Assembly (NCBI RefSeq): GCF_010537335.1
Contig: NZ_AP019711.1
Location: 1,364,001-1,428,000 of the forward strand
DNA: 64,000 bases
Source of the DNA: Amedibacterium intestinale
GTDB taxonomy: Bacteria > Bacillota_I > Bacilli_A > Erysipelotrichales > Erysipelotrichaceae
Reading direction: 5' to 3'
Under the pieces are notes generated by a model, which was given only the letters and a program-made list of their open reading frames with translations, was not told where the DNA came from and did not search any database. Position 1 is the stretch's first letter. Each line of letters opens with the position of its first letter. Positions 1 through 64,000 of the stretch are shown one piece after another. Made by a program: the position numbers and the translations under genes.

Positions 1-93
1 AGCAGCGCTCAAAATTGTTTTTCTTGATAATTTCGAGGAAGATATACATATAAGAACATGCTGTATGTGGTTATTTTCTAAATTCTTTTCCAT
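1..93 (-). CDS. Partial Usp-domain protein resembling the KdpD universal stress domain (5' end only)
   Basis: An ATG at 91-93 on the minus strand opens a frame with no stop that runs off the left edge (31 codons visible). A GGAG ribosome binding site sits about 7 bases upstream. The visible residues end HVLICISSSKLSRKTILSAA, which matches the start of the Usp domain of KdpD; compare HILVCLGSSPTNEKVIRTAS in the KdpD-like protein at 256-2217. The gene is divergent from that kdpD-like gene. It may encode a stand-alone Usp protein or a second KdpD fragment. Only the N-terminus can be judged, so the full size and function are unknown. Confidence 0.55.
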   Translation of the reverse strand, partial: MEKNLENNHIQHVLICISSSKLSRKTILSAA

Positions 94-160
94 AACATTC
101 TCCATTTTTTATTTCTATATATCTATTTTATCAAAAATTGTTTATTTGCTTTAGATATTC

Positions 161-181
161 ATATTAAAATTGCATTAAAAT
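161..181. promoter_or_regulatory. Candidate operator: two ATTAAAAT direct repeats at 11-bp spacing
   Basis: ATTAAAAT occurs at 163-170 and again at 174-181, one helical turn apart, in the divergent gap between the partial Usp gene and the kdpD-like gene. The same pair with the same spacing lies upstream of the kdp operon at 9625-9643. Direct repeats about one turn apart are typical of OmpR/KdpE-family response regulators. Binding by a KdpE-like regulator is an inference; no kdpE is present in this window. Confidence 0.5.
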
Positions 182-255
182 CATGGTTAATTTCTATTTT
201 CATGGAATTTTCATAGTAGAATAATATAAAAAGCAGAAAGAAGGATGCATTTTAA

Positions 256-2217
256 ATGGAAAAAAGAAAAGGAAAATTAAAAATCTTTTTTGGATATTGT
301 GCAGGTGTTGGAAAAACCTATATGATGTTAAATACGGCACATCAAAAATATGTAGAGGGAGTTGATGTTGTCATTGGTTATATTGAACCACATGATCGTA
401 AAGAAACGATGGATCTGGTACATGGCTTGGAAACAATTCCAACAAAGCAAATAGAGTATAAAGGACATACTTTTAAAGAATTCGATTTAGACAGTGCACT
501 AAAACGGCATCCACAGTTAATTCTTGTAGATGAATTGGCACATACAAACATTTCTGGTTCTCGTCATGAAAAAAGATACAGTGATATTGAAGAGCTTTTA
601 CGAGCAGGAATTGATGTTTATACAACGGTAAATGTACAGCACTTGGAAAGTCTGCATGATATCGTAGAAAGCATCACCAGAATAAAGGTCAATGAAAGGA
701 TTCCTGATCACATTTTTGATGATGCCGATGATGTAAAACTGGTTGATATTGAAGTAGATGATCTGCTTATTCGTCTTGAAGAAGGAAAAATTTATCCAAA
801 AAATCGAGCAAAACGTGCCTTGGAACATTTTTTTGCGAAAGATAATTTGATTGCTTTGCGCTCCATTGCGTTAAGGCGATGTGCCGATCGTGTAAACTTA
901 ATTGCCACGCCACATACACGTACCTTTGCCAAAGACCATATCTTAGTATGCCTTGGTTCTTCTCCAACAAATGAAAAAGTCATACGCACCGCATCCCGCA
1001 TGGCACAGGCATTTCATGCTGATTTTACGGCTTTGTATGTAGAAACCGATCAGCAGTCCCACATGTCTGAAAAAGCAATGGCACAATTACAATCCAATTT
1101 AAAACTGGCACGTCATTTGGAAGCAGATATAGTTTCTACCTATGGAAATGATATCCCTTATCAAATCTCACAATATGTTAAAACAAGCAGTGTATCAAAA
1201 TTGGTAATCGGTCGTTCTTATCAAAAACCATCTATCTTCAAAAAAACAACGATTGTTGATCGTTTAAATCAATTATCTCCTGACCTGGAAATTTATATCA
1301 TTCCTGATGCACGTTCAAAAGCCTCTGCACATTCGTCTTTGGATTTGAAATCGTATATACACTTTACAAAAAAGGAGACTTTATCCACCATTTCTATTTT
1401 GCTTCTTACAACACTTGCCAGCTATGGTATTTTTACAATTCAGCCAAATGCTACGAATGCAATCTTGCTGTTTGTATTAGCTGCCTGTGTCATTGGTGTT
1501 ACAACATTATATCCTATTTACAGTATTCTTGCCGCAATCTACAGCGTTACGATCATTAACTTTCTTTTTATTGAACCACGCTTTACCTTTGAAATGTCAT
1601 CAAGCCAATATACATTAATCTTTATATGTATGATTGCAGTATCTTTCACAATATCTTATTTTACTAGAAAATTAAAAAGAGAAAATATCTTAGCCAGTCT
1701 TCATGCCCACAGCATGGATGTACTGCTGGAAACAAGCCAGAAACTGCAAATGTGCAACACATATGATGATGTAAAAGAAGAAGCCTGTTATCAGCTGCAT
1801 CGTATGTTAAAAAGACTCATTATTTACTACCCTGTAAAAAATAAAACTTTACAAGAACCCACACTTTACAGTGAACAGCATATTAGTGATGATCTTCATT
1901 CATTATATACAAGTAAGGAGGAAACAGCCGTTGCGAAATGGGTATTAGAAAACAATAAAAATGCAGGTGCATCCACAAGTACTCTGCCACATGCAAAAGG
2001 ATTATATCTAGCTATTCGAAAAAAAGATGATATCTTTGCGATTATCGGTATCGCCATGCAGCATAAAGAAGAACTTCCCCAATATGAGAAAGGTTTACTA
2101 AAGGCAATGTTAAATGAAATCGCACTAACCATGGATTCCATGAAACAGCAAAATCTGAAAAATGAAACCATTACGCGTATTCAATGGGTGGAATCTATTG
2201 GACATGATGATATTTAA
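256..2217 (+). CDS. kdpD: KdpD-like osmosensor lacking the histidine kinase domain
   Basis: This 653-aa protein has the sensor half of KdpD. The N-terminal KdpD domain carries a Walker A motif (GYCAGVGKT, about residues 13-21) and a LVDELAHTN segment near residue 90. A Usp domain follows at about 230-340 (HILVCLGSSPTNEKV), then four membrane segments of the DUF4118 type at about 375-475, and a GAF-like region to about 640. Full KdpD is near 900 aa and goes on into HisKA and HATPase domains. Here the frame stops after a helix ending ESIGHDDI, and a terminator follows within a few bases, so the shortening is not a sequencing break. It cannot autophosphorylate as a classical kinase. It lies 2.6 kb from kdpC on the other strand and probably senses potassium or nucleotide state through a partner encoded elsewhere. 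Confidence 0.85.
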   Translation: MEKRKGKLKIFFGYCAGVGKTYMMLNTAHQKYVEGVDVVIGYIEPHDRKETMDLVHGLETIPTKQIEYKGHTFKEFDLDSALKRHPQLILVDELAHTNISGSRHEKRYSDIEELLRAGIDVYTTVNVQHLESLHDIVESITRIKVNERIPDHIFDDADDVKLVDIEVDDLLIRLEEGKIYPKNRAKRALEHFFAKDNLIALRSIALRRCADRVNLIATPHTRTFAKDHILVCLGSSPTNEKVIRTASRMAQAFHADFTALYVETDQQSHMSEKAMAQLQSNLKLARHLEADIVSTYGNDIPYQISQYVKTSSVSKLVIGRSYQKPSIFKKTTIVDRLNQLSPDLEIYIIPDARSKASAHSSLDLKSYIHFTKKETLSTISILLLTTLASYGIFTIQPNATNAILLFVLAACVIGVTTLYPIYSILAAIYSVTIINFLFIEPRFTFEMSSSQYTLIFICMIAVSFTISYFTRKLKRENILASLHAHSMDVLLETSQKLQMCNTYDDVKEEACYQLHRMLKRLIIYYPVKNKTLQEPTLYSEQHISDDLHSLYTSKEETAVAKWVLENNKNAGASTSTLPHAKGLYLAIRKKDDIFAIIGIAMQHKEELPQYEKGLLKAMLNEIALTMDSMKQQNLKNETITRIQWVESIGHDDI

Positions 2218-2249
2218 AAAGCTTCCGCGAACAAACGGAAGCTTTTATT
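2218..2249 (+). terminator. Rho-independent terminator after the kdpD-like gene
   Basis: The stem AAAGCTTCCG / CGGAAGCTTT with an 8-base loop is followed by a T-rich run. It begins directly behind the stop codon and also lies between the convergent kdpD-like and ABC permease genes. Confidence 0.85.
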
Positions 2250-3046
2250 TATAAATGTAAATCTTTTTGTTTAAAGCGATAAAGAGTAAATACCATAAAG
2301 ACAATTGATGTAAAGGCAAAAATCAAAATACCTGCAAATCCGTTTGCTTCATAATGAATCAAAGCATCTGGCTGAAAAAGTGTAAATGGTGTAAGATACT
2401 TCATCCAATCAATTTTATCATTTACCTGTGACAGCATCTGCAACAAGAAAAATACAATTCCAAACCCTGCACCAAAACCAATTGCATACTTTGCCTCATT
2501 GCATAAACAGGAAAAGAAATAACATAAAGAAATAAGAAACAAATGCAGGAAGAATAAACCAATGTTTAATACAAGAAATTTCAGAAGTTCTAATTCCCCT
2601 TGAAACATGACTTCACAACCAACAACAATTAATGAACATGCATACAAAAGCAATACGAACACACTCAGCACAAGAACAGATAACTGTGTTAAAAATATTT
2701 GTTTTCGACTATAGCTTGTATTTAATAAATATGCCATAGAACCCTGATCAATATCCTTTGCGATCAAACGATAACTTAAAATCACCGTAAAAAGAAAAGG
2801 AATTAACAAGAAAAGAAAGCCATATAAATACGTAATTAAAAATTCAAGTAAGGTTGTTCCTGGATTGCTCATTCCAAAAGCCGCAAACAACTCTGGCATG
2901 CTTTGTGCCATTTCATTTAAACTATTCCCCAGTTTTGGATCATACATTGCACTGATTACAGAAACATATAAGGTAAGTATTCCTGCAAATAAAAGAAATA
3001 ATTTATAATTTGCTTTTACTTCCATCTTAAATAATGCTTTGCTCAT
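2249..3046 (-). CDS. ABC-2 type transporter permease
   Basis: This is a 265-aa integral membrane protein with six predicted hydrophobic segments. The first follows a short cytosolic start (MSKALFKMEVKANYKLFLLFAG), and a long extracytoplasmic loop near residues 30-65 follows. It overlaps the upstream ATPase gene by 4 bases (ATGA), so the two are translationally coupled subunits of one exporter. The architecture is that of the BcrB/NatB-type permeases used for drug, bacteriocin or sodium export. The substrate cannot be read from the sequence. The TetR gene upstream suggests inducible export of a toxic compound. Confidence 0.8.
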   Translation of the reverse strand: MSKALFKMEVKANYKLFLLFAGILTLYVSVISAMYDPKLGNSLNEMAQSMPELFAAFGMSNPGTTLLEFLITYLYGFLFLLIPFLFTVILSYRLIAKDIDQGSMAYLLNTSYSRKQIFLTQLSVLVLSVFVLLLYACSLIVVGCEVMFQGELELLKFLVLNIGLFFLHLFLISLCYFFSCLCNEAKYAIGFGAGFGIVFFLLQMLSQVNDKIDWMKYLTPFTLFQPDALIHYEANGFAGILIFAFTSIVFMVFTLYRFKQKDLHL

Positions 3047-3927
3047 TTTCTATCCTCCCCATAATATTGAATAAAAACTTCTTCCAATGTTTGATAACGT
3101 GCATTCATATCTTTTACATCAAATGTACACAACTCTTTCAGCAATACATTTACATCCCCTTTCCATAAGAAAGTAACCTTGCAAAAAAACTGTTTGCAAG
3201 CAGGTATTCTTTTCGCAAACTGCTGTGCATCTTCCTCATTCGCAAATGTAATCTCATAATGCTTGCTTCTATTAAGCTTCATTTTATTTAAATCTTCATC
3301 TGCTACAATTCTTCCATCTTTGATCATCAATATTCGATCACAAGTTTGTTCAATTTCTTCAAAAATATGCGAAGACATAAGGATGGTTTTTCCACGTTTT
3401 TGTTCACTTTGAATAAGTTCAACAAATTTTTGCTGCATAAGCGGATCTAATCCACTTGTCGGCTCATCTAATAAAATTAAGGGAGCATCCTGCATAAAAG
3501 CGATGACCAGTCCTACTTTTTGTTTCATTCCTTTCGACATTTTTCGAATTTTTACTTTTGGATCAAATTCCAAATATTCGATTAATTCCTGCGCACGCTG
3601 AAAATCTTTTATCTGCTTCATTTCCGCAATAAATTGAATGAACTCATATCCATTCATATGTTCCATGACAGAAATTTCTCCAGGAAGATAGCCAACATGT
3701 TTTTGAATCTCTAAGGCTTCTTGAAAACAATCCATTCCCATGATTTTAGCACTTCCCTGCTGCTGTTTTATAAACCCCATCAAATGTCGTATTGTCGTTG
3801 TTTTCCCTGCTCCATTTGGACCAATAAAGCCGACGATTTCTCCTTTCTTCAAGGAAAAAGAAATATCAAAGATTCCCTTTTTATTTCCATAGTCTTTTGT
3901 TAAATGTTCAACTTCGATCATCTTCAT
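3043..3927 (-). CDS. ABC transporter ATP-binding protein (drug/bacitracin exporter type)
   Basis: This 294-aa ATPase has a Walker A motif (GPNGAGKTT, about residue 36), a Q-loop, an ABC signature MSKGMKQKV (about 133), Walker B LILLDEPTSGLDP (about 152) and a switch His in MSSHIFEEI. The last 70 residues form the C-terminal extension common in BcrA-type proteins. The ribosome binding site GGGAGG lies 8 bases before ATG 3927. That site was originally inside the end of the tetR reading frame, whose old stop TGA overlaps this ATG. The 190-bp insertion at 4025-4214 has therefore uncoupled this gene from tetR translation and may supply a new promoter. Confidence 0.85.
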   Translation of the reverse strand: MKMIEVEHLTKDYGNKKGIFDISFSLKKGEIVGFIGPNGAGKTTTIRHLMGFIKQQQGSAKIMGMDCFQEALEIQKHVGYLPGEISVMEHMNGYEFIQFIAEMKQIKDFQRAQELIEYLEFDPKVKIRKMSKGMKQKVGLVIAFMQDAPLILLDEPTSGLDPLMQQKFVELIQSEQKRGKTILMSSHIFEEIEQTCDRILMIKDGRIVADEDLNKMKLNRSKHYEITFANEEDAQQFAKRIPACKQFFCKVTFLWKGDVNVLLKELCTFDVKDMNARYQTLEEVFIQYYGEDRK

Positions 3928-4024
3928 AGATATTCCTCCCGATAACTTATTTTTTTAAACATTTCTTTCCATACATTAAAATCTTCTACCATTTCTTCAA
4001 AAGATAAAGAACTTCCTGTTCTTT
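3924..4024 (-). pseudogene. Orphaned original 3' end of the tetR gene
   Basis: Read on the minus strand, the bases after the insertion continue the TetR frame from QRTGSS into LSFEEMVEDFNVWKEMFKK and on to a TGA that overlaps the ATPase start as ATGA. This is the ancestral C-terminus, about 27 residues longer than the point of interruption. It is now separated from the rest of tetR by the 190-bp element. Confidence 0.8.
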
Positions 4025-4233
4025 CAGACCGTTGACAAAGTCGCTCTTTGAGCAGACTTTGTCATTCGGTCTTTTTTTATCCCCACTTTTGTATAAAAAA
4101 CAGGTGATTTTAAGCTATCATTTACCAAAAATCACCTAGTAAAAGGAATCTTTCTACCACTTTTTTTAAATTGGTTTTATATATTTTCAAAATATATAGT
4201 TTGTCAACAACCTGAAAGAACTTCCTGTTCTTT
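4006..4233. repeat. 19-bp direct repeats flanking the MITE-like insertion
   Basis: AAAGAACTTCCTGTTCTTT is present at 4006-4024 and 4215-4233. The repeat is itself a 7-bp inverted repeat with a 5-base centre. One copy belongs to the intact tetR sequence; the second is the presumed target duplication made by the insertion. Confidence 0.8.
4025..4214. mobile_element. 190-bp MITE-like insertion in the tetR 3' end
   Basis: The element ends in imperfect 12-bp inverted repeats (CAGACCGTTGAC and, inverted, CAGGTTGTTGAC, 9 of 12 identical) and has no coding capacity. Inside are a long hairpin with a plus-strand T tract (4026-4077), an AGGTGATTTT/AAAATCACCT hairpin (4102-4137) and, on the minus strand near the right end, a good promoter: TTGACA and TATATA about 18 bases apart, pointing at the ABC genes. 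Removing the element plus one flanking repeat restores an uninterrupted tetR frame. No transposase matching these ends is seen in the window. Confidence 0.7.
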
Positions 4234-4750
4234 GTTTTTCTAATAAATATCCTTCCGACATCCAAAGCATCATACGATAGATTTGTTTTGGATCAATTTC
4301 TTCTTTAAATAAAGATACATCCATATGCTTAAAATAGACTTCAAAAGATGTATCCATCATCTCATTAACAAACGAAGAGGATGCTGTATCTTCCTTTTGG
4401 CTGGAAAGAAACATCGTCAAAGAAAACTCATAAATATGAGGATATTGAGAAATAAGTTCAAGTTTCACCTTCACTCCATAATCAAATAATTCAAAAAAAT
4501 CATGGATATTTGAAAATTCTTCATAACAGATACTTTTTCGCATAATGGTTTCACAAAATTCACATAAATAACAATAAAAACTTTCTTTGTTTTTAAAATA
4601 ATAAAACAGCAACCCTTTCGATATCCCTGCTTTATCCGCAATATCCTGTGTATTGGCTTTCTTGTATCCATATTTTCCAAAATATTCCATTCCTGCATTT
4701 CTTATTTTATCCTGCTTTTCTTCAGGAAGTTCTAGAAATTTTTCATACAT
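4187..4750 (-). CDS. TetR-family regulator with C-terminus replaced by an insertion
   Basis: This 187-aa protein has an N-terminal TetR helix-turn-helix (TQDIADKAGISKGLLFYYF, about residues 35-53) and a helical ligand-binding domain. It very probably represses the ABC exporter genes downstream. The frame now ends in ten residues read from the inserted 190-bp element (FRLLTNYIF after GSS). The original tail of about 27 residues lies at 3924-4024. TetR dimerisation often involves the last helices, so activity may be altered. Only experiment could show whether it is still a repressor. Confidence 0.85.
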   Translation of the reverse strand: MYEKFLELPEEKQDKIRNAGMEYFGKYGYKKANTQDIADKAGISKGLLFYYFKNKESFYCYLCEFCETIMRKSICYEEFSNIHDFFELFDYGVKVKLELISQYPHIYEFSLTMFLSSQKEDTASSSFVNEMMDTSFEVYFKHMDVSLFKEEIDPKQIYRMMLWMSEGYLLEKQRTGSSFRLLTNYIF

Positions 4751-4784
4751 GGTCGTTTCTCCTTTAACTCATCTGGTTAATTTC

Positions 4785-4812
4785 ATTTTAATCCATTGAC
4801 TTTTTTATTCAA
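4785..4812 (-). promoter_or_regulatory. tetR promoter
   Basis: On the minus strand TTGAAT (4807-4812) and TAAAAT (4785-4790) are separated by 16 bases, about 35 bases before the tetR start. A GGAGAA ribosome binding site follows. Confidence 0.55.
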
Positions 4813-4833
4813 CCCCCTATATCAAAAACTATA

Positions 4834-4868
4834 TAAAAAAGCAGGAGCCTATAAACTCTTGCTTTTTC
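4834..4868 (-). terminator. Terminator of the kdp operon
   Basis: A GCAAGAG/CTCCTGC stem with one mismatch is followed by a run of Ts on the minus strand, directly after the kdpC stop codon. Confidence 0.7.
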
Positions 4869-4874
4869 TTTCTA

Positions 4875-5498
4875 TTACATCATCCCAATTTCCTGTGCAA
4901 GTTCTAAATTCAAGGTAACGACATTCACTTTATCTTCACCAAAAATTCCGAAAACTTTTCCATCTGTATTATTTTTAATCAATTCTTCTACTTTTTCTTT
5001 AGGAAGTTTGCTGTTTTTCACAACACGATCAATCTGCACATTGGCAGCTTCTACAGAGATATGAGGATCTAATCCTGAACCAGATGCTGTTACGATATCA
5101 CTTGGAATATCTTCTTTTTTTACTGTAGGATTTTCTTTCATAAATTTTTCTACATCTTCTGCAATTCTTTTTTCTAATTCCGGATTGCTTGGTGCATAGT
5201 TGTTACTTCCACTAGCGACTCCACTATATTCCCCATTTTCTTTTTGTTCTTCTGTATACGTATTGTAATTATACGCAGAAGGTCTGCAGTGGAATAATCG
5301 CTCATCTGTAAAATCCTGTCCAACAAATTTTGCGCCTACCACTTTCCCATCTACTTCCAGCTTGCTTCCATTTGCCTGTTTTGGAAAGATAAGCTGAGAT
5401 GCACCTGTTAAAGCCAATGGATATATAAGACCGCATAGAACAAGCATAGCAATCGTAAATATAAATGCTGTTTTAAAATGATTTAAAAAGTTTTTCAT
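4875..5498 (-). CDS. kdpC: Potassium-transporting ATPase subunit C
   Basis: This 207-aa subunit has one N-terminal membrane helix (FKTAFIFTIAMLVLCGLIYPL, about residues 9-29) and an extracytoplasmic domain with family-typical stretches: YNYNTYTEEQ, GSNNYAPSNPEL, SDIVTASGSGLDPHIS and VQIDRVV. KdpC stabilises the KdpFABC complex and supports ATP-driven potassium uptake. The start codon lies 11 bases after the kdpB stop and has a GGAGG site. It is the last gene of the operon. Confidence 0.95.
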   Translation of the reverse strand: MKNFLNHFKTAFIFTIAMLVLCGLIYPLALTGASQLIFPKQANGSKLEVDGKVVGAKFVGQDFTDERLFHCRPSAYNYNTYTEEQKENGEYSGVASGSNNYAPSNPELEKRIAEDVEKFMKENPTVKKEDIPSDIVTASGSGLDPHISVEAANVQIDRVVKNSKLPKEKVEELIKNNTDGKVFGIFGEDKVNVVTLNLELAQEIGMM

Positions 5499-5509
5499 AA
5501 TTCATCCTC

Positions 5510-7564
5510 CTACATACCTAACATCAATAATAATGGAGATACGATCAAATCAATGATTTTAATTCCAATAAATGGACAGATAACACCACCAAGTCCATAA
5601 ATCATCATGTTACGTCCTAACATTTTTCCAGCACTCATTGGTTTATATTTTACACCTTTCATTGCCAGAGGAATTAAAAATGGAATAATAATAGCATTAA
5701 AAATCAAAGCAGAAAGAATCGCACTGGCAGGACTTGCTAAATTCATAATATTGAGTACTTCCATTTCTGGAATTGCTGTTGTAAACATCGCTGGAATAAT
5801 GGCAAAGTATTTCGCAATATCATTGGCTATCGAGAAAGTAGTTAAAGAACCACGAGTAATCAACAATTGTTTTCCAATTTCTACAACTTCCAAAATCTTC
5901 GTAGGATCGCTGTCCAAATCTACCATGTTGGCAGCTTCTTTTGCAGCAGAGGTACCACTGTTCATAGCCAAACCTACATCCGCCTGTGCAAGTGCAGGAG
6001 CATCGTTTGTTCCATCTCCAGTCATCGCAACAATTTTTCCTTCTGCCTGTTCTTTTTTTATCGCCGTAATTTTATCTTCCGGTTTACATTCTGCGATATA
6101 ACCATCTACCCCTGCTTCTGCGGCAATCGTTGCTGCTGTTAATGGATTATCTCCAGTACACATAATGGTTTTAATACCAATCGCACGAAGTCTTTCAAAA
6201 CGTTCTACAAGACCTGGTTTTACCGTATCTTTTAAATAAATTACCCCAAGAATACGAGCATCAAGACATACGATCAAGGGTGTACCACCCAATTTTGATA
6301 TTTCATCTACTTTTCCATTCAAATCAGCAGGGATACTTCCACCTTTTTCTTTAATATATTGAGAAATTGCATCTCCTGCACCTTTACGAATGATGTGTTC
6401 TTTTGTATCCAGCCCACTCATTTTCGTAGAAGCACTAAATTCCACAAATGTCGCATCATTATAATCTTCTTCACGAATAGAAGCACCAAGTTTTTTCGCA
6501 AGTTCTACAGTTGATTTTCCTTCAGGTGTATCATCTTTAATTGATGCAAGCATTGCCACATCACGCAATTCTTCTTTGCTTACCCCTTCAACTGGAACAA
6601 ATTCACTAGCCAAACGATTTCCAAATGTAATTGTCCCTGTCTTATCCAAGATCATCGTATCTACATCACCACAAGCTTCTACTGCTTTTCCACTCATTGC
6701 GATGACATTAAAACGTGTAACACGATCCATACCGGCTATTCCAATCGCACTTAACAAAGCACCGATGGTTGTTGGAATTAAACAAACAGATAAAGCAATT
6801 AATGTTGAAATAGGAATTTTCACACCTGTATAGCTGGCAATAGGATATAAAGTAACAATAACAATCAAGAAAATGATCGTCAAAGAAACAAGAAGTGTAT
6901 TTAATGCAACTTCATTTTGTGTTTTTTGACGAGAAGCTCCTTCTACCAAAGAAATCATCTTATCAAGGAAAGAATGTCCCGGTTCTGATGTAATTTCTAC
7001 TTTGATCCAGTCAGATACAACGGTTGTACCACCTGTTACAGAAGCAAAATCTCCACCACTTTCTTTTAATACCGGAGCAGATTCACCAGTAATTGCAGAT
7101 TCATCAATACTGGCAATACCTTCAACGATTTCTCCATCATTGGGAATCATTTCTCCTGTATTTACAAGTACGATATCTCCTTTTTTTAGTTCGGAAGCAG
7201 ATACGATTTTTTCACTTCCATCTTCTAAGATTAAACGAGCTTTCGTATCCTTTTTGGTTTTCTTTAACGTTTCTGCCTGTGCTTTTCCACGTCCTTCTGC
7301 TACTGATTCCGCAAAATTTGCGAATAATAAAGTAACAAACAAGATAATCGCAACAAAGGCATTATATAAACTTAGATTGTTTCCCTCATCATGGAATAAG
7401 GATGGGAAAAAGATCAATATGGTACTGATTAAAAATCCAACCTCTACGACAAACATAACTGGATTTTTCACCATATATTTTGGATTCAGTTTTAGGAAAG
7501 CACCTTTGATACTGGAGCCAAGAATATCTTTTGTAATAAATTTTGTTTTTGTTTCACGACTCAT
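5510..7564 (-). CDS. kdpB: Potassium-transporting P-type ATPase subunit B
   Basis: This 684-aa P-type ATPase is the energy-coupling subunit of the Kdp pump. Visible are the actuator motif TGES (in [11 protein letters not shown], about residue 160), the phosphorylated Asp in DKTGTITFG (about 307), the nucleotide-binding KGAGDAI segment and the hinge [18 protein letters not shown] (about 515). Length matches the family. It sits 18 bases after kdpA and 11 before kdpC in one transcript. Confidence 0.97.
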
Positions 7565-7582
7565 AACGACAGTATCCTCCTT

Positions 7583-9328
7583 TTATATTCCAATCGTTAA
7601 TGCTTCCGCAATTGGACCTAATGCCAAAGATGGCAAGAATGTCAATGCCGCAAAGATATATACAACAAAGACTAAAACAATCGCAAATGTCCAAGTATTT
7701 GTTTTTAATGTACCAACCGATTCATTGATATCCATCTTATTAAATAAACTTCCTGCAATTGCCAACTGAATGATAATAGATAAATATCTTCCAAAAAACA
7801 TTGCCATACCTGTTGTAATATTCCAGAAGTAAGAATTATCTGCCAAACCTTCAAAACCTGAACCATTGTTTGCCGCAGATGATGCAAATTCATACAATAC
7901 CTGAGAAAGGCCATGATATCCTGGATTTGTAATACCTTCTAAACCTGCCTGACAAGCTACTGCAATTGCCGAGAATCCCAAAATCAGCAAAGGATGAATA
8001 ATGATACATAAAGCCGCAAGCTTCATTTCTTTTCCTTCAATTTTCTTTCCTAAATATTCTGGTGTACGCCCAATCATCAATCCACAAATAAATACAGCGA
8101 TAATTGCATAAATCAACATGTTCATCAAACCAACACCAGCACCGCCAAAGACAACATTTAACATCATGTGCAATAATGGAACCATACCGCCTAATGGTGT
8201 TAACGTATCATGCATGTTATTAACCGTACCTGTTGTAAAGGATGTTGTTACAGTTGTAAATAAAGAAGACTGTGCAACCCCAAAACGTACTTCTTTTCCT
8301 TCCATGCTTCCCAATGTTTGTGTAATGCCATTTGCTGCAACAGCTGCATTTCCCTGACTTTCTGCCCAGTAACAAACACCAAGACCAATTAAGAATAATA
8401 TCCCCATGGCAACAAAAATTGTACGTCCTTCCTTACCTAGCCAAACACGTTTTTTATTTTCATCAGATACAATAGCAGAAGAATCTTTTCTTAAAGCTTT
8501 TCTTTCCTGTGCTTTATCATAAGCCATATGACCAAATGTAAATACACAGGCAGCAGGCAATACCATCATAGAGAATAATTCCACAAGATCACTCAAAATC
8601 GTTGGATTTTCCAATGGAGTTGATGAGTTAGCTCCCAAGAACCCTCCCCCATTTGTTCCTAAATGCTTAATAGATTCAAGAGCCGCAATCGGTCCGCTGG
8701 CAATATCCTGTAATTTTCCTTCTATCGTTTCGACTGTAAAATTCGCAGCTAATGTTTGTGGTACGCCCTGAAATACAAGGAACAAACCAACAAGAAATGC
8801 AGCCGGCAACAAGAAACGAGTTGTGATACGTGTAAAATCAACATAGAAGTTTCCCATAGGTTTTCCTAACAAACCTCTAACCATTGCCACGCAAGCCGCA
8901 TAACCTGTAGCCGCTGAAGTAAACATCATCATAATAATAACGACCATCTGTGATAAATACGTCAATCCGGATTCACCAGAATAATGTTGTAAATTCGTAT
9001 TTGTCATAAAGGAAATAATCGTATTGAAAGATAATGTCTGTTCCATATTATCAATCCCATTTGGATTTAAGAATAAAACAGATTGTATACGTAAAAGTAA
9101 ATATCCAACAAGTACCATACATGCATTTACTAACAATAATGCACATGCATACTGTTTCCAGTTCATATTTGAAGTATCAATTCGAAATACTTTATAAATC
9201 ACATGATCTACTCTATCAAAAACTGGATCTGCAAAACTTTTTTTATATGTGGTGATATGATAAACATACATTCCAATTGGGAATATAATCACCATAAAGA
9301 TAAGCAAAGTACAAAGTATCTGTAACAT
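7583..9328 (-). CDS. kdpA: Potassium-transporting ATPase subunit A
   Basis: This 581-aa subunit forms the channel-like potassium pathway. About ten membrane helices and the four selectivity-filter-like repeats are visible, for example LGTNGGGFLGANSSTPLENP and AANNGSGF. The start has a GGAGGAAAGGGAG site, 18 bases behind kdpF. The length is slightly above the E. coli protein (557 aa). Confidence 0.97.
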   Translation of the reverse strand: MLQILCTLLIFMVIIFPIGMYVYHITTYKKSFADPVFDRVDHVIYKVFRIDTSNMNWKQYACALLLVNACMVLVGYLLLRIQSVLFLNPNGIDNMEQTLSFNTIISFMTNTNLQHYSGESGLTYLSQMVVIIMMMFTSAATGYAACVAMVRGLLGKPMGNFYVDFTRITTRFLLPAAFLVGLFLVFQGVPQTLAANFTVETIEGKLQDIASGPIAALESIKHLGTNGGGFLGANSSTPLENPTILSDLVELFSMMVLPAACVFTFGHMAYDKAQERKALRKDSSAIVSDENKKRVWLGKEGRTIFVAMGILFLIGLGVCYWAESQGNAAVAANGITQTLGSMEGKEVRFGVAQSSLFTTVTTSFTTGTVNNMHDTLTPLGGMVPLLHMMLNVVFGGAGVGLMNMLIYAIIAVFICGLMIGRTPEYLGKKIEGKEMKLAALCIIIHPLLILGFSAIAVACQAGLEGITNPGYHGLSQVLYEFASSAANNGSGFEGLADNSYFWNITTGMAMFFGRYLSIIIQLAIAGSLFNKMDINESVGTLKTNTWTFAIVLVFVVYIFAALTFLPSLALGPIAEALTIGI

Positions 9329-9346
9329 AGCTCCCTTTCCTCCTAT

Positions 9347-9424
9347 TTAAAATTTTTCAGGGTTAACCAATGCATAAACCAAATATCCGGCAAGTGCCGC
9401 AATCATAATAACTAATAACCACAT
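9347..9424 (-). CDS. kdpF: KdpF, 25-aa subunit of the potassium pump
   Basis: This small frame reads MWLLVIMIAALAGYLVYALV and then NPEKF before the stop. It is a single hydrophobic helix followed by the NPEKF ending typical of KdpF. It lies 18 bases before kdpA, preceded by GAGAGGGGA. KdpF is a lipid-like stabiliser of the KdpFABC complex. The position, length and ending make the call secure despite its size. Confidence 0.9.
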   Translation of the reverse strand: MWLLVIMIAALAGYLVYALVNPEKF

Positions 9425-9443
9425 AGTGCAAATATCCCCTCTC

Positions 9444-9539
9444 TTATTTATTGATTTGCTTTTCATTCCAATTGACAAATAATCGCATTAGCCCAAATCC
9501 AGCTACCAGCATCGCAATCATTGCCACATCTAACATCAT
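9444..9539 (-). CDS. Small membrane protein heading the kdp operon (31 aa)
   Basis: A 31-codon frame starts at ATG 9537-9539 with an excellent GGAGG site 7 bases upstream and ends 19 bases before kdpF. It begins MMLDVAMIAMLVAGFGLMRL: one hydrophobic helix, followed by a polar tail FVNWNEKQINK. It has the look of the tiny membrane ORFs found ahead of kdpF in some Gram-positive kdp operons, but I do not recognise a named family. Being first in the operon with the best ribosome binding site, it is likely translated. An accessory role in the Kdp complex is an inference. Confidence 0.75.
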   Translation of the reverse strand: MMLDVAMIAMLVAGFGLMRLFVNWNEKQINK

Positions 9540-9570
9540 ACAGGTTCCTCCTTCAATGTCATTTTTGACG

Positions 9571-9643
9571 TGTTTTATCTTAGCACAAGCAAAATTAAAA
9601 CAGTGTTAAAGAAAAGGTTCCTATATTAAAATCACATTAAAAT
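9571..9643 (-). promoter_or_regulatory. kdp operon promoter region with repeated operator half-sites
   Basis: On the minus strand ATTTTAAT occurs twice at 9625-9643 with 11-bp spacing, and two weaker copies follow at 9594-9611 (GTTTTAAT and CTTTAACA). A TAAGAT -10 hexamer lies at about 9577-9582, some 40 bases before the first start codon. The strong pair is shared exactly with 161-181. This fits control of the pump by an OmpR-type response regulator. Confidence 0.5.
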
Positions 9644-9765
9644 GCATTGGTTTTTAATAAGGAAACGCTTTCACTAAAAGAACGATAAACAAAAATTAGA
9701 TAATAAAAATCAAGCATTATTTTAAGAAATTTTGATTTTTTGAATAACATGAATTTATGTATGAC

Positions 9766-9794
9766 AAAAAGATCGAGTTCTCTCGATTTTTTTG
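9766..9794 (-). terminator. Hairpin terminator downstream of the IS110 transposase
   Basis: The ATCGAG/CTCGAT stem has a 4-base loop, with T runs on the plus-strand side and a shorter one on the minus side. It lies between the transposase stop and the kdp promoter and may insulate the two. Confidence 0.6.
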
Positions 9795-9819
9795 AAATAT
9801 TGACTTATAATATCTATGG

Positions 9820-11025
9820 TTATTTCTGATATGAACAACCATTATTGCACATGCCATAAATTATTCGCAGTAATTTATTGGTACATGCAACACGAGCAGC
9901 TTTCGGTTTTAATGGGACGGATTGCTGCTTTTTCTTTTTATAGAATTGTTGGATTGGGTCATTTTCTTTTTTTAGACGAAGATTACATGTAACTGCCAGA
10001 TAGAGTAAACAACGAAGCCTTTTGTTTCCTTTTTTTGAAATGGATAGATGCAGTCCATCTACATCGCCAGACTGACTGATATGTGGATCGATCCCTGCAT
10101 ATGAGATGAGCTGCTTTGTATTACCGAAACGTTTTATATCGCCTATCTCAGCTAGTATACGACAAGCTAGATTTGGTCCTATCCCATCTATGCTTAAGAT
10201 AAGAAAATAATTCGGCAATTGTTCTGCTAATTGAACCATCTCATTTAACTGGGTATCACATGAAGCGATACAAACTTCTAATTCTTTGATGATTCGCAGC
10301 AGTTCAATTACTTCTATTTCATCCTTATCACAGCCTGGATATGTCTTATTGGCATATTCTATGACTTTAACAGCCCATTTCAAACAGGAATCCTTGTGAT
10401 GACATGTATGCTTTTCGATATAATTGGCAACCGTTTCCGGCTTCTTGTTTCTTATCATATCAGGGTGAGGATATTTTTTAAGAATTGCTAAGGCAATATC
10501 ACAGTAAGGATTTTTAAATAAGCTGCCGTATCCCGGAAATACGATGCACAATATATTTTGAAATGTCACTTTGTATTTCCTTAAATGATCCAGCTGATCC
10601 TCATAATTACGGTTCATTACTCGCAAGGTATGATAGATTGGTTCCTCATCTGCATATTCATATAGATCCTTGTCGTAATAAACCTTAGCTATGCTGTTAG
10701 GGTCATTTTTGTCTGTTTTCTTGCTATGAAGGTCTGTTTTTCTCATCTTGGCAGCTTGAAGAGGATTTACCATATAATGTCTTACCTTATGCTTGTTCAA
10801 AAATCGGGTCAAAGGTTTTGTATATACTCCTGTAGCTTCATATACAACACATACTTCTTCATTTGTCTTTTCATTTAATCTTTCCATACAATCCAGCAAA
10901 TATTGAAATCCGTCCACATCGTGTTTGATCTTATGTACCTTCCCAAATGCTTTGTTTCTATCGATGAAACATCTGAAATGGCTGCATCCATTCGATACAT
11001 CAATACTAATAATTGGTCCTTCCAT
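9820..11025 (-). CDS. IS110-family transposase (DEDD/Tnp20)
   Basis: This 401-aa recombinase has the RuvC-like N-terminal part with the acidic residues in SIDVSN, VVYEATG and TDKNDPNSIA. It has the C-terminal Tnp20 domain, including IDGIGPNLACRILAEIGD, the catalytic-serine segment GIDPHISQSG and SKKGNKRLRCLLYLA. The frame is intact, so the element may be active. The ribosome binding site AGGAGAC is close to ATG 11025. IS110-family enzymes work with a guide (bridge) RNA from a non-coding end; the candidate is at 11030-11340. Confidence 0.93.
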   Translation of the reverse strand: MEGPIISIDVSNGCSHFRCFIDRNKAFGKVHKIKHDVDGFQYLLDCMERLNEKTNEEVCVVYEATGVYTKPLTRFLNKHKVRHYMVNPLQAAKMRKTDLHSKKTDKNDPNSIAKVYYDKDLYEYADEEPIYHTLRVMNRNYEDQLDHLRKYKVTFQNILCIVFPGYGSLFKNPYCDIALAILKKYPHPDMIRNKKPETVANYIEKHTCHHKDSCLKWAVKVIEYANKTYPGCDKDEIEVIELLRIIKELEVCIASCDTQLNEMVQLAEQLPNYFLILSIDGIGPNLACRILAEIGDIKRFGNTKQLISYAGIDPHISQSGDVDGLHLSISKKGNKRLRCLLYLAVTCNLRLKKENDPIQQFYKKKKQQSVPLKPKAARVACTNKLLRIIYGMCNNGCSYQK

Positions 11026-11029
11026 GCGA

Positions 11030-11340
11030 AGTCTCCTTCCTTACAATACAATATGAAGATTCTTTCCTAACTTCATTCGACTTATTTTCGTGTAAGATAC
11101 AGGTTTTTCTATTCTTGTATTGATAGAATCCTATTTAGATATAAACTAGTTCATAAATGAAGAGGAAAGCAGAATGTTTTTTGTTACGAAATCTTAGTTT
11201 CAAAAAGGCCAACATTCTTGCTTTCTTCATAAGTTCTCATGTGCCTGTATGCCTACAAACAAAAAGAACTAGGAATATTATATCCTAGCTCATAAATAAG
11301 CAAAGATGATGATTATGATAATTATGTTATTATGTCTAAC
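11030..11340 (-). ncRNA. Candidate IS110 bridge RNA region
   Basis: The 5' non-coding end of the element holds a long imperfect hairpin: arms at 11149-11178 and 11210-11236, sharing an AGAATGTT/AACATTCT core and AAAGC, CTTCAT and GTTC blocks, around a 31-base loop. A second palindrome (AACTAGGA/TCCTAGCT) lies at 11267-11290. In IS110-group elements this is where the bridge RNA with target- and donor-binding loops is encoded. The limits are approximate and no loop-to-target match has been tested. Confidence 0.45.
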
Positions 11341-11419
11341 TCATACATCACAATCTACATTTTATACTTTCTTATTTTTTCTTATAAGCAGGATATTTTC
11401 TTCCTGCTTTTATAATACG

Positions 11420-11452
11420 AAAAAAGCCAGATCAAACATGTCTGACTTTTAT
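11420..11452 (-). terminator. Terminator downstream of tgt and the HTH remnant
   Basis: On the minus strand AAAGTCAGA and TCTGGCTTT form a stem with one mismatch, followed by a run of Ts. Confidence 0.6.
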
Positions 11453-11461
11453 TATTAAATA

Positions 11462-11625
11462 TTAGAATGCATCTGTCTTTTCATCTTCAAGTAGAAAGAT
11501 ATCTTCTACCAAAACTCTAAAGAAACAAGATATCTTCATCGCCAATTCTAATGTAGGATTATACTTGTTATTTTCAATCGCAATGATTGTCTGACGAGTT
11601 ACACCTAAAATTTTCGCAAATATTC
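11462..11625 (-). pseudogene. 5'-truncated XRE-type regulator remnant
   Basis: Minus-strand translation gives IFAKILGVTRQTIIAIENNK, then YNPTLELAMKISCFF and an ending DIFLLED. This is the second half of a small YgzD/YozG-type Cro-C1 regulator. No start codon or first helix is present: a stop codon lies just before the fragment, immediately after the tgt stop codon. The tgt-HTH junction looks like a deletion scar. Confidence 0.7.
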
Positions 11626-11631
11626 CCTATG

Positions 11632-12852
11632 TTATTTTTCTTTCTTTGGATAATAATTTGCCAAAAACTCTTTTTTATACTCTTCAAAAGTATCGTTTAA
11701 AATAGCTTCACGTGCTTCTTCTGTCAAACGGATAATAAAACGAAGATTATGCATAGATGCAAGATTAAAATATTGACGTTTATCTTCCTGGTTTTGTGAT
11801 TTCCACAATTCTCTTAATTTTCCTCTTGTCCATCCTGCCTGACAAGTTGGACAATCACAATGCTCATCAATCAGTTCTTCACTATCTCGAAATTTCGCAA
11901 GATTAAATGTCCCATACTTCGTATACAGCTTTCCATGTCTTGCCTCACGTGTTGGGGCAACGCAGTCAAACGTATCGGCTCCCATCTCTGTACCAATCAA
12001 AATATCATCCGGATGCGAAAGCCCAAGTAAATGACGAGGTTTTCCTTCTGGAAGTTCTTCATTACACCAGCGTAAAATTTCTCCAAGACTTTCCTTTAAG
12101 AAAGCTCCGCCTAATCCATATCCGTCAAAATCCATCTTCGCAAATTTTTTACAGGTAGAGCGTCGCAAGTCTTCCCATCTTCCACCCTGAATGACACCAT
12201 ACAAAGATTGACGATAACCTAAATCATCACGATGTTTTTTATGTTCCTCCAGGCTTCTCTGTGCCCATCTTTCTGTTCGAGCCAATGCTTCCACATTATA
12301 TTCATAACTATCCGCAAGAGAAGTTAATTCATCATAAGCCATGTGAATATCTGCACCTATACGACATTGTATCTGCATAGATTCTTCAGGTCCTATAAAA
12401 TCATCTTCTCCCGTAAAAGGATCACGGAATTGTACACCATCTTCACTAACATGTGCCAAACGATCCTCTTCTTTCGCATTGGTAACATTCAATTCACGTT
12501 TCATACTGACAACTTTTCCACATCCAGAACCAAGTGACATAACTTGAAATCCACCTGAATCTGTCAATGTTGGACCATCCCATCCTGACCAGCTGGATAA
12601 TCCGCCTTTTTCCGCAATTTCCGGGGAAATATTACGCAAGTGATAACCATTGCTTAACATTGCCTGTGCATTGATACTTTTTAAATCCTCCATAGAAACA
12701 AAACGAACTTCCCCATGTGTTCCAACACACATAAATGCAGGTGTTTTAATATCTCCATGTGGTGTATGTATAATTCCAGCACGCCCAAGCTTACCCGGAA
12801 TTTTTTTCGTTATTTCAAAACTAAATGTATTGTTATTTTTATATTCTGTCAT
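11632..12852 (-). CDS. tgt: Queuine/preQ1 tRNA-ribosyltransferase
   Basis: This 406-aa enzyme exchanges guanine 34 in GUN-anticodon tRNAs for a 7-deazaguanine. Seen are the substrate-pocket DSGGFQVMSLGSG, the nucleophile-region FDCVAPTREARHG, and a zinc site CDCPTC with the distant His in SMHNLRF. An upstream TTG (12912) extends the frame by 20 residues, but ATG 12852 begins the recognisable protein. It is longer than the usual 370-380 aa. The insert after MSLGSG (CGKVVSMKREL and on) departs from the E. coli-type enzyme and recalls queuine-salvage type TGTs. No queuosine synthesis genes occur nearby, which would agree with salvage; that remains an inference. Confidence 0.92.
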   Translation of the reverse strand: MTEYKNNNTFSFEITKKIPGKLGRAGIIHTPHGDIKTPAFMCVGTHGEVRFVSMEDLKSINAQAMLSNGYHLRNISPEIAEKGGLSSWSGWDGPTLTDSGGFQVMSLGSGCGKVVSMKRELNVTNAKEEDRLAHVSEDGVQFRDPFTGEDDFIGPEESMQIQCRIGADIHMAYDELTSLADSYEYNVEALARTERWAQRSLEEHKKHRDDLGYRQSLYGVIQGGRWEDLRRSTCKKFAKMDFDGYGLGGAFLKESLGEILRWCNEELPEGKPRHLLGLSHPDDILIGTEMGADTFDCVAPTREARHGKLYTKYGTFNLAKFRDSEELIDEHCDCPTCQAGWTRGKLRELWKSQNQEDKRQYFNLASMHNLRFIIRLTEEAREAILNDTFEEYKKEFLANYYPKKEK

Positions 12853-12920
12853 ATTTCTTTCAACCTCTTCAAATTTATAATTTTTAAAAATCAAATGATT
12901 AGAAACAAGCAAGCCAAAGA

Positions 12921-12943
12921 CACGTATTATAAAATAATACGTG
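12921..12943. repeat. Palindrome upstream of tgt
   Basis: CACGTATTAT and ATAATACGTG form a perfect 10-bp inverted repeat with a 3-base centre, in the tgt leader about 70 bases before the start codon. It could be an operator or an RNA hairpin; it has no T tract on the minus strand. Confidence 0.55.
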
Positions 12944-13051
12944 CTGTAATTTACAAATAAAAACTTTGAAATCCTTGTTCTTTCTACATAACAAAAATCT
13001 TAATTTAAAATTTGACATGCAGTATTATAACATAAATAAAGAAGAAAACGA

Positions 13052-13093
13052 AATAAAAAAGAAGTATATGGTTTCTATGTAATCATATACTTC
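13052..13093 (-). terminator. Terminator of the CmpB-type membrane protein gene
   Basis: The GAAGTATATG/CATATACTTC stem overlaps the stop codon and is followed by TTTTTT on the minus strand. Confidence 0.75.
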
Positions 13094-13739
13094 ATTTGGG
13101 AAACATATTCTGATAACGTTTTGCTAAATAGGTATCTGTATATTTATTATCCAAAAAGATTTCTACTGCATTATGTGCTTCCATTTGCAGATGTCTATGA
13201 TATGCTCTGCCTAATGCCATTGTGGAAAGAACAATATCAAAGAAAAGAAATGCAGATAAAACGACTGTTAATAACTTACCAAGACGTATAGGAATCTTTT
13301 CAATATGACAAGATAAAAAAGGATAAATTTTCTGTATCCAAACAACCGCGATAATTCCCCAAAACAGACAAAACAAAAGATTGATTCGTCCATTTATATT
13401 GAATGCTATATCACTGTAATCCCAAAATCTAACACCAAAGAATACCTCTGTAAAAACACTGCATACATATTCATAAAGTCCCCCTGCCAATGCGCCTGTA
13501 AGAAAAATAAACAAATCTTTTTTTCCTTGCAGTTTATGCAGTAAAATCGTTAATAAAACACAGCCAAACCCCCATACAACAGAAAATTGGCCATATAAAA
13601 GACTGCTTCGACTCATTAGTTTTCCCATAGCAAAATAACACCATACAATTTCGATACATGCACCAATAAAAGAAGAAATTAAAAATATCCAAATAAGTTT
13701 ATATAAGTTATATCCCTGGGCAAATTTTTTTACATCCAT
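13092..13739 (-). CDS. Putative ABC-transporter type IV (CmpB family) membrane protein
   Basis: This 215-aa protein has about five membrane helices. It contains a WIFLISSFIGACIEIVWC helix, SRSSLLYGQFSVVWGFGCV, a GALAGGLYEYVCS segment and FFGVRFWDYSDIAFNINGRI, all hallmarks of the CmpB/DUF1113 family. The family is annotated as putative ABC transporter component, but no ATPase is adjacent and its real function is unknown. It is monocistronic, with a GAGAGAGG site before ATG 13739. Confidence 0.75.
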   Translation of the reverse strand: MDVKKFAQGYNLYKLIWIFLISSFIGACIEIVWCYFAMGKLMSRSSLLYGQFSVVWGFGCVLLTILLHKLQGKKDLFIFLTGALAGGLYEYVCSVFTEVFFGVRFWDYSDIAFNINGRINLLFCLFWGIIAVVWIQKIYPFLSCHIEKIPIRLGKLLTVVLSAFLFFDIVLSTMALGRAYHRHLQMEAHNAVEIFLDNKYTDTYLAKRYQNMFPK

Positions 13740-13905
13740 ATACCTCTCTCCTTTATAAAACTATGATATCTAAAATAAATTAACTTTTTATGAACATTTT
13801 ATAATTTCTTACAAAACAAAGCAACCTCTCCACATAAGAAAGTCTGCTTATGCTACTTTAAACAAAATAGATTTTCAAATATGAAGAAATCATAATCATC
13901 TTTCT

Positions 13906-14997
13906 TTATTTTTCGTAATCTCCACCTTCTACACCTAAATATTCCTCCAAAGTTACATTTAATTTCCAAATTTCTGTAGCTTTTTCTCCAATATAACGTA
14001 TATGCCAAGGTTCTGCCATATAACCGCTGATTTCTTCTTTTCCTTTTTGATAGCGAACAATAAACCCATAAAGATGTGCATTTTCTTCTATCCAATTTGC
14101 TTCCGGCTGTGTTTCTATCAAATTACCATCATTAGACAGTAAATCAAACGCAAGTCCACTTTGGTGTTCAGAATATCCTGCCCTTGCGGAAAATGTATCT
14201 GCTTCTTTTTTACCATAAGCATTTACATAAGACTCATAAAGATTTTTCTGATATTCATAGCTTCGATATCCACTATAATGATTGCTTACATTAAGACCTT
14301 CCTTCTGCATATCCTGAATCATCTTTTGCAATTGCTGTTTTGCCTCAGGATTTTCCATAGGTGCATAATCTTTAGGTAGTGGATGTTTTTTATTCACAAT
14401 CAAAATCCCATTCACATATGTTGGTTCTATTTGTACAGAATCGTATTTCTTTTCTTGTACGATCACAGTACTGGTTGTCGTTTCCTTATTTCCACTTGTA
14501 TCCACTGCTGTAACAATCATAGAATATTTTCCAGGTTTGGATACATTGATTTCATCCGTTTGAAATTGTAACTTATAGTCACTTACATCACTCACCTTAA
14601 AATGTTTATCATAAGCATAGTTTTTCTCTCCTAAAGGAACATAAATTTCCTTATCCGCTCTTGTAAATACTGGTTTTTTTGTATCTTCAACAACAATTTG
14701 CAGTTTATTCTTATACTTCAAAAATCCATTTTTATAAGTTACCTTTACATCATATGTTCCTGCTGATGGATAGTTTTTCCCCTTCTCTTTTTCTATTTCC
14801 TCAATCTCAAACGAAGAAAGAATAGATGAATCTGTTGTATCTAATATTTGATTAGCAGTAATTTGTATAGGACTTCCATATTCAAAAGTTAACTTCTTTG
14901 TTTTTAAAGAAATAGAATTTAACAAATAAAAAAGAATCCCCATACAACATACGATTAACAGAATCAAAACCATGATGACAATTTTTTTCTTTTTCAT
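13906..14997 (-). CDS. VanY-type D-alanyl-D-alanine carboxypeptidase with N-terminal Ig-like region
   Basis: This 363-aa membrane-anchored protein starts with a signal anchor (KKKKIVIMVLILLIVCCMGILF). Two bacterial Ig-like modules follow at about residues 30-185, each ending in a beta strand of the YDVKVTYKNG or YSMIVTAVDTSGN type. The C-terminal M15B peptidase domain has the zinc motifs SARAGYSEHQSGLAFDL (about 285) and EPWHIRYIG (about 340). It trims the terminal D-Ala of peptidoglycan stem peptides outside the cell. No vancomycin-resistance genes are nearby, so a housekeeping wall role is more likely than resistance. Confidence 0.9.
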   Translation of the reverse strand: MKKKKIVIMVLILLIVCCMGILFYLLNSISLKTKKLTFEYGSPIQITANQILDTTDSSILSSFEIEEIEKEKGKNYPSAGTYDVKVTYKNGFLKYKNKLQIVVEDTKKPVFTRADKEIYVPLGEKNYAYDKHFKVSDVSDYKLQFQTDEINVSKPGKYSMIVTAVDTSGNKETTTSTVIVQEKKYDSVQIEPTYVNGILIVNKKHPLPKDYAPMENPEAKQQLQKMIQDMQKEGLNVSNHYSGYRSYEYQKNLYESYVNAYGKKEADTFSARAGYSEHQSGLAFDLLSNDGNLIETQPEANWIEENAHLYGFIVRYQKGKEEISGYMAEPWHIRYIGEKATEIWKLNVTLEEYLGVEGGDYEK

Positions 14998-15158
14998 AAT
15001 ATCCTGCTCCTTAAAGAAATAAAGTACAATATTTTTACAACTCTTCTATTTATGTAATTAGTATGCCATACTTTTAAAAAGGATTCTACTGTTTTTTTCT
15101 TTACATTACCATACTACCCTGCTGCTTTTAAAAAAAGAAATTCATCAAAGATTATAAT

Positions 15159-15208
15159 AAAAAATGATGCCTGTCTGTATCTTATACAAACCCGTCGCAT
15201 CATTTTTC
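15159..15208 (-). terminator. Terminator of the LURP-one protein gene
   Basis: The AAAAATGATGC/GCATCATTTTT stem surrounds a 26-base loop, with A/T runs on both sides. Confidence 0.7.
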
Positions 15209-15225
15209 ATACCCTTCTCTTAAAT

Positions 15226-15696
15226 TTAATTTCTAGAACATTTTTCCGCATCAATCGCTAATACAAGCATCAAAGCATTTAACGCATCTTGTGGATTTGA
15301 TACATCAATTACATACGTATCTGTCCAATTTAGTAACTGTTTTGATATAGCAGCAACATGATTTCCACTTTGACTTAAAATTTTATAATCCCACTCAAGA
15401 AAATTACCTTCTACATGCCAGCCATTGTAATCAATATTATATCTAGGTGTAAAAAAGCTAAACTCTTTATGAATACACCCTCGATAAGTATTCCCTATAT
15501 ATATTTCAAATTTAGGAAGAAAACTAAAAACAACTTCTTTCACCATACCAATTTCAGTTCCATTTTTATCAAAGATTTTTAAACAATGTCCCCATGATAA
15601 TTGCCCCTTTACTGTATAAACGACATTCCCTTCCTCATCATAAATATCGTAGCTGTCAAACCATGAGAAAAATCGCTGTTTAAATAAGAGTTTCAT
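15226..15696 (-). CDS. LURP-one-related / YxjI family protein
   Basis: This 156-aa protein starts with the family-typical KLLFKQRFFSWFDSYDIYDEEGN, followed by alternating beta strands (VVYTVKGQLSWGHCLKIFDKNG, WHVEGNFLEWDYKILSQSGN) and a C-terminal helix. The fold is tubby-like. The family includes B. subtilis YxjI and plant LURP1, and its biochemical function is not established. GGAGG precedes ATG 15696. It is divergent from the small gene at 15776. Confidence 0.75.
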   Translation of the reverse strand: MKLLFKQRFFSWFDSYDIYDEEGNVVYTVKGQLSWGHCLKIFDKNGTEIGMVKEVVFSFLPKFEIYIGNTYRGCIHKEFSFFTPRYNIDYNGWHVEGNFLEWDYKILSQSGNHVAAISKQLLNWTDTYVIDVSNPQDALNALMLVLAIDAEKCSRN

Positions 15697-15775
15697 TTCT
15701 TATACCTCCCATTCTCGTCTTATATAAATTATATACTTATAAATCTATATTCAGTATGACATATTCGAAAAAGAT

Positions 15776-16117
15776 ATGCTATATCTAACAGGGATCTATG
15801 AACAAATAAAAATCCTATTTTCTACACATAAAGAAGAAGTGACATTTCTTGCAATGAAAAATATCAATACGATGGAAGAATTAGAATTCAACCCGGAGGA
15901 AACAAATACACAAAAACATTTGCTTGAAAATAAACGTAAATATGTCTATGGAAAGATCAAGCGCTGTCGCAATGCTGACTCTAAGGCGTTGCTTCAACAA
16001 GATGTAGAAACCATGACAGCACAAATCAAAAAATTACGAAAGGAGGTGTTGCTCTATGAGAGAATCAAAAAACGTTCCTTTAAAATAAAAAAAAGAAATG
16101 TTACAAATAATGAATGA
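15776..16117 (+). pseudogene. Probable remnant of the C-terminal end of a conjugative relaxase
   Basis: This 113-codon frame contains a basic, helical stretch (MKNINTMEELEFN, KIKRCRNADSKALLQQD, MTAQIKKLRKEVLLYERI) like the coiled C-terminal tails of Rlx/MobP relaxases from Firmicute conjugative elements. No catalytic domain remains. A strong site (AAGGAGGTG, 16040-16048) and ATG 16056 near its end open a ten-codon frame (MRESKNVPLK), the kind of overlapping next gene seen after such relaxases and also cut short. The assignment rests on pattern memory; a small genuine protein is the alternative. Confidence 0.45.
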
Positions 16118-16209
16118 TCAGCAAAAAAATCAAAAAATCGACAAAGGATATAGAAATGGAAATAGATAACTGATAGAATAAAGAAAAGTGTTTTAAGGAG
16201 AGTTATGTA

Positions 16210-16782
16210 ATGATATTGTTTGTTGATGAAACAGAATGTGAGGATTACTTTATAGTTGCAGGGTTGTTGACGGAATCCAAAGCAAAAACAGATGCAACAT
16301 TTAAAAAATTCAAAAAGAAGATAAAGAACTTCCCTATTTCTCCAAAAGATAAAGAGAAAATCTTTACAGAGTTTAAATCCGTAATATTAGATAAAAAATA
16401 TCAAAGGATAAAAGTGTGTATGCTTGAACATATAAACACAATGGATTATTCCATCTATTATGCTGTTTACAAGAAAAAAAACAATTCGTTTTATCAGCAA
16501 GAAAAAGAAAATGTCTATATTTCTTTATTAAACAAAATTGTTTCACATATTGATAGTGAAATAGATATAATTTTTGATACATTTAATAAAGCTGATTTTG
16601 AGTTAAAAATAATTGAATCAATAAAACAAAACAATAATGTTTTAACAATTGTCCAACGAGATTCACGATTAGAATATGGTTTGCAATTTATAGATAATAT
16701 ATGCAGTATCATACGTCATCATGTTTACGAAAAAGACAGTACGCTATATTATCTTCTAACAAACTATAATACCATCAAGTAG
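16210..16782 (+). CDS. DUF3800 domain protein
   Basis: This 190-aa protein begins ILFVDETECEDYFIVAGLL, the DUF3800 pattern of an early acidic residue in a strand followed by a second strand, and ends with SRLEYGLQFIDNICSIIRHH, the conserved D..x..GLQ..D block. The family has an RNase H-like fold and is often found beside mobile or defence genes; its activity is not known. A ribosome binding site AAGGAG lies 11 bases before ATG. It sits between a relaxase remnant and a dead IS element, so the block probably arrived by transfer. Confidence 0.7.
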   Translation: MILFVDETECEDYFIVAGLLTESKAKTDATFKKFKKKIKNFPISPKDKEKIFTEFKSVILDKKYQRIKVCMLEHINTMDYSIYYAVYKKKNNSFYQQEKENVYISLLNKIVSHIDSEIDIIFDTFNKADFELKIIESIKQNNNVLTIVQRDSRLEYGLQFIDNICSIIRHHVYEKDSTLYYLLTNYNTIK

Positions 16783-16796
16783 TATTCTGACTTTAG

Positions 16797-16825
16797 TTGA
16801 CATAAAGTAGAATTAATGGTATATT
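16797..16825 (+). promoter_or_regulatory. Strong promoter of the candidate small RNA
   Basis: TTGACA (16797-16802), a 17-base spacer and TATATT (16820-16825) form a near-consensus sigma-A promoter. No coding frame follows; instead a compact structured stretch ends in a T run. Confidence 0.7.
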
Positions 16826-16831
16826 AAATTT

Positions 16832-16914
16832 AGAAAGAGAGTATACTCTTATAGGTATGGTTTTCTTGCCTCTTGTGGCGGGATGTGCAGATTGATGCGG
16901 AGCCATACCTTTTT
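16832..16914 (+). ncRNA. Candidate small RNA of about 83 nt
   Basis: Transcription from the promoter above would start near 16832. The RNA closes with GGTATGG (16854-16860) pairing CCATACC (16903-16909) and TTTTT. Inside, GCC/GGC and GCA/TGC form two short hairpins, giving a three-way junction. There is no convincing peptide frame. It lies between the DUF3800 gene and a dead IS. I do not recognise the family; it could be an antisense regulator of a mobile element or one half of a toxin-antitoxin pair. Confidence 0.5.
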
Positions 16915-16947
16915 CTATATTAATTTTATATAATATTTAATCTTAAA

Positions 16948-17681
16948 GGGACTGTGACAGATAGTCAAAAGCCATAAGATAAAAAATACACCTAAATTCA
17001 TAAGGAAGGAGGTGTATTTTTTGGTATAATTTATATCTGATAATTACTCAAATTAACCAAACAAACGATACCGCATATCAGCTGTATATGCTACTGGCTT
17101 TCGCTAAAGATGGCTACGCTTCCTTACGCTGGCTGGAAAAGCTTTACCGTTATGATGTCCTCTAACGCAGCATTGCCAATGGCTGCGTTCTCAGCTACAA
17201 GAGCTTTGAACGCTTCATCAACAACACGCTGAAATGATCAATAGAAACCATCGCAAAGGAGATCTATCTGTATGTACAGGATAAAAAAGCATTTGAAGAA
17301 CAGATCCTTTATTTTGACCAAACAAGATTTGAAGGCAGTGCCGATAAGATGATTTTCTACTGAAGTAAATGCTACCTTCATGCATATGAAATATGATTAT
17401 TATAATCATACGAATGTATTCAAGCTCGGATATAATGTGCAGAAAAAATATACGACATCAAATAGAGGAAGAAGTGCAAGAATTGTACCAGCCTTGGAGA
17501 AGATGCATACAGAGATAGATGAGTATATAAAAAGTGAAGAAGGAATGGATAGGGATATGAAAACAGAAGTTAAAAAGGCTATTTTAAGGATAGTTGTTTT
17601 CAAAGTATCAAAAAGCAGGAAGAATTATAGAAAAAGGCTGTGATTTTCGGAGAAATTTTTTCTCTTACTCGTCACAGCCCC
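16948..17681 (+). mobile_element. Degenerate IS1182-like insertion sequence
   Basis: Inverted ends GGGACTGTGAC (16948-16958) and GGGGCTGTGAC (inverted, 17671-17681) bound about 730 bp. Inside, broken frames recall an IS1182-type transposase: YQLYMLLAFAKDGYASLRWLE, SFERFINNTLK, AKEIYLYVQDKKAFEEQILY, FDQTRFEGSADK and MKYDYYNHTNVFKLGYNVQ. Several stop codons and large internal deletions leave the longest frame at only 87 codons (17380-17643). A subterminal hairpin (AAAATACACCT/AGGTGTATTTT) is at 16981-17021. The element cannot encode its own transposase. Confidence 0.7.
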
Positions 17682-17683
17682 TT

Positions 17684-19324
17684 CTATTTCCTTATATAAG
17701 CAATAGATTCATATGGTTCTAATTCCAAATGATTTTTAATTTTCTTCTCTGGATAATTTGACAACAATAATTCAAAACCTTGAATATCCTCTAATTCCAC
17801 CATTGTTTTTTCTCCATAAAAGTTATTTAAAACCAGCACTTCTTCATTTCCTAGTTTTCTTTTATATGCATATACACTTGGATGAGAGGATAAATATGGT
17901 TCAAAACTTCCTTCGCTGATAACCTTTAATTGCTTTCTTAACTGAATTAGTTTTTGATAATGATAAAATATAGAATCTTTATCTTCTAATGCATTTTCTA
18001 CATTGATTTCTTTATAATTATACGTTACTGGAATCCATGGTGTATGCTCAGAAAATTCTGCATTTTTTTGAGCGTTCCACTGCATTGGTGTACGTGCATT
18101 ATCACGTGATTTCTCAAATAAAATTTTATAGATTTCATCATCCTTTTTACCTTCTTGTTTTAAGATATGATAATAGTTTTTACTTTCTACATCACGATAT
18201 TGTTCCATAGATGTGAAATAGGCATTTGTCATTCCAATTTCCTCACCTTGGTATATATAAGGTGTCCCCTGCATCAAGTGTAGTGCAGTTGCCAGCATTT
18301 TTCCAGATTGCTTATGATATTTTTTATCATCCCCAAAACGGGTAATGCTTCTTGGCTGATCATGACAATTCCAAAACAATGCATTCCATCCTTTTTTCTC
18401 CTGCATTCCCAGCTGCCATTTATAAAACAAATCTTTTAATTCCATAAAATCAAACGGCATCGATGTCCATTTTTGCTTATCTTTGTAATCTACTTTCAGA
18501 TGATGAAAATTAAAGACCATCGACAGCTCATGTTCATCTTCGCCAGAATATTTCTGACAGTTTTCAATTGTTGTAGAGCTCATTTCTCCAACAGTAATAA
18601 AGTCTTTATCTCCAAACGTATGTTCATTCAAATATTTTAAATATTCATGTATTCTTGGACCATCTGTATAAAAACGACGTCCATCTCCTATATCATCATT
18701 TTCAAATACATCTGGCTTTGAAATAAGATTCACAACATCAAATCGAAATCCGCGTACACCTTTTTCTATCCAGAAATTAACAATATCACATACTTCTTTT
18801 TTCACATCATCGTTAAACCAGTTTAAATCTGCCTGGGTTTTATCAAATAAATGTAAATAATATTCATCAAATTTTTCAACATATTCCCATACAGGGCCAC
18901 CAAATTTACTTACCCAATTCGTTGGCATTCCCCCATTTACAGGCTTTTTAAAATAATAATAGTTTTTATATTTTTCATCGCCTGCCATTGCTTTTTTAAA
19001 CCATTCATGTTCTGTTGATGTATGATTAAACACCATATCAAACATCAAATAAATATTACGTTTTTTTGCCTCTGCAATTAATTCTTCCAGATCTTCCATT
19101 GTCCCATAACTTGGATCGATTCTTCGATAATCTGCAACATCATAGCCGTTATCTTTTTGTGGAGATACAAAGAATGGACATATCCAAAGATAATCAACAC
19201 CCAGCATCTGTAAATAATCTAATTTCTGTGTAATTCCTTTTAAGTCTCCCAAACCATCCTGATTAGAATCCTTAAATGATTTTGGATAAATCTGATAAAC
19301 GACTTTGTCTTTGAAACTTCTCAT
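17684..19324 (-). CDS. treA: Trehalose-6-phosphate hydrolase (GH13)
   Basis: This 546-aa cytoplasmic glycosidase cleaves trehalose 6-phosphate to glucose and glucose 6-phosphate. GH13 motifs are in order: FDMVFNHTS (about 95), GFRFDVVNLI with the nucleophile Asp (about 198), ITVGEMSS with the acid Glu (about 253) and NCHDQPR (about 325). The start VVYQIYPKSFKDSNQDGLGDLKG is typical. It overlaps the end of the PTS gene treP by 4 bases, which separates it from other alpha-glucosidases of the same family. Confidence 0.93.
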   Translation of the reverse strand: MRSFKDKVVYQIYPKSFKDSNQDGLGDLKGITQKLDYLQMLGVDYLWICPFFVSPQKDNGYDVADYRRIDPSYGTMEDLEELIAEAKKRNIYLMFDMVFNHTSTEHEWFKKAMAGDEKYKNYYYFKKPVNGGMPTNWVSKFGGPVWEYVEKFDEYYLHLFDKTQADLNWFNDDVKKEVCDIVNFWIEKGVRGFRFDVVNLISKPDVFENDDIGDGRRFYTDGPRIHEYLKYLNEHTFGDKDFITVGEMSSTTIENCQKYSGEDEHELSMVFNFHHLKVDYKDKQKWTSMPFDFMELKDLFYKWQLGMQEKKGWNALFWNCHDQPRSITRFGDDKKYHKQSGKMLATALHLMQGTPYIYQGEEIGMTNAYFTSMEQYRDVESKNYYHILKQEGKKDDEIYKILFEKSRDNARTPMQWNAQKNAEFSEHTPWIPVTYNYKEINVENALEDKDSIFYHYQKLIQLRKQLKVISEGSFEPYLSSHPSVYAYKRKLGNEEVLVLNNFYGEKTMVELEDIQGFELLLSNYPEKKIKNHLELEPYESIAYIRK

Positions 19325-21213
19325 ATACCCTCCACAACAGGATTTCCTGCATTAATCTTATCAATATCTATTAGTTTTACATCCTGACCACTTGTAAACA
19401 CAATAGGAGATACCAAAGATTTTCCTGCTTTTTTAATACATTCAATATCAACTTCTGCTAGTACATCTCCTGCCTGTACCTTATCCCCTTGTTTAACAAG
19501 AGAATGAAAACCTTCTCCATTTAATTCAACGGTATCCATACCAATATGAATCAATACTTCCACACCATCGCTATTTCTTAAACCATAAGCATGTCCTGTA
19601 GGAAATGTCATTACAACTTCTCCATCAAATGGTGCAATCACTTTCGAGTCATTTATTTCAACTGCAAATCCCTGCCCCATCAAACCTTGTGAAAACACCT
19701 GATCTTCTACATCACTTAATGCCATTACTTTTCCACTCATAGGAGATACAAAACGATCCTTTGAACAAATCGCTACGTTTTCTTTTCCAAAGCGGTCTTC
19801 ATTACTTAATTTTTTCTTTCCAATTATCATCGTTAACACAAATGGTACAATTATGGCAACAAGCATTGCAATCGCAAAATATAACATATACTGTGGAAAA
19901 ATAGATAAGATACCAGGAATTCCCCCTACACCAATAGATGTTGCCTGTACCCCCATACCTACAGATATCATAGCTGCAATTCCAGAACCAATCATTCCGC
20001 AAATAAATGGGAATCCATATTTTAAGTTCACACCAAACAAAGCCGGCTCTGTGACACCTAAATAACAGGAAATACATGCTGGAATAGAAACCTGCTGTGC
20101 TCGTTCATTTTTCTTTTGCAGAACAATCATCGCAAGAACTGCAGATCCCTGGGCAATATTTGATAAAGCAATCATAGGCCATAAATTTGTACCCCCAAAA
20201 CTAGATACTAACTGTGTATCGATTGCATTTGTCATATGATGCAATCCAGTGATAACTAGCGGAGCATACACAAATCCAAAGATTGCCGCAAACAGCCATT
20301 TTACATTCGAATTTAATCCTGCCCAAACAACATTTGAAATCCAGTCTCCAATAATCCATCCAATCGGTCCAAGAACAATGTGAGCTACAAGAACAGCACA
20401 TAACAAGGAGCAAAAAGGAACAACGATCATAGAAATATAACTTGGTGATATCTTACGGAAGAATTTCTCAAAATAAACCAATGCAAATCCAGCCAGAATA
20501 GCAGGAATTACCTGTGCCTGATACCCTATCATCTCCACTTGTGCAAACCCAAAATCCCATACTGGAATATCTGCTGCAGCAGTGGATGCAACAGAATATG
20601 CATTTAACAATTGTGGTGAAACAAGGGTAATACCTAAAATAATACCTAAGATTTGGGTTGTACCCATTTTACGTGTAATAGACCAAACAATTCCTACTGG
20701 CAAGAAATGGAAGACTGCTTCTCCAATCAGCCATAAAAAGCTGTCAACACCTGCCCAAAACTGTGATACCTGCACTAATGTTTTTGTTCCATTTTCCATA
20801 AAGGCAATAGAATCAATAACATTTCGAAAACCTAAGATCAAACCACCTGTAATCAATGCAGGAATTAGTGGAGCAAAAATTTCACCTAGATTGCTCATCA
20901 GCTTCTGAATCCAATTCTGCTGTGATTTTGCGGCTTCTTTTGCCGCTTCTTTACTAACCCCTTCAATACCTGAAACTTCAACAAAATCATTATAAAATTC
21001 TTGTACATCATTTCCGATAATAACTTGAAACTGACCAGATTGTGTAAAGGTACCTTTTGCACTAGGAATATCTTCGATACCTTTTACATCTGCTTTTGAT
21101 GGATCAACTAATACAAAACGCATACGAGTGACACAGTGTGAAACAGCTTGAATATTTTCTTTTCCGCCAACTTTATCTAGTAGTTCTCTAGCATCATTTA
21201 AAAACTTACCCAT
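19321..21213 (-). CDS. treP: PTS trehalose transporter, EIIBCA fusion
   Basis: The 630-aa fused permease phosphorylates trehalose during uptake. The EIIB domain comes first, with the phospho-Cys in SHCVTRMRF (about residue 27). Next come the ten-helix EIIC domain (about 110-460, including PALITGGLILGFRNV and GVTEPALFGVNL) and the EIIA domain (about 490-630) with the active His in VEVLIHIGMDTV. I place the start at ATG 21213, behind GGAAGGAAACT; the longer frame from 21249 would run through the operator. With treA it forms the trehalose operon controlled by TreR. Confidence 0.93.
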   Translation of the reverse strand: MGKFLNDARELLDKVGGKENIQAVSHCVTRMRFVLVDPSKADVKGIEDIPSAKGTFTQSGQFQVIIGNDVQEFYNDFVEVSGIEGVSKEAAKEAAKSQQNWIQKLMSNLGEIFAPLIPALITGGLILGFRNVIDSIAFMENGTKTLVQVSQFWAGVDSFLWLIGEAVFHFLPVGIVWSITRKMGTTQILGIILGITLVSPQLLNAYSVASTAAADIPVWDFGFAQVEMIGYQAQVIPAILAGFALVYFEKFFRKISPSYISMIVVPFCSLLCAVLVAHIVLGPIGWIIGDWISNVVWAGLNSNVKWLFAAIFGFVYAPLVITGLHHMTNAIDTQLVSSFGGTNLWPMIALSNIAQGSAVLAMIVLQKKNERAQQVSIPACISCYLGVTEPALFGVNLKYGFPFICGMIGSGIAAMISVGMGVQATSIGVGGIPGILSIFPQYMLYFAIAMLVAIIVPFVLTMIIGKKKLSNEDRFGKENVAICSKDRFVSPMSGKVMALSDVEDQVFSQGLMGQGFAVEINDSKVIAPFDGEVVMTFPTGHAYGLRNSDGVEVLIHIGMDTVELNGEGFHSLVKQGDKVQAGDVLAEVDIECIKKAGKSLVSPIVFTSGQDVKLIDIDKINAGNPVVEGI

Positions 21214-21235
21214 AGTTTCCTTCCTCTTCTTTCTA

Positions 21236-21289
21236 ACTTGTACGTACATCTTACATATATAATATACATCTTGTACGTATATGTGTCAA
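21236..21289 (-). promoter_or_regulatory. tre operon promoter with two TreR operators
   Basis: On the minus strand TTGACA (21284-21289), a 17-base spacer and TATATT (21261-21266) form the promoter. A perfect palindrome TGTACGTACA lies at 21239-21248 downstream of the start point, and a one-mismatch copy (TGTACGTATA on the plus strand, 21272-21281) is inside the spacer. A third copy lies before treR. This arrangement fits repression by the GntR-type TreR. Confidence 0.75.
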
Positions 21290-21329
21290 CATAATTATAA
21301 AAAAGAATACCTTTTCGGTATTCAGATAC

Positions 21330-22052
21330 TTACATCTTTTGTGTTTTATCTCTTCTAGCAAAATCCACAAAACGAAATTTATCCGGTCTATGTTTTGATA
21401 CTGTATACTCAAATAACGTTGCATCTTCCAAATAAGTAAAGGATCGAACACAAACAAGCAAATCATAATCCTTCATATCCAAAAGTTGTTTTTCTTCCTT
21501 TGTAGCTGGAATTACCGTTATTTCTTTACGAGCAAAGCTAACAGAAAGACCTAGATCCTTTTCAATATATTCATACAAAGAGTTTTGCGCATGTTCCTTT
21601 TTCAACCCTTCCACAACATCTGCCTTTAAATAATCTGTATCTAAAATAATTTTTTCTTTTTCTATTTCACGAACACGTACCACTTTATAAACATCGCCAC
21701 CCTGCATATAAAGTAAATTTTTTATTTCTTCATCGGCTGGCATACGTTTAAATTCGATTACATGCGTTTTTGTTTCATGCACAAGATTACTTTTTTCTAA
21801 TTCCTTATAACTGGTTACACCAGATACAGGAAAATTAATGGTAGAGGTATCTAAAACAAGTGAGCCCTTTCCCTTTTCTTTTTGAATATATCCATTTGTC
21901 GATAATAAATTTAAAGCTTTACGAATCGTATCTCTGGAAGCATCGTATTTTTTCATCAATTCATTTTCACTTGGCAAATAGGAATTTGCTTTTATTGTTT
22001 TATCTGCAATTTCTGCACGCAACTGTTCAAAAATCTGTTGATATTTTGGCAT
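21330..22052 (-). CDS. treR: GntR-family trehalose operon repressor
   Basis: This 240-aa regulator has an N-terminal winged helix (KYQQIFEQLRAEIADKTIKANSYLPSE, SRDTIRKALNLLSTNGYIQ, about 3-65) and a C-terminal UTRA effector domain (about 90-230). By analogy with B. subtilis TreR it releases DNA upon binding trehalose 6-phosphate. It is encoded just upstream of treP-treA on the same strand with its own promoter, and an operator-like TGTGCGTACA lies in that promoter, so it probably also controls itself. Confidence 0.9.
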   Translation of the reverse strand: MPKYQQIFEQLRAEIADKTIKANSYLPSENELMKKYDASRDTIRKALNLLSTNGYIQKEKGKGSLVLDTSTINFPVSGVTSYKELEKSNLVHETKTHVIEFKRMPADEEIKNLLYMQGGDVYKVVRVREIEKEKIILDTDYLKADVVEGLKKEHAQNSLYEYIEKDLGLSVSFARKEITVIPATKEEKQLLDMKDYDLLVCVRSFTYLEDATLFEYTVSKHRPDKFRFVDFARRDKTQKM

Positions 22053-22081
22053 GACATCACATCCTTACAAAAAGTATAGCA

Positions 22082-22091
22082 TGTGCGTACA
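22082..22091 (-). promoter_or_regulatory. TreR operator in the treR promoter
   Basis: TGTGCGTACA differs by one base from the palindrome TGTACGTACA before treP. It lies directly upstream of a TATACT -10 hexamer (about 22072-22077), 30 bases before the treR start. Confidence 0.55.
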
Positions 22092-22110
22092 GGTAAAAAA
22101 AGGTATTCTA

Positions 22111-23028
22111 TCAAAATTCCTTTTCTGATTGGTAAAAATCTAAAATATCCTGATAAACTTCTTTTTTATTTATCTCATTTAATAATTCATGTCTTTTTCC
22201 TTTATATAACTTACCTTTAACTTCTACATAACCCAAAGATTGTAAGAAGCGCTCTGTTTCATAAAACTTTTTCTTGTTTTGAATCACCGGATCATCCTCT
22301 CCGCCAATTAATAAAATAGGCAGTGAAACATGATGTACTTGCCAATCATTTTTTTCATAAGCATCTTTCAACATTTGAAACAAATTCAAAAAACCATTAT
22401 TCGTAAACACAAAACCACAATATGGATCATCATTGTATTGTTTTACTATGTTTTCATCACTGCAAAGCCATGAATTCTTTATCTTATAACCTAGATTATA
22501 TGGCTGAAAAGCTAAAAAATTAAGAAGATGATTCCGGTGTTTTCCTCCCCACAATTTTGTAGATAGCTTTGATAGAAATAATGCAAATGATGTGAATGGA
22601 TTCTTTGTAGGAATTCCACATAAGATTACTTTCTCTACTTCTGCATCGTATAGTTTCATATAGTTTCTTGCGATTAAAGTTCCCATACTATGGGCGAACA
22701 AATAAACAGGAAGATTTGGATATTCTTGTTTTATATACATCGTTATCTGATGCAAATCCTGAATAATCCCATCTGTCTTATCTGTATAAAAATACCCCAG
22801 ATCCTTTCCATCTTTTACACTTTTTCCATGTCCTCTATGATCATGAATGACACAAATATAGTGATATTCAACTAAGAAGTTCATAAAAGCAAGATAGCGT
22901 TCTTTATATTCCGACATGCCATGTGATATTTGTATGATTCCCTTTGGTTTTCCTTCTGGTACCAGTACCAGTGCTTCCAGCAAAAGACCATCATATTCTG
23001 AAGATATTGTTTTTGTTATATATTCCAT
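22111..23028 (-). CDS. Alpha/beta hydrolase (lysophospholipase / monoacylglycerol lipase type)
   Basis: This 305-aa hydrolase has the oxyanion-side HDHRGHGKS (about residue 58), the nucleophile elbow FAHSMGTLIARNYM (Ser about 112), the acid in LPILLIGGEDDPV (about 245) and the catalytic His in GKRHELLNE (about 280). This order matches the Hydrolase_4 (serine aminopeptidase S33) family acting on lysophospholipids or monoglycerides. No signal peptide is seen. The substrate is not fixed by context: its neighbours are treR and, divergently, a ferritin gene. Confidence 0.85.
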   Translation of the reverse strand: MEYITKTISSEYDGLLLEALVLVPEGKPKGIIQISHGMSEYKERYLAFMNFLVEYHYICVIHDHRGHGKSVKDGKDLGYFYTDKTDGIIQDLHQITMYIKQEYPNLPVYLFAHSMGTLIARNYMKLYDAEVEKVILCGIPTKNPFTSFALFLSKLSTKLWGGKHRNHLLNFLAFQPYNLGYKIKNSWLCSDENIVKQYNDDPYCGFVFTNNGFLNLFQMLKDAYEKNDWQVHHVSLPILLIGGEDDPVIQNKKKFYETERFLQSLGYVEVKGKLYKGKRHELLNEINKKEVYQDILDFYQSEKEF

Positions 23029-23178
23029 TAGCGAGTATCTCCTTTAACAAAATGTTCTTTATTTTTCAAATAATTTATCTAAAGCTTATTTTGTAATTGA
23101 AAAGTTAAAAAGTCAAGTCTTACATATAGAAAGTAACTGGTATATACTTACTATGTAAAATAAAAGGAGGAGTAAAAA

Positions 23179-23691
23179 ATGCTTGATAAAAAAGTTGCGG
23201 AATTATTAAACGATCAGATAAATAAGGAGTTATATTCTGCTTATTTATATTTAGATTTCTCTATTTACTATCAGGAAGAAGGACTAGATGGTTTTGCGAA
23301 CTGGTATTTGATTCAGGCAAAAGAAGAGCGTGATCATGCCATGTTGTTTCTAGAATATATGCAGAATAATGGAGAGCATATCACTTTGGAACAGATTAAT
23401 AAACCAGATAAAGAATGTACATCTTTAAAAGATCCTTTAGAATTTGCTTTGGAACATGAACGTTATATTACAAGTCTAATCAATACGATTTATGGTGCTG
23501 CTCATGAAGTAAAAGATTATCGTACGATGCAGTTTCTTGACTGGTTCGTAAAAGAACAGGGAGAAGAAGAAAAGAATGCAGAAGATATGGTGAAAAAATT
23601 CGAATTGTTTGGAATAGATCCAAAAAGCCTTTATATGCTAGATAGTGAAATGGCTAGCCGCACATACACTGCACCATCTTTAACTTTATAA
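23179..23691 (+). CDS. ftn: Ferritin
   Basis: This 170-aa four-helix protein stores iron as a ferric core. The diiron ligands are visible in NKELYSAYLYLDFSIYY (Glu17 region), AKEERDHAMLFLEYM (EExxH, about 49-53) and WFVKEQGEEEKNAEDM. It is non-haem-type, FtnA-like. GGAGGAG lies 8 bases before ATG, and a promoter with a TATACT hexamer lies about 40 bases upstream. It is monocistronic with its own terminator. Confidence 0.95.
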   Translation: MLDKKVAELLNDQINKELYSAYLYLDFSIYYQEEGLDGFANWYLIQAKEERDHAMLFLEYMQNNGEHITLEQINKPDKECTSLKDPLEFALEHERYITSLINTIYGAAHEVKDYRTMQFLDWFVKEQGEEEKNAEDMVKKFELFGIDPKSLYMLDSEMASRTYTAPSLTL

Positions 23692-23710
23692 TTCATATCC
23701 TATTTTATGA

Positions 23711-23743
23711 AAAGCTCACTGCCTAACACAGTGAGTTTTTTTG
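23711..23743 (+). terminator. Ferritin gene terminator
   Basis: The CTCACTG/CAGTGAG stem is followed by TTTTTTT. Confidence 0.85.
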
Positions 23744-23850
23744 CAGCTTTAGGAAAATATTTTAGAAAATTATTTTTCTTTTCTATACAGCAAGGAAAAA
23801 GATATAGATTCGTGTATAATAAAAAGGTAGTATTTACAGGAGGTTTTTAT

Positions 23851-25110
23851 ATGATACTTGAACAAATTCATCCAGAAGTGCTTGCTTTGGCGCAAGAGTC
23901 TGACAGCATTTTACAGGATATTTTTAAAAAAGTTGATGAGATTTGCTTAACAAATTCCAATCGGATTTTATCTGCTTTTATCGACAATAGTGTTTCTTAT
24001 TCAGATTTTAGCGATATTAACGGATATGGAAATTATGATGAAGGAAGAGATAAAATAGAAAGAATTTTTGCCACTGTACTTGGATGTGAAGATGCCCTTG
24101 TTCGTCCGCAAATCATGAGTGGTACAAATGCTTTATACTTAACTCTTTCTGCTTTATTAAAACATGGAGATACCATGATTTCTTTATCTGGGGCTCCTTA
24201 TGATTCTTTACAGGAAATGATTGGTTTAAGTGGTACTTCTACACAATCGTTAAAGGCAAATGGTGTTTCTTATGAACAGATTGAGTTAATCAATGATGAT
24301 TTTGATGATGAAACAATCATTGAACGTTTAAAACAGCAAAATGTAAAACTCGTAGAGATTCAGCGTTCTAGAGGATATTCTCATCGTAAATCCCTTTCTA
24401 TTTCAAAAATCGAACGTATTATTTCTAAAATACGTGAAGTAAATAAAGAAGTTATTATTATGGTGGATAACTGCTATGGTGAACTGGTGGAAACATTAGA
24501 ACCGGGACATGTAGGTGCAGATGTCGTTGTTGGATCTTTAATGAAAAATCTAGGTGGTGGGATTGCTCCTACCGGAGGATATGTAGCTGGAAATCAGGAT
24601 TTGATTCATATGGTTGCCGAACGTTTAACAGCACCTGGTATTGGAAAGAATTTAGGTGCAAACTTTAACTTAAACAATGCTTTCTTTAAAGGGTTGTTCA
24701 TGGCACCTAATGCCGTTAAGAACGCTTTAAAAACCGCAATCTTTACATCTTATATGCTGGAAAAACTAGGATACTCTAATGTTTCTCCTCGCTATGATGA
24801 ACCACGTACAGACATCATTCAAACCTTAGAATTAGGTTCAAAAGAGAATCTGGTAAGCTTTACACAGGGAATCCAGCAAACAAGTCCTATTGATTCCTTT
24901 GTACGTGTATTGCCTGCTCCTATGCCAGGCTACCCATTTGATGAAGTTATGGCTGCAGGAAGTTTTACACAGGGAAGCACCATTGAATTAAGTGCAGATG
25001 CCCCAGTAATTGAACCCTATACATGTTATATGCAAGGTGGCTTAACTTTTGAATATGGAAAACTATCGATTTTACTAGCACTATCAAACATGAAAAGGAA
25101 GTTGGATTAA
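23851..25110 (+). CDS. PLP-dependent methionine gamma-lyase / aluminium-resistance family protein
   Basis: This 419-aa protein belongs to the YnbB-type Cys/Met-metabolism enzymes (Met_gamma_lyase family). Seen are GYGNYDEGRDKIERIFATVLG, the cofactor-phosphate stretch RPQIMSGTNALYLTL, MVDNCYGELVETLEPGHVGADV, and the PLP Lys in GSLMKNLGGGIAPTGGYVAG. I start at ATG 23851, 7 bases after AGGAGG; the frame is open 48 codons further upstream, through the ferritin terminator, but that is not credible. The reaction is likely C-S lyase activity on methionine or cystathionine-like substrates; the aluminium-resistance name is historical. Confidence 0.88.
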   Translation: MILEQIHPEVLALAQESDSILQDIFKKVDEICLTNSNRILSAFIDNSVSYSDFSDINGYGNYDEGRDKIERIFATVLGCEDALVRPQIMSGTNALYLTLSALLKHGDTMISLSGAPYDSLQEMIGLSGTSTQSLKANGVSYEQIELINDDFDDETIIERLKQQNVKLVEIQRSRGYSHRKSLSISKIERIISKIREVNKEVIIMVDNCYGELVETLEPGHVGADVVVGSLMKNLGGGIAPTGGYVAGNQDLIHMVAERLTAPGIGKNLGANFNLNNAFFKGLFMAPNAVKNALKTAIFTSYMLEKLGYSNVSPRYDEPRTDIIQTLELGSKENLVSFTQGIQQTSPIDSFVRVLPAPMPGYPFDEVMAAGSFTQGSTIELSADAPVIEPYTCYMQGGLTFEYGKLSILLALSNMKRKLD

Positions 25111-25124
25111 CAACTTCCTTTTTG
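25094..25124. terminator. Bidirectional terminator between convergent genes
   Basis: The AAGGAAGTTG/CAACTTCCTT stem with a T run on the plus strand and As on the other overlaps the stop codons of the PLP enzyme gene and the SDR gene. Confidence 0.8.
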
Positions 25125-25853
25125 TCCGCCATCGATTCGAATAACGGTATTATTGATAAAATCAGCTTCTTCACTAATCAAAAATTTAACCAAATAAGCA
25201 ACTTCTTTTGGATCACCATAACGATTGACCATGATTTTTTCAATCTCTTCTTTTAAAAATTCTTCATCATAGCCATCCAATTCATTTTCGGTACCAATAA
25301 ATCCTGGAGCTATACAATTCACATGAACATAAGGGGCATATTCAAACGCAAGATTATGTGTCATGGAAATTAAGGCAGCCTTCGAAGCATCATAATCAAT
25401 GCACATAGGATAATAGGTGTTGATTCCATTTGTAGAAGAGATATTAATGATTCTTCCATACTCCTGTGTCAGCATATGACGATATACACGTTTGCTGCAG
25501 TTAAATGCACCAACTACATTTACATCCATTGTTCTTCTAAACTCTTCTGCCGTTTTTAAATGAAACAGGTTCGATAAATCAATTGCTGCATTGTTAACTA
25601 AAATATCCACACCGCCTAGTTCTTTTTCAATAGAGATAACCATAGCATCTACTTCCTCTTCCTTTGAAACATCTGCCTGTATTGCCATACAGCGTATCCC
25701 ATAAGTTTCGATAAGCCTATCTTTTAAAACAAGTGCTTCTTTTTTTGAAGTCAGATAGTTAATCACAACATCATACCCTTGTTTCCCTAGCTCTTCCACG
25801 ATTGCTTTTCCAATGCCCTTTGCGCCACCTGTAACTAATACAACTTTGTTCAT
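25107..25853 (-). CDS. SDR-family oxidoreductase (FabG-like)
   Basis: This 248-aa short-chain dehydrogenase has the nucleotide-binding TGGAKGIGKAI (about 8-18), NNAAIDLSN (about 86), the catalytic Ser-Tyr-Lys set (IINISSTNG, then YDASKAAL near 155) and a C-terminal NNTVIRIDGGQ. It resembles 3-oxoacyl-ACP reductases but stands outside any fatty acid operon, so the substrate is open. It lies downstream of efp on the same strand with a 23-base gap, so co-transcription is likely. Confidence 0.88.
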   Translation of the reverse strand: MNKVVLVTGGAKGIGKAIVEELGKQGYDVVINYLTSKKEALVLKDRLIETYGIRCMAIQADVSKEEEVDAMVISIEKELGGVDILVNNAAIDLSNLFHLKTAEEFRRTMDVNVVGAFNCSKRVYRHMLTQEYGRIINISSTNGINTYYPMCIDYDASKAALISMTHNLAFEYAPYVHVNCIAPGFIGTENELDGYDEEFLKEEIEKIMVNRYGDPKEVAYLVKFLISEEADFINNTVIRIDGGQKGSC

Positions 25854-25876
25854 AATTTTAAAAAGAGCTTATGTTA

Positions 25877-26434
25877 TTAAGCTCTTCCTGCATATTTACC
25901 ATCTGTTGAGAATACAACAATTTTTTCTCCAGGTTCAATAAATTGAGGTACTCGTAAAGTTAATCCTGTTTCTGTAGTCGCATCTTTTGTCTGGTTAGAT
26001 GGTGCTCCTTTGATTGCTGGATCTGTTTCCGCAATAACAAGTTCTACTTTTTCTGGAACAGATACAGATAACAACATTCCTTCAAAGAACATCAAAGAAA
26101 CTTCAGAACCTTCCACAATATAGTAGCGGTTATCTCCAACCTGATCTTTGCTTAATTCATATGTATCATATGTTTCCAAATCCATAAAGTAATATATAGA
26201 ATCTGCTTCATATGAATACTGTGCATCTCTTCTGGAAATATTTGCCTGTTCAAATTTTGTAGAAGCATTAAAGTTTCTTTCCTGAATTGCTCCTGTTTTC
26301 AAGTTTCTCATTTTTGTTTTTAAGATAGCTGCACCTTTCCCTGGTTTTACATGCTGAAAATCCATAACCTGACAAGGATCGCCATCAACAATTAGTGTTA
26401 ATCCTGTTTTAAAATCACCTGCTGAAATTGCCAT
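25877..26434 (-). CDS. efp: Elongation factor P
   Basis: This 185-aa translation factor relieves ribosome stalling at polyproline. The KOW-like first domain (FKTGLTLIVDGDPCQVMDFQHVKPGKGAAILKTKMRNL) carries the modifiable Lys in PGKGA at position 32. The OB domains follow, ending FIEPGEKIVVFSTDGKYAGRA. I prefer ATG 26434, 8 bases after AGGAGTG; a GTG 9 bases earlier also keeps the frame. No EF-P modification genes lie nearby. Confidence 0.96.
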   Translation of the reverse strand: MAISAGDFKTGLTLIVDGDPCQVMDFQHVKPGKGAAILKTKMRNLKTGAIQERNFNASTKFEQANISRRDAQYSYEADSIYYFMDLETYDTYELSKDQVGDNRYYIVEGSEVSLMFFEGMLLSVSVPEKVELVIAETDPAIKGAPSNQTKDATTETGLTLRVPQFIEPGEKIVVFSTDGKYAGRA

Positions 26435-26508
26435 AATTTTCACTCCTACTCTCGTAATCTCTTTACATGATTTATTTTAACAAGTTTAGAATAAATCCTC
26501 AAGCCAAC

Positions 26509-27741
26509 TTAAGATATTTGTGGCTGTTTTTCCTCTGTTTTTGTATGTGACTGTATATATTTACTCCATTTGATATATCCGTAAGTCGTATTCGTAAAAT
26601 AACCTAGTTTTAAAACAAGTAGAACAAACTGTCCGGATACAATATTTATAATAGCTTCTAAAAAAGCACATATATACCATGCAATCCACTGTTCTCGAAG
26701 TCTGAAGAAAATAAACAGACCATTTGCGATTCCTACCGCAGATGCACAGGCATCAATATAGATAATTGCAGTTTCCAATGTTTTGTTATGATAGAAATCT
26801 GTCGCAATATCTAATCCACTAATAAAGTATCCAACAACAATTGTCCAAAGAATGATTCCCACAATAACCAATACTTCCTGATATCCTTTTAATTTACGTA
26901 CAACTGTCAATTCACTTTCTTCATCATCTTTATGTTTTGACCAGTTGATGTAACTGATAATATCAATTGGTAGCCAGAAGAATAATGTCGTTGCCATTGT
27001 CGCAAAACGATACATTAATACAACACACATTAAGATTTCTACGATTTCAACTAAAACAGAAACAAGGAAATTGTATCTTGACTGTTTTGAAATCAGCAAT
27101 TCACAAAGAATATTCAAGAAGGTATCCAGCAAGTACAACAGCATGATCAAAATACCATTGACTCCATTTGCACTTTCTTCTGGGAAAAGAACAGAGAAAA
27201 TCGTTGCCAGTACCATGATAGACATAAACCATGATTTTTCATATGTTGTAAACTGTCTTGCGAAAAGCATCATGATTAAAATAGATAGTACCAGAATTAA
27301 AGAAGCAATTCCAAAGTTAAATATCGGTGCCAAATCATTTGCCATTACCTGTTTATAAGAATCCTGTACTTCTTGTTTTGTTACATTTTTATGATCAAAA
27401 TATAAGCTTGTACCATTTTCTGTTTTATACTCATAAGCTGTAATTGTTTTTGTATTCAGCTTCAAATAATCCTCATAGGAGTATGATACAACTAATTGCT
27501 TATCCCCATTTTTATAGGTAACATCACAAATCGTATTATCTTCACTATAATCCTCTAAATCCATATCTCTTGTCATTTGGATCGTATTCACAAACTGCGT
27601 CTGCCCAACATCCGCATTCATTTTTACTAATCCAAATCCAAATGATGCAATAGAACCAATGCACAATAAGATTAAAAAGATGATTTCAACTTTTCTTAAC
27701 CAGCTTTTCGGTTCTATATTTTTCTTAAAAAACTCAATCAT
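26509..27741 (-). CDS. pnuC: PnuC-like nicotinamide riboside transporter with an added N-terminal domain
   Basis: The C-terminal half of this 410-aa protein is PnuC-like: seven helices with FWLPIDIISYINWSKHKDD, EQWIAWYICAFLEAIINIVSGQ and YFTNTTYGYIKWSKY. The first 145 residues are extra. One helix (about 16-33) is followed by about 95 polar residues outside the membrane (DLEDYSEDNTICDVTYKNGD, YEDYLKLNTKTITAYEYKTENG) and a second helix. PnuC is normally about 200-250 aa. Start ATG 27741 follows GGAAAGAGGG. The role of the extra domain is unknown. Confidence 0.8.
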   Translation of the reverse strand: MIEFFKKNIEPKSWLRKVEIIFLILLCIGSIASFGFGLVKMNADVGQTQFVNTIQMTRDMDLEDYSEDNTICDVTYKNGDKQLVVSYSYEDYLKLNTKTITAYEYKTENGTSLYFDHKNVTKQEVQDSYKQVMANDLAPIFNFGIASLILVLSILIMMLFARQFTTYEKSWFMSIMVLATIFSVLFPEESANGVNGILIMLLYLLDTFLNILCELLISKQSRYNFLVSVLVEIVEILMCVVLMYRFATMATTLFFWLPIDIISYINWSKHKDDEESELTVVRKLKGYQEVLVIVGIILWTIVVGYFISGLDIATDFYHNKTLETAIIYIDACASAVGIANGLFIFFRLREQWIAWYICAFLEAIINIVSGQFVLLVLKLGYFTNTTYGYIKWSKYIQSHTKTEEKQPQIS

Positions 27742-28326
27742 ACCAAACCCTCTTTCCAATAACCTTACGTTTTACAAAACGCCATAATATTATAATCTAT
27801 TTTGATTAAATATGACATATTTAATTGATAAGTTATTGAAAAAACTTACAAATATAATGCAAAAGCAGAAAATACAAGCTATGAAAATAAACATTTCTAT
27901 ATCAATAAAACATCATTTCAAGTACAGAACTTTTAAAATTCCAACAACCAACATTTCCTATCAACTCATCTACCATCCTTAAATAGCATGATATTAATCT
28001 CCCTTCTTATCCTCTCGTAATATCTTAATTTTACCTCATACTAACACATAATGTAAGTATGAGGTGAAAATCAATGTTTTTATTCATTTCATTTGTTCTA
28101 TTAATTTTAAATTGAAGATTTAATAATTGTCTCCCCCTAGTAACAAACCATAACCCTTACAAAATAAGTACATTGTTGTATAACAAAAGAAACTGTAAAA
28201 ATAAGAGATTGGAATTTCTCTGAAAATTACAGTTTCTTTTTTTTAAGTATTTTTTATTTTTGTTGCACCAATATAACTATGATTAGCCTGTATTAATTTA
28301 CCTTGAGATAAGCAACAATTTCTTTT
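27742..28326. other. Intergenic region upstream of pnuC
   Basis: No gene is supported here. Near pnuC a TATAAT hexamer (about 27792) and two palindromes are visible: CGTTTTACAAAACG at 27769-27782 and TTAAATATGACATATTTAA at 27806-27824, which could be operators. Further left, ACCTCATACT/AGTATGAGGT form a 10-bp hairpin at 28034-28066. I found no known riboswitch pattern. Confidence 0.5.
28187..28245. terminator. Large hairpin terminator after the secreted-domain gene
   Basis: AGAAACTGTAA and TTACAGTTTCT form the outer stem around an inner AGAGA/TCTCT hairpin, with eight Ts on the plus side and TTCTTTTGTT on the minus side. Confidence 0.7.
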
Positions 28327-29280
28327 CTACTGATGCTCCCAATGTTTTCCATCTTTACTAATTAGTAAAGAATCATCACTCAATGGGACACAGTAATTTC
28401 CTTGGTGATCATCAAAAGGAGCTTTTCGATGGTCGATACGATACACACCTTTAAATGGATCTGTTTTTAAAATATCCTGTAAAAGATTTGTAAATGTCTT
28501 GCCACCATCTAAACTGATGGCACAATCCAATTCATAGGTGATGATTAGAATTGTTCCATCATCCATGACAGATGAAGCATAAACATTCATTGCTGCACTT
28601 GAAGAAACGGCTTCTTTTAAATAACCTGGTTTTGTAAATGTCCATGTCAAGGCATCTTTACTGGTACCTAGCGTAACATAGCCTTCATAAGAAACCATTG
28701 CTAAATAATAAGTTCCATCTTGGTTACGAGAAATAGACATTTGCATAATAGAAAGACCATCTACATCAAAGGTAATATCCTGCCAAATATTTGCCTGATT
28801 TCTTACTAACAAATGTGGTTGTTGTTTTGACGGTGTATAAGCAAGCAATATTCGCTCTTCATCCATATAATAACTCTGTTCTCCCATGCGAAGATAAGGT
28901 AACCAAAAATCTTGCAAATCTTTTGGATGTACCGGTACTTCTATCCAATTTTGTGAATCCTTGCTTACAAAAACAATTCCATCCGTAATCTTAAGCTGCT
29001 GGTTTTCTCTATTTTGCAAAGACTCTACTTTCAAATCATCATCTTGAATACGAAGAATATTGCTTGCCTGCTGTATTTGTGCAACAACAGGTGCTTTTTT
29101 ATCTTCTATGACAGGTTCAGGGTTTTGCTGATTTTGAATCGGTTCATTATTCGTTATTGGAACATTTTCTATTACTGATTCTTCCTCACGTACATATTCA
29201 AACCTTGACATAAACCATAAACCAGTAACAACGAAAAGCTGAATGATTAGCAGCGTTATCCAAATACGTATAATTTTCAC
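28327..29280 (-). CDS. Membrane-anchored protein with beta-propeller-like (Asp-box-like) repeats
   Basis: The 317-aa protein has an N-terminal anchor (IWITLLIIQLFVVTGLWFM), a Gln/Pro/Asn-rich linker (about 30-70) and a domain with repeated sialidase-like turns: FVSKDSQNWIEV, LGTSKDALTWTFT, AISLDGGKTFTNL and LISKDGKHWEHQ. These are S-x-D-x-G-x-x-W/F blocks of an extracellular propeller. It overlaps the upstream gene by 4 bases. I do not recognise a family; a binding role at the cell surface is more likely than catalysis. Confidence 0.65.
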   Translation of the reverse strand: MKIIRIWITLLIIQLFVVTGLWFMSRFEYVREEESVIENVPITNNEPIQNQQNPEPVIEDKKAPVVAQIQQASNILRIQDDDLKVESLQNRENQQLKITDGIVFVSKDSQNWIEVPVHPKDLQDFWLPYLRMGEQSYYMDEERILLAYTPSKQQPHLLVRNQANIWQDITFDVDGLSIMQMSISRNQDGTYYLAMVSYEGYVTLGTSKDALTWTFTKPGYLKEAVSSSAAMNVYASSVMDDGTILIITYELDCAISLDGGKTFTNLLQDILKTDPFKGVYRIDHRKAPFDDHQGNYCVPLSDDSLLISKDGKHWEHQ

Positions 29281-30083
29281 TGCTCACTCACCCTTTCTTC
29301 TAAGAATTCATGCACTCTATTCACATAAATTGTCTTATTTGCAAATTTTTCCAACCATCTTAACTGTTCATAAACTCGTTCATCATCCTTTTGTTCATGG
29401 TACAAACAAGCCAATTGATAGCGTATATCCATTCTCACTCGAAGAGTTGCATAATCACTCAGCAATCGTTTTTTTAGATAGGCAATATATTGCGCAGCTG
29501 TATAGGTTCCCTGTATATACCCTATCTGCATTTCGATATGCTTTAAAAGTAATTCGCATTGATTTCGTTTTATTATTGCAGATGGTAACTGATTACAAAT
29601 ACTTTTTGCCTGCATAAAATATTGTTTTGCTTGTTCCATTTGTTTTTGCTGTAAAGAGACTTTAGCTAAATTACAGTATAAAACAAATTGATTCTTTTTA
29701 TCAGGATGCAGCTGCAATGCTTTTTGAAACAAAGGAAGACTTGTCTCCACATTGCCTAAAAGCATTTCACATATACCCTGCATATTATACCCCTCTACTG
29801 TATTGACAATTTTAGGTTGTTGTTCAAGAGCTCTTTTTATTTTAGCAGGGTCCAGTTCCATTTCTAAAGGATCTTGCCATTCTTTCTTCATGACTTTATT
29901 TACTTTTGAAAATCCTACCATTAGTATTTCACCCAAAATTATCATTTCTAGAAGAAAAAATATTAAAATTCCAGTATAGGTTTGAAAAGAATGAATTGTT
30001 ACTATGAACATAAGAGTAAATAAAAGGAAAACAATGATCATGACTTTGTAAGCAGCAGTTTGTTTAAATATTTGTGTAATCAT
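29277..30083 (-). CDS. Membrane protein with TPR-like repeats
   Basis: This 268-aa protein starts with two membrane helices (about 10-60) followed by helical repeats of TPR type, for example YNMQGICEMLLGNVETSLPLFQKALQLHP and NLAKVSLQQKQMEQAKQYFMQAKSI. I place the start at ATG 30083 behind GGAAGGAAGA; the frame is open 14 codons further. It overlaps both neighbours by 4 bases (ATGA), so the three genes 30850 to 28327 form one translationally coupled operon. The function is unknown; TPR domains suggest a scaffold. Confidence 0.7.
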   Translation of the reverse strand: MITQIFKQTAAYKVMIIVFLLFTLMFIVTIHSFQTYTGILIFFLLEMIILGEILMVGFSKVNKVMKKEWQDPLEMELDPAKIKRALEQQPKIVNTVEGYNMQGICEMLLGNVETSLPLFQKALQLHPDKKNQFVLYCNLAKVSLQQKQMEQAKQYFMQAKSICNQLPSAIIKRNQCELLLKHIEMQIGYIQGTYTAAQYIAYLKKRLLSDYATLRVRMDIRYQLACLYHEQKDDERVYEQLRWLEKFANKTIYVNRVHEFLEERVSEQ

Positions 30084-30850
30084 ATTTCTTCCTTCCTTTC
30101 CCATAATTGTAAGCTTGCTGCACACTGCTGTTTTACATCATCCAAGTTGCTTACTTCATACAATTGTGTAATTTCTTCAATTGCTCGCTGTGGCTGTAAT
30201 ACATATCTTTGTCGATTCAACAGTAAAGTTAAATATTGACGATAAAATACACTCTTCACTTGTTCTAACAAAGATTCTAATTCAAAGAGATCATCTAAAC
30301 AAATTTTGCTTTTCTTACAAGTAGATAGATGTTGAAGGAATTGAATGACTAGATGGTCATCTTTGTCGTATCTTTTATCTATTACGATATTTGAAACTTC
30401 TTCTCCTGCTAGATAATGCAGCAATAAATAACAAGCATTTACACGTCCCTGAAGTCTTATATTGCTCACAGTATTAGACAAATGCTGTATCTTTTTCCAT
30501 GCTTGATTGATATGTACGATAGCCTCTTCTTTTTCTTTTTGTGTAAAAAGAGAAAGTGCCGTCATCAAAGAACGAACTATTTTTATTTTTGGCTGCAAGG
30601 CAAAACTCTTTAAGAATAGAAATTGTTCTTGAGAAAGTGGCTGTCCGAAAAGAAAAAGTTGCTTCTGTATGATTAACCATTCATTTAGTACTTTGAAAAT
30701 GCAAAATGCAAAAACTAATATACATAGATATGCAGCTAGAATGTATATATTCGTATTTAAGCCTAGAAAAAGATTAAGAGTCAAGAAGAGAATAATTAGA
30801 AATAGAAACAAAAATACAAATAAATCATATCGTTTTTTTAGTCTTTTCAT
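30080..30850 (-). CDS. Membrane protein with helical repeat domain
   Basis: This 256-aa protein has two N-terminal membrane helices (about 9-57: FVFLFLFLIILFLTLNLFLG, IYILAAYLCILVFAFCIF) and a cytosolic, mostly helical domain resembling degenerate TPRs. The layout is the same as the next gene, so the two may be paralogues. It is the first gene of the operon ending at 28327. I do not recognise a named family. Confidence 0.65.
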   Translation of the reverse strand: MKRLKKRYDLFVFLFLFLIILFLTLNLFLGLNTNIYILAAYLCILVFAFCIFKVLNEWLIIQKQLFLFGQPLSQEQFLFLKSFALQPKIKIVRSLMTALSLFTQKEKEEAIVHINQAWKKIQHLSNTVSNIRLQGRVNACYLLLHYLAGEEVSNIVIDKRYDKDDHLVIQFLQHLSTCKKSKICLDDLFELESLLEQVKSVFYRQYLTLLLNRQRYVLQPQRAIEEITQLYEVSNLDDVKQQCAASLQLWERKEEI

Positions 30851-31193
30851 ATCCTATCACTGTCCTTTATTTATATAGTGTAAGTATAGCATTCTTCTCT
30901 TTTATATTCTACAAGCAAAGCAGGTACATATATTTGACTGCATACATACGTTATACCATAACCTATAAAATATGTTTTTATGAATTGATGTTATGATTAT
31001 TATTTTGGTATCTAGTCCAATTTAAAATGCATAACAGAAGTTTAGATTTACAGATAAGAAATACAAGTGATATTCATGCATACCACTTGTTAGTTAGAAG
31101 TTTTATTTCTGATTCAAGTTGATTATTTTATTTAAAAGAATACTACAAATTCATTTCATTTATATTCTATATATCCTGTGGTGGTAGTATTTC
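30851..31193. other. Intergenic region
   Basis: No gene is supported. On the minus strand a TATACT hexamer near 30884-30889 may serve the 30850 gene. An ACAAGTG/CACTTGT hairpin lies at about 31060-31090. Nothing else stands out. Confidence 0.4.
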
Positions 31194-31735
31194 TTATCCG
31201 TTTTTAATATAGTACCCACCAGTTTTTTTCGAACCTTTGTATTCAATAAGATCATATATTTTTCTTTTTATTGAATTCCTTATCTGATTTTCACTCACTT
31301 GAAAATTATTTATAGATAGTCTTTTTTGAAGTTCAGAAACTTTAATTCCTGGATTTGCATTAATCATTTTTAATATTTCTAAATCCATATCATTTATTTG
31401 GTCATTTATTTGGTAGTTATCCAAATAATTTAAATTAGGTAATGAACATAGAAAAAATTATCCGTTGCTTCAAAAACTGGCTTTCTATCTTCATTCTTAT
31501 AAGCGTCAAAAGTTCTTGGCATTCCTGTCCCAAAATTTTCAATTAATCCTAACTTATCAAATATATTTACTAATTTATGATTACGATAAGTTTGTGTACC
31601 TTTCATGATTTCTTCCATAGAGGCATTGAATATTCCTCCTGGACTTGTAATTTTGCATTTATCTTCGAAAAATTCAATTTTGATGTTTGAACGAATGAAG
31701 TAATCAGCATGTATAAATGCATTTCACGAAAGAAA
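31194..31735 (-). pseudogene. C-terminal remnant of an AlbA_2/Schlafen-type ATP-binding regulator
   Basis: On the minus strand one frame reads NAFIHADYFIRSNIKIEFFE, then KITSPGGIFNASMEEIMKG and HKLVNIFDKLGLIENFGTGM. This is the typical second half of AlbA_2-domain ATP-binding transcriptional regulators. It stops at 31430. The C-terminal winged helix continues in another frame (MDNYQINDQINDMDLEILKM, 31424-31194), so a frameshift lies near 31435. The N-terminal half is missing and a stop codon precedes the fragment. The remnant abuts the left end of the guaA-integrated element. Confidence 0.75.
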
Positions 31736-31782
31736 AAAGATGCAAAAAAATACCCTATTCAAGAGCATTTTGAAAACTCGGA

Positions 31783-31795
31783 ACTATTCGAACTC
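31783..31795. repeat. Left attachment site core
   Basis: ACTATTCGAACTC is identical to the sequence over the guaA stop codon at 42941-42953. It marks the chromosomal junction of the integrated element distal to guaA. Confidence 0.7.
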
Positions 31796-31898
31796 GTCTT
31801 TTACATTCGTACAAACGCTTATAAAGTGTATTATTAGTTCGTTTTATATGTGTTTTGTGATTGATTATCCGCACAATCCGATTCGTTCGTAATGTTTT

Positions 31899-31917
31899 TG
31901 TAGCCAAAATGTAGCCA
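31899..31917. repeat. Candidate arm-type integrase sites, left end
   Basis: TGTAGCCA is repeated at 31899-31906 and 31910-31917, 11 bp apart. The same pair with the same spacing occurs at the right end (41443-41461). Confidence 0.55.
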
Positions 31918-31978
31918 CTGTTTTTATTCACCTCATTTTTATTTAATGTTTAATAACAGTACTCCTTATCTTAGATTT

Positions 31979-32692
31979 TTATAAAGAAACATTTAATTTT
32001 GATAGTAAAAACAAAAATAAAAACATCAAAATTCCTCTAACAGTATCTTCTATAAAATCCTTCTTCTTTGATTTTGCAACATTATATCTATTAAATAAAC
32101 TAGTAATAGCATAATATCCATCACTTTTTATTATAGGCAAAAAATTAATCAGTATTGTAGAAATAATGGCATAATTATACTTATTTAAAGAAGGGAAAAA
32201 AATAAAACAAATCAATACATAAATACAATTCATAAAATTCCCTGCTAGATATACTGCTATCCTTTTATATTTAGGCAGTAAATAACTATCTGATGTATCC
32301 ACATAAAATGCTGGATAAATAAAATAGATTTTAAAACCTATTTTTATTTTTCCACTTTTATAAAATAATTTAAGAAACAAAACATGCCCTAGTTCATGTA
32401 TAAATATATTCGCAAATAAAATTATGTTTGCAATTATAAAATTAGAATCAATAATAACATACTTTTCATGGAAGAAATACATTACTATTGTCAAAGAAAT
32501 GATACCCACCATAATTATTGCGTATATTGGATTTTCTTTAATTTCTTCTCGAAAAATCAATTTTTCTTCATCACATATCTGAATAAAATCCTTTTTTTTC
32601 ATTTTATAAAAGTCATTTTGATATTTTAGAATATAATCATCAGCAGATTTTCCAACTATAATACTATTATCTTCATTTTCTAATATTTTCAT
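31979..32692 (-). CDS. epeP: Epipeptide cluster membrane peptidase (EpeP/YydH-like, M50 family)
   Basis: This 237-aa membrane protein has a site-2-protease type zinc motif, HELGH, inside a helix (IFIHELGHVLFLKLFY, about residues 98-113), and a second metal-ligand region NFLPIIKSDGYYAI (about 185-198). Hydrophobic helices surround both. In the B. subtilis yyd/epe system YydH is the membrane peptidase thought to release the modified C-terminal peptide from its leader. It is the last gene of the cluster and overlaps the radical SAM gene by 20 bases. Confidence 0.8.
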   Translation of the reverse strand: MKILENEDNSIIVGKSADDYILKYQNDFYKMKKKDFIQICDEEKLIFREEIKENPIYAIIMVGIISLTIVMYFFHEKYVIIDSNFIIANIILFANIFIHELGHVLFLKLFYKSGKIKIGFKIYFIYPAFYVDTSDSYLLPKYKRIAVYLAGNFMNCIYVLICFIFFPSLNKYNYAIISTILINFLPIIKSDGYYAITSLFNRYNVAKSKKKDFIEDTVRGILMFLFLFLLSKLNVSL

Positions 32693-33611
32693 AATAATTA
32701 ACAGAGGCTAATAACTGTAAAAACCAATCGTCCTTAAACAAAAATTCACAAAACTCACAAGGACTAGCTAATTTATGCGGATAATCAATTTTGTTATCTT
32801 CAAGCAATTTTATAAATGGTGTAAATCCTTCTGTAAATACCGTATTTAAAACATAATTACTTTTGATGTCTGTAATTATTTCTTTTAAACTGTTTTCATT
32901 CAAGTTACCCATTTGTAAAATAGTATTTTCAATAACCTGCGAACAACATGGATAAACTTCCAATCTAGGATTGATTAATATATTAGGTTCAATACATCCT
33001 ACACATCTTAAAACATCATTATCTGAGTCAAGTAATTTTATATAACTATTTTCTTCAAACAACTTTCCTGATCCAGTTGCAATTACTGGCTGATAACAAA
33101 ACTTTGTATAATATGCACTTTCTCCCAATTGATTTAATATATCTCCCGGTGTCATCGAATCTTTTAAAAAACATCCAACTACATCCGTTGAAATATTATA
33201 CGATTTTGCTACCATAATAATATTTTTCAAGCACTGTATATCAATAAAGGGCATATGAAATTCATCATAACTCAACGATATATACGAAAGTTTTGTCTTA
33301 TATTTTTCTATGAATTTTTCAACATCTTCTATATTTTTTCCCCAAAAACCATTAGTTTTAATCGAAATTTTTACATTTCTGTCGAAAGGAAATTCCATAA
33401 TTCTATCTATTAACGCAGGATATAACATAGGTTCACCACCAGTTATACCAATATCAGTTATCTGTTTACATTCTTTAACATCATTAAGAATTTTATCCAA
33501 TTCTCTTTCTGTTAAAGTCTTTCCTCTCACTATTCCACGACTATCACAGCACATTTTACAATGTGCATTACAATTCTCTGTTAACAATATAGCTAAATGA
33601 CTAAATTCCAT
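32673..33611 (-). CDS. epeE: Radical SAM peptide epimerase (EpeE/YydG-like)
   Basis: This 312-aa enzyme has the radical SAM cluster motif CNAHCKMC (CxxxCxxC, about residues 14-21), followed by ITDIGITGGEPMLYPAL, the SAM-binding GGE motif. Conserved cysteines occur near the middle (RCVGCIEP, YPCCS) and the C-terminus (CEFCEF). The neighbouring precursor peptide and transporter identify it as a YydG-type epimerase that turns Val and Ile residues into their D-forms. I start at ATG 33611, 9 bases after GGAGG; the gene overlaps the permease end by 11 bases. Confidence 0.85.
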   Translation of the reverse strand: MEFSHLAILLTENCNAHCKMCCDSRGIVRGKTLTERELDKILNDVKECKQITDIGITGGEPMLYPALIDRIMEFPFDRNVKISIKTNGFWGKNIEDVEKFIEKYKTKLSYISLSYDEFHMPFIDIQCLKNIIMVAKSYNISTDVVGCFLKDSMTPGDILNQLGESAYYTKFCYQPVIATGSGKLFEENSYIKLLDSDNDVLRCVGCIEPNILINPRLEVYPCCSQVIENTILQMGNLNENSLKEIITDIKSNYVLNTVFTEGFTPFIKLLEDNKIDYPHKLASPCEFCEFLFKDDWFLQLLASVNYYENIRK

Positions 33612-34323
33612 TCTTTGCCCACCTCCTACGTAAACATAAAACAGCCATAACACAAATTAAAAATACTATCAAATCATATACATAATTTCCAGCAATGTAG
33701 TGTAACAAACTTGTTATTTCAATTTTCCCATCCAAATAAGATATTAGATGATGATAGTCCGTTGTTGATGCATCATAATATGCAAAATACTCCATAAAAG
33801 GAGAACCAGCTGAAACTACTATTCCTGCGATCCACAAAAAGAAACTTGAAAAAAATGCAACCAAAAAATTGCTAAATATAAATCCTATTGTCGATATGAT
33901 AAGGGTATAATAAATCATTACCCCTTCTATTTTTAGGAATACCACTGGCAACATTCCTAATTTTGCATATGGTACACAAACCAAAATTGAAGAAAAAGCA
34001 CTGCCAATTATTGTTGCTAATAAAATCATGCCAACCTTTGTCAAATAGTATCTTAACTCTGAAAAACCTAAAGTTTTATAAAAAAATATATTTTTTTCTT
34101 TATAATCCACATAAAACTGCATTATTATAAAAGCCGAAAATAACAATGTTCCAAATTGCGTATAAACAGTATATACACTTTCAAACATATCTTGGAAAGT
34201 CACATTTTGAACTTTGTCTATAGTAACCAATAAAATGTATCCTAGCAAAACATTTAATAAGTTAATCAATGTAAAAATTACATAAAATTTGTTTCTTACA
34301 GCCCTTTTCATTTCTAGCTTCAT
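33601..34323 (-). CDS. epeB: Epipeptide ABC transporter permease (EpeB/YydJ-like)
   Basis: This 240-aa membrane protein has six hydrophobic segments, starting after a basic N-terminus (MKLEMKRAVRNKFYVIFTLIN). Its architecture is that of an ABC-2 permease. With the ATPase upstream it forms the exporter or self-protection pump of the epipeptide cluster. I chose ATG 34323, at normal distance from AAGGGGTGAT; ATG 34332 is possible. Confidence 0.75.
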   Translation of the reverse strand: MKLEMKRAVRNKFYVIFTLINLLNVLLGYILLVTIDKVQNVTFQDMFESVYTVYTQFGTLLFSAFIIMQFYVDYKEKNIFFYKTLGFSELRYYLTKVGMILLATIIGSAFSSILVCVPYAKLGMLPVVFLKIEGVMIYYTLIISTIGFIFSNFLVAFFSSFFLWIAGIVVSAGSPFMEYFAYYDASTTDYHHLISYLDGKIEITSLLHYIAGNYVYDLIVFLICVMAVLCLRRRWAKNGI

Positions 34324-34331
34324 TCTAACCA

Positions 34332-34961
34332 TCACCCCTTAATATAAGCATTTACAACTTTCTCTTTAGTCATATTTGACAAAATATTTTTATTTTCTAT
34401 CAAATAATATGCACCTTCAAGATATTCTATATCTGTCAAATTATGAGTAATGTTGATAATAGTTGTATTACTCGTTTTGATGTATTCATTCAAAAAGCTA
34501 TATATATCAAAGCAACTTTTTTTATCCAAAGCATTTGTAAATTCGTCTAATACTACAATTTCTGGCTGTGTTGCTAAGAAAAATAGTAATTTAATTTTCT
34601 GTTTTTGCCCATCACTTAAATTTTTCATCTTATTATCAAATGAAATTTCTTGTATATTCAACTGTTCAATCAATTTTTGGGCAACTGTAACATTAAATTT
34701 ACGTTTAGTCACATCTATAATGTCTTTAACTTTTAAATCTGATGGCAAATTAGTATAACTTCCTATAACACAAACCTTCTTATTAACACCTTCTATATCT
34801 CCATCAAACTTCATTGCTCCAACAAGTGCTTTTGCTAAACATGTTTTTCCAGTCCCATTTTTTCCTAAAATATGATTGATTGTTTTTGATTTAAAATCTA
34901 CATTTACATTTTCTAACAGGCACTTTCCTTTTATTGAAAGAGAAAAATTTGTAAGCTTCAT
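34332..34961 (-). CDS. epeA: Epipeptide ABC transporter ATP-binding protein (EpeA/YydI-like)
   Basis: This 209-aa ATPase has Walker A GKNGTGKTC (about 34-42), the signature LSDGQKQKIKLLFFLA (about 116), Walker B EIVVLDEFTNALD (about 138) and the switch-loop NITHNL. I start at ATG 34961; a TTG at 34973 is in frame. In B. subtilis the yydIJ transporter protects the producer from its own peptide, so an immunity or export role is inferred. The stop overlaps the AAGGGGTGAT site of the permease. Confidence 0.85.
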   Translation of the reverse strand: MKLTNFSLSIKGKCLLENVNVDFKSKTINHILGKNGTGKTCLAKALVGAMKFDGDIEGVNKKVCVIGSYTNLPSDLKVKDIIDVTKRKFNVTVAQKLIEQLNIQEISFDNKMKNLSDGQKQKIKLLFFLATQPEIVVLDEFTNALDKKSCFDIYSFLNEYIKTSNTTIINITHNLTDIEYLEGAYYLIENKNILSNMTKEKVVNAYIKG

Positions 34962-35004
34962 ATTTTTCGCCAAACAGTATCAAAATACTTATTAAAGTGG
35001 AAAT

Positions 35005-35032
35005 ACCTCTAAACTCCTTTTTAGAGAATTTC
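35005..35032 (-). promoter_or_regulatory. Intercistronic hairpin after the epipeptide precursor gene
   Basis: On the minus strand CTCTAAA and TTTAGAG form a 7-bp stem just downstream of the epeX stop and ahead of epeA. There is no T run. Such a partial block or stabiliser is common between RiPP precursor and processing genes and gives more precursor than enzyme. Confidence 0.45.
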
Positions 35033-35044
35033 TTCTACGGTTAT

Positions 35045-35194
35045 TTATGATTTACTTCCAACAATCGTAGCCTTACCTGATGAACGGACAAAATACCAAA
35101 GGCTCAGAACTTTTTCAAGTTTAAAAGAATTCAGCTTTTTTTCCAGTTCTTTTTTGTCTTTGTCATCTGTTGCTTTAAAGTCATTAATACGCAT
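35045..35194 (-). CDS. epeX: Epipeptide precursor (EpeX/YydF-like), 49 aa
   Basis: The frame begins MRINDFKATDDKDKKELEKK and ends in the predicted core WYFVRSSGKATIVGSKS. B. subtilis YydF is also 49 aa and ends WYFVKSKENRWILGSGH. Nine of 17 core positions match, including Val36 and Ile44, the two residues that YydG converts to D-amino acids. AAAGGAGGAAAGCCAA precedes ATG 35194. The promoter at 35224-35251 makes it the first gene of the cluster F-I-J-G-H (epeX-A-B-E-P), a different order from the yydFGHIJ operon. The leader is charged and helical. The product is expected to be a secreted, membrane-active D-amino-acid peptide. Confidence 0.9.
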   Translation of the reverse strand: MRINDFKATDDKDKKELEKKLNSFKLEKVLSLWYFVRSSGKATIVGSKS

Positions 35195-35223
35195 TTGGCT
35201 TTCCTCCTTTCTTCATATCAATC

Positions 35224-35251
35224 AGTATAGCACTCTTGTTTAAAAATTCAA
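35224..35251 (-). promoter_or_regulatory. Promoter of the epipeptide cluster
   Basis: On the minus strand TTGAAT (35246-35251) and TATACT (35224-35229) are separated by 16 bases, about 30 bases before the epeX start. Confidence 0.65.
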
Positions 35252-35310
35252 TATCTTTTTCGTATTTTTTATTGTTTTTTCATATTTTTTCCAAAACAAT
35301 TTATTATACT

Positions 35311-36741
35311 TTATCTTCCTCTATCCATAGATTTTTTCTTAACTGACCGTTTTGGTTGCTGTCTGCCTTCATGCTGATAGCGGTGCAGTTTTTCCAGTAC
35401 GCTTGCTTTTTTCGGCTGTTCTAACGGATTTTCTTTCTTCTGGTCCGTCTGATTTTTCCATGCCCGCAGTTCTTCATTGTATTCTATAATCAGTTCTTCT
35501 GCCTTGTTATAAACCTTCTGAAAGGATTGCACATTTGGATACCCTTCACGTTTTACAATCTGCTCCATACTCCTGTGCAGACGCTTTTCCAAATCCTCTA
35601 ACAATTCAATTTTCCCTTCCAGAGATTTTCTCTCTTTGCCTTTAAATAGTCCTCGTAACTCTGACAGTTGCTTTTTCAAAGAAGAAATATCCTGCTGTGT
35701 GCGTTTTATCTCTATTGACTGTCTCTGCAATTCATACATGAGCTTCTGCATATCTTTCCACTCCTGCAAGTCAATCTTGGGTACAGGTTTAGGCGGTAGC
35801 TTAAATTTGAAAATTACTTCCTGTAAAAAGTCTTTCGCACCTCGGATAATCTGACGGAACATATCCGGCAACCAACCGTATGCCCTTATAGATTGCAGCG
35901 TTTTATCTGTGATTTTTTCCTGCTTGATCTTCAAAATATCTTCTTCAGGAACACCTTCAACTAATGCCACATCAACTGTCCGATTCCATTCCTGCCTTGC
36001 CGCATTGTCTGCCTTTATCTCCTCTGCTTTCGGATTGTTCTTTCCAATTTTCTTCGTTGCTAAATATACGCCGCCCTGTTGAAATACGGATAGTTTTTCA
36101 GATTCTTCTTTTACATATCGGTTGATCGTATCAGTAAACAGTTCCTTGACTTCTTTGGTAAATGCTTTGTTCTTAAACCATTCATCCTTTTTCGTGAAAA
36201 TATGGCTTTCATAGACTTCCCCTTTGGGGATAATACTGCATCCCACCCGAAGATTACCCTGCTCGTCTAAAACCTCTTTCTTTGTGCGTCTATGCTTTCC
36301 CTGCTCATCATAAAACATATTTCGGGTAGCAATCTTTACTTCAGGCTGTTCCAACATTTTCCGTTCACTGAATACCAGATGGATATGATAATTCGTCTTT
36401 GCCTTGTTGTGATGAAGGGCTGCACTACACTCCACACCATACCTTTTATGAAAACTCTCCGTAAAAAGCCTTACCACATCATCTGCCCTGTACTGAACAA
36501 AACTTTCAGGAAGTGCAATGATAAACTCACGCCCTTCAATACATTTCCCTGCCGATCCACTCGCCTTAAAATCCAACTGATTTTCTCTTGCAAGATTTTT
36601 CCAAAACTCCGGTGTTACTCCTTCTGTCTGATAGGTCGCATAGAGATATTCCTGCCGTTTCGGATTGGAGATATAATCAATCCTTCCTTCCACATCGGAC
36701 AGCTTGCTTTGTCTGATAAATGAATGTCTGCCTATAAGCAT
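35311..36741 (-). CDS. MobA/MobL-family relaxase
   Basis: The N-terminal third of this 476-aa protein is the relaxase domain with the metal-binding histidine motif NYHIHLVFSER (about residue 120) and ALHHNKAKT just before it. The rest is a long charged coiled coil (about 330-440) and a basic tail. It nicks the element's oriT and pilots the strand during conjugation. ATG 36741 follows AAGGAGG with no spacer, which is unusual; no better canonical start exists in frame. The oriT-like palindrome lies just upstream. Confidence 0.88.
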   Translation of the reverse strand: MLIGRHSFIRQSKLSDVEGRIDYISNPKRQEYLYATYQTEGVTPEFWKNLARENQLDFKASGSAGKCIEGREFIIALPESFVQYRADDVVRLFTESFHKRYGVECSAALHHNKAKTNYHIHLVFSERKMLEQPEVKIATRNMFYDEQGKHRRTKKEVLDEQGNLRVGCSIIPKGEVYESHIFTKKDEWFKNKAFTKEVKELFTDTINRYVKEESEKLSVFQQGGVYLATKKIGKNNPKAEEIKADNAARQEWNRTVDVALVEGVPEEDILKIKQEKITDKTLQSIRAYGWLPDMFRQIIRGAKDFLQEVIFKFKLPPKPVPKIDLQEWKDMQKLMYELQRQSIEIKRTQQDISSLKKQLSELRGLFKGKERKSLEGKIELLEDLEKRLHRSMEQIVKREGYPNVQSFQKVYNKAEELIIEYNEELRAWKNQTDQKKENPLEQPKKASVLEKLHRYQHEGRQQPKRSVKKKSMDRGR

Positions 36742-36776
36742 CCTCCTTCCTCGGCTCCCGCCGACTTTGTTGTGAG

Positions 36777-36888
36777 TAGGTGCATAGGCACCTGTTTACG
36801 AACTGATTGCCGTATCCGGCATAAGCCTCGCAGAGCGAAATACACAGAGTACAAACCATAGGTTTGTGCGATGAGTGTATTTCGCTCT
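36777..36888. other. Probable oriT of the mobilizable element
   Basis: Directly upstream of the relaxase gene, 14-bp perfect inverted arms AGAGCGAAATACAC (36832-36845) and GTGTATTTCGCTCT (36875-36888) enclose a second perfect palindrome ACAAACC-ATA-GGTTTGT (36851-36867). A smaller hairpin AGGTGC/GCACCT lies nearby at 36777-36792. Position and nested symmetry are those of a MOBQ-type origin of transfer. The nick position cannot be read. Confidence 0.65.
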
Positions 36889-36926
36889 CAATCGCCGAGG
36901 GCTTGTCTTTGTTTAACATAATCCGA

Positions 36927-37187
36927 TTACTTCTCGGACTCACGCTTAGATTTATGGGCGTATCCGCCCTTTTTTTCTGCCCGTATCCGGGCTGTTTTTT
37001 CTATGACTGATAGCAAATGATCCACAGTACTTTCTTCCCATCCAGCAAGCCATATCATGGTTCTTTCCTCTGCTTTAGTCAGTTCCACGCCTTCCAGTAC
37101 CTTGTTCATTTTCTGTATCTGTCTGCCCTCCATCTCATAAAACAAATCATTCACATTTCTGCTTTCTCTTTCCGGCTGCTTTAACAT
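36927..37187 (-). CDS. Small protein upstream of oriT, possible mobilization accessory factor
   Basis: This 86-aa acidic-basic helical protein contains KVLEGVELTKAEERTMIWL and then AGWEESTVDHLLSVIEKTAR. It lies between the replication module and oriT, where MobC-like accessory proteins are usually found. I do not recognise a defined family. ATG 37187 has AAGGGAG 8 bases upstream; an in-frame GTG lies 9 bases earlier. Confidence 0.6.
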   Translation of the reverse strand: MLKQPERESRNVNDLFYEMEGRQIQKMNKVLEGVELTKAEERTMIWLAGWEESTVDHLLSVIEKTARIRAEKKGGYAHKSKRESEK

Positions 37188-37207
37188 CTGCAACACTCCC
37201 TTCTGCT

Positions 37208-37388
37208 AAAAAATAAAATAAATTTAAAAATTACACGTATAAGCGTATAAACGTATCTTCCACACTTTTCAGAAACCTGTAACCCCTTGATTTTCCTGAA
37301 GATATACGCATATACGCTTCTTTGGAAAATTCTTTTTTATCGGTTTTTCATCCGTATCAACGGTAACTGTCTATGCGTATCTGCGTAT
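37208..37388. other. Candidate replication origin: iteron cluster with AT-rich stretch
   Basis: Copies of ACGTATA/GCGTATA recur in 8-bp register: three in one orientation at 37235, 37243 and 37251, two inverted (TATACGC at 37303 and 37311) and two more (TGCGTAT at 37374 and 37382) inside the end of the helicase gene. An almost pure A/T stretch (37208-37233) lies beside them. This matches an iteron-type origin placed 3' of a primase-helicase gene, as in SaPI islands. Confidence 0.6.
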
Positions 37389-38733
37389 GGATTCCCTGAA
37401 ATCCTCTGGCATTTTTCCCATTGTCTGAGGGAATATTGGTAGAATAATGAATGTGATACTTCTTTTCATTTTCTTTTAAGTACCCCGAAAAACTTTTTGC
37501 ACTCATAGGTTTTTCCGTATTGTCTTCACACCAGCGGCCGTATGCCTGATATAAATTTTTAGAAGTTGCCGTTGTATTTTCTTCCAAACGGATATACCCA
37601 GATGACTGCATAAAAGCGATAATATTATTTCCAGATTCCATAGCTTCGTGCAGATTTTTCTTTGCACGTTCACTGATGGTAAATCGGTATTTATTTTTCA
37701 GTAATCGTTTCAATCCCTCCAGACACCAGAGAAAAATATCGTCTGCTTCTCTTTGCAATTTCTCGATCAGATAGGGATCATCTACTCTGTCCGGTGGCAC
37801 ATCTTTGACCGTAAGGATAATCTGTCTGCGGTAAAATCCATAGGAACGATCATGCAAAGCACTCAGACTCCCGTTTCCAAAGCAGAGAAATCTGACATAT
37901 AAATTCCCCTGTACGCTCTGCTTTGACTTCCTTTCCAAATCCATCTTATCCTCCAGCGTGACTATGGTTTTAATGTAGTTGGTGTCTTTCAATGCTTCCA
38001 GTTTCATATCATCATCCACCATCAAAAGTCGGTATTCCAAATCCGCCCTTGCGAAACGATTATGTTCTACTTTCTGAATATTACTTACATTCATATTCGT
38101 TCCGAGAATTTTTCTCATAACCAAACCTATACGGGATTTCCCCTCCCCTCCTTTTCCTAAGATAATCAATAACTTCTGTGCCTTGTTGGATGGAATTAAA
38201 CAATATCCCATATATTCCTGCAAGGTAGGAATATCATCTTCCTCCAACAGTTCTGAAAGAAATTGTAACCACCGTTCCGGCTTTGCTTCTTTCATTTCAT
38301 AATTTACAGGCAAGCGGTTCAGACAGAACTCCTTCTTTTCTGTAAAATCTCCATTTAGAAAATAAGTTCCGTTATTCACATGGATACGATCCATTTGCAC
38401 CGGAAGTTCCTCTGAATAGGCTTCCAGTTTCAGAACCTCCAAAAGCTGTTTTACTTTCTTGGAAATTCCTTTCGTAAGAACTGGTTTTACCATTCTGTAA
38501 ATTTCTTTTTCTACCTCGCTGTCCGGCAGCATTCCGTCATAGCTGAAAAAGATACCGTTGATACATTTCAATGGCATTCTTTGCAGGAAATTTTCACAAA
38601 ATGCCACCTCATCAATCTGCCCATCCTCAAACCATTCCTGAGAGTACCCTTTAAAGTTCATTTCTCTCTGATCCAATGCTTCTTCCAGTCTATTCCTTGT
38701 TGTTTCGTCTATATTCTTCCATTCGTTTCTCAA
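37357..38733 (-). CDS. D5-type helicase / phage-plasmid primase C-terminal protein
   Basis: The 458-aa protein is a superfamily 3 helicase of the phage primase D5/DUF5906 group. Walker A LGKGGEGKSRIG (about residue 192), Walker B LLMVDDDMKL (about 233) and sensor stretch VRFLCFGNGSLSAL are visible. A C-terminal winged helix follows (about 390-450). The start is TTG 38733, overlapping the primase gene by 44 bases. With the primase it would unwind and prime the element's own origin at 37208-37388. Confidence 0.82.
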   Translation of the reverse strand: MRNEWKNIDETTRNRLEEALDQREMNFKGYSQEWFEDGQIDEVAFCENFLQRMPLKCINGIFFSYDGMLPDSEVEKEIYRMVKPVLTKGISKKVKQLLEVLKLEAYSEELPVQMDRIHVNNGTYFLNGDFTEKKEFCLNRLPVNYEMKEAKPERWLQFLSELLEEDDIPTLQEYMGYCLIPSNKAQKLLIILGKGGEGKSRIGLVMRKILGTNMNVSNIQKVEHNRFARADLEYRLLMVDDDMKLEALKDTNYIKTIVTLEDKMDLERKSKQSVQGNLYVRFLCFGNGSLSALHDRSYGFYRRQIILTVKDVPPDRVDDPYLIEKLQREADDIFLWCLEGLKRLLKNKYRFTISERAKKNLHEAMESGNNIIAFMQSSGYIRLEENTTATSKNLYQAYGRWCEDNTEKPMSAKSFSGYLKENEKKYHIHYSTNIPSDNGKNARGFQGIHTQIRIDSYR

Positions 38734-39304
38734 TTCTTTTCACATCCTTCCCACTATCCAGTAAAAATTCAATTCTGTCCTGTAACTCTCCAAACACCAG
38801 TAAATCCAGATAGTAATTTATCTTTTCTGTCTGCTGGCAGGCTTCTATAAATTCTGCTTTCCATTCTTCCTCTGGTGTTTTTGGTGCGTATCTTATTTTC
38901 CATTCTTCCAGCAGATGAAGATAATCCGATAAAATACGGATACTTTCCCGTTCCCATTCTTCAAATTTCTTTTCCGTCTGGTAGAATGTTCTTTTCGGTT
39001 TTTCTTTTTTCTTACTGGCATTCCTTTTTCTTGCGTTATCTGTAAAAACAGGTATCTGAAAATCTTCTGCCAGTTTCTTTGCTGCTTCCAATGGTGCTAG
39101 ATGAAAGAAATCTGCCACAAATGTGATCACATCCCCTTTCGCACCACAAGCAAAACAGCAAAAACCTCTATCCACTTTCATACTGGGATGCCTGTCATCA
39201 TGAAAGGGGCAACAGACCATCCCGTTTTTATTGACTTTCAACCCGTACTGTTCGGCTGCCTGCCTTGCAGTTACGTTTTCTTTTACTGTCTGAAAGATAT
39301 TCAT
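38690..39304 (-). CDS. CHC2 zinc-finger DNA primase
   Basis: This 204-aa protein has an N-terminal CHC2 finger (CPFHDDRHPSMKVDRGFCCF, then CGAKGD; about 32-56) as in DnaG and SaPI Pri proteins. A helical region follows, and there is no full TOPRIM catalytic domain. Its start overlaps the end of the HTH gene (ATGA), so translation is coupled. It acts with the helicase gene downstream in replication of the excised element. Confidence 0.85.
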   Translation of the reverse strand: MNIFQTVKENVTARQAAEQYGLKVNKNGMVCCPFHDDRHPSMKVDRGFCCFACGAKGDVITFVADFFHLAPLEAAKKLAEDFQIPVFTDNARKRNASKKKEKPKRTFYQTEKKFEEWERESIRILSDYLHLLEEWKIRYAPKTPEEEWKAEFIEACQQTEKINYYLDLLVFGELQDRIEFLLDSGKDVKRIEKRMEEYRRNNKE

Positions 39305-39495
39305 TCCATTTTCATCTCACAGCCATAATATTTTTTCTGGAAATACCTGACCGGAACTTTCCCCTTGATGATGTTATATCCGGCATTTTCCAGTTCTTCA
39401 TTCATTACCCGCACAATTTCATAGGCTTTGCTTCTCCCAACCCCGAGAATCTCCATAATGTCATTTGCGGTAATATAAGATACATTAATCTGCAT
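39301..39495 (-). CDS. Small HTH protein, excisionase-like
   Basis: This 64-aa protein starts MQINVSYITANDIMEILGVG and continues SRSKAYEIVR-like (RSKAYEIVRVMNEEL), a winged-helix/MerR-like DNA-binding motif. Such proteins occur at the start of the leftward operon in many Firmicute integrated elements and act as excisionase or regulator. It is the first gene of the operon running towards the relaxase. GGAGG precedes ATG. It is divergent from the XRE repressor gene. Confidence 0.75.
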   Translation of the reverse strand: MQINVSYITANDIMEILGVGRSKAYEIVRVMNEELENAGYNIIKGKVPVRYFQKKYYGCEMKME

Positions 39496-39526
39496 ACAAT
39501 CTCCTCCTTTTCTTTTTTCTATTTAT

Positions 39527-39688
39527 CGAAAGTGCTATTGCAATACGCCTCTATTTCATATTTATTATTCAATACGTTTTTTATATGCACTTTTAATTCG
39601 TATTTACATCATACGTTTATTCTTCACATTTGTCAATATATATTTTTAATATTACGCACTTGCAATTCGTTTTATTTCATGTTATATT
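39527..39688. promoter_or_regulatory. Divergent promoter region with three repressor operators
   Basis: Three related imperfect palindromes occur: 39527-39547 (CGAAAGTGCTATTGCAATACG), 39583-39603 and 39652-39672 (core ACGCACTTGCAATTCGT). The third overlaps the -35 TTGCAA (39660-39665) of a promoter with TATATT at 39683-39688 that serves the XRE gene. The layout is that of a phage-like switch. Confidence 0.6.
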
Positions 39689-39708
39689 ATCCATGAGGTG
39701 AATAAAAA

Positions 39709-40293
39709 ATGAACAAAATGGAAGTTTCAACAATAGGAGAACGGATTAAAACACTCCGAAAAAAAAGAGGATATAACCAGAAAGATTTAGCAAACCTTCT
39801 TGGAAAATCTCTCCGTACCATCCAGAAATATGAAAGCGGGGAAATTGAAGTATCAATCGCAATGGTCAATGAATTGGCTAAAGTGCTTGATACGACTTCT
39901 ACCTATCTTCTCGGACATCAGACAGGGGATTTCAAATTTGACTGTCTCTCTGATGTTATGGAATGTTTGTTTCAACTGGAAAAAATCAGTGGACTGCACT
40001 TTTCCATAGAAACAAAAAGACCGCCACATCATGACGGCTGGCAATGTTCCATTACTTTTGATGGGAAAGACAAATCCGCTGATCAGAATGCAGATATGTG
40101 CCTGTTCCTTGAGGAATGGGAAAACAACAGGGAATCTTTTCAGCAGTATTGCATGGCTAAAGATGCCTATGAAGAGTGGAAAGATAAAACTCTTGCCTAC
40201 TACGCTTCACAGGGTGTAGAGATGGAAGAACCGGAAAATCTCGATACTGAGGAACGGTTAAAAAGAAAGAATGCTCTTTTTTCTGGCAAGTAG
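39709..40293 (+). CDS. XRE-family repressor of the integrated element
   Basis: This 194-aa protein has an N-terminal Cro/C1 helix-turn-helix (IGERIKTLRKKRGYNQKDLA, SLRTIQKYESGEIEVS, about 9-65) and a longer C-terminal part of unknown fold (about 80-190) with several Trp residues (WQCSITFDGKD, EEWENNRES). It is preceded by GAGGTG and the triple operator region. It most likely holds the leftward excision/replication operon silent and may respond to a signal through its C-terminal part. No ImmA-type protease lies nearby. Confidence 0.85.
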   Translation: MNKMEVSTIGERIKTLRKKRGYNQKDLANLLGKSLRTIQKYESGEIEVSIAMVNELAKVLDTTSTYLLGHQTGDFKFDCLSDVMECLFQLEKISGLHFSIETKRPPHHDGWQCSITFDGKDKSADQNADMCLFLEEWENNRESFQQYCMAKDAYEEWKDKTLAYYASQGVEMEEPENLDTEERLKRKNALFSGK

Positions 40294-40339
40294 ACCTACA
40301 TAAGACGAGTTGAAAACTCTTATGAAAGGAATGATGTAA

Positions 40340-41458
40340 TTGTCAGTAACAAAAGATACAACAGGAAAATGGATGTCACAGGTGCGTGTCAAAGACTACA
40401 CAGGAAAGACTATCCACAAGAAAAAACGTGGTTTTACCACAAAAAAAGAAGCTCTGGAATGGGAAAGGGACTTTCTCAATAAAGCCAATGCAGATATGGG
40501 TATGCTGTTTCGGGATTTTGTAGATTTGTATTTTGAGGATATGGGACACCGTCTGAAAGAATCCACCATCATCAGCAAGCGTTATATGGTAGATAAAAAA
40601 ATCCTTCCGGTGTTTGGGAAAATCCCGATCAATGAGATTACACCAAAGGATATCCGTAAATGGCAGAACGGATTGACTGCATATCGTGATAAGAACGGAA
40701 AGCCTTATGCTCAGACCTACCTTAGAGCAATCAATAATCAGATTACCGCTATGTTCAATTATGCAGTGAAATATTATGATTTGCGGGAAAATCCATGCAC
40801 AAAGGCTGGGAGCATGGGAAAAAGCAATGCAGAAGAAATGCAGTTCTGGACAAAAACGGAATTTGAACAGTTTATTACAGCCGTACAGGATAAGCCAGCT
40901 TCTTATACAGCCTTCATGACCATGTACTATACTGGAATGCGTGTAGGCGAACTGTGTGCTTTAACGCCGGAAGATGTGAACTTAGAAAATAATACCATCA
41001 CCATCAACAAAACCTTCCAAAGAATCAATGGCAGGGATGTTGTCTGGCCTCCTAAAACGCCAAAAAGTAACCGGGTTATCACGATACCTCAGACACTTGC
41101 TGATTGTTTAAAAACCTATATGGATAAGTGTTATGAGATTCAGCCTAACGACAGACTTTTCCCTTACACCAAACATTTCCTGAACCATGAAATGCTCAGA
41201 GGATGTAAAAAATCCGGTGTAAAGAAGATTCGTGTGCATGATCTCCGTCACTCCCACGCCAGCCTTTTGATTGAGATGGGATGCCAGCCACTTCTGATTG
41301 CTGACCGTTTAGGGCATGAAAAAATACAGACAACCTTAAATACTTACAGTCATCTGTATCCAAACAAACAAGCCGAAGTCGCACAACAGCTTGAAAACCT
41401 TATCAACGGAACAGCAGTCCCAGATAGTAGCCAAATGGCAGATGTAGCCAATTTGTAG
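40340..41458 (+). CDS. int: Tyrosine recombinase / integrase
   Basis: This 372-aa phage-type integrase has an N-terminal arm-binding domain (about 1-60), a core-binding domain (about 65-165) and a catalytic domain with Arg in YTGMRVGELCAL (about 202), HDLRHSHASLL (about 300), GHEKIQTTL and the nucleophile Tyr in TLNTYSHLYP (about 335). The start is TTG 40340, behind AAAGGA. The gene ends 60 bases before the right att core, and its last codons hold the repeated TGTAGCCA sites. It should insert the element at the guaA 3' end. Confidence 0.93.
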   Translation: MSVTKDTTGKWMSQVRVKDYTGKTIHKKKRGFTTKKEALEWERDFLNKANADMGMLFRDFVDLYFEDMGHRLKESTIISKRYMVDKKILPVFGKIPINEITPKDIRKWQNGLTAYRDKNGKPYAQTYLRAINNQITAMFNYAVKYYDLRENPCTKAGSMGKSNAEEMQFWTKTEFEQFITAVQDKPASYTAFMTMYYTGMRVGELCALTPEDVNLENNTITINKTFQRINGRDVVWPPKTPKSNRVITIPQTLADCLKTYMDKCYEIQPNDRLFPYTKHFLNHEMLRGCKKSGVKKIRVHDLRHSHASLLIEMGCQPLLIADRLGHEKIQTTLNTYSHLYPNKQAEVAQQLENLINGTAVPDSSQMADVANL

Positions 41459-41461
41459 CCA
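41443..41461. repeat. Candidate arm-type integrase sites, right end
   Basis: TGTAGCCA at 41443-41450 and 41454-41461, 11 bp apart, matches the pair at the left end (31899-31917). A weaker copy (AGTAGCCA) lies at 41427-41434. They overlap the end of the integrase gene. Confidence 0.55.
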
Positions 41462-41473
41462 ACAAAAAGAAAA

Positions 41474-41515
41474 ATCTCTGGAAATCCTTATAATTCAAGG
41501 CTTTCCAGAGATGTA
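41474..41515 (+). terminator. Hairpin after the integrase gene
   Basis: TCTCTGGAAA and TTTCCAGAGA form a long stem with an inner CCTT/AAGG pairing, immediately before the right att core. There is no strong T run. Confidence 0.55.
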
Positions 41516-41650
41516 GCAACTATTCAAACTCAATAAGTTCTCATATATATGACAACCTGTTTGTTTTATCATTTATACTCATTTGATATATTCAATAGTA
41601 TCAAATCATATCACGATTTCAATAAATTTAGTATCATTACCTTAAATTAA

Positions 41651-42712
41651 TTAGATTCTCTTTTTTTCTTTATTCTGTAAGTAGAACAATTCTTTTTGCG
41701 TCTCAATTTCTGCCCTTAACTCTTGTTCTGTTGGCAAATATAATTTATATTTAGAAGCAAACAATTGTTCATTTCCATGCATAACAGAATATTTGGCAAT
41801 ATCTTCATCTGTATCCGAACATAAGACAATTCCAATTGTTGGATTATCTCCTTCGTTTCGTTTTAATTCATCATACATACGAATATACATATCCATCTGC
41901 CCTACATCTTGATGTGTAATCTTTGACGTTTTTAAGTCAATCAAAACAAAACACTTCAAAATATAATTGTAGAATACTAAATCGATATAGTAATCTTCTT
42001 TTTCTGTATGAATATGTTGCTGCCTTGCGACAAAAGCGTATCCTTTTCCCAATTCCATTAAAAATTTTTGTAAGTTATTAATAATACTTTGTTCTAATTC
42101 AGATTCTAAATAAGAAGTATCTTCCTGCATTCCTAAAAATTCAGCCACAATCGGATTCTTTATAAATTCTAACTTATTTTGATAAGAAGAAGTTAATTCT
42201 TTCATTTCGGTTTCAACTTCTAAAGGACTTTGGGTTTTTAACATTCGATAATAATATTGTGATGAAACATTTCTTTGTAATGTTCTTACGCTCCATGTTT
42301 GATCATATGCTTCCTTTGCATACCAATCACGAGCTTCTACATCTTCAACTTGTAATAATACTCTATAGTGAGTCCATGACAATAAATCTAATTTTCCACT
42401 CACTGAGTGGAAAATGTTTGGATAAGATTTATAAAAAGAATAGAAAGAATATAAATTGGATTTTGTAAATCCTCTTCCGTATTCAGTTGTTAATTCTTTT
42501 GCTAGTTTTTTAATCACACTTGCACCATATTCAGCTCGCTCTTGTCCTTGCAATTCTTCTTCTGCAATTCTTTTCCCAATTAACCAATTTCTTTCAACCA
42601 GTAATACATTTACAGATTGATACGCCTGTTTTTGTGCTACTTCAATAATGTTCTTCAAATCACTGATAACGTTTTCTGTTTTCTGGTAAGGAATCATTTC
42701 AAAATTAGGCAT
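41651..42712 (-). CDS. DUF1016 / YhcG-family PD-(D/E)XK nuclease
   Basis: This 353-aa protein shows the N-terminal DUF1016 helical domain (LLVERNWLIGKRIAEEELQG, YGASVIKKLAKELTTEYGRGF and LLSWTHYRVLL) and a C-terminal PD-(D/E)XK nuclease fold: YYIDLVFYNYILKCFVLIDLK holds the D...DLK motif (about 238-257). The family is often found near restriction-modification and other defence genes, and a role in DNA repair or defence is suspected. No partner gene is present here. GGAGA precedes ATG 42712. Confidence 0.88.
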   Translation of the reverse strand: MPNFEMIPYQKTENVISDLKNIIEVAQKQAYQSVNVLLVERNWLIGKRIAEEELQGQERAEYGASVIKKLAKELTTEYGRGFTKSNLYSFYSFYKSYPNIFHSVSGKLDLLSWTHYRVLLQVEDVEARDWYAKEAYDQTWSVRTLQRNVSSQYYYRMLKTQSPLEVETEMKELTSSYQNKLEFIKNPIVAEFLGMQEDTSYLESELEQSIINNLQKFLMELGKGYAFVARQQHIHTEKEDYYIDLVFYNYILKCFVLIDLKTSKITHQDVGQMDMYIRMYDELKRNEGDNPTIGIVLCSDTDEDIAKYSVMHGNEQLFASKYKLYLPTEQELRAEIETQKELFYLQNKEKKRI

Positions 42713-42857
42713 AACGTATCTCCTTTCATAAAAGAAAATCTAGTAAAGATATTATATCATTTATAAAGATACAGACATAGTTAAATCATATTCACCACAG
42801 AATAAATCTTGATTCAATTTAAAACATAAGATTTATACCATATGCATCAACAAATAA

Positions 42858-42886
42858 AGAAAAGTGCCAACTTAATGACACTTTAT
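42858..42886 (-). terminator. Terminator now serving guaA
   Basis: An AAAGTG/CACTTT stem is followed by TTCTTT on the minus strand. It lies beyond the att core, so it belongs to the inserted DNA rather than to the ancestral guaA locus. Confidence 0.5.
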
Positions 42887-42941
42887 AAATTTCTTTCCTT
42901 ATTGGGCTTTATCTGTCACTGCCCATTTTACGTGTTATATA

Positions 42942-44483
42942 CTATTCGAACTCTATTGTTCCAGGAGGCTTACTTGTAATATCGTAAACTACACGGTTAA
43001 CGTGTTTTACCTCATTTACAATACGATTAGAAATTACATCTAATACTTCATAAGGGATTTTTGCCCAGTCTGCTGTCATTCCATCAATAGAAGTTACTGC
43101 ACGAATTGCAACAGCATAATCATAGGTTCTCTGATCCCCCATAACACCAACAGAGCGCATGTTTGTCAAACATGTGAAATACTGCCAAATTTCTTTCTGC
43201 AATCCAGCTTTCGCAATTTCTTCTCTTAAGATATAATCAGATTCTCTAACGATTTCCAGTTTTTCTTCTGTAATATCTCCTAATACACGAATACCAAGTC
43301 CTGGTCCTGGGAATGGCTGACGCCATACCATTTCTTCAGGAAGTCCAAGCTCGATACCTAAAGCACGAACTTCATCTTTAAACAATGTATTCAATGGCTC
43401 GATCAAAGAGAACTGCATATCTTCTGGAAGTCCTCCTACATTGTGATGAGATTTGATTGTCTGTGCTGTTTTTGTTCCACTTTCAATAACATCTGTATAA
43501 AGTGTTCCCTGAGCCAGCCATTTGATATCTTCACCAACAACTAGTTTTTTCACTTCTTCATCAAATGTATATACGAATTCATTACCAATGATCTTACGTT
43601 TCTTTTCTGGATCACTTACACCAGCAAGTTTTCCCAGGAAACGATCTTTCGCATCAACTTTTGTTAAGTTGATTTTCATGTTTTCCCCAAACATCTGCAT
43701 AACGCTTTCTGCTTCACCTTTACGTAGTAAACCATGATCAATGAACATACAATATAACTGATCACCAATTGCCTTATGCAATAAAGCCGCAACAACCGAA
43801 CTGTCTACTCCACCAGAAAGTGCTAATAACACTTTATCAGTTCCTACAGTTTCACGAATCTTTTGAATTTCTGTATCAATAAAACTCTGCATAGACCAGT
43901 CATTTTTTGCCTGACATACTTCAAAAACAAAGTTTTTCAAAATATCATTTCCATATTCACTGTGACGAACTTCTGGATGGAACTGCAATGTATAAATTTT
44001 CTTTTCAGGATTGCTTGTAGCCGCAAATGGACAAGTATCACTTGATGCATCAACAACATACCCTTCTGCCAATTCTGCTACCTGATCCCCATGAGACATC
44101 CAAACCGTCTGTTTTTTAGGAAGTCCTTTAAATAGTAAAGAATCATTTTTAATTTCTATTTCTGTGCGTCCATATTCTTTTGCTTCACAAGATTTTACAT
44201 GACCGCCATTCATATAATGTGTCATCTGCATTCCATAACAGATACCTAATACAGGAATACCTGATGTAAAGATTGCAGGATCACATTTAAACGCATCTTC
44301 TTCATATACGCTGTTAGGTCCACCACTGAAGATGATCCCTTTCACATCCCCAAATGCTTTGATTTCTTCTAGTGTTATTGTATGTGGGTGCAGCTCTGAA
44401 TACACACCGAATTCACGAATACGACGTGCAATCAGCTGGTTGTACTGACTTCCAAAGTCAAGAACAATAATTTTATCAGCCAT
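42942..44483 (-). CDS. guaA: GMP synthase (glutamine-hydrolysing)
   Basis: This 513-aa enzyme converts XMP to GMP. The class I amidotransferase domain (about 1-190) has the nucleophile in VLGICYGMQ (Cys about 80) and HPEVRHSE. The ATP pyrophosphatase domain has [11 protein letters not shown] (about 225), and the dimerisation domain ends [17 protein letters not shown]. The start is ATG 44483 after AAGGAGG; the frame runs 21 codons further through the leader hairpin. The last codons and stop form the att core used by the adjacent elements, and the protein end is kept intact. Confidence 0.97.
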
Positions 44484-44497
44484 AACTTCCTCCTTAT

Positions 44498-44534
44498 TAA
44501 GAAACCGATACATAATCACGTATCGGTCTTTTTC
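44498..44534. promoter_or_regulatory. Hairpin in the guaA leader
   Basis: ACCGATAC and GTATCGGT form a perfect stem with a 9-base loop between pepE and guaA. The T run is on the plus strand; on the guaA strand it is only TTTCTTAAT, just ahead of the AAGGAGG site. It may end the pepE transcript weakly or stabilise the guaA 5' end. Confidence 0.5.
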
Positions 44535-44570
44535 CTTTGTTATCATACCATTTTTTTATACTTTTTAAAA

Positions 44571-45227
44571 CTACTTTTCTAAAAAATAAAGGCTTTCTAG
44601 TGAAATTTCTTTTCCTTCCAGATATGCACTAATCTTACCTGTATCCTCTATCACCAGCATCCCATTATCTTTACAGTTATAAACAGAAAGATCATAAGGT
44701 TTTGCAGCTTCCAGAATTCCTTTTCTTTTTTCATCCTGTGCATGTGGATTAAAAATTCCTTTTACCAAATGAAAACCTTCCTCTATACAGAAACTGCCAT
44801 CTTCTTTCCAGTCACTATAGGCATAAGAAAAGAAAACATTCGCTCCTGCACTATTTCCAATCAAAATTTTATTCTCTTTAAAAAACAACTCTTTCAAGAT
44901 TTCATCTGCCTGTATTTCTATCAGTTTATCCTTTAATACTTTCATATTGCCGGCACCAAGATAAATAACATCTGCTTCTTTCATCATCATATGTATCTCT
45001 TGTATGGCTTTTTTTGTATGAAAAAGGCGTAAAACTTCAACACTGCATCCCATTTTGCGCAAATGTTTTTTCATACGTTTCCCATATCCCTGATCATCAT
45101 AAGATGCACATGGAAGAAACAAAACGGATATATTTTCTTTTCCACAAGAAGCAAGCGCCATTTCTTCCATCCAGTGATATTCTTCCTTTTGAAAACTTCC
45201 TCCGCCAATCGCAAAGATTTTTCCCAT
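44571..45227 (-). CDS. pepE: Peptidase S51 (dipeptidase E-like)
   Basis: This 218-aa protein has the S51 fold: the start KIFAIGGGSFQKEE, VIYLGAGNMKVLKDKL and the nucleophile Ser in LIGNSAGANVFF (about residue 126), followed by FHLVKGIFNPHAQDE. Peptidase E releases N-terminal aspartate from dipeptides; some relatives handle cyanophycin. It has no signal peptide. It is coupled to the upstream aminotransferase gene, whose stop overlaps its ATG. Confidence 0.83.
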   Translation of the reverse strand: MGKIFAIGGGSFQKEEYHWMEEMALASCGKENISVLFLPCASYDDQGYGKRMKKHLRKMGCSVEVLRLFHTKKAIQEIHMMMKEADVIYLGAGNMKVLKDKLIEIQADEILKELFFKENKILIGNSAGANVFFSYAYSDWKEDGSFCIEEGFHLVKGIFNPHAQDEKRKGILEAAKPYDLSVYNCKDNGMLVIEDTGKISAYLEGKEISLESLYFLEK

Positions 45228-46393
45228 TATCCTAAAAACCTTTTTTCTTTCAAAATTTCAAGTGCCTTCTCTATAATTTCTTCCGGCTGTACCAAAGCAA
45301 AGCGAACAAAACCTTCTCCTTCTTTTCCAAATGCACTTCCAGGTGTTACTAGAATACCGCATTCTTTTAATAGAGAAAGAGCAAATTCCTCGCTGTTTGT
45401 ATATCCATCAGGCAATGGTGCCCAAATAAACATCGTTGCTTTTGGTTTTTCCACATACCATCCTAATGCACACAATCCCTCTACCAACAAATCTCTTCTT
45501 TTTTGATATTGCATACATGTTTGTTTCACACAGCTTTGATCTTGTGTTAAAGCCGCAACCGCTGCTTTTTGAACTGGTAAAAACATTCCATAATCAATAT
45601 TGCTTTTCAGCTTTTTCAACATAGAAACAGCCTGGGCATTCCCCACACAGATTCCAATTCTTGCACCTGCCATACCATAGCTTTTAGAAAAAGAATTAAA
45701 CTCAATTCCCACTTCTTTTGCCCCTGGATATGATAAGAAACTTTTCCCATCTTCCCCATCAAATACCAGATTGCTGTAGGCTGTATCATGAACAACTAGA
45801 ATATCATAGCGTTTCGCAAAAGCAATCAATTCTTCATAAAACGCATCATCTGCGGTCGCTCCTGTAGGATTATTTGGATAAGAAATAATCATCATCTTCG
45901 CCTTCTGTGCAATAGTTTCTGGTATTTCATCAAAGCGAATCAAATAATCATTCTCTTTTCGCATCGGCATTTCATAAATTTGCGCATTGGCAATTCTTGG
46001 TCCATTTTCAAAAACAGGATAACTTGGTGAAGGAATCAATACGATATCTCCTTCATCACATACCGTTAAGGCAATATGTGCCAACCCTTCCTGTGACCCC
46101 TGCAAAGACATAATTTCACTGTTTTCATCCAGTTCTACCTGATAGCGATCATGATACCAGTTTTTAACTGTCGTACGAAATTCACTTGTATCCTTTAAAG
46201 AATACATATAACATGTTTTATCACTAGCTGCTTCCAGTAAAGCCTGCATAACTTTTTTGGAAGGCGCAATATCAGGACTTCCAACCGCAAAATCAAGAAC
46301 TTCTTTTCCTTCCTTTATCATTTTTTCTTTTTCTATATCCAAACTGGAAAAAACCGATGTCTGTAATGCTTCCATTCTTTTTGAAAACTGCAT
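45227..46393 (-). CDS. Class I/II aminotransferase (aspartate / LL-DAP type)
   Basis: This 388-aa PLP enzyme shows VLDFAVGSPDIAPS near the N-terminus, SLQGSQEGLAHIALTVCD, the cofactor-binding SYPNNPTGATA (about 170), VHDTAYSNLVFDG and the Schiff-base Lys in FNSFSKSYGMAGARIG (about 235), and a C-terminal substrate-carboxylate Arg in GFVRFAL. It resembles the LL-diaminopimelate/alanine-glutamate aminotransferase group; the exact donor cannot be decided. It is co-transcribed with the peptidase gene. Confidence 0.85.
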   Translation of the reverse strand: MQFSKRMEALQTSVFSSLDIEKEKMIKEGKEVLDFAVGSPDIAPSKKVMQALLEAASDKTCYMYSLKDTSEFRTTVKNWYHDRYQVELDENSEIMSLQGSQEGLAHIALTVCDEGDIVLIPSPSYPVFENGPRIANAQIYEMPMRKENDYLIRFDEIPETIAQKAKMMIISYPNNPTGATADDAFYEELIAFAKRYDILVVHDTAYSNLVFDGEDGKSFLSYPGAKEVGIEFNSFSKSYGMAGARIGICVGNAQAVSMLKKLKSNIDYGMFLPVQKAAVAALTQDQSCVKQTCMQYQKRRDLLVEGLCALGWYVEKPKATMFIWAPLPDGYTNSEEFALSLLKECGILVTPGSAFGKEGEGFVRFALVQPEEIIEKALEILKEKRFLG

Positions 46394-46409
46394 AATATCC
46401 CTCTTTCTT

Positions 46410-46448
46410 TAAAAAAACACCCCGCCAGCCAATATCGCAAGCAGGGTA
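46410..46448 (-). terminator. Terminator after the 77-aa protein gene
   Basis: ACCCTGC and GCGGGGT arms with an inner GC pairing are followed by TTTTTTT on the minus strand. Confidence 0.7.
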
Positions 46449-46457
46449 TATGAATCC

Positions 46458-46691
46458 TTACATATGCTCGATGATTTCTACTTCCACCTTTTTTTCAGAC
46501 GGATAAAATTCATATGTGATTTTCGCAAGATTCGTATCACCTAAATTTTTTGTTAATACACGCATGATATTTTCTGTTAGCGTTTTTGCGTCTTCTTCTT
46601 TTTCACAAAAATACTCAATTTTTGTACTTACGTGTTTTCTTGCAGAAACATTTTTTGAAATTTCTTCTGTTAAACGAATTGTATTTTTCAT
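46458..46691 (-). CDS. Small hypothetical protein (77 aa)
   Basis: A soluble 77-aa protein of mixed alpha/beta pattern starts MKNTIRLTEEISKNVSARKH and ends KITYEFYPSEKKVEVEIIEHM. It has a good AAGGAGACATGAAGT leader before ATG and its own terminator, so it is very probably real. No family is recognised. Its neighbours are an aminotransferase and a zinc-ribbon membrane protein. Confidence 0.65.
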   Translation of the reverse strand: MKNTIRLTEEISKNVSARKHVSTKIEYFCEKEEDAKTLTENIMRVLTKNLGDTNLAKITYEFYPSEKKVEVEIIEHM

Positions 46692-46775
46692 ACTTCATGT
46701 CTCCTTACTATCCATGTATTATCTTACCACATTCTCTATCTTAAGAAAAGTTTTATTTTTCTATCACCCTGCGAT

Positions 46776-47096
46776 TTACTCTCCAATAAGAAAAGTAAAA
46801 ATCAAAACAGCCAATACAAGAAGAATCCCAACAATCGTTGTTTTTGTCATCTCTGCACTAAAAGACATCTCCTTTTTTTCTTTTCTATTTTTATAAAACT
46901 GCTGTTTTCTTTTTTCAATTTCTTTATGCACATGATTTTCTTCCATCATCTGATACCTTGTTTTATCATGGGAATATCCTTTTGATTTTTCATCAGATGC
47001 TGCATATTTTTTGTTTGCTATCGTTCTTTTCCCACAAATCTCACAATGTAACTCATCGGTTTCATTTTCACAAAAAGTACAAAATCTTTTTTTCAT
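46776..47096 (-). CDS. Zinc-ribbon protein with C-terminal membrane anchor
   Basis: This 106-aa protein begins MKKRFCTFCENETDELHCEICGKR, two CxxC knuckles forming a zinc ribbon. A charged helical linker (about 30-80) and one C-terminal membrane helix (TTIVGILLVLAVLIFTFLIGE) follow. The topology suggests a tail-anchored cytosolic ribbon. The function is unknown. It lies beside the left copy of the IS-flanking direct repeat. Confidence 0.7.
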   Translation of the reverse strand: MKKRFCTFCENETDELHCEICGKRTIANKKYAASDEKSKGYSHDKTRYQMMEENHVHKEIEKRKQQFYKNRKEKKEMSFSAEMTKTTIVGILLVLAVLIFTFLIGE

Positions 47097-47119
47097 AAGT
47101 ATCCCCTCTTTATACTAAT

Positions 47120-47291
47120 ATTATACTTGAATTCAACAATTTCTTCACGCTTTTTCTTCGTATTATAAAAGGATTCTTGACTTACTTCTTTTCTCTTACT
47201 AAAATAAATGCATACTAAAGGAGGAAATACACATTTTTTGTGTAATAGGATAGATATGGAAAATAAACATAGGGGACTTGCTATTGGTTCC
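47120..47291. repeat. Left copy of the 172-bp direct repeat flanking the IS1634-family element
   Basis: It is identical, by reading, to 49268-49439. It holds the upstream region and first 12 codons of the DUF4190-like gene, whose frame here runs into the IS and stops after a few codons. It is interpreted as a long target duplication. Confidence 0.88.
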
Positions 47292-49267
47292 CGGGAGTTT
47301 GACACATATAAAATTTCATAAATTTACTATGGCGCTTTAAACACGCGCTTTTCTTTTACTTTTTTTGTCAAATTTTATGTTTTATTGTGTGCTATATTGT
47401 GCTATATGTGTTATTATTATATTGGGTGATGAATATGTACGTTGCAATCAATGGCACTGGCAATTCCAAAAGCATTTATATTATGAGTTCTTATCGCAAA
47501 AACAATGGTAAAACTTCTAGTCGCATTTTTAGAAAGCTTGGTCGATTAAATGACCTGCTTCCTCAATTTGATAATAATGAAGAAAAATTATTGGAATGGG
47601 CTCGTTCTGAAGCTAAAAAAGACACTTTATCCCATCAACAGGATACTGCACCTGTTCTCATACCTTTCTCTAGCGACAAAAAAATCAAAAAAAATGAAGT
47701 TTTGTTATTTAATGTTGGCTACCTATTCCTTCAATCCATCTGTTCCAATCTTCATTTTGACAATATTTGTCGTAATATTAAGAATCATCATAAATTCGAA
47801 TATGATATCCATCGCATCCTCTGCGATCTTGTCTACGCTCGTGTTCTATATCCTTCCAGTAAACGCTCTTCTTTCTCTTTCGCTCATTCTCTGCTGGAAC
47901 AGCCAAAGTATAAATTACAGGATATCTATCGTTCCTTATCTATATTGGCCGAGGAATCTGATTACATACAGGCGGAAGTTTATCGAAATTCCAACTTCCT
48001 TCATAAAAGAAACACAAAAGTTCTTTATTATGACTGTACGAACTATTACTTTGAAATCGAACAAGAAGATGAACTTAAAAAATACGGAAAAAGCAAAGAA
48101 CATCGTCCAAATCCTATCGTAGGCATGGGGTTATTCATGGATGGAGATGGTTTCCCTTTAGCTTTTGATATCTTTCCCGGAAATCAAAACGAACAGAAAT
48201 CCTTGAAACCATTAGAACATAAAGTTATTCAGGATTTCGACTGTTCCGAATTCATCTACTGCTCAGACAGTGGACTGGCATCACAGAATAACAAACTGTT
48301 CAATGATATAGGAAGAAGATCCTATGTCATTACACAGTCATTAAAAAAATTAAAGAAAGAAGATAGAGATATCGCTTTAAATACGAAACAATATCGAAAA
48401 GTAGGAAGCAGCACATTCATTGATTTGAAAGATCTTGATGAAAATGACCCAGAGGTATATGAATCCATCTATTATAAAGAAGTACCTATAGAATCTAAAA
48501 AGATATCGGAAACTCTTATCGTTACCTATTCTCCAAAATATAAAGCTTATCAGGAAAAGATAAGACAGGGGCAGATAGACAGAGCAAAAAACATGATAAG
48601 TGAAAATGGAAAAATCAAAAAGAACAGAAAAAATCCGAATGATCCAAGCAGATTTACAAAGAGGACTTCCATCACAGCGAATGGAGAAGTAGCAGAAGAA
48701 GAAATCTACGAAATCGATCAGGAGGCTATAGATAAAGAAGCAATGTATGATGGTTTCTATGCGGTAAGCACAGATATGGAAGGTGATGTAGCGGAGATCA
48801 TCGCCATCAACAAACGCAGATGGCAGATCGAAGAGTGCTTTAGAATAATGAAAACAGATTTTGATGCACGACCAATCTATCTGCAAAGAGAAGACAGGAT
48901 CAAAGCGCATTTCCTGATTTGTTTCTTGTCCCTTCTGATATATCGAATATTAGAATATAAATTAGAGAAAAAATATACATCTGAACAAATAATAGATACA
49001 TTGAGAAAGATGAACGTAACAAAATTAAAAGAAGGATTAGGATATATACCTTCTTACACACGAACAGATTTAACAGATTTACTGCATGAGTTGTTTGGTT
49101 TTGAAACAGACAGAGAAATAATAAAACGATCCACAATGAGAAATATTATCAAATACACAAAAGAACATCATATATAGCACAATTCGTTACAAAGACAAAA
49201 AGTGCAAAAAAGCTTAATTCTAAAGTCTTTAATGCACTTTTTTTGCTTTCTAACTGTCAAAGACGAG
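47292..49267 (+). mobile_element. IS1634-family insertion sequence
   Basis: This 1976-bp element has related ends (left CGGGAGTTTGACA; right, inverted, CTCGTCTTTGACA), one transposase gene and a long perfect direct repeat on each side. IS1549 and IS1634 are known for unusually long target duplications, which explains the 172-bp repeats. The repeats being identical suggests a recent insertion. Confidence 0.85.
47435..49177 (+). CDS. IS1634-family transposase
   Basis: This 580-aa DDE enzyme of the IS4-like IS1549/IS1634 group begins MYVAINGTGNSKSIYIMSSY. The first Asp is in VLYYDCTNYYF (about 205), the second in EFIYCSDSGLAS (about 280), and the Glu in KRRWQIEECFRIMKTDFDARP (about 485). The tail LICFLSLLIYRILE is typical. 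The frame is intact. I start at ATG 47435 behind GGGTG; ATG 47429 is also possible. Confidence 0.9.
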   Translation: MYVAINGTGNSKSIYIMSSYRKNNGKTSSRIFRKLGRLNDLLPQFDNNEEKLLEWARSEAKKDTLSHQQDTAPVLIPFSSDKKIKKNEVLLFNVGYLFLQSICSNLHFDNICRNIKNHHKFEYDIHRILCDLVYARVLYPSSKRSSFSFAHSLLEQPKYKLQDIYRSLSILAEESDYIQAEVYRNSNFLHKRNTKVLYYDCTNYYFEIEQEDELKKYGKSKEHRPNPIVGMGLFMDGDGFPLAFDIFPGNQNEQKSLKPLEHKVIQDFDCSEFIYCSDSGLASQNNKLFNDIGRRSYVITQSLKKLKKEDRDIALNTKQYRKVGSSTFIDLKDLDENDPEVYESIYYKEVPIESKKISETLIVTYSPKYKAYQEKIRQGQIDRAKNMISENGKIKKNRKNPNDPSRFTKRTSITANGEVAEEEIYEIDQEAIDKEAMYDGFYAVSTDMEGDVAEIIAINKRRWQIEECFRIMKTDFDARPIYLQREDRIKAHFLICFLSLLIYRILEYKLEKKYTSEQIIDTLRKMNVTKLKEGLGYIPSYTRTDLTDLLHELFGFETDREIIKRSTMRNIIKYTKEHHI

Positions 49268-49439
49268 ATTATACTTGAATTCAACAATTTCTTCACGCTT
49301 TTTCTTCGTATTATAAAAGGATTCTTGACTTACTTCTTTTCTCTTACTAAAATAAATGCATACTAAAGGAGGAAATACACATTTTTTGTGTAATAGGATA
49401 GATATGGAAAATAAACATAGGGGACTTGCTATTGGTTCC
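49268..49439. repeat. Right copy of the 172-bp direct repeat
   Basis: This is the counterpart of 47120-47291. It retains the upstream region and the start of the intact DUF4190-like gene, so the insertion did not destroy that gene. Confidence 0.88.
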
Positions 49440-49697
49440 ATGACAACAGGAATCGTTTCAACATCAATAAGTGCAGTATCATTGATAGTTTCTTTTTTCT
49501 TTTTACTTCCAGGATGCATTGGTGCTGCTATATCCATTGCCTGCGGCATAGTTGCGATAGCTTTAAGCAATCGTTCTCGTCCTATGGGTAGAGCCATTGC
49601 CGGCATTGTTTTAGGAATCGTTGGTGTCAGTATCAGTGGAATTCTGCTTTTAATTAATCTAATACTAATTTTCATTTTTCATTTTCCCATGCTATAG
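49404..49697 (+). CDS. DUF4190-like small membrane protein
   Basis: This 97-aa protein has two or three membrane helices arranged as GLAIGSMTTGIVSTSISAVS, GCIGAAISIACGIVAIALSNR and AIAGIVLGIVGVSISGILL. The repeated G-x-x-x-G-I-V pattern is that of DUF4190. I start at ATG 49404, preceded by ATAGGATAGAT. A terminator follows at once. The function is unknown. Its upstream region was duplicated by the IS insertion, so its own promoter is probably kept. Confidence 0.75.
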   Translation: MENKHRGLAIGSMTTGIVSTSISAVSLIVSFFFLLPGCIGAAISIACGIVAIALSNRSRPMGRAIAGIVLGIVGVSISGILLLINLILIFIFHFPML

Positions 49698-49719
49698 AAA
49701 GGCCGCAAGCCTTTTTTTT
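49698..49719 (+). terminator. Terminator of the DUF4190-like gene
   Basis: The AAGGC/GCCTT stem with a 4-base loop is followed by TTTTTTT. Confidence 0.8.
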
Positions 49720-49765
49720 CATTTCTATTTCTGATAAAATCTAAACAGAACAAGGAGGAAGTACA

Positions 49766-51139
49766 ATGAAAACAAGAATAGAACATGATTCTATGGGAGA
49801 AATTGCAGTACCTGCAGATAAATACTGGGGTGCACAGACACAAAGAAGTTTTGAAAATTTTAAAATCAGTGAAGAAAAAATACCAATGCCTGTCATTTAT
49901 GCATTTGCACACTTAAAAATGGCTTGTGCAGAAGTAAATTATAAAAAAGGATTATTAAGTGAAGAAAAAAAAGAAATGATCAAACAGGCAGCTTTGGAAA
50001 TTATTGATAAAAAACTGGATAGCCATTTCCCATTATCTGTATGGCAAACAGGAAGTGGTACGCAAAGCAATATGAATGTGAATGAAGTAATTGCCAATCG
50101 TGGAAATATACTATGTGGCAAGAAGCTGTTACATCCAAACGATGATGTAAACAAGAGTCAAAGTTCAAATGATACGTTTCCTACAGCTATGCATATTGCA
50201 GCTGTATTAGGCATTCAAAAACTTCAGCAGGAAGTACAAAACATGATTTCAGTAATGAAGCGCTTGGAAGAAGAAAACAAACATATCATTAAGATTGGAC
50301 GTACGCATCTACAAGATGCCACTCCACTTCGTTTCTCAGATGAAATCAGTGGATGGAGAAGCATGCTGGAAAACAATATGGAAATGCTTTCTATGGCTGT
50401 TTCTTCTTTGCGTAAGCTGGCAATTGGAGGAACTGCTGTTGGAACCGGATTAAATGCTCCAGATAACTTTGGAAGTGATGTATGTGCTGTTTTATCTGAA
50501 CAATTACATACAACATTTGAATCTGATCCAAATAAGTTTCATGCCTTAAGCTCTCGTGATGATATTAGTTTTGCGCATGGGGCATTAAAAGCACTTGCTG
50601 CTAACTGCATGAAAATCGCCAATGATATTCGCTGGCTGGCCAGCGGTCCACGATGTGGTCTTGGAGAAATCCGTATTCCAGAAAATGAACCAGGTTCCAG
50701 TATCATGCCTGGAAAAGTAAACCCAACACAATGTGAAGCTATGACCATGGCAGCAGTACAAGTTATGGGCAATGATACAGCTATTGGATTTGCCGCATCA
50801 CAGGGAAACTTTGAATTAAATGTATATCTTCCTCTTATCATTTATAACTTTTTACAATCCACAACTCTTCTTCATGATGCTCTGTCTTCTTTCCGTATCC
50901 ATTGTGTAGAGGGCATTGTCGCAAATGAAGAAAAGATGAAAGAATACCTGCACAATTCCTTAATGCTGGTAACCGCACTGAATCCTTATATCGGTTATGA
51001 AAATGCCGCAAAAACAGCAAAAAATGCATATCAGAAAGGTATCTCATTAAAAGAGTCCTGTGTTTCCCTAGGTTTCTTAAAACCAGAAGAATTTGATGCT
51101 TATGTACAGGCAGAACATATGGTAAAACCATTAAAGTAG
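49766..51139 (+). CDS. fumC: Class II fumarate hydratase
   Basis: This 457-aa enzyme interconverts fumarate and malate. It has the family landmarks TRIEHDSMGEIAVPADKYWG at the N-terminus, WQTGSGTQSNMNVNEVIANR (about 95), SQSSNDTFPTAMH, GRTHLQDATP (about 185) and the signature GSSIMPGKVNPTQCEA (about 315). The length is normal. AAGGAGG is 8 bases before ATG. A 133-aa protein gene follows 9 bases later in the same transcript. Confidence 0.96.
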   Translation: MKTRIEHDSMGEIAVPADKYWGAQTQRSFENFKISEEKIPMPVIYAFAHLKMACAEVNYKKGLLSEEKKEMIKQAALEIIDKKLDSHFPLSVWQTGSGTQSNMNVNEVIANRGNILCGKKLLHPNDDVNKSQSSNDTFPTAMHIAAVLGIQKLQQEVQNMISVMKRLEEENKHIIKIGRTHLQDATPLRFSDEISGWRSMLENNMEMLSMAVSSLRKLAIGGTAVGTGLNAPDNFGSDVCAVLSEQLHTTFESDPNKFHALSSRDDISFAHGALKALAANCMKIANDIRWLASGPRCGLGEIRIPENEPGSSIMPGKVNPTQCEAMTMAAVQVMGNDTAIGFAASQGNFELNVYLPLIIYNFLQSTTLLHDALSSFRIHCVEGIVANEEKMKEYLHNSLMLVTALNPYIGYENAAKTAKNAYQKGISLKESCVSLGFLKPEEFDAYVQAEHMVKPLK

Positions 51140-51148
51140 GTGATATAG

Positions 51149-51550
51149 ATGTTAGATTTACAAAAACATAAAGATTTTTTGTGGAAGTATACATTAAGCT
51201 ATGGAAAACTTGAACAGCGTGATGGAATCTCTGTTTTCCCCTTTTGTAATATCTTGATGGAAGAAGGAAAAACAATAGAAGATTATAAAAGCGATGCTAT
51301 CAAAGAAAAACTATACAATGCACAAAATGTTAGTGAAATATTTGATCTTATATCCAAAGAATATAAAGGATATTATTTTATGGAAATCAGCACCCCTTTA
51401 TCAGAAGATAAAGAACTATATTCCAGTCTTCTAAAAAAAGCATTTGATACATGCGGATACCATGGATATATCTCTCAGAAAAATTACGAACATCTTGTCG
51501 AATTTGCCAGTGAAGACGTAAAAGACTATATACTTAAACACTTAGCATAA
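51149..51550 (+). CDS. Hypothetical protein in the fumC operon (133 aa)
   Basis: A soluble 133-aa protein begins MLDLQKHKDFLWKYTLSYGK and ends VEFASEDVKDYILKHLA. It is mixed helical without signal or membrane segment. It starts 9 bases after the fumC stop and is followed by a terminator, so it is the second gene of that operon. No family is recognised and the link to fumarase is only positional. Confidence 0.7.
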   Translation: MLDLQKHKDFLWKYTLSYGKLEQRDGISVFPFCNILMEEGKTIEDYKSDAIKEKLYNAQNVSEIFDLISKEYKGYYFMEISTPLSEDKELYSSLLKKAFDTCGYHGYISQKNYEHLVEFASEDVKDYILKHLA

Positions 51551-51556
51551 ACATAA

Positions 51557-51594
51557 GAAAATGCTGTTAGAATTCTCTCTAACAGCATTTATTT
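51557..51594 (+). terminator. Terminator of the fumC operon
   Basis: A 13-bp stem (AAATGCTGTTAGA/TCTAACAGCATTT) with a 6-base loop and a T-rich tail. Confidence 0.85.
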
Positions 51595-51600
51595 ATTCCA

Positions 51601-51676
51601 TGGTGGAGGTTAACGGGCTCGAACCGCTGACCCTCTGCTTGTAAGGCAGATGCTCTCCCAACTGAGCTAAACCTCC
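51601..51676 (-). tRNA. tRNA-Val (anticodon TAC)
   Basis: The minus strand folds into a full cloverleaf: acceptor GGAGGTT/AACCTCC, D arm with AGCTCAGTTGGGAGAGC, anticodon stem CTGCC around CTTACAA (anticodon TAC), T arm with GGTTCGAGCCC, and an encoded CCA end. The gene is 76 bases. Its transcript is convergent with the fumC operon. Confidence 0.95.
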
Positions 51677-51761
51677 CTTTAACATATATTATCTTATCAT
51701 TAGAATTGTATGTATGCAAGAAAAAATCCTTTTTCTTCTTTTCTTTTTGTGTTACCATGAA

Positions 51762-51912
51762 TATGGCGGTATTCCTAATATAGGAAACTGCACAGAAAAA
51801 CGAGTGAAAAGATCAAGAACATATTCAATAAAAGAAATGCTACTTGAAAAACAAAATCTTTTTCAGATGTTTTTTTGTGCGCTGCCTTGTGCAGTTTTTT
51901 TCTGCAAAAAGG
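51762..51912 (+). promoter_or_regulatory. Structured leader, possible translational riboswitch
   Basis: A hairpin GCGGT-A-TTCCTA / TAGGAA-ACTGC lies near 51763-51791. Part of its 3' arm, ACTGCACA (51787-51794), can pair instead with TGTGCAGT (51888-51895). The latter can also pair within CCTTGTGCAG / CTGCAAAAAGG (51885-51912), a hairpin that would cover the start of the AAAAAGGAGGG ribosome binding site. These exclusive pairings are the logic of a riboswitch, but no known class is recognised. Confidence 0.4.
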
Positions 51913-51921
51913 AGGGTACAT

Positions 51922-52899
51922 ATGAAAGAAATTACATTATCTGATATGCATGGTATACAAATCGGTCATGCACAAGATGAAGAACATGCCACAGGATGCA
52001 CCGTTATCCTTTGTCCTGAAGGAGCGGTTGCAGGTGTAGATGTTCGAGGCGGAGGGCCTGCAACACGAGAAACGGATCTTTTAAATCCTAAAAACATGGT
52101 ACAAAAGATACATGCGGTTATGCTGTCTGGAGGAAGTGCTTTTGGATTGGATGCAGCAAGTGGCGCTATGCAGTATTTAGAAGAAAAAGGATATGGATTT
52201 CACTTGGCAAATCATTGCATTCCTATTGTATGCGGAGCATCTTTATTTGACTTAAGCGTAAAAGATGGAAGTGTTCGTCCAGATAAAGAAATGGGATACA
52301 AAGCATGTATCGCAAGTGAAAAAAATACTTTTAAAAATGGATGTTATGGAGCTGGTACAGGTGCCAGTGTTGGAAAACTTTTAGGTGATACATACGCCAT
52401 GAAATCCGGTCAGGGAATGTATGGTATACAAAGCCAGGATCTTCAGGTATGTGCAGTAGTAGCGGTCAATGCCTGTGGAAATGTACGTGATGTAGAAAGC
52501 GGTGAATGGCTGGCTGGTGTTTACAAAGATAAAAAAATAGTTGATCCATTACAGCTATTTGATCAAATCAGCAATTCCAATGCAAATCTTCCACAAGGAA
52601 ATACAACGATTGGCTGTATTATTACAAATGCAAAACTTGATAAAAGTCAATGCAACAAAATTGCATCAATTACCCATAATGGATACGCACAAGCAATCTT
52701 CCCTGTTCATACCATGAGTGATGGAGATACGATTTTTGTACTATCTACCAATGAAGTAGAAGCTATGAGCGATGCAGTAGGCGTATTAGCAACACATGCC
52801 ATGGGAAAAGCTATTAACAAAGCCGTTTTATCATCTCAGGAGTGCTATGGGTTACCAAGCGCAAATAGTATAAAAGGAGCAATAAAAGATGAGAAATAA
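51922..52899 (+). CDS. P1-family (DmpA/BapA-like) aminopeptidase
   Basis: This 325-aa N-terminal nucleophile hydrolase shows GVDVRGGGPATRETDLL (about 40-55), VMLSGGSAFGLDAASG (about 72), CYGAGTGASVGKLLG (about 150) and the self-cleavage site before Thr in PQGNTTIGCII (about 230). Family members release N-terminal residues, including D- and beta-amino acids. I start at ATG 51922 after AAAAAGGAGGG. It overlaps the ECF S-component gene by 11 bases, so both products likely act on the same imported nutrient. Confidence 0.9.
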   Translation: MKEITLSDMHGIQIGHAQDEEHATGCTVILCPEGAVAGVDVRGGGPATRETDLLNPKNMVQKIHAVMLSGGSAFGLDAASGAMQYLEEKGYGFHLANHCIPIVCGASLFDLSVKDGSVRPDKEMGYKACIASEKNTFKNGCYGAGTGASVGKLLGDTYAMKSGQGMYGIQSQDLQVCAVVAVNACGNVRDVESGEWLAGVYKDKKIVDPLQLFDQISNSNANLPQGNTTIGCIITNAKLDKSQCNKIASITHNGYAQAIFPVHTMSDGDTIFVLSTNEVEAMSDAVGVLATHAMGKAINKAVLSSQECYGLPSANSIKGAIKDEK

Positions 52900-53479
52900 A
52901 AAAACAGCAAACATGGTAACCTTTGCCATGTTACTTGCTATAGAAGTTGTATTGGCCTTTACCCCTCTAGGATTTTTACGTATTGGCTTTCTAAGCATAA
53001 CAATGCTGCATATTCCAGTCATTATATGTGCCATGTATCTAGGCCCTAAATATGGAGCAGCTATGGGATTTGTAATGGGATTTTGTTCCTTTTACAACGC
53101 TACATTCCAGCCAAGTCCAACAAGTTTCTGTTTCACCCCATTTTATTCCATTGCCGGAATCAGCGGAAACTTCTACAGCTTATTAATCGCCTTTATACCA
53201 CGTATTGCTCTTGGATACTTTTCCGGTCTAGTCTACCAAAAACTAAAAGGAAAAAAACTAGCACCTGCATTAAGCGGAATCACTGGTGCTTTAGTAAACA
53301 CCGTTGGAGTACTTGGAGGAATCTGGATATTCTTTAAAGAACCATACGAACAAGTCCTTGGAGAAGCCATCATCACCTTGTTTATGACAACCATTTGGAT
53401 CAACTCCATTGCAGAAATCATAGTCGCAATCATTGCCGCAACTGCGCTACACCAGGCAATCAAACATCAACATAAATAA
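52889..53479 (+). CDS. ECF transporter S component
   Basis: This 196-aa membrane protein has about six helices. It shows the ECF S-component features of an N-terminal MVTFAMLLAIEVVLAFTPLGFLRIG helix, TMLHIPVIICAMYLGPKYGAAMGFVMG and PSPTSFCFTPFYS. It captures a vitamin-like substrate for a shared ECF module encoded elsewhere. The pattern recalls PanT/FolT-like subunits, but the substrate is not decided. It is co-translated with the P1 peptidase gene. Confidence 0.87.
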   Translation: MRNKKTANMVTFAMLLAIEVVLAFTPLGFLRIGFLSITMLHIPVIICAMYLGPKYGAAMGFVMGFCSFYNATFQPSPTSFCFTPFYSIAGISGNFYSLLIAFIPRIALGYFSGLVYQKLKGKKLAPALSGITGALVNTVGVLGGIWIFFKEPYEQVLGEAIITLFMTTIWINSIAEIIVAIIAATALHQAIKHQHK

Positions 53480-53485
53480 ACTACT

Positions 53486-53522
53486 ACAGGATGATATCTA
53501 AAAAATACCATCCTGTTTTTTT
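53486..53522 (+). terminator. Terminator of the P1 peptidase-ECF operon
   Basis: The CAGGATG/CATCCTG stem with an inner GATAT-rich loop is followed by TTTTTTT. Confidence 0.8.
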
Positions 53523-53795
53523 ATTTCTCTAATATAAATCCTTTTGATTTATTCTTTTCTCACAGCTATTAATCTACTCATAGTTTGAACACCAAATGAC
53601 AGTTCTGTATTTTTTCATCATCACACATTTAATATGTAATAACTTATCAAGATATAAAATGATGAATAAATAAAATTTTCTATAATTTCTTTACTCATAT
53701 TTCCATAAATTTAATTTAATGCATCAACTAAGAATTTAACATATTTCTTATGTGATATCTCCTCTAACAAACATTATCATTCACCACGTTTTTTA
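53523..53795. other. AT-rich intergenic stretch
   Basis: It lies between the convergent ECF and histidine kinase genes. I see no frame, repeat or structured element that I can support. Confidence 0.4.
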
Positions 53796-56258
53796 TCATT
53801 TCAGATGTGCTTTCATTACTTCCTGCAATACATTAAAATCAATTGGTTTTGCGATATGTGCATTCATACCAGAACGTAAAACTCTTGCGACATCTTCACT
53901 AAAAGCATTTGCGGTAACTGCAATGATCGGAATACTTCTAGCATCATCACGATCTAGACTACGTATCTTTTCACTTGCTTCGCATCCATCCATGATTGGC
54001 ATCTGCATATCCATCAATATCAAATCAAAGCTGTATGGAGAAGATGACTGAAAGATATCCAGCGCTTCTTTCCCATTTTCTGCACAAATAACTTCCAAAT
54101 CATGCATTTGTAAAATTTCCGTTGCAATCTCTCTATTTAATTCATTATCTTCCGCAAGAAGTACTTTTTTCCCTTGTAAAACATTTTCTGTTTGCTTCTC
54201 ATCTTTCTTTTCTTCACTGACCTGGGTATTTGCGACTTCAAAAGGAAGTGTAACAACAAAAGTCGTTCCTTCTTTCAATTTGCTTTCTACATCAATTTCC
54301 CCACTCATCTGTTCTACCAAACTTTTTACAATCGGCATTCCTAGTCCAGTTCCAATCGTAGATTTTGTGGAAAAGTGTGTTTCTCTTGCGTAAGGTTCAA
54401 ATAAATGATTTAAGAAAGATGCAGACATGCCAATACCGCTGTCTTTGATCGTAAAGCGAATTTTATGATACTGGCGATATTCCAGTTCCTTTACCTCTAA
54501 TAAGACTTTATCCCCTGCATCACTGTATTTAAAGGCATTCGATAATAAATTATTTAAAATTTGAACGACCTTTAGTTCATCTCCTTTTATATATTTATTC
54601 TTAATATCAATGTTTACTTTAAAATCTTTTTTATCTTCCATTGCTTTTGCTTCAAAACTGCCGCTAATATTATGAATACATTCCTCAAGATTAAAGTCTC
54701 TATAATCTAAATGGGAATGTCCTGACTCTAATCTTGACAGTTCCAATATATCATTGATCAAAGACAGCATATTTTGTCCAGAAAAAGAAATTTTCTTCAT
54801 ATAGTCTTTGTTCTTATCTGACATATCTCCGCTTTCAAGTGCCAGTTTAGAAAATCCAATAATTGCATTTAAAGGAGTTCTCATTTCATGTGACATATTG
54901 CTGAAGAAGGTTTCTTTAGCTTCTGCTGACTTTTTATTTGTTTCTAAGGTTTCCTGCAGCAGCAAAGTATATTGCAGCTCTTGCCGCTTTTCTACATCCA
55001 CATCACGGAAACATAGAATAACTTCTTCACTGGATATTTTTTCGTTATATAAAGTTCGTATATTTACCCATTTATAACGATCATTAAATCTTCGCTTATA
55101 ATCTCCCCCATAATCCGCAATATGTTCCTTCACTCGCTGTTTTATGCTGTCTAAAGAAAAACAAAATGCAAATTCCTGATACGTTCCTTTTTCTACGACT
55201 GTCTCAATCATTTGCAGTAAATGATCATACGTCCCATTCATTCCAACTTTTTCATTCATATCTGCAGCATTTTTTAATGTTGTATACATTCCTGTTTTCA
55301 AATTTACTCGATAAATCGCATAAAAAGAATCAGAAAGTATAGAAACTGTTCTATCTGCTTCTTTTATTTTTCTGCTATGCAAGATATCTCGTACAAACAT
55401 AAACAAAAGAATCAGTATTAAAATGCCTCCAACAGCAAGAAGTCCATACATTAATACATTGCTTTCCCCCAGCAGCAACGTATCAAAAGGAATCGTCATA
55501 ATGATCATCCAGCCATTTTCCATCTGTGAATAATAGACTCCTCTTCTTTCATTATTAAAATCTTTAAAACTGTCATCATAAGAGGAGAAATACCCCTTCT
55601 GCACATTAGCAAATAAGGTATGTGCATATTCATCAAGTTTTTCTGATGGTTTATTCCAAGGCGTTTTGGCATAAATCAAATGTCCTTTTGAATCACACAA
55701 ATATAAAGCATTCCCTTCAATCTCTTCTGTAAGAGCATTTCTTAACCCCTGTAACTTTGAAGGATAAATATCCATCGCAAGAACAGCTCCCTCATCTTCC
55801 AATGCTATACTGGAAGTGATGATAGATTCCTTTGTTATCGCATCTTCATAAGTATCTGTAAAAACAACCTTTCCTTTATCAGTCATAGCCATCTGATACC
55901 ACTCTGTATCTTCATACTCATAAGAATTATCCCCTTCCCAAGGGGTAACAGCGATAATTTTTCCACCAATAACAGCATAAGGATCAATAACTTTATCCCC
56001 ATATAGTTTCGTTATCTTTTTAAAATAATCAACCATCCAGTTTTGAATTTCCTTATCATCTGCACCTGATCGTATCAGTTCATTTACATATTGAGAACCA
56101 ATATCAAGATAATCTTCAAACATCCTCATTTGTGCCTGCTGCTCTGTCGCATAGCTTTGTGTCAAAGCAGTTCCAAGACTTTGTGCATTTTTCAACATCT
56201 TATCCCGCACAAAATAAAGACTGCTTATAATGATCAATAAGGTAATAACGATTGTCAT
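53796..56258 (-). CDS. Hybrid sensor histidine kinase, separated from its 5' end by an ISL3-like element
   Basis: The 820 codons encode a membrane helix at the very start (VITLLIIISSLYFV), an extracytoplasmic dCache-like sensor (about 20-265, with YAVIGGKIIAVTPW), a second helix (about 270-292), a PAS-like linker, HisKA with the phospho-His in FFSNMSHEMRTPLNAI (about 470), HATPase motifs (NLLSNAFKYSD, DSGIGM, GTGLGMPI) and a receiver with Asp in LILMDMQMPIMDG (about 745). The frame stays open upstream (SWSTVLNA) into the IS end. No good ribosome binding site precedes ATG 56258. The likely true start lies beyond the IS at 58619. Confidence 0.85.
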   Translation of the reverse strand: MTIVITLLIIISSLYFVRDKMLKNAQSLGTALTQSYATEQQAQMRMFEDYLDIGSQYVNELIRSGADDKEIQNWMVDYFKKITKLYGDKVIDPYAVIGGKIIAVTPWEGDNSYEYEDTEWYQMAMTDKGKVVFTDTYEDAITKESIITSSIALEDEGAVLAMDIYPSKLQGLRNALTEEIEGNALYLCDSKGHLIYAKTPWNKPSEKLDEYAHTLFANVQKGYFSSYDDSFKDFNNERRGVYYSQMENGWMIIMTIPFDTLLLGESNVLMYGLLAVGGILILILLFMFVRDILHSRKIKEADRTVSILSDSFYAIYRVNLKTGMYTTLKNAADMNEKVGMNGTYDHLLQMIETVVEKGTYQEFAFCFSLDSIKQRVKEHIADYGGDYKRRFNDRYKWVNIRTLYNEKISSEEVILCFRDVDVEKRQELQYTLLLQETLETNKKSAEAKETFFSNMSHEMRTPLNAIIGFSKLALESGDMSDKNKDYMKKISFSGQNMLSLINDILELSRLESGHSHLDYRDFNLEECIHNISGSFEAKAMEDKKDFKVNIDIKNKYIKGDELKVVQILNNLLSNAFKYSDAGDKVLLEVKELEYRQYHKIRFTIKDSGIGMSASFLNHLFEPYARETHFSTKSTIGTGLGMPIVKSLVEQMSGEIDVESKLKEGTTFVVTLPFEVANTQVSEEKKDEKQTENVLQGKKVLLAEDNELNREIATEILQMHDLEVICAENGKEALDIFQSSSPYSFDLILMDMQMPIMDGCEASEKIRSLDRDDARSIPIIAVTANAFSEDVARVLRSGMNAHIAKPIDFNVLQEVMKAHLK

Positions 56259-56376
56259 CGCATTTAAAACGGTGCTCCAAGAATAGTTGGGGTAAGCTGA
56301 AATGAAACTTTAAGAATTCAAGTGGCGGCATATACCCCAAAACGGTTTGAAGCCCACTTGGGAGCTGGTAGCTTGT

Positions 56377-57822
56377 TTAGCTGCCTGGCTCCTTTTTTGC
56401 TGTCATGTGAACACTTCCGTCATCCTTATTGATTTCAAATGTAATGCCTTTTTCTAAGACCAGCATACATCGGTTTCTAAACCTTTCCCAATTTGTATAC
56501 CCATTTGCTGCTTTGGTTATCAGCTTGATTACTCCATTGCGGTTTTCCATCAATGCATTATTGATCCTTTTCTTCTCTACAGTGATTTCTCCTGTTTCTT
56601 TCGATATTCTGTATACAGCTTTTGATACAGTGAAAGAATTGATGATCTCTTTCTTCCAGTTAAACATCGTATAGCTGAATTTGACCATTTCGTCAATTCC
56701 ACTTTCCCGTAGTTTTTTAATCAATGCATTTAGAGCTTCAGGTGCTGTATCCAGTGTATTCGTAATATAAAAATCCGTAACTTCATCCTTTAATTCCCAT
56801 GCCTTGCTGATATCCGGATGAATAGATGTCAGTTTTATGGCTATGTCATATGGATTCATGTACTTTTTGAAGTGCTGATTGTAAGTTTTCTTTCTATTGA
56901 TGTCAAAAAGCCTTTTCTTGTCCGGTCCTTTTGAACGTATATAGTGCTTGAATAAAAGGTTGTTATGGTGCTTCAGTAAATAATACGCATCCTGCTGTTC
57001 CTGTGTCCTGTGCTTTGTGTTTATGCATCTGTATTGATTCATGATCCTTAAGCGAACGGAATCCATACGTCGATGCAGTTCCTGTGCGATATGATAATGG
57101 TCTACCACATGGATCGCATGAGGGAAATGCTTCTTAAATATCCTTCGATATGGCTCATACATATCCGTAACTACATAATGGACACCTTTCTTTTCGTATT
57201 CAGGAATCTTTGAATAATATTTGTCCAGATATTCATATCTTCTGCTTGGGAGGATATCGACAGGCTGACCATTTTGCTGGTTGATGATGACACAGACATA
57301 TTTGCTTTCCTCTGTTTTGGAATGAAAAGCATAATTTTCATCAGTGGAGAGGACGGCAGGAAGCTTAGCCCTGGGTATATTTACCGTTTTATCGAATATC
57401 GAAGCTACAGTAGTAGGAGATACTTTATACCTTACACCTACAGAAGTGAATGTCTGAGATGGATTTTGAAGTTCCTTAAGTATGGCAAGTACTACATTGG
57501 AGGATATCTTCATTCGATGGAACACGAATGGATTGGTTTCATAGTATGTTTTACCACATACAGGACAGATGTATCTTCTCGCATGATAGTTCAATATGCA
57601 GGACTGTTCTGTCAAAATAGAGTGATTGATCTTTTTTCTTACATATCCTTTGATTTTGACGATCTCATTCCCACAAAAAGGGCAGGAAGACCTGATGTCT
57701 TTGAGTTTTACGTCGATCAGCGTTTCTTTTTCTCTTCTGAAACAGTCACAGGATTCGATTTGGTCCGGATCAAGACTGAATATAGTACTGATCAAGGCAA
57801 TATTGTGATTAGGATTATTCAT
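56377..57822 (-). CDS. ISL3-family transposase
   Basis: This 481-aa transposase has an N-terminal zinc-binding region (SCPFCGNEI and YICPVCGKTYYE), an HTH (VGVRYKVSPTTVASIFD), and the DDE core with the first Asp in AVLSTDENYAF (about 165), the second in HYVVTDMYEPYRR (about 220) and a Glu near NALMENRNGVIKLI. The frame is intact. GAGGTGTAATTT precedes the ATG. Confidence 0.9.
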   Translation of the reverse strand: MNNPNHNIALISTIFSLDPDQIESCDCFRREKETLIDVKLKDIRSSCPFCGNEIVKIKGYVRKKINHSILTEQSCILNYHARRYICPVCGKTYYETNPFVFHRMKISSNVVLAILKELQNPSQTFTSVGVRYKVSPTTVASIFDKTVNIPRAKLPAVLSTDENYAFHSKTEESKYVCVIINQQNGQPVDILPSRRYEYLDKYYSKIPEYEKKGVHYVVTDMYEPYRRIFKKHFPHAIHVVDHYHIAQELHRRMDSVRLRIMNQYRCINTKHRTQEQQDAYYLLKHHNNLLFKHYIRSKGPDKKRLFDINRKKTYNQHFKKYMNPYDIAIKLTSIHPDISKAWELKDEVTDFYITNTLDTAPEALNALIKKLRESGIDEMVKFSYTMFNWKKEIINSFTVSKAVYRISKETGEITVEKKRINNALMENRNGVIKLITKAANGYTNWERFRNRCMLVLEKGITFEINKDDGSVHMTAKKEPGS

Positions 57823-57894
57823 AAATTACACCTCACGATCTGTTTATTGATTCAAGAATATTGTAAATGAATAAAAAACAGAAGGTTAGGAAAG

Positions 57895-58356
57895 CTATGT
57901 TGGTAATGCCAATAAATTGTAAAATATATTTCTGTTATTTAATGCAGAATGAATAACCTCTAAAAAAGAACTATAAGAAAGCTGCTGCTTCAGTAAACGT
58001 AGAGGCAGTCTTTTGGTAAGCTTAAGCCGATAAGAATCATCAATGATAGAATCGGTGTTTTTGTTCATCATTTTTATGAGAGTAATGAATGTATAAAGGA
58101 AATAAGGGATAATGGAGCTGGTCAAAATAGAATGAACAGAATGACAATGATTACATCTACATCTCTGAATCCTAATGGTTTCTTTTCTGCCATCAGGAAG
58201 GATGACAGTACGGTTATAGTGACCATAAAAGACCAATTCACAATTGCCACAGTGAGGGCATTGAGAATGGATGATAAAATCTTTGTTGGAATAAATAATA
58301 TTTTCATAAAGTTCTTGATTCAAGACAAGATAATCATTAGAATAAAGATGTATCAT
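57895..58356 (-). CDS. DUF6431-like accessory protein of the ISL3-like element
   Basis: This 153-aa protein has a zinc-finger set (CPHCGNCELVFYGHYNRTV, then CRCNHCHSVHSILTSSIIPY) followed by helices. Proteins of this DUF6431 pattern are encoded next to ISL3-like transposases and resemble a detached N-terminal half of such an enzyme. It lies on the same strand 72 bases before the transposase gene. A role in end recognition is an inference. Confidence 0.65.
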   Translation of the reverse strand: MIHLYSNDYLVLNQELYENIIYSNKDFIIHSQCPHCGNCELVFYGHYNRTVILPDGRKETIRIQRCRCNHCHSVHSILTSSIIPYFLYTFITLIKMMNKNTDSIIDDSYRLKLTKRLPLRLLKQQLSYSSFLEVIHSALNNRNIFYNLLALPT

Positions 58357-58561
58357 AAATAGTCCTGTCAGGGACGGAAGAAGCAGAGATGGTTACATTT
58401 GGAGAGATGTCAGAGCATCCTGCTTTTTTTATGTCTGTCTGATTTTTCCTTTCATAGTAAGTATAACAAAAAAAGCCCCAAAATGTTTGGGAGCTAAAAA
58501 CAGGCAGGCTAGCTCATTACCCCATATAAAATTAAAGAATGGGCTAACCCTAACTATTCTT

Positions 58562-58619
58562 ATATAATCTTTAAAACAATCGAACCGGCTGCTTTTCTTT
58601 TTCCCAATTTAAATCCCAT
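58562..58619 (-). pseudogene. Detached 5' end of the hybrid kinase gene
   Basis: After the HPt gene, ATG 58619 opens MGFKLGKRKAAGSIVLKII and meets a stop where the ISL3-like repeat begins. The frame resembles the start of a membrane kinase, and the C-terminal side resumes as SWSTVLNAMTIV beyond the element. Position in the operon supports its being the kinase start. The lack of a target duplication means some codons may be lost. Confidence 0.6.
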
Positions 58620-58625
58620 CTTTCT

Positions 58626-58982
58626 TTATAAAGTCTTTTGAAATTCCGTTAAAACAGAAATCATGTTGCTGTAGATTCCTTCTATTTCTGGAAATATAGC
58701 TTCTGCCTGTTCTATCTTATTTTCTTTTAAAGCATCTGCTAAATTTGCACTCATGCTTCCAAGTTTTGAAAATCCAAGATTAGAACAGATTCCTTTCAAT
58801 GTATGACTTGCTCTATAAGCAGCTTCATAATCTTTTTCTTTCCATGCTTCCACAAGCATTCCATAATTTGGATCATCTAAAAATTTCAAAGCATATTTTA
58901 CAATCAGTTTTTCCAGCTGCAAACGTGCCAATACTTCATTATAATTCTCTCCCATAGCTTCATAGCACTCTTTTATTATCAT
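58626..58982 (-). CDS. HPt phosphotransfer protein
   Basis: This 118-aa helical protein has the phospho-His motif ASHTLKGICSNLGFSKLGSMS (His about residue 58). It would shuttle phosphoryl groups between the hybrid kinase receiver and the REC-HD-GYP-GGDEF protein. I prefer ATG 58982, 9 bases after AAGGAG; in-frame ATGs at 58991 and 59009 lie upstream. It overlaps the upstream gene end by 23 bases. Confidence 0.85.
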   Translation of the reverse strand: MIIKECYEAMGENYNEVLARLQLEKLIVKYALKFLDDPNYGMLVEAWKEKDYEAAYRASHTLKGICSNLGFSKLGSMSANLADALKENKIEQAEAIFPEIEGIYSNMISVLTEFQKTL

Positions 58983-61398
58983 CTTCTTCATCTCCTTCAA
59001 ACCAGACACTTACACGATTTCTTGTTTTTTTAGCCTCATACAGCATCTTATCCGCTTCCTGCAGCAAATATTCTACTGAACAAGATCCAAAAGCACACCC
59101 AATACTGCAAGTCCGTTCTATGCCAGTATTTTTAAGCAACGTATTTTGTATGTTCAAGCGAATCTGATTTAAACGCATTTCTACGATGCTTCTTGAAATC
59201 TCGCTAAACATAATAATAAATTCGTCTCCGCCATAGCGAATAACCATATCTTTACTACGTACACTTTCTAACATTACTTTAGAAGTCTCACTTAATATAA
59301 CATCTCCTACAAAATGTCCATATTTATCATTTACATTTTTAAAATAATCTAAATCGACCATCGCAACAGCACAAATATTTTTATCTCTATACATTCGATC
59401 TTCTAAATATCGGCGATTGTATACACCGGTTAACTCATCTGTATATAATTTTTTCTGCAGATCTTCAATAGACTGCGACATATTGGTTTTTCCATACAAG
59501 GCTACTTCAAAATTTTCTTTGATTTTAGATACCAGCTCCAATACATACGGATTTCCATCCACTTCCATATATTCTGATATCACATAATAAAATTCATTGT
59601 TAACATACTCAAATTTTGTTGTACTGGATTTTGATGCCTTTGCTTTATGGGAAGTACAGTTTTGACATTTTCCCGTTCGTTCCCAAAGGGAATAACAAGA
59701 ATAAGGGGAAGTATGAATATTATTTTTTTCATCAATACTAATAATTTTATTTGTTTCTACATCTACAAAACGAACTACATCAAAAACTTTTTTTAGTTCC
59801 TCCACCATTGTTCTTGCCTGTGCAAAGCTCATTTTATAATACTCTTCTTTCGTATTTACACCATTAATAGAAAATACCTGCTGCTTATCTTCTACGTTTC
59901 TTTCCTGATTAATGATTCCTACAACTCCTGCAAATTCTGCTTTTGTTTTCATCAACCACATCGTTCGGCAGATACAATGACAGATTTTTTCTTCTCCATC
60001 AATTGTTAAATTGCATTCAAATTCAAAGTCTGGCTTTTCACATGTTGTGTTTTTCGCAAGTTCAATAAACTCTTCCAAGGCTTTCTTATGTTCCTCTGAT
60101 ATAATTCCTTTATTAGATAATGGATTCAATACTACTTCAGGTGCATTTAGGCGTAAGGCATCTTTTTTAGAAAAGAAAATCATATCCAGATTTGCATTAT
60201 AAACAAAGGTAATGTTTGATAATTTATCCGTAAAGAAACTGATTTTCTTTTGTTCTATCTCCAGCTGTTCCATCATTTGATTCGTTACAGATAACTCATC
60301 ATAATTTTGTAATACCTTAACAGCATCATCAACTTCACTTGCTGCATCTGAAGGTACATACTTATACGTTTCTTCTTTCAAATCATCTTCAATATCAATA
60401 AGGGCAGCCAGCAGTTTCGGATTAAATGCTCCACATTTTCCATCTAAAATCATCTGCATTGCCTCTTCATGTGGAATCGCCTTTTTATAACATCTTTCAC
60501 TTGTCAAGGCATCATATACATCCGCAAGAGAAACAACTTGTGCTGATAAAGGAATTTCATCTCCCTTTAATCCATCCGGATAACCTCTTCCATCCCATCG
60601 TTCATGATGCCAGCGACAAATTTCATAAGACACTTGAATCAGTGGATCCTTTTTTCCCAGCTTTAAGCTTGAAAGCATATCAGAACCAATTTGAGAATGT
60701 GTTTTCATAATCTCAAATTCTTCCTGTGTTAATCGTCCCGGTTTATTTAATATTTCGGTAGGTATCGAAATTTTACCAATATCATGCAAGGAAGAAGCCG
60801 TTCGAATCAAAGCAATTTCAGAAGAGGAAAGACGAATATCTTCATGGTTTCTTACTAAGCTATGCAGAAGTTTTTCTGTAATATTATTAATATGAAGAAC
60901 ATGCAATCCACTTTCTCCATTACGAAATTCTACAATATGACTTAAGATAGAAATCATTAAATTGCTGCGCTTTTCTTTTTCATAAATCTGCTGCGTAACG
61001 ATATTTTTTAATTTTTTCTGTTTTGCATATAAAGTTATTAAATTGGATACACGTCGTTTTACAATACTAACGTTAAATGGACGGTTAATAAAATCTTCTG
61101 CCCCTAATTCATAAGCTTTTTCAATATTCTCTGCGGAAAAATCAGATGAAATAATAACAACAGGAATGTCCTGAATCCAATTGTATTTTTTCATATAAGA
61201 TAATACTTTAAAACCATCCATTTCCGGCATTACCAAATCCAGCAAAACAAGCGCTATATCATTTAAATTGTTTTTCATTTGTATTAACGCATCAAACCCA
61301 TTTTCAGAAAGCAGAAGCTCATAATCATCCTCTAAAATATCACTTAAAAACTCACGATTCAATTCTGAGTCATCTACTATTAGAACTTTATCTTTCAT
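58960..61398 (-). CDS. Response regulator with HD-GYP and GGDEF domains
   Basis: The 812-aa protein combines domains for breaking and making cyclic di-GMP. A receiver comes first with Asp in LVLLDLVMPEMDG (about 53). An HD-GYP phosphodiesterase domain follows (about 145-330: LHDIGKISIP, HHERWDGRGYPDG, SLADVYDAL), then a long middle region with a PAS-like part and a Cys-rich segment (CQNCTSHKAK, about 590), and a GGDEF cyclase at the end (RYGGDEFIIMF, about 745). GGGAAAGGAAAGAG precedes ATG 61398. It heads the phosphorelay operon with the HPt protein and hybrid kinase. Confidence 0.9.
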   Translation of the reverse strand: MKDKVLIVDDSELNREFLSDILEDDYELLLSENGFDALIQMKNNLNDIALVLLDLVMPEMDGFKVLSYMKKYNWIQDIPVVIISSDFSAENIEKAYELGAEDFINRPFNVSIVKRRVSNLITLYAKQKKLKNIVTQQIYEKEKRSNLMISILSHIVEFRNGESGLHVLHINNITEKLLHSLVRNHEDIRLSSSEIALIRTASSLHDIGKISIPTEILNKPGRLTQEEFEIMKTHSQIGSDMLSSLKLGKKDPLIQVSYEICRWHHERWDGRGYPDGLKGDEIPLSAQVVSLADVYDALTSERCYKKAIPHEEAMQMILDGKCGAFNPKLLAALIDIEDDLKEETYKYVPSDAASEVDDAVKVLQNYDELSVTNQMMEQLEIEQKKISFFTDKLSNITFVYNANLDMIFFSKKDALRLNAPEVVLNPLSNKGIISEEHKKALEEFIELAKNTTCEKPDFEFECNLTIDGEEKICHCICRTMWLMKTKAEFAGVVGIINQERNVEDKQQVFSINGVNTKEEYYKMSFAQARTMVEELKKVFDVVRFVDVETNKIISIDEKNNIHTSPYSCYSLWERTGKCQNCTSHKAKASKSSTTKFEYVNNEFYYVISEYMEVDGNPYVLELVSKIKENFEVALYGKTNMSQSIEDLQKKLYTDELTGVYNRRYLEDRMYRDKNICAVAMVDLDYFKNVNDKYGHFVGDVILSETSKVMLESVRSKDMVIRYGGDEFIIMFSEISRSIVEMRLNQIRLNIQNTLLKNTGIERTCSIGCAFGSCSVEYLLQEADKMLYEAKKTRNRVSVWFEGDEEDDNKRVL

Positions 61399-61576
61399 AA
61401 TTCTCTTTCCTTTCCCCACATCTACGTTTATCTAGCTGCACTTTATACAATTTACGCATTGTTCTTTCTCTACACACTTTTATTAAATGAATTTTATTTT
61501 ATGCTTTCCATCTTTATACGTCATATAAATTATAGCACAAATAGTAAGATTGCTATGGTTTTCTAAAATTCTCTTT

Positions 61577-61611
61577 AAAAAAATGCCATCCACATAGTAG
61601 ATGGCATTTTA
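61577..61611 (-). terminator. Terminator of the opp operon
   Basis: The AAAATGCCATC/GATGGCATTTT stem with a 9-base loop is followed by T-rich sequence on the minus strand, just after the last gene. Confidence 0.85.
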
Positions 61612-61613
61612 TC

Positions 61614-61802
61614 TTAATGAAAATACGTAACAAATAAAAATATAAACAATGCTAATACTGCAATAGCAGCTAATAATATAGGGAAAAATACAGATACTGC
61701 AGCAATTAACAATGCTAGAAAATCACCCTTTTCTAAAGTATCTTCTTTGGCAGGGTCTACCTCTTTTTTTGAAAGCAGTTCTTTTAAATGAGGTCTACTC
61801 AT
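61614..61802 (-). CDS. Small membrane protein closing the opp operon (62 aa)
   Basis: The frame begins MSRPHLKELLSKKEVDPAKE, a charged cytosolic start, and continues into a hydrophobic hairpin (FLALLIAAVSVFFPILLAAIAVLALFI in two segments). ATG 61802 overlaps the oppF stop by one base (TAATG) and has GGAGGAG 8 bases upstream. It is thus a deliberate part of the operon. No family is recognised; an accessory role for the transporter is possible. Confidence 0.7.
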   Translation of the reverse strand: MSRPHLKELLSKKEVDPAKEDTLEKGDFLALLIAAVSVFFPILLAAIAVLALFIFLFVTYFH

Positions 61803-62782
61803 TAAAATTCTCCTCCAAAGTGACATTTTACCATATGTCCAGGTTTGATTTCTCTTGCTTCCGGTTCTTTTGTTTTACAAATATCTTTCGCAAATGGGCA
61901 ACGAGGATGGAATTTACATCCACTTGGTGTATTTACGTTACTTGGAATTTCTCCTTCAATTGCATGCATCTGCGTTTTCTTTTTAGGATCTGGAATAGGA
62001 ATTGCAGACATCAATGCTTTTGTATAAGGATGCTGTGGATTTGCATAAATTTCATCTTTATCAGCTAATTCCACCATGCTTCCAAGATACATAACACCTA
62101 CACGATCAGAAATGTGTTTTACAACACTTAAATCGTGAGAAATAAAGATATAGGAAATATTATTTTCTTCCTGCAAATCTTTCATCAAGTTGATGATCTG
62201 TGACTGGATAGAAACATCAAGTGCACTTACCGGTTCATCACAGATGATAAATTTTGGACTTAATGCCAAAGATCTGGCAATCCCAATACGCTGTCTTTGT
62301 CCACCTGAAAACTGATGAGGATAACGATAACAATAATAGCTAGGAAGACCACATTTTTCCATTAAGTTTTTGATGTATTCTTCTAACTCTGGTCCTCTTT
62401 TATAAATCCCGTGTGCAATTAATGGTTCACTTAGTATATTGAATACATTCATACGAGGATTTAATGAACTATAAGGATCCTGAAAGATAAACTGCATTTT
62501 TTCACGCAATTTACGCATCTCTTTACGATTTTTCTGAAGAATATTTTCTCCTTCAAAGATAACTTCTCCACTTGTTGGTTCATGCAAACGAAGAATTGTT
62601 CTACCTAATGTAGATTTTCCACAACCAGATTCTCCAACAAGTCCCAAAGTTTCTCCTTCATACAAATCAAAGCTAACACCATCAACTGCTTTTACACAAG
62701 GTTTTCCTTCTGTTAATTTTCCTTTCCCAAGAGGAAAGTGTTTTTTCAAGTCACGGACTTCAAGAATTTTCTTTTTTTCCAT
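61802..62782 (-). CDS. oppF: Oligopeptide ABC transporter ATP-binding protein
   Basis: This 326-aa ATPase has Walker A GESGCGKST (about 52), the signature FSGGQRQRIGIARSLAL (about 158), Walker B FIICDEPVSALD and a C-terminal oligopeptide-transporter tail with a cysteine-containing motif CKFHPRCPFAKDIC (about 293), which in relatives binds a 4Fe-4S cluster or is structural. It pairs with OppD to drive peptide import. It lies 3 bases after oppD. Confidence 0.95.
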   Translation of the reverse strand: MEKKKILEVRDLKKHFPLGKGKLTEGKPCVKAVDGVSFDLYEGETLGLVGESGCGKSTLGRTILRLHEPTSGEVIFEGENILQKNRKEMRKLREKMQFIFQDPYSSLNPRMNVFNILSEPLIAHGIYKRGPELEEYIKNLMEKCGLPSYYCYRYPHQFSGGQRQRIGIARSLALSPKFIICDEPVSALDVSIQSQIINLMKDLQEENNISYIFISHDLSVVKHISDRVGVMYLGSMVELADKDEIYANPQHPYTKALMSAIPIPDPKKKTQMHAIEGEIPSNVNTPSGCKFHPRCPFAKDICKTKEPEAREIKPGHMVKCHFGGEF

Positions 62783-62785
62783 ACA

Positions 62786-63820
62786 TTAATCCTCCTGTGC
62801 AGCTGTGCTTTCTGCATTATAATCTTCATATAAGAAACATGAAACATGATGTCTTGATTTAATTTTTACACTACCTGGCTGAGCTTCTCTACATTTATCC
62901 ATGGCATTTGGACAACGATCTGCAAAATAACATCCTTTTGGCAAATACAAAGGATTTGGTACGCTACCTTCAATAACATTTAGGCGTTCTCCATCACTTG
63001 CAAGTGATGGCATACTTTTCATCAATCCAATTGTATAAGGATGTTTTGGATTTTCAAACAATTCATCAACAGCTGCACGCTCTACCACTTTACCTGCATA
63101 CATAACATTTACATAATCAGCAACCTGAGCAACAACACCCAAATCATGTGTAATTAACATAATGGATGTACCTGTTTTTTCTTTCAATTCATTCATTAAA
63201 GAAAGAATCTGTGCCTGAATCGTAACATCAAGAGCAGTTGTTGGTTCATCTGCAATCAACAATTTAGGATTACATGATAATGCCATAGCAATCATAACAC
63301 GCTGACACATTCCCCCTGATAGCTGATGAGGATAATTACCAAATACTTTATCTGGGCGAGAAATACCAACCATTTTTAATAACTCAATTGCACGCTTATC
63401 AGCTTCTTCTTTTGATACATCTTCATGTAATAGAATATTTTCTGTAATCTGTTTTCCTACTGTAAATACAGGATTTAAAGATGTCATTGGTTCCTGGAAA
63501 ATCATAGAGATACCATTTCCACGAACATCACGGATCTGTGCATCACTTGCAGTAGCAAGATTAACACCTTCTTCACCACGTTCAACATCACCCATATAAA
63601 CAATTTTTGAACCTTCCATAATTTCTCCAGGTTTAGAAACTAGACCTAGAATTGACATTGCAGTTACACTTTTACCACAACCTGATTCACCTACAATTGC
63701 AAGTGTTTCATTTTCATACATTGTAAAGTTATTTCCATCAACAGCTTTGGAAACACCTTTTTTTGTATTGAAATATACCCGAAGGTCTTTAACTTCTAAT
63801 ATTTTCTTATTTACTGACAT
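62786..63820 (-). CDS. oppD: Oligopeptide ABC transporter ATP-binding protein
   Basis: This 344-aa ATPase shows Walker A GESGCGKSVT (about 43), QEPMTSLNPVFTVGKQI, the signature LSGGMCQRVMIAMALS (about 166), Walker B LLIADEPTTALDVT and the C-terminal tail GCYFADRCPNAMDKC (about 305). It is the first ATPase of the opp/dpp operon and follows oppC by 12 bases. AGAGGTGAATT precedes ATG 63820. Confidence 0.95.
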   Translation of the reverse strand: MSVNKKILEVKDLRVYFNTKKGVSKAVDGNNFTMYENETLAIVGESGCGKSVTAMSILGLVSKPGEIMEGSKIVYMGDVERGEEGVNLATASDAQIRDVRGNGISMIFQEPMTSLNPVFTVGKQITENILLHEDVSKEEADKRAIELLKMVGISRPDKVFGNYPHQLSGGMCQRVMIAMALSCNPKLLIADEPTTALDVTIQAQILSLMNELKEKTGTSIMLITHDLGVVAQVADYVNVMYAGKVVERAAVDELFENPKHPYTIGLMKSMPSLASDGERLNVIEGSVPNPLYLPKGCYFADRCPNAMDKCREAQPGSVKIKSRHHVSCFLYEDYNAESTAAQED

Positions 63821-63832
63821 AATAATTCACCT

Positions 63833-64000
63833 CTAGTTCAATTCCTTCGGATCAAACGCATCACGTAAGCCTTCACCAATAAGATTAATAGAAACAACTG
63901 TTAGCAAACACATAATACCAGCTGGAATCCATTGCCAAGGGAAATTTTTAAATACAGCCGCCTGTCTTGCTGCTTCCATCATATTTCCCCATGATGGAGT
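63833..64000 (-). CDS. oppC: Oligopeptide ABC transporter permease, C-terminal end (partial)
   Basis: The last 55 codons of a permease enter from the right edge: [20 protein letters not shown], then a membrane helix ([20 protein letters not shown]) and [11 protein letters not shown]. This ending, with [11 protein letters not shown], is the signature tail of OppC/DppC. It lies directly upstream of oppD in the same operon. The remainder is outside the window. Confidence 0.9.

Follow-up and report, generated by a model that had tools for sequence, protein, structure and literature searches.

An ISL3-family insertion sequence interrupts the hybrid kinase gene of a phosphorelay operon with cyclic di-GMP domains in Amedibacterium intestinale

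The operon and the insertion sequence within it

The window is the whole stretch of DNA that was analysed, 64,000 nucleotides of Amedibacterium intestinale. On its minus strand, read leftwards, lies an operon coding for a regulator with REC, HD-GYP and GGDEF domains, an HPt protein and a hybrid kinase (Table 1). This gene order had been proposed from the letters of the DNA, and Pfam domains bore it out. The start ATG of the regulator was chosen by homology, its mechanical ORF beginning at 61419; the start of the HPt protein is uncertain, with a mechanical ORF from 59009. The HDIGK, HHE..DG.GYP and GGDEF signatures and the phospho-acceptor Asp motif were found in the regulator, which thus keeps both cyclic di-GMP domains, as had been claimed. 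A motif check found both the His box and the receiver Asp in the hybrid kinase. One protein unites HisKA, HATPase and REC; with an HPt protein and a REC-bearing output regulator, the His-Asp-His-Asp phosphorelay gene set is complete, and its kinase gene is interrupted. Six bases separate the HPt stop codon from the kinase start codon. The domains and motifs support the sequence-only reading of a phosphorelay-to-cyclic di-GMP operon whose kinase gene was broken near its 5' end by an ISL3-type insertion sequence (IS).

Table 1. Features of the operon and of the inserted element (positions in the window)
Feature	Positions	Strand	Basis
Response regulator, REC + HD-GYP + GGDEF	58960..61398	-	Pfam Response_reg, HD_5/HD, GGDEF
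HPt phosphotransfer protein	58626..58991	-	Pfam Hpt; HTLKG motif
Hybrid kinase 5' fragment, 50 bp with one duplication copy	58570..58619	-	In frame with 3' fragment; aligns with intact orthologs
Hybrid kinase 3' fragment: PDC sensor, HisKA, HATPase, REC	53796..56270	-	Pfam
ISL3-type IS, 2299 bp	56271..58569	- (genes run the operon's way)	Ends set from five related copies found elsewhere in the genome
Target-site duplication TTTAAAAC, left copy	56263..56270	.	
Target-site duplication TTTAAAAC, right copy	58570..58577	.	
ISL3-family transposase, 481 aa, frame intact	56377..57822	-	DDE_Tnp_ISL3, Zn_ribbon_ISL3
IS ORF1, DUF6431, 153 aa, with cysteines as in a zinc ribbon	57895..58356	-	Pfam
Terminator-like hairpin + T-run inside right IS end	58476..58492	-	Pattern scan
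Strong hairpin, then six T, inside left IS end	56360..56398	+	Fold of 61 bases, -26.1 kcal/mol

The ISL3-like identity of the element was confirmed by the transposase inside it, which scored above the Pfam cut-off for both PF01610 (131.9 bits) and PF14690 (29.5 bits). Ten sequences were compared, the window IS and nine others (L130-L138). Five of the nine (L130-L133 and L135) allowed both ends to be located and were about 68% identical to the window IS over the matched part; L134, L136, L137 and L138, with partial or end-only matches, were not counted. The element had been described as 2.28 kb long with 19-bp inverted ends. The 19-bp inverted repeat is real (56279-56297 and 58543-58561, 89%) and of the ISL3 kind, in which terminal inverted repeats are about 20-25 bp, but the related copies showed that each end had been placed 8 bp inside the true one. 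By eye, the outermost 8 bases pair poorly in the window IS and better in the other copies. The right-terminal eight bases have diverged from both the inverted repeat and the other copies, which is probably why no target duplication had been seen. A perfect 8-bp duplication, TTTAAAAC, does flank the element. Directly outside the same outer ends, a perfect 8-bp duplication was also found in all five placeable other copies (6/6 counting the window). By arithmetic with equal base frequencies and with the ends fixed by the other copies, a match of eight out of eight has a chance of about 1 in 65,000. Where a target duplication seems absent, other copies of the element should be compared before a deletion is proposed.

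Searching the strain's own genome (one contig of 2,488,096 bases) gave the window itself as the only identical place, the other matches being weaker and in related elements. One related copy, L135 (G000:C1:20106-24309), has in turn been broken up by another insertion, about 1.3 kb long, and a short piece at G000:C1:1831773-1831945 matches the left IS end only (82% identity, query bases 1-176) and is apparently a relic. No copy of the window IS was matched in plasmid and phage records, and no relative of the transposase was confirmed in viral contigs. A homologue of ORF1 was present in all five other copies; in two of them, L132 and L133, the N-terminal portion is changed. Among 30 loci examined (L164-L193), a DUF6431 ORF had an ISL3-type transposase match close by in 11, the window's own counted, and several other DUF6431 loci had a different, longer ORF next on the same strand. 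The DUF6431 protein may be an accessory protein common to several transposon types.

Some cells of the population or culture might lack the IS, making the pathway phase-variable through IS movement; the intact transposase and ORF1 frames and the perfect duplication are what a recent event predicts. We consider this very improbable, as divergence from the other copies is seen in the right-terminal eight bases, the genome has no identical second copy, and ISL3-type insertions seldom leave precisely.

Both ends of the IS carry terminator-like hairpins. The one inside the right end, read from 58492 to 58476, would stop operon transcripts entering the IS. The one inside the left end is predicted by folding to stop transcription coming in from the kinase side; it was absent from the output of the terminator pattern scan, and hairpins occur at the same place in the five other copies too. 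In shuffled sequence 1.5 sites are expected and the scan gave 2, which makes any single terminator-like site weak evidence.

The split kinase gene and its relatives

The kinase fragment upstream of the IS consists of 50 bases, that is, 16 codons and two bases, with the duplication included. When the two flanks were joined with one copy of the duplication removed, a single open frame of 838 residues was obtained. No codon was therefore lost, and the deletion of codons that had been raised as a possibility at the insertion point is ruled out. From the original kinase start, translation meets a stop after 19 residues, the last of which are encoded by the IS. The split near the 5' end had been read correctly, but not its extent: of the 19 codons said to be cut off (58562-58619), only 50 bases belong to the kinase, and the end of that 19-residue frame is IS.

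We searched 315 genomes of the order for kinase orthologs at E values up to 1e-100. The kinase was matched in 11 genomes, its own included, so that 10 others carry it. The best matches, G043 (57%) and G067 and G059 (54%), all belong to another family, and matches of 40-43% came from five genomes within the window's own family, all of a single genus. These results indicate that the operon's kinase is patchy in the order, by transfer or loss. The sole other genome of the genus examined had no kinase ortholog at this limit, and no match to the IS at the limit used. Twelve relatives were aligned, nine taken from genomes and three from named records; L159 and L160, cut by contig ends, and L028, which matches in the second half only, were kept out of the alignment. 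Intact orthologs with the same N-terminal region were found among the relatives, all 12 aligned sequences ran uninterrupted across the insertion region, and close relatives matched the junction region. The two fragments could in principle be parts of different genes, with the split kinase a coincidence. The in-frame flanks and the 12 uninterrupted relatives rule this out, and we give it practically no credence; a comparison proposed as able to overturn the sequence-only reading thus came out in its favour.

All three proteins of the operon occurred together in 6 of 15 loci searched with tblastn. The full REC-HD-GYP-GGDEF length was found in L128, L129 and L155, and a shorter REC-HD-GYP match in L156, L018 and L019 (Fibrobacter). 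The order in L018 differs, running kinase, HPt, regulator, and L129 has one extra GGDEF protein between HPt and kinase. The kinases of L129 and L155 are 98% alike and do not count as independent. An HPt match was missing in 9 of the 15 loci, several of which are short contig ends. In G043 (L128:9867-15760), genes for a set of small, apparently exported proteins, one MucBP protein and one VWA protein come after the uninterrupted operon. This set is possibly a surface-structure output. No cyclic di-GMP riboswitch was found in the loci surrounding the kinase in 10 relatives.

The 3' remainder of the kinase gene is open for 820 residues from an ATG at 56258, the codon for residue 19 when the frame is uninterrupted. 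No visible decay was detected when it was compared at the invariant columns of the 12 aligned relatives: it deviates at 1 of 120, and relatives left out one at a time deviated at 0 of 119 to 23 of 142. None of the 17 open codons upstream of this ATG, which reach into the IS, is ATG, GTG or TTG, and a restart would therefore likely use the internal ATG itself. The nearest GGAG is 16 bases ahead of it, and there is no well-spaced Shine-Dalgarno. Inside the transposase, a promoter-like match in the kinase's direction (56906-56878) agrees with the consensus at 11 of 12 bases; the scan gave 8 promoter-like sites where chance predicts 9.4, and a search of the five related copies with a loose pattern did not find this one.

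These features bear on the alternative that a shortened kinase is made from ATG 56258, through read-through of the transposase gene or from the internal promoter-like site, and still feeds HPt. It might do so constitutively because its cytoplasmic tail is gone. The fully open frame with conserved motifs, the shared direction of transposase and kinase and the promoter-like match would fit such a product, and ISL3 elements can reportedly switch genes on as well as off, as far as the available part of that source goes (PMC5559704). We nevertheless hold this alternative to be unlikely. The 17 codons without a common start and the distant GGAG argue against it, and a truncated kinase would be poorly equipped. 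The first membrane helix would also lack the four positively charged residues of the N-tail, from which its orientation should suffer. The promoter-like site, not found in the related copies, may merely reflect coding sequence.

The interrupted relay and cyclic di-GMP in the genome

The insertion, the duplication, the joined frame and the conserved operon were observed directly. In the explanation we prefer, a normal ISL3 transposition struck the hybrid kinase gene, third in the operon, and full-length kinase is no longer made; we put its probability at about 75%. The IS would have entered near the 50th base of the gene, making the 8-bp duplication. Before this event, as the domains and the conserved gene order suggest, the PDC domain of the membrane kinase would have sensed a ligand and the kinase would then have autophosphorylated. 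The phosphate would have passed from the kinase receiver to HPt and on to the REC domain of the regulator, and the phosphorylated regulator would have set the degradation or synthesis of cyclic di-GMP. Now kinase translation would stop after 19 residues within the IS and the terminator-like hairpin would face the operon transcript, so that full-length kinase would not be made. The regulator and HPt genes lie upstream of the IS and are untouched; their products would still be made, unphosphorylated unless there is another donor. We infer that kinase function is lost, with an effect on cyclic di-GMP, and that the pathway is probably left without its input. IS knock-outs of kinases are common, and the event is an ordinary IS knock-out in a conserved pathway of known kind. 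Some points speak against the null reading. The 820-residue remainder appears undamaged, and a recent insertion and a kept truncated kinase would look alike; the transposase also reads the kinase's way, with what looks like a strong promoter match inside.

We then considered the genome as a whole. One Hpt match and one HD_5 match were found, both in the operon of the window, and the kinase search returned the window kinase as the only frame matching both a kinase core and a receiver. The apparent absence of a second relay or HPt adds some interest to the insertion. There are four GGDEF domains in three frames, two EAL domains, and no PilZ match. By eye, the second GGDEF frame combines an intact EAL with a GGDEF motif that is degenerate, and the third has one intact and one degenerate GGDEF, with E-T-L where E-A-L is expected. 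A single c-di-GMP-I riboswitch was found (L222:3785-3874; G000:C1:97784-97873), upstream of a protein of 1703 residues with Peptidase_M60, fn3 and F5/8 type C domains (L222:3953-9064). In the unbound leader, part of the aptamer is predicted to pair with the 5' arm of the terminator, and the riboswitch is therefore predicted to be an OFF switch. In the literature library searched, no publication joined M60, mucin and metalloprotease with a cyclic di-GMP riboswitch.

The riboswitch may answer to the interrupted relay. The insertion may then have silenced the sole His-Asp-His-Asp input of a very small network, with three GGDEF/HD-GYP/EAL proteins, no PilZ and one c-di-GMP-I riboswitch, and have fixed the surface-protease output. 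This extension is tentative, and we think it rather doubtful. If it is true, the strain is a naturally occurring mutant in which the surface protease, as the output, is fixed and not under signal control. Since the genome appears to have a single phosphorelay of this kind and a single c-di-GMP-I riboswitch, both the input and the candidate output of a small circuit can be named.

Comparison with known systems

In systems of the RpfC/RpfG type, a hybrid kinase signals to a REC-HD-GYP regulator. The operon of the window resembles them in pairing a hybrid kinase with an HD-GYP regulator. It differs in that its HPt is a separate protein and its regulator adds a GGDEF domain.

In Clostridioides difficile, PPEP-1 (Zmp1) is under a type I cyclic di-GMP riboswitch, reported as an OFF switch in the available part of the source (PMC5270738). 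Away from the operon, the genome of the window likewise has a c-di-GMP-I riboswitch ahead of a gene for a secreted metallopeptidase. Unlike PPEP-1, this peptidase belongs to the M60 family, and its tie to the interrupted operon is a presumed one.

The closest counterpart of the IS in this comparison is the enterococcal fosB ISL3-like transposon, as described in the accessible portion of its report (PMC5559704). The window IS differs from it in having a DUF6431 ORF upstream of the transposase and no passenger resistance gene, and in its diverged right terminal bases. Both have an ISL3 transposase, AT-rich 8-bp target duplications and a length of about 2.3-2.5 kb, and the same source describes ISL3 elements as known to inactivate or activate genes.
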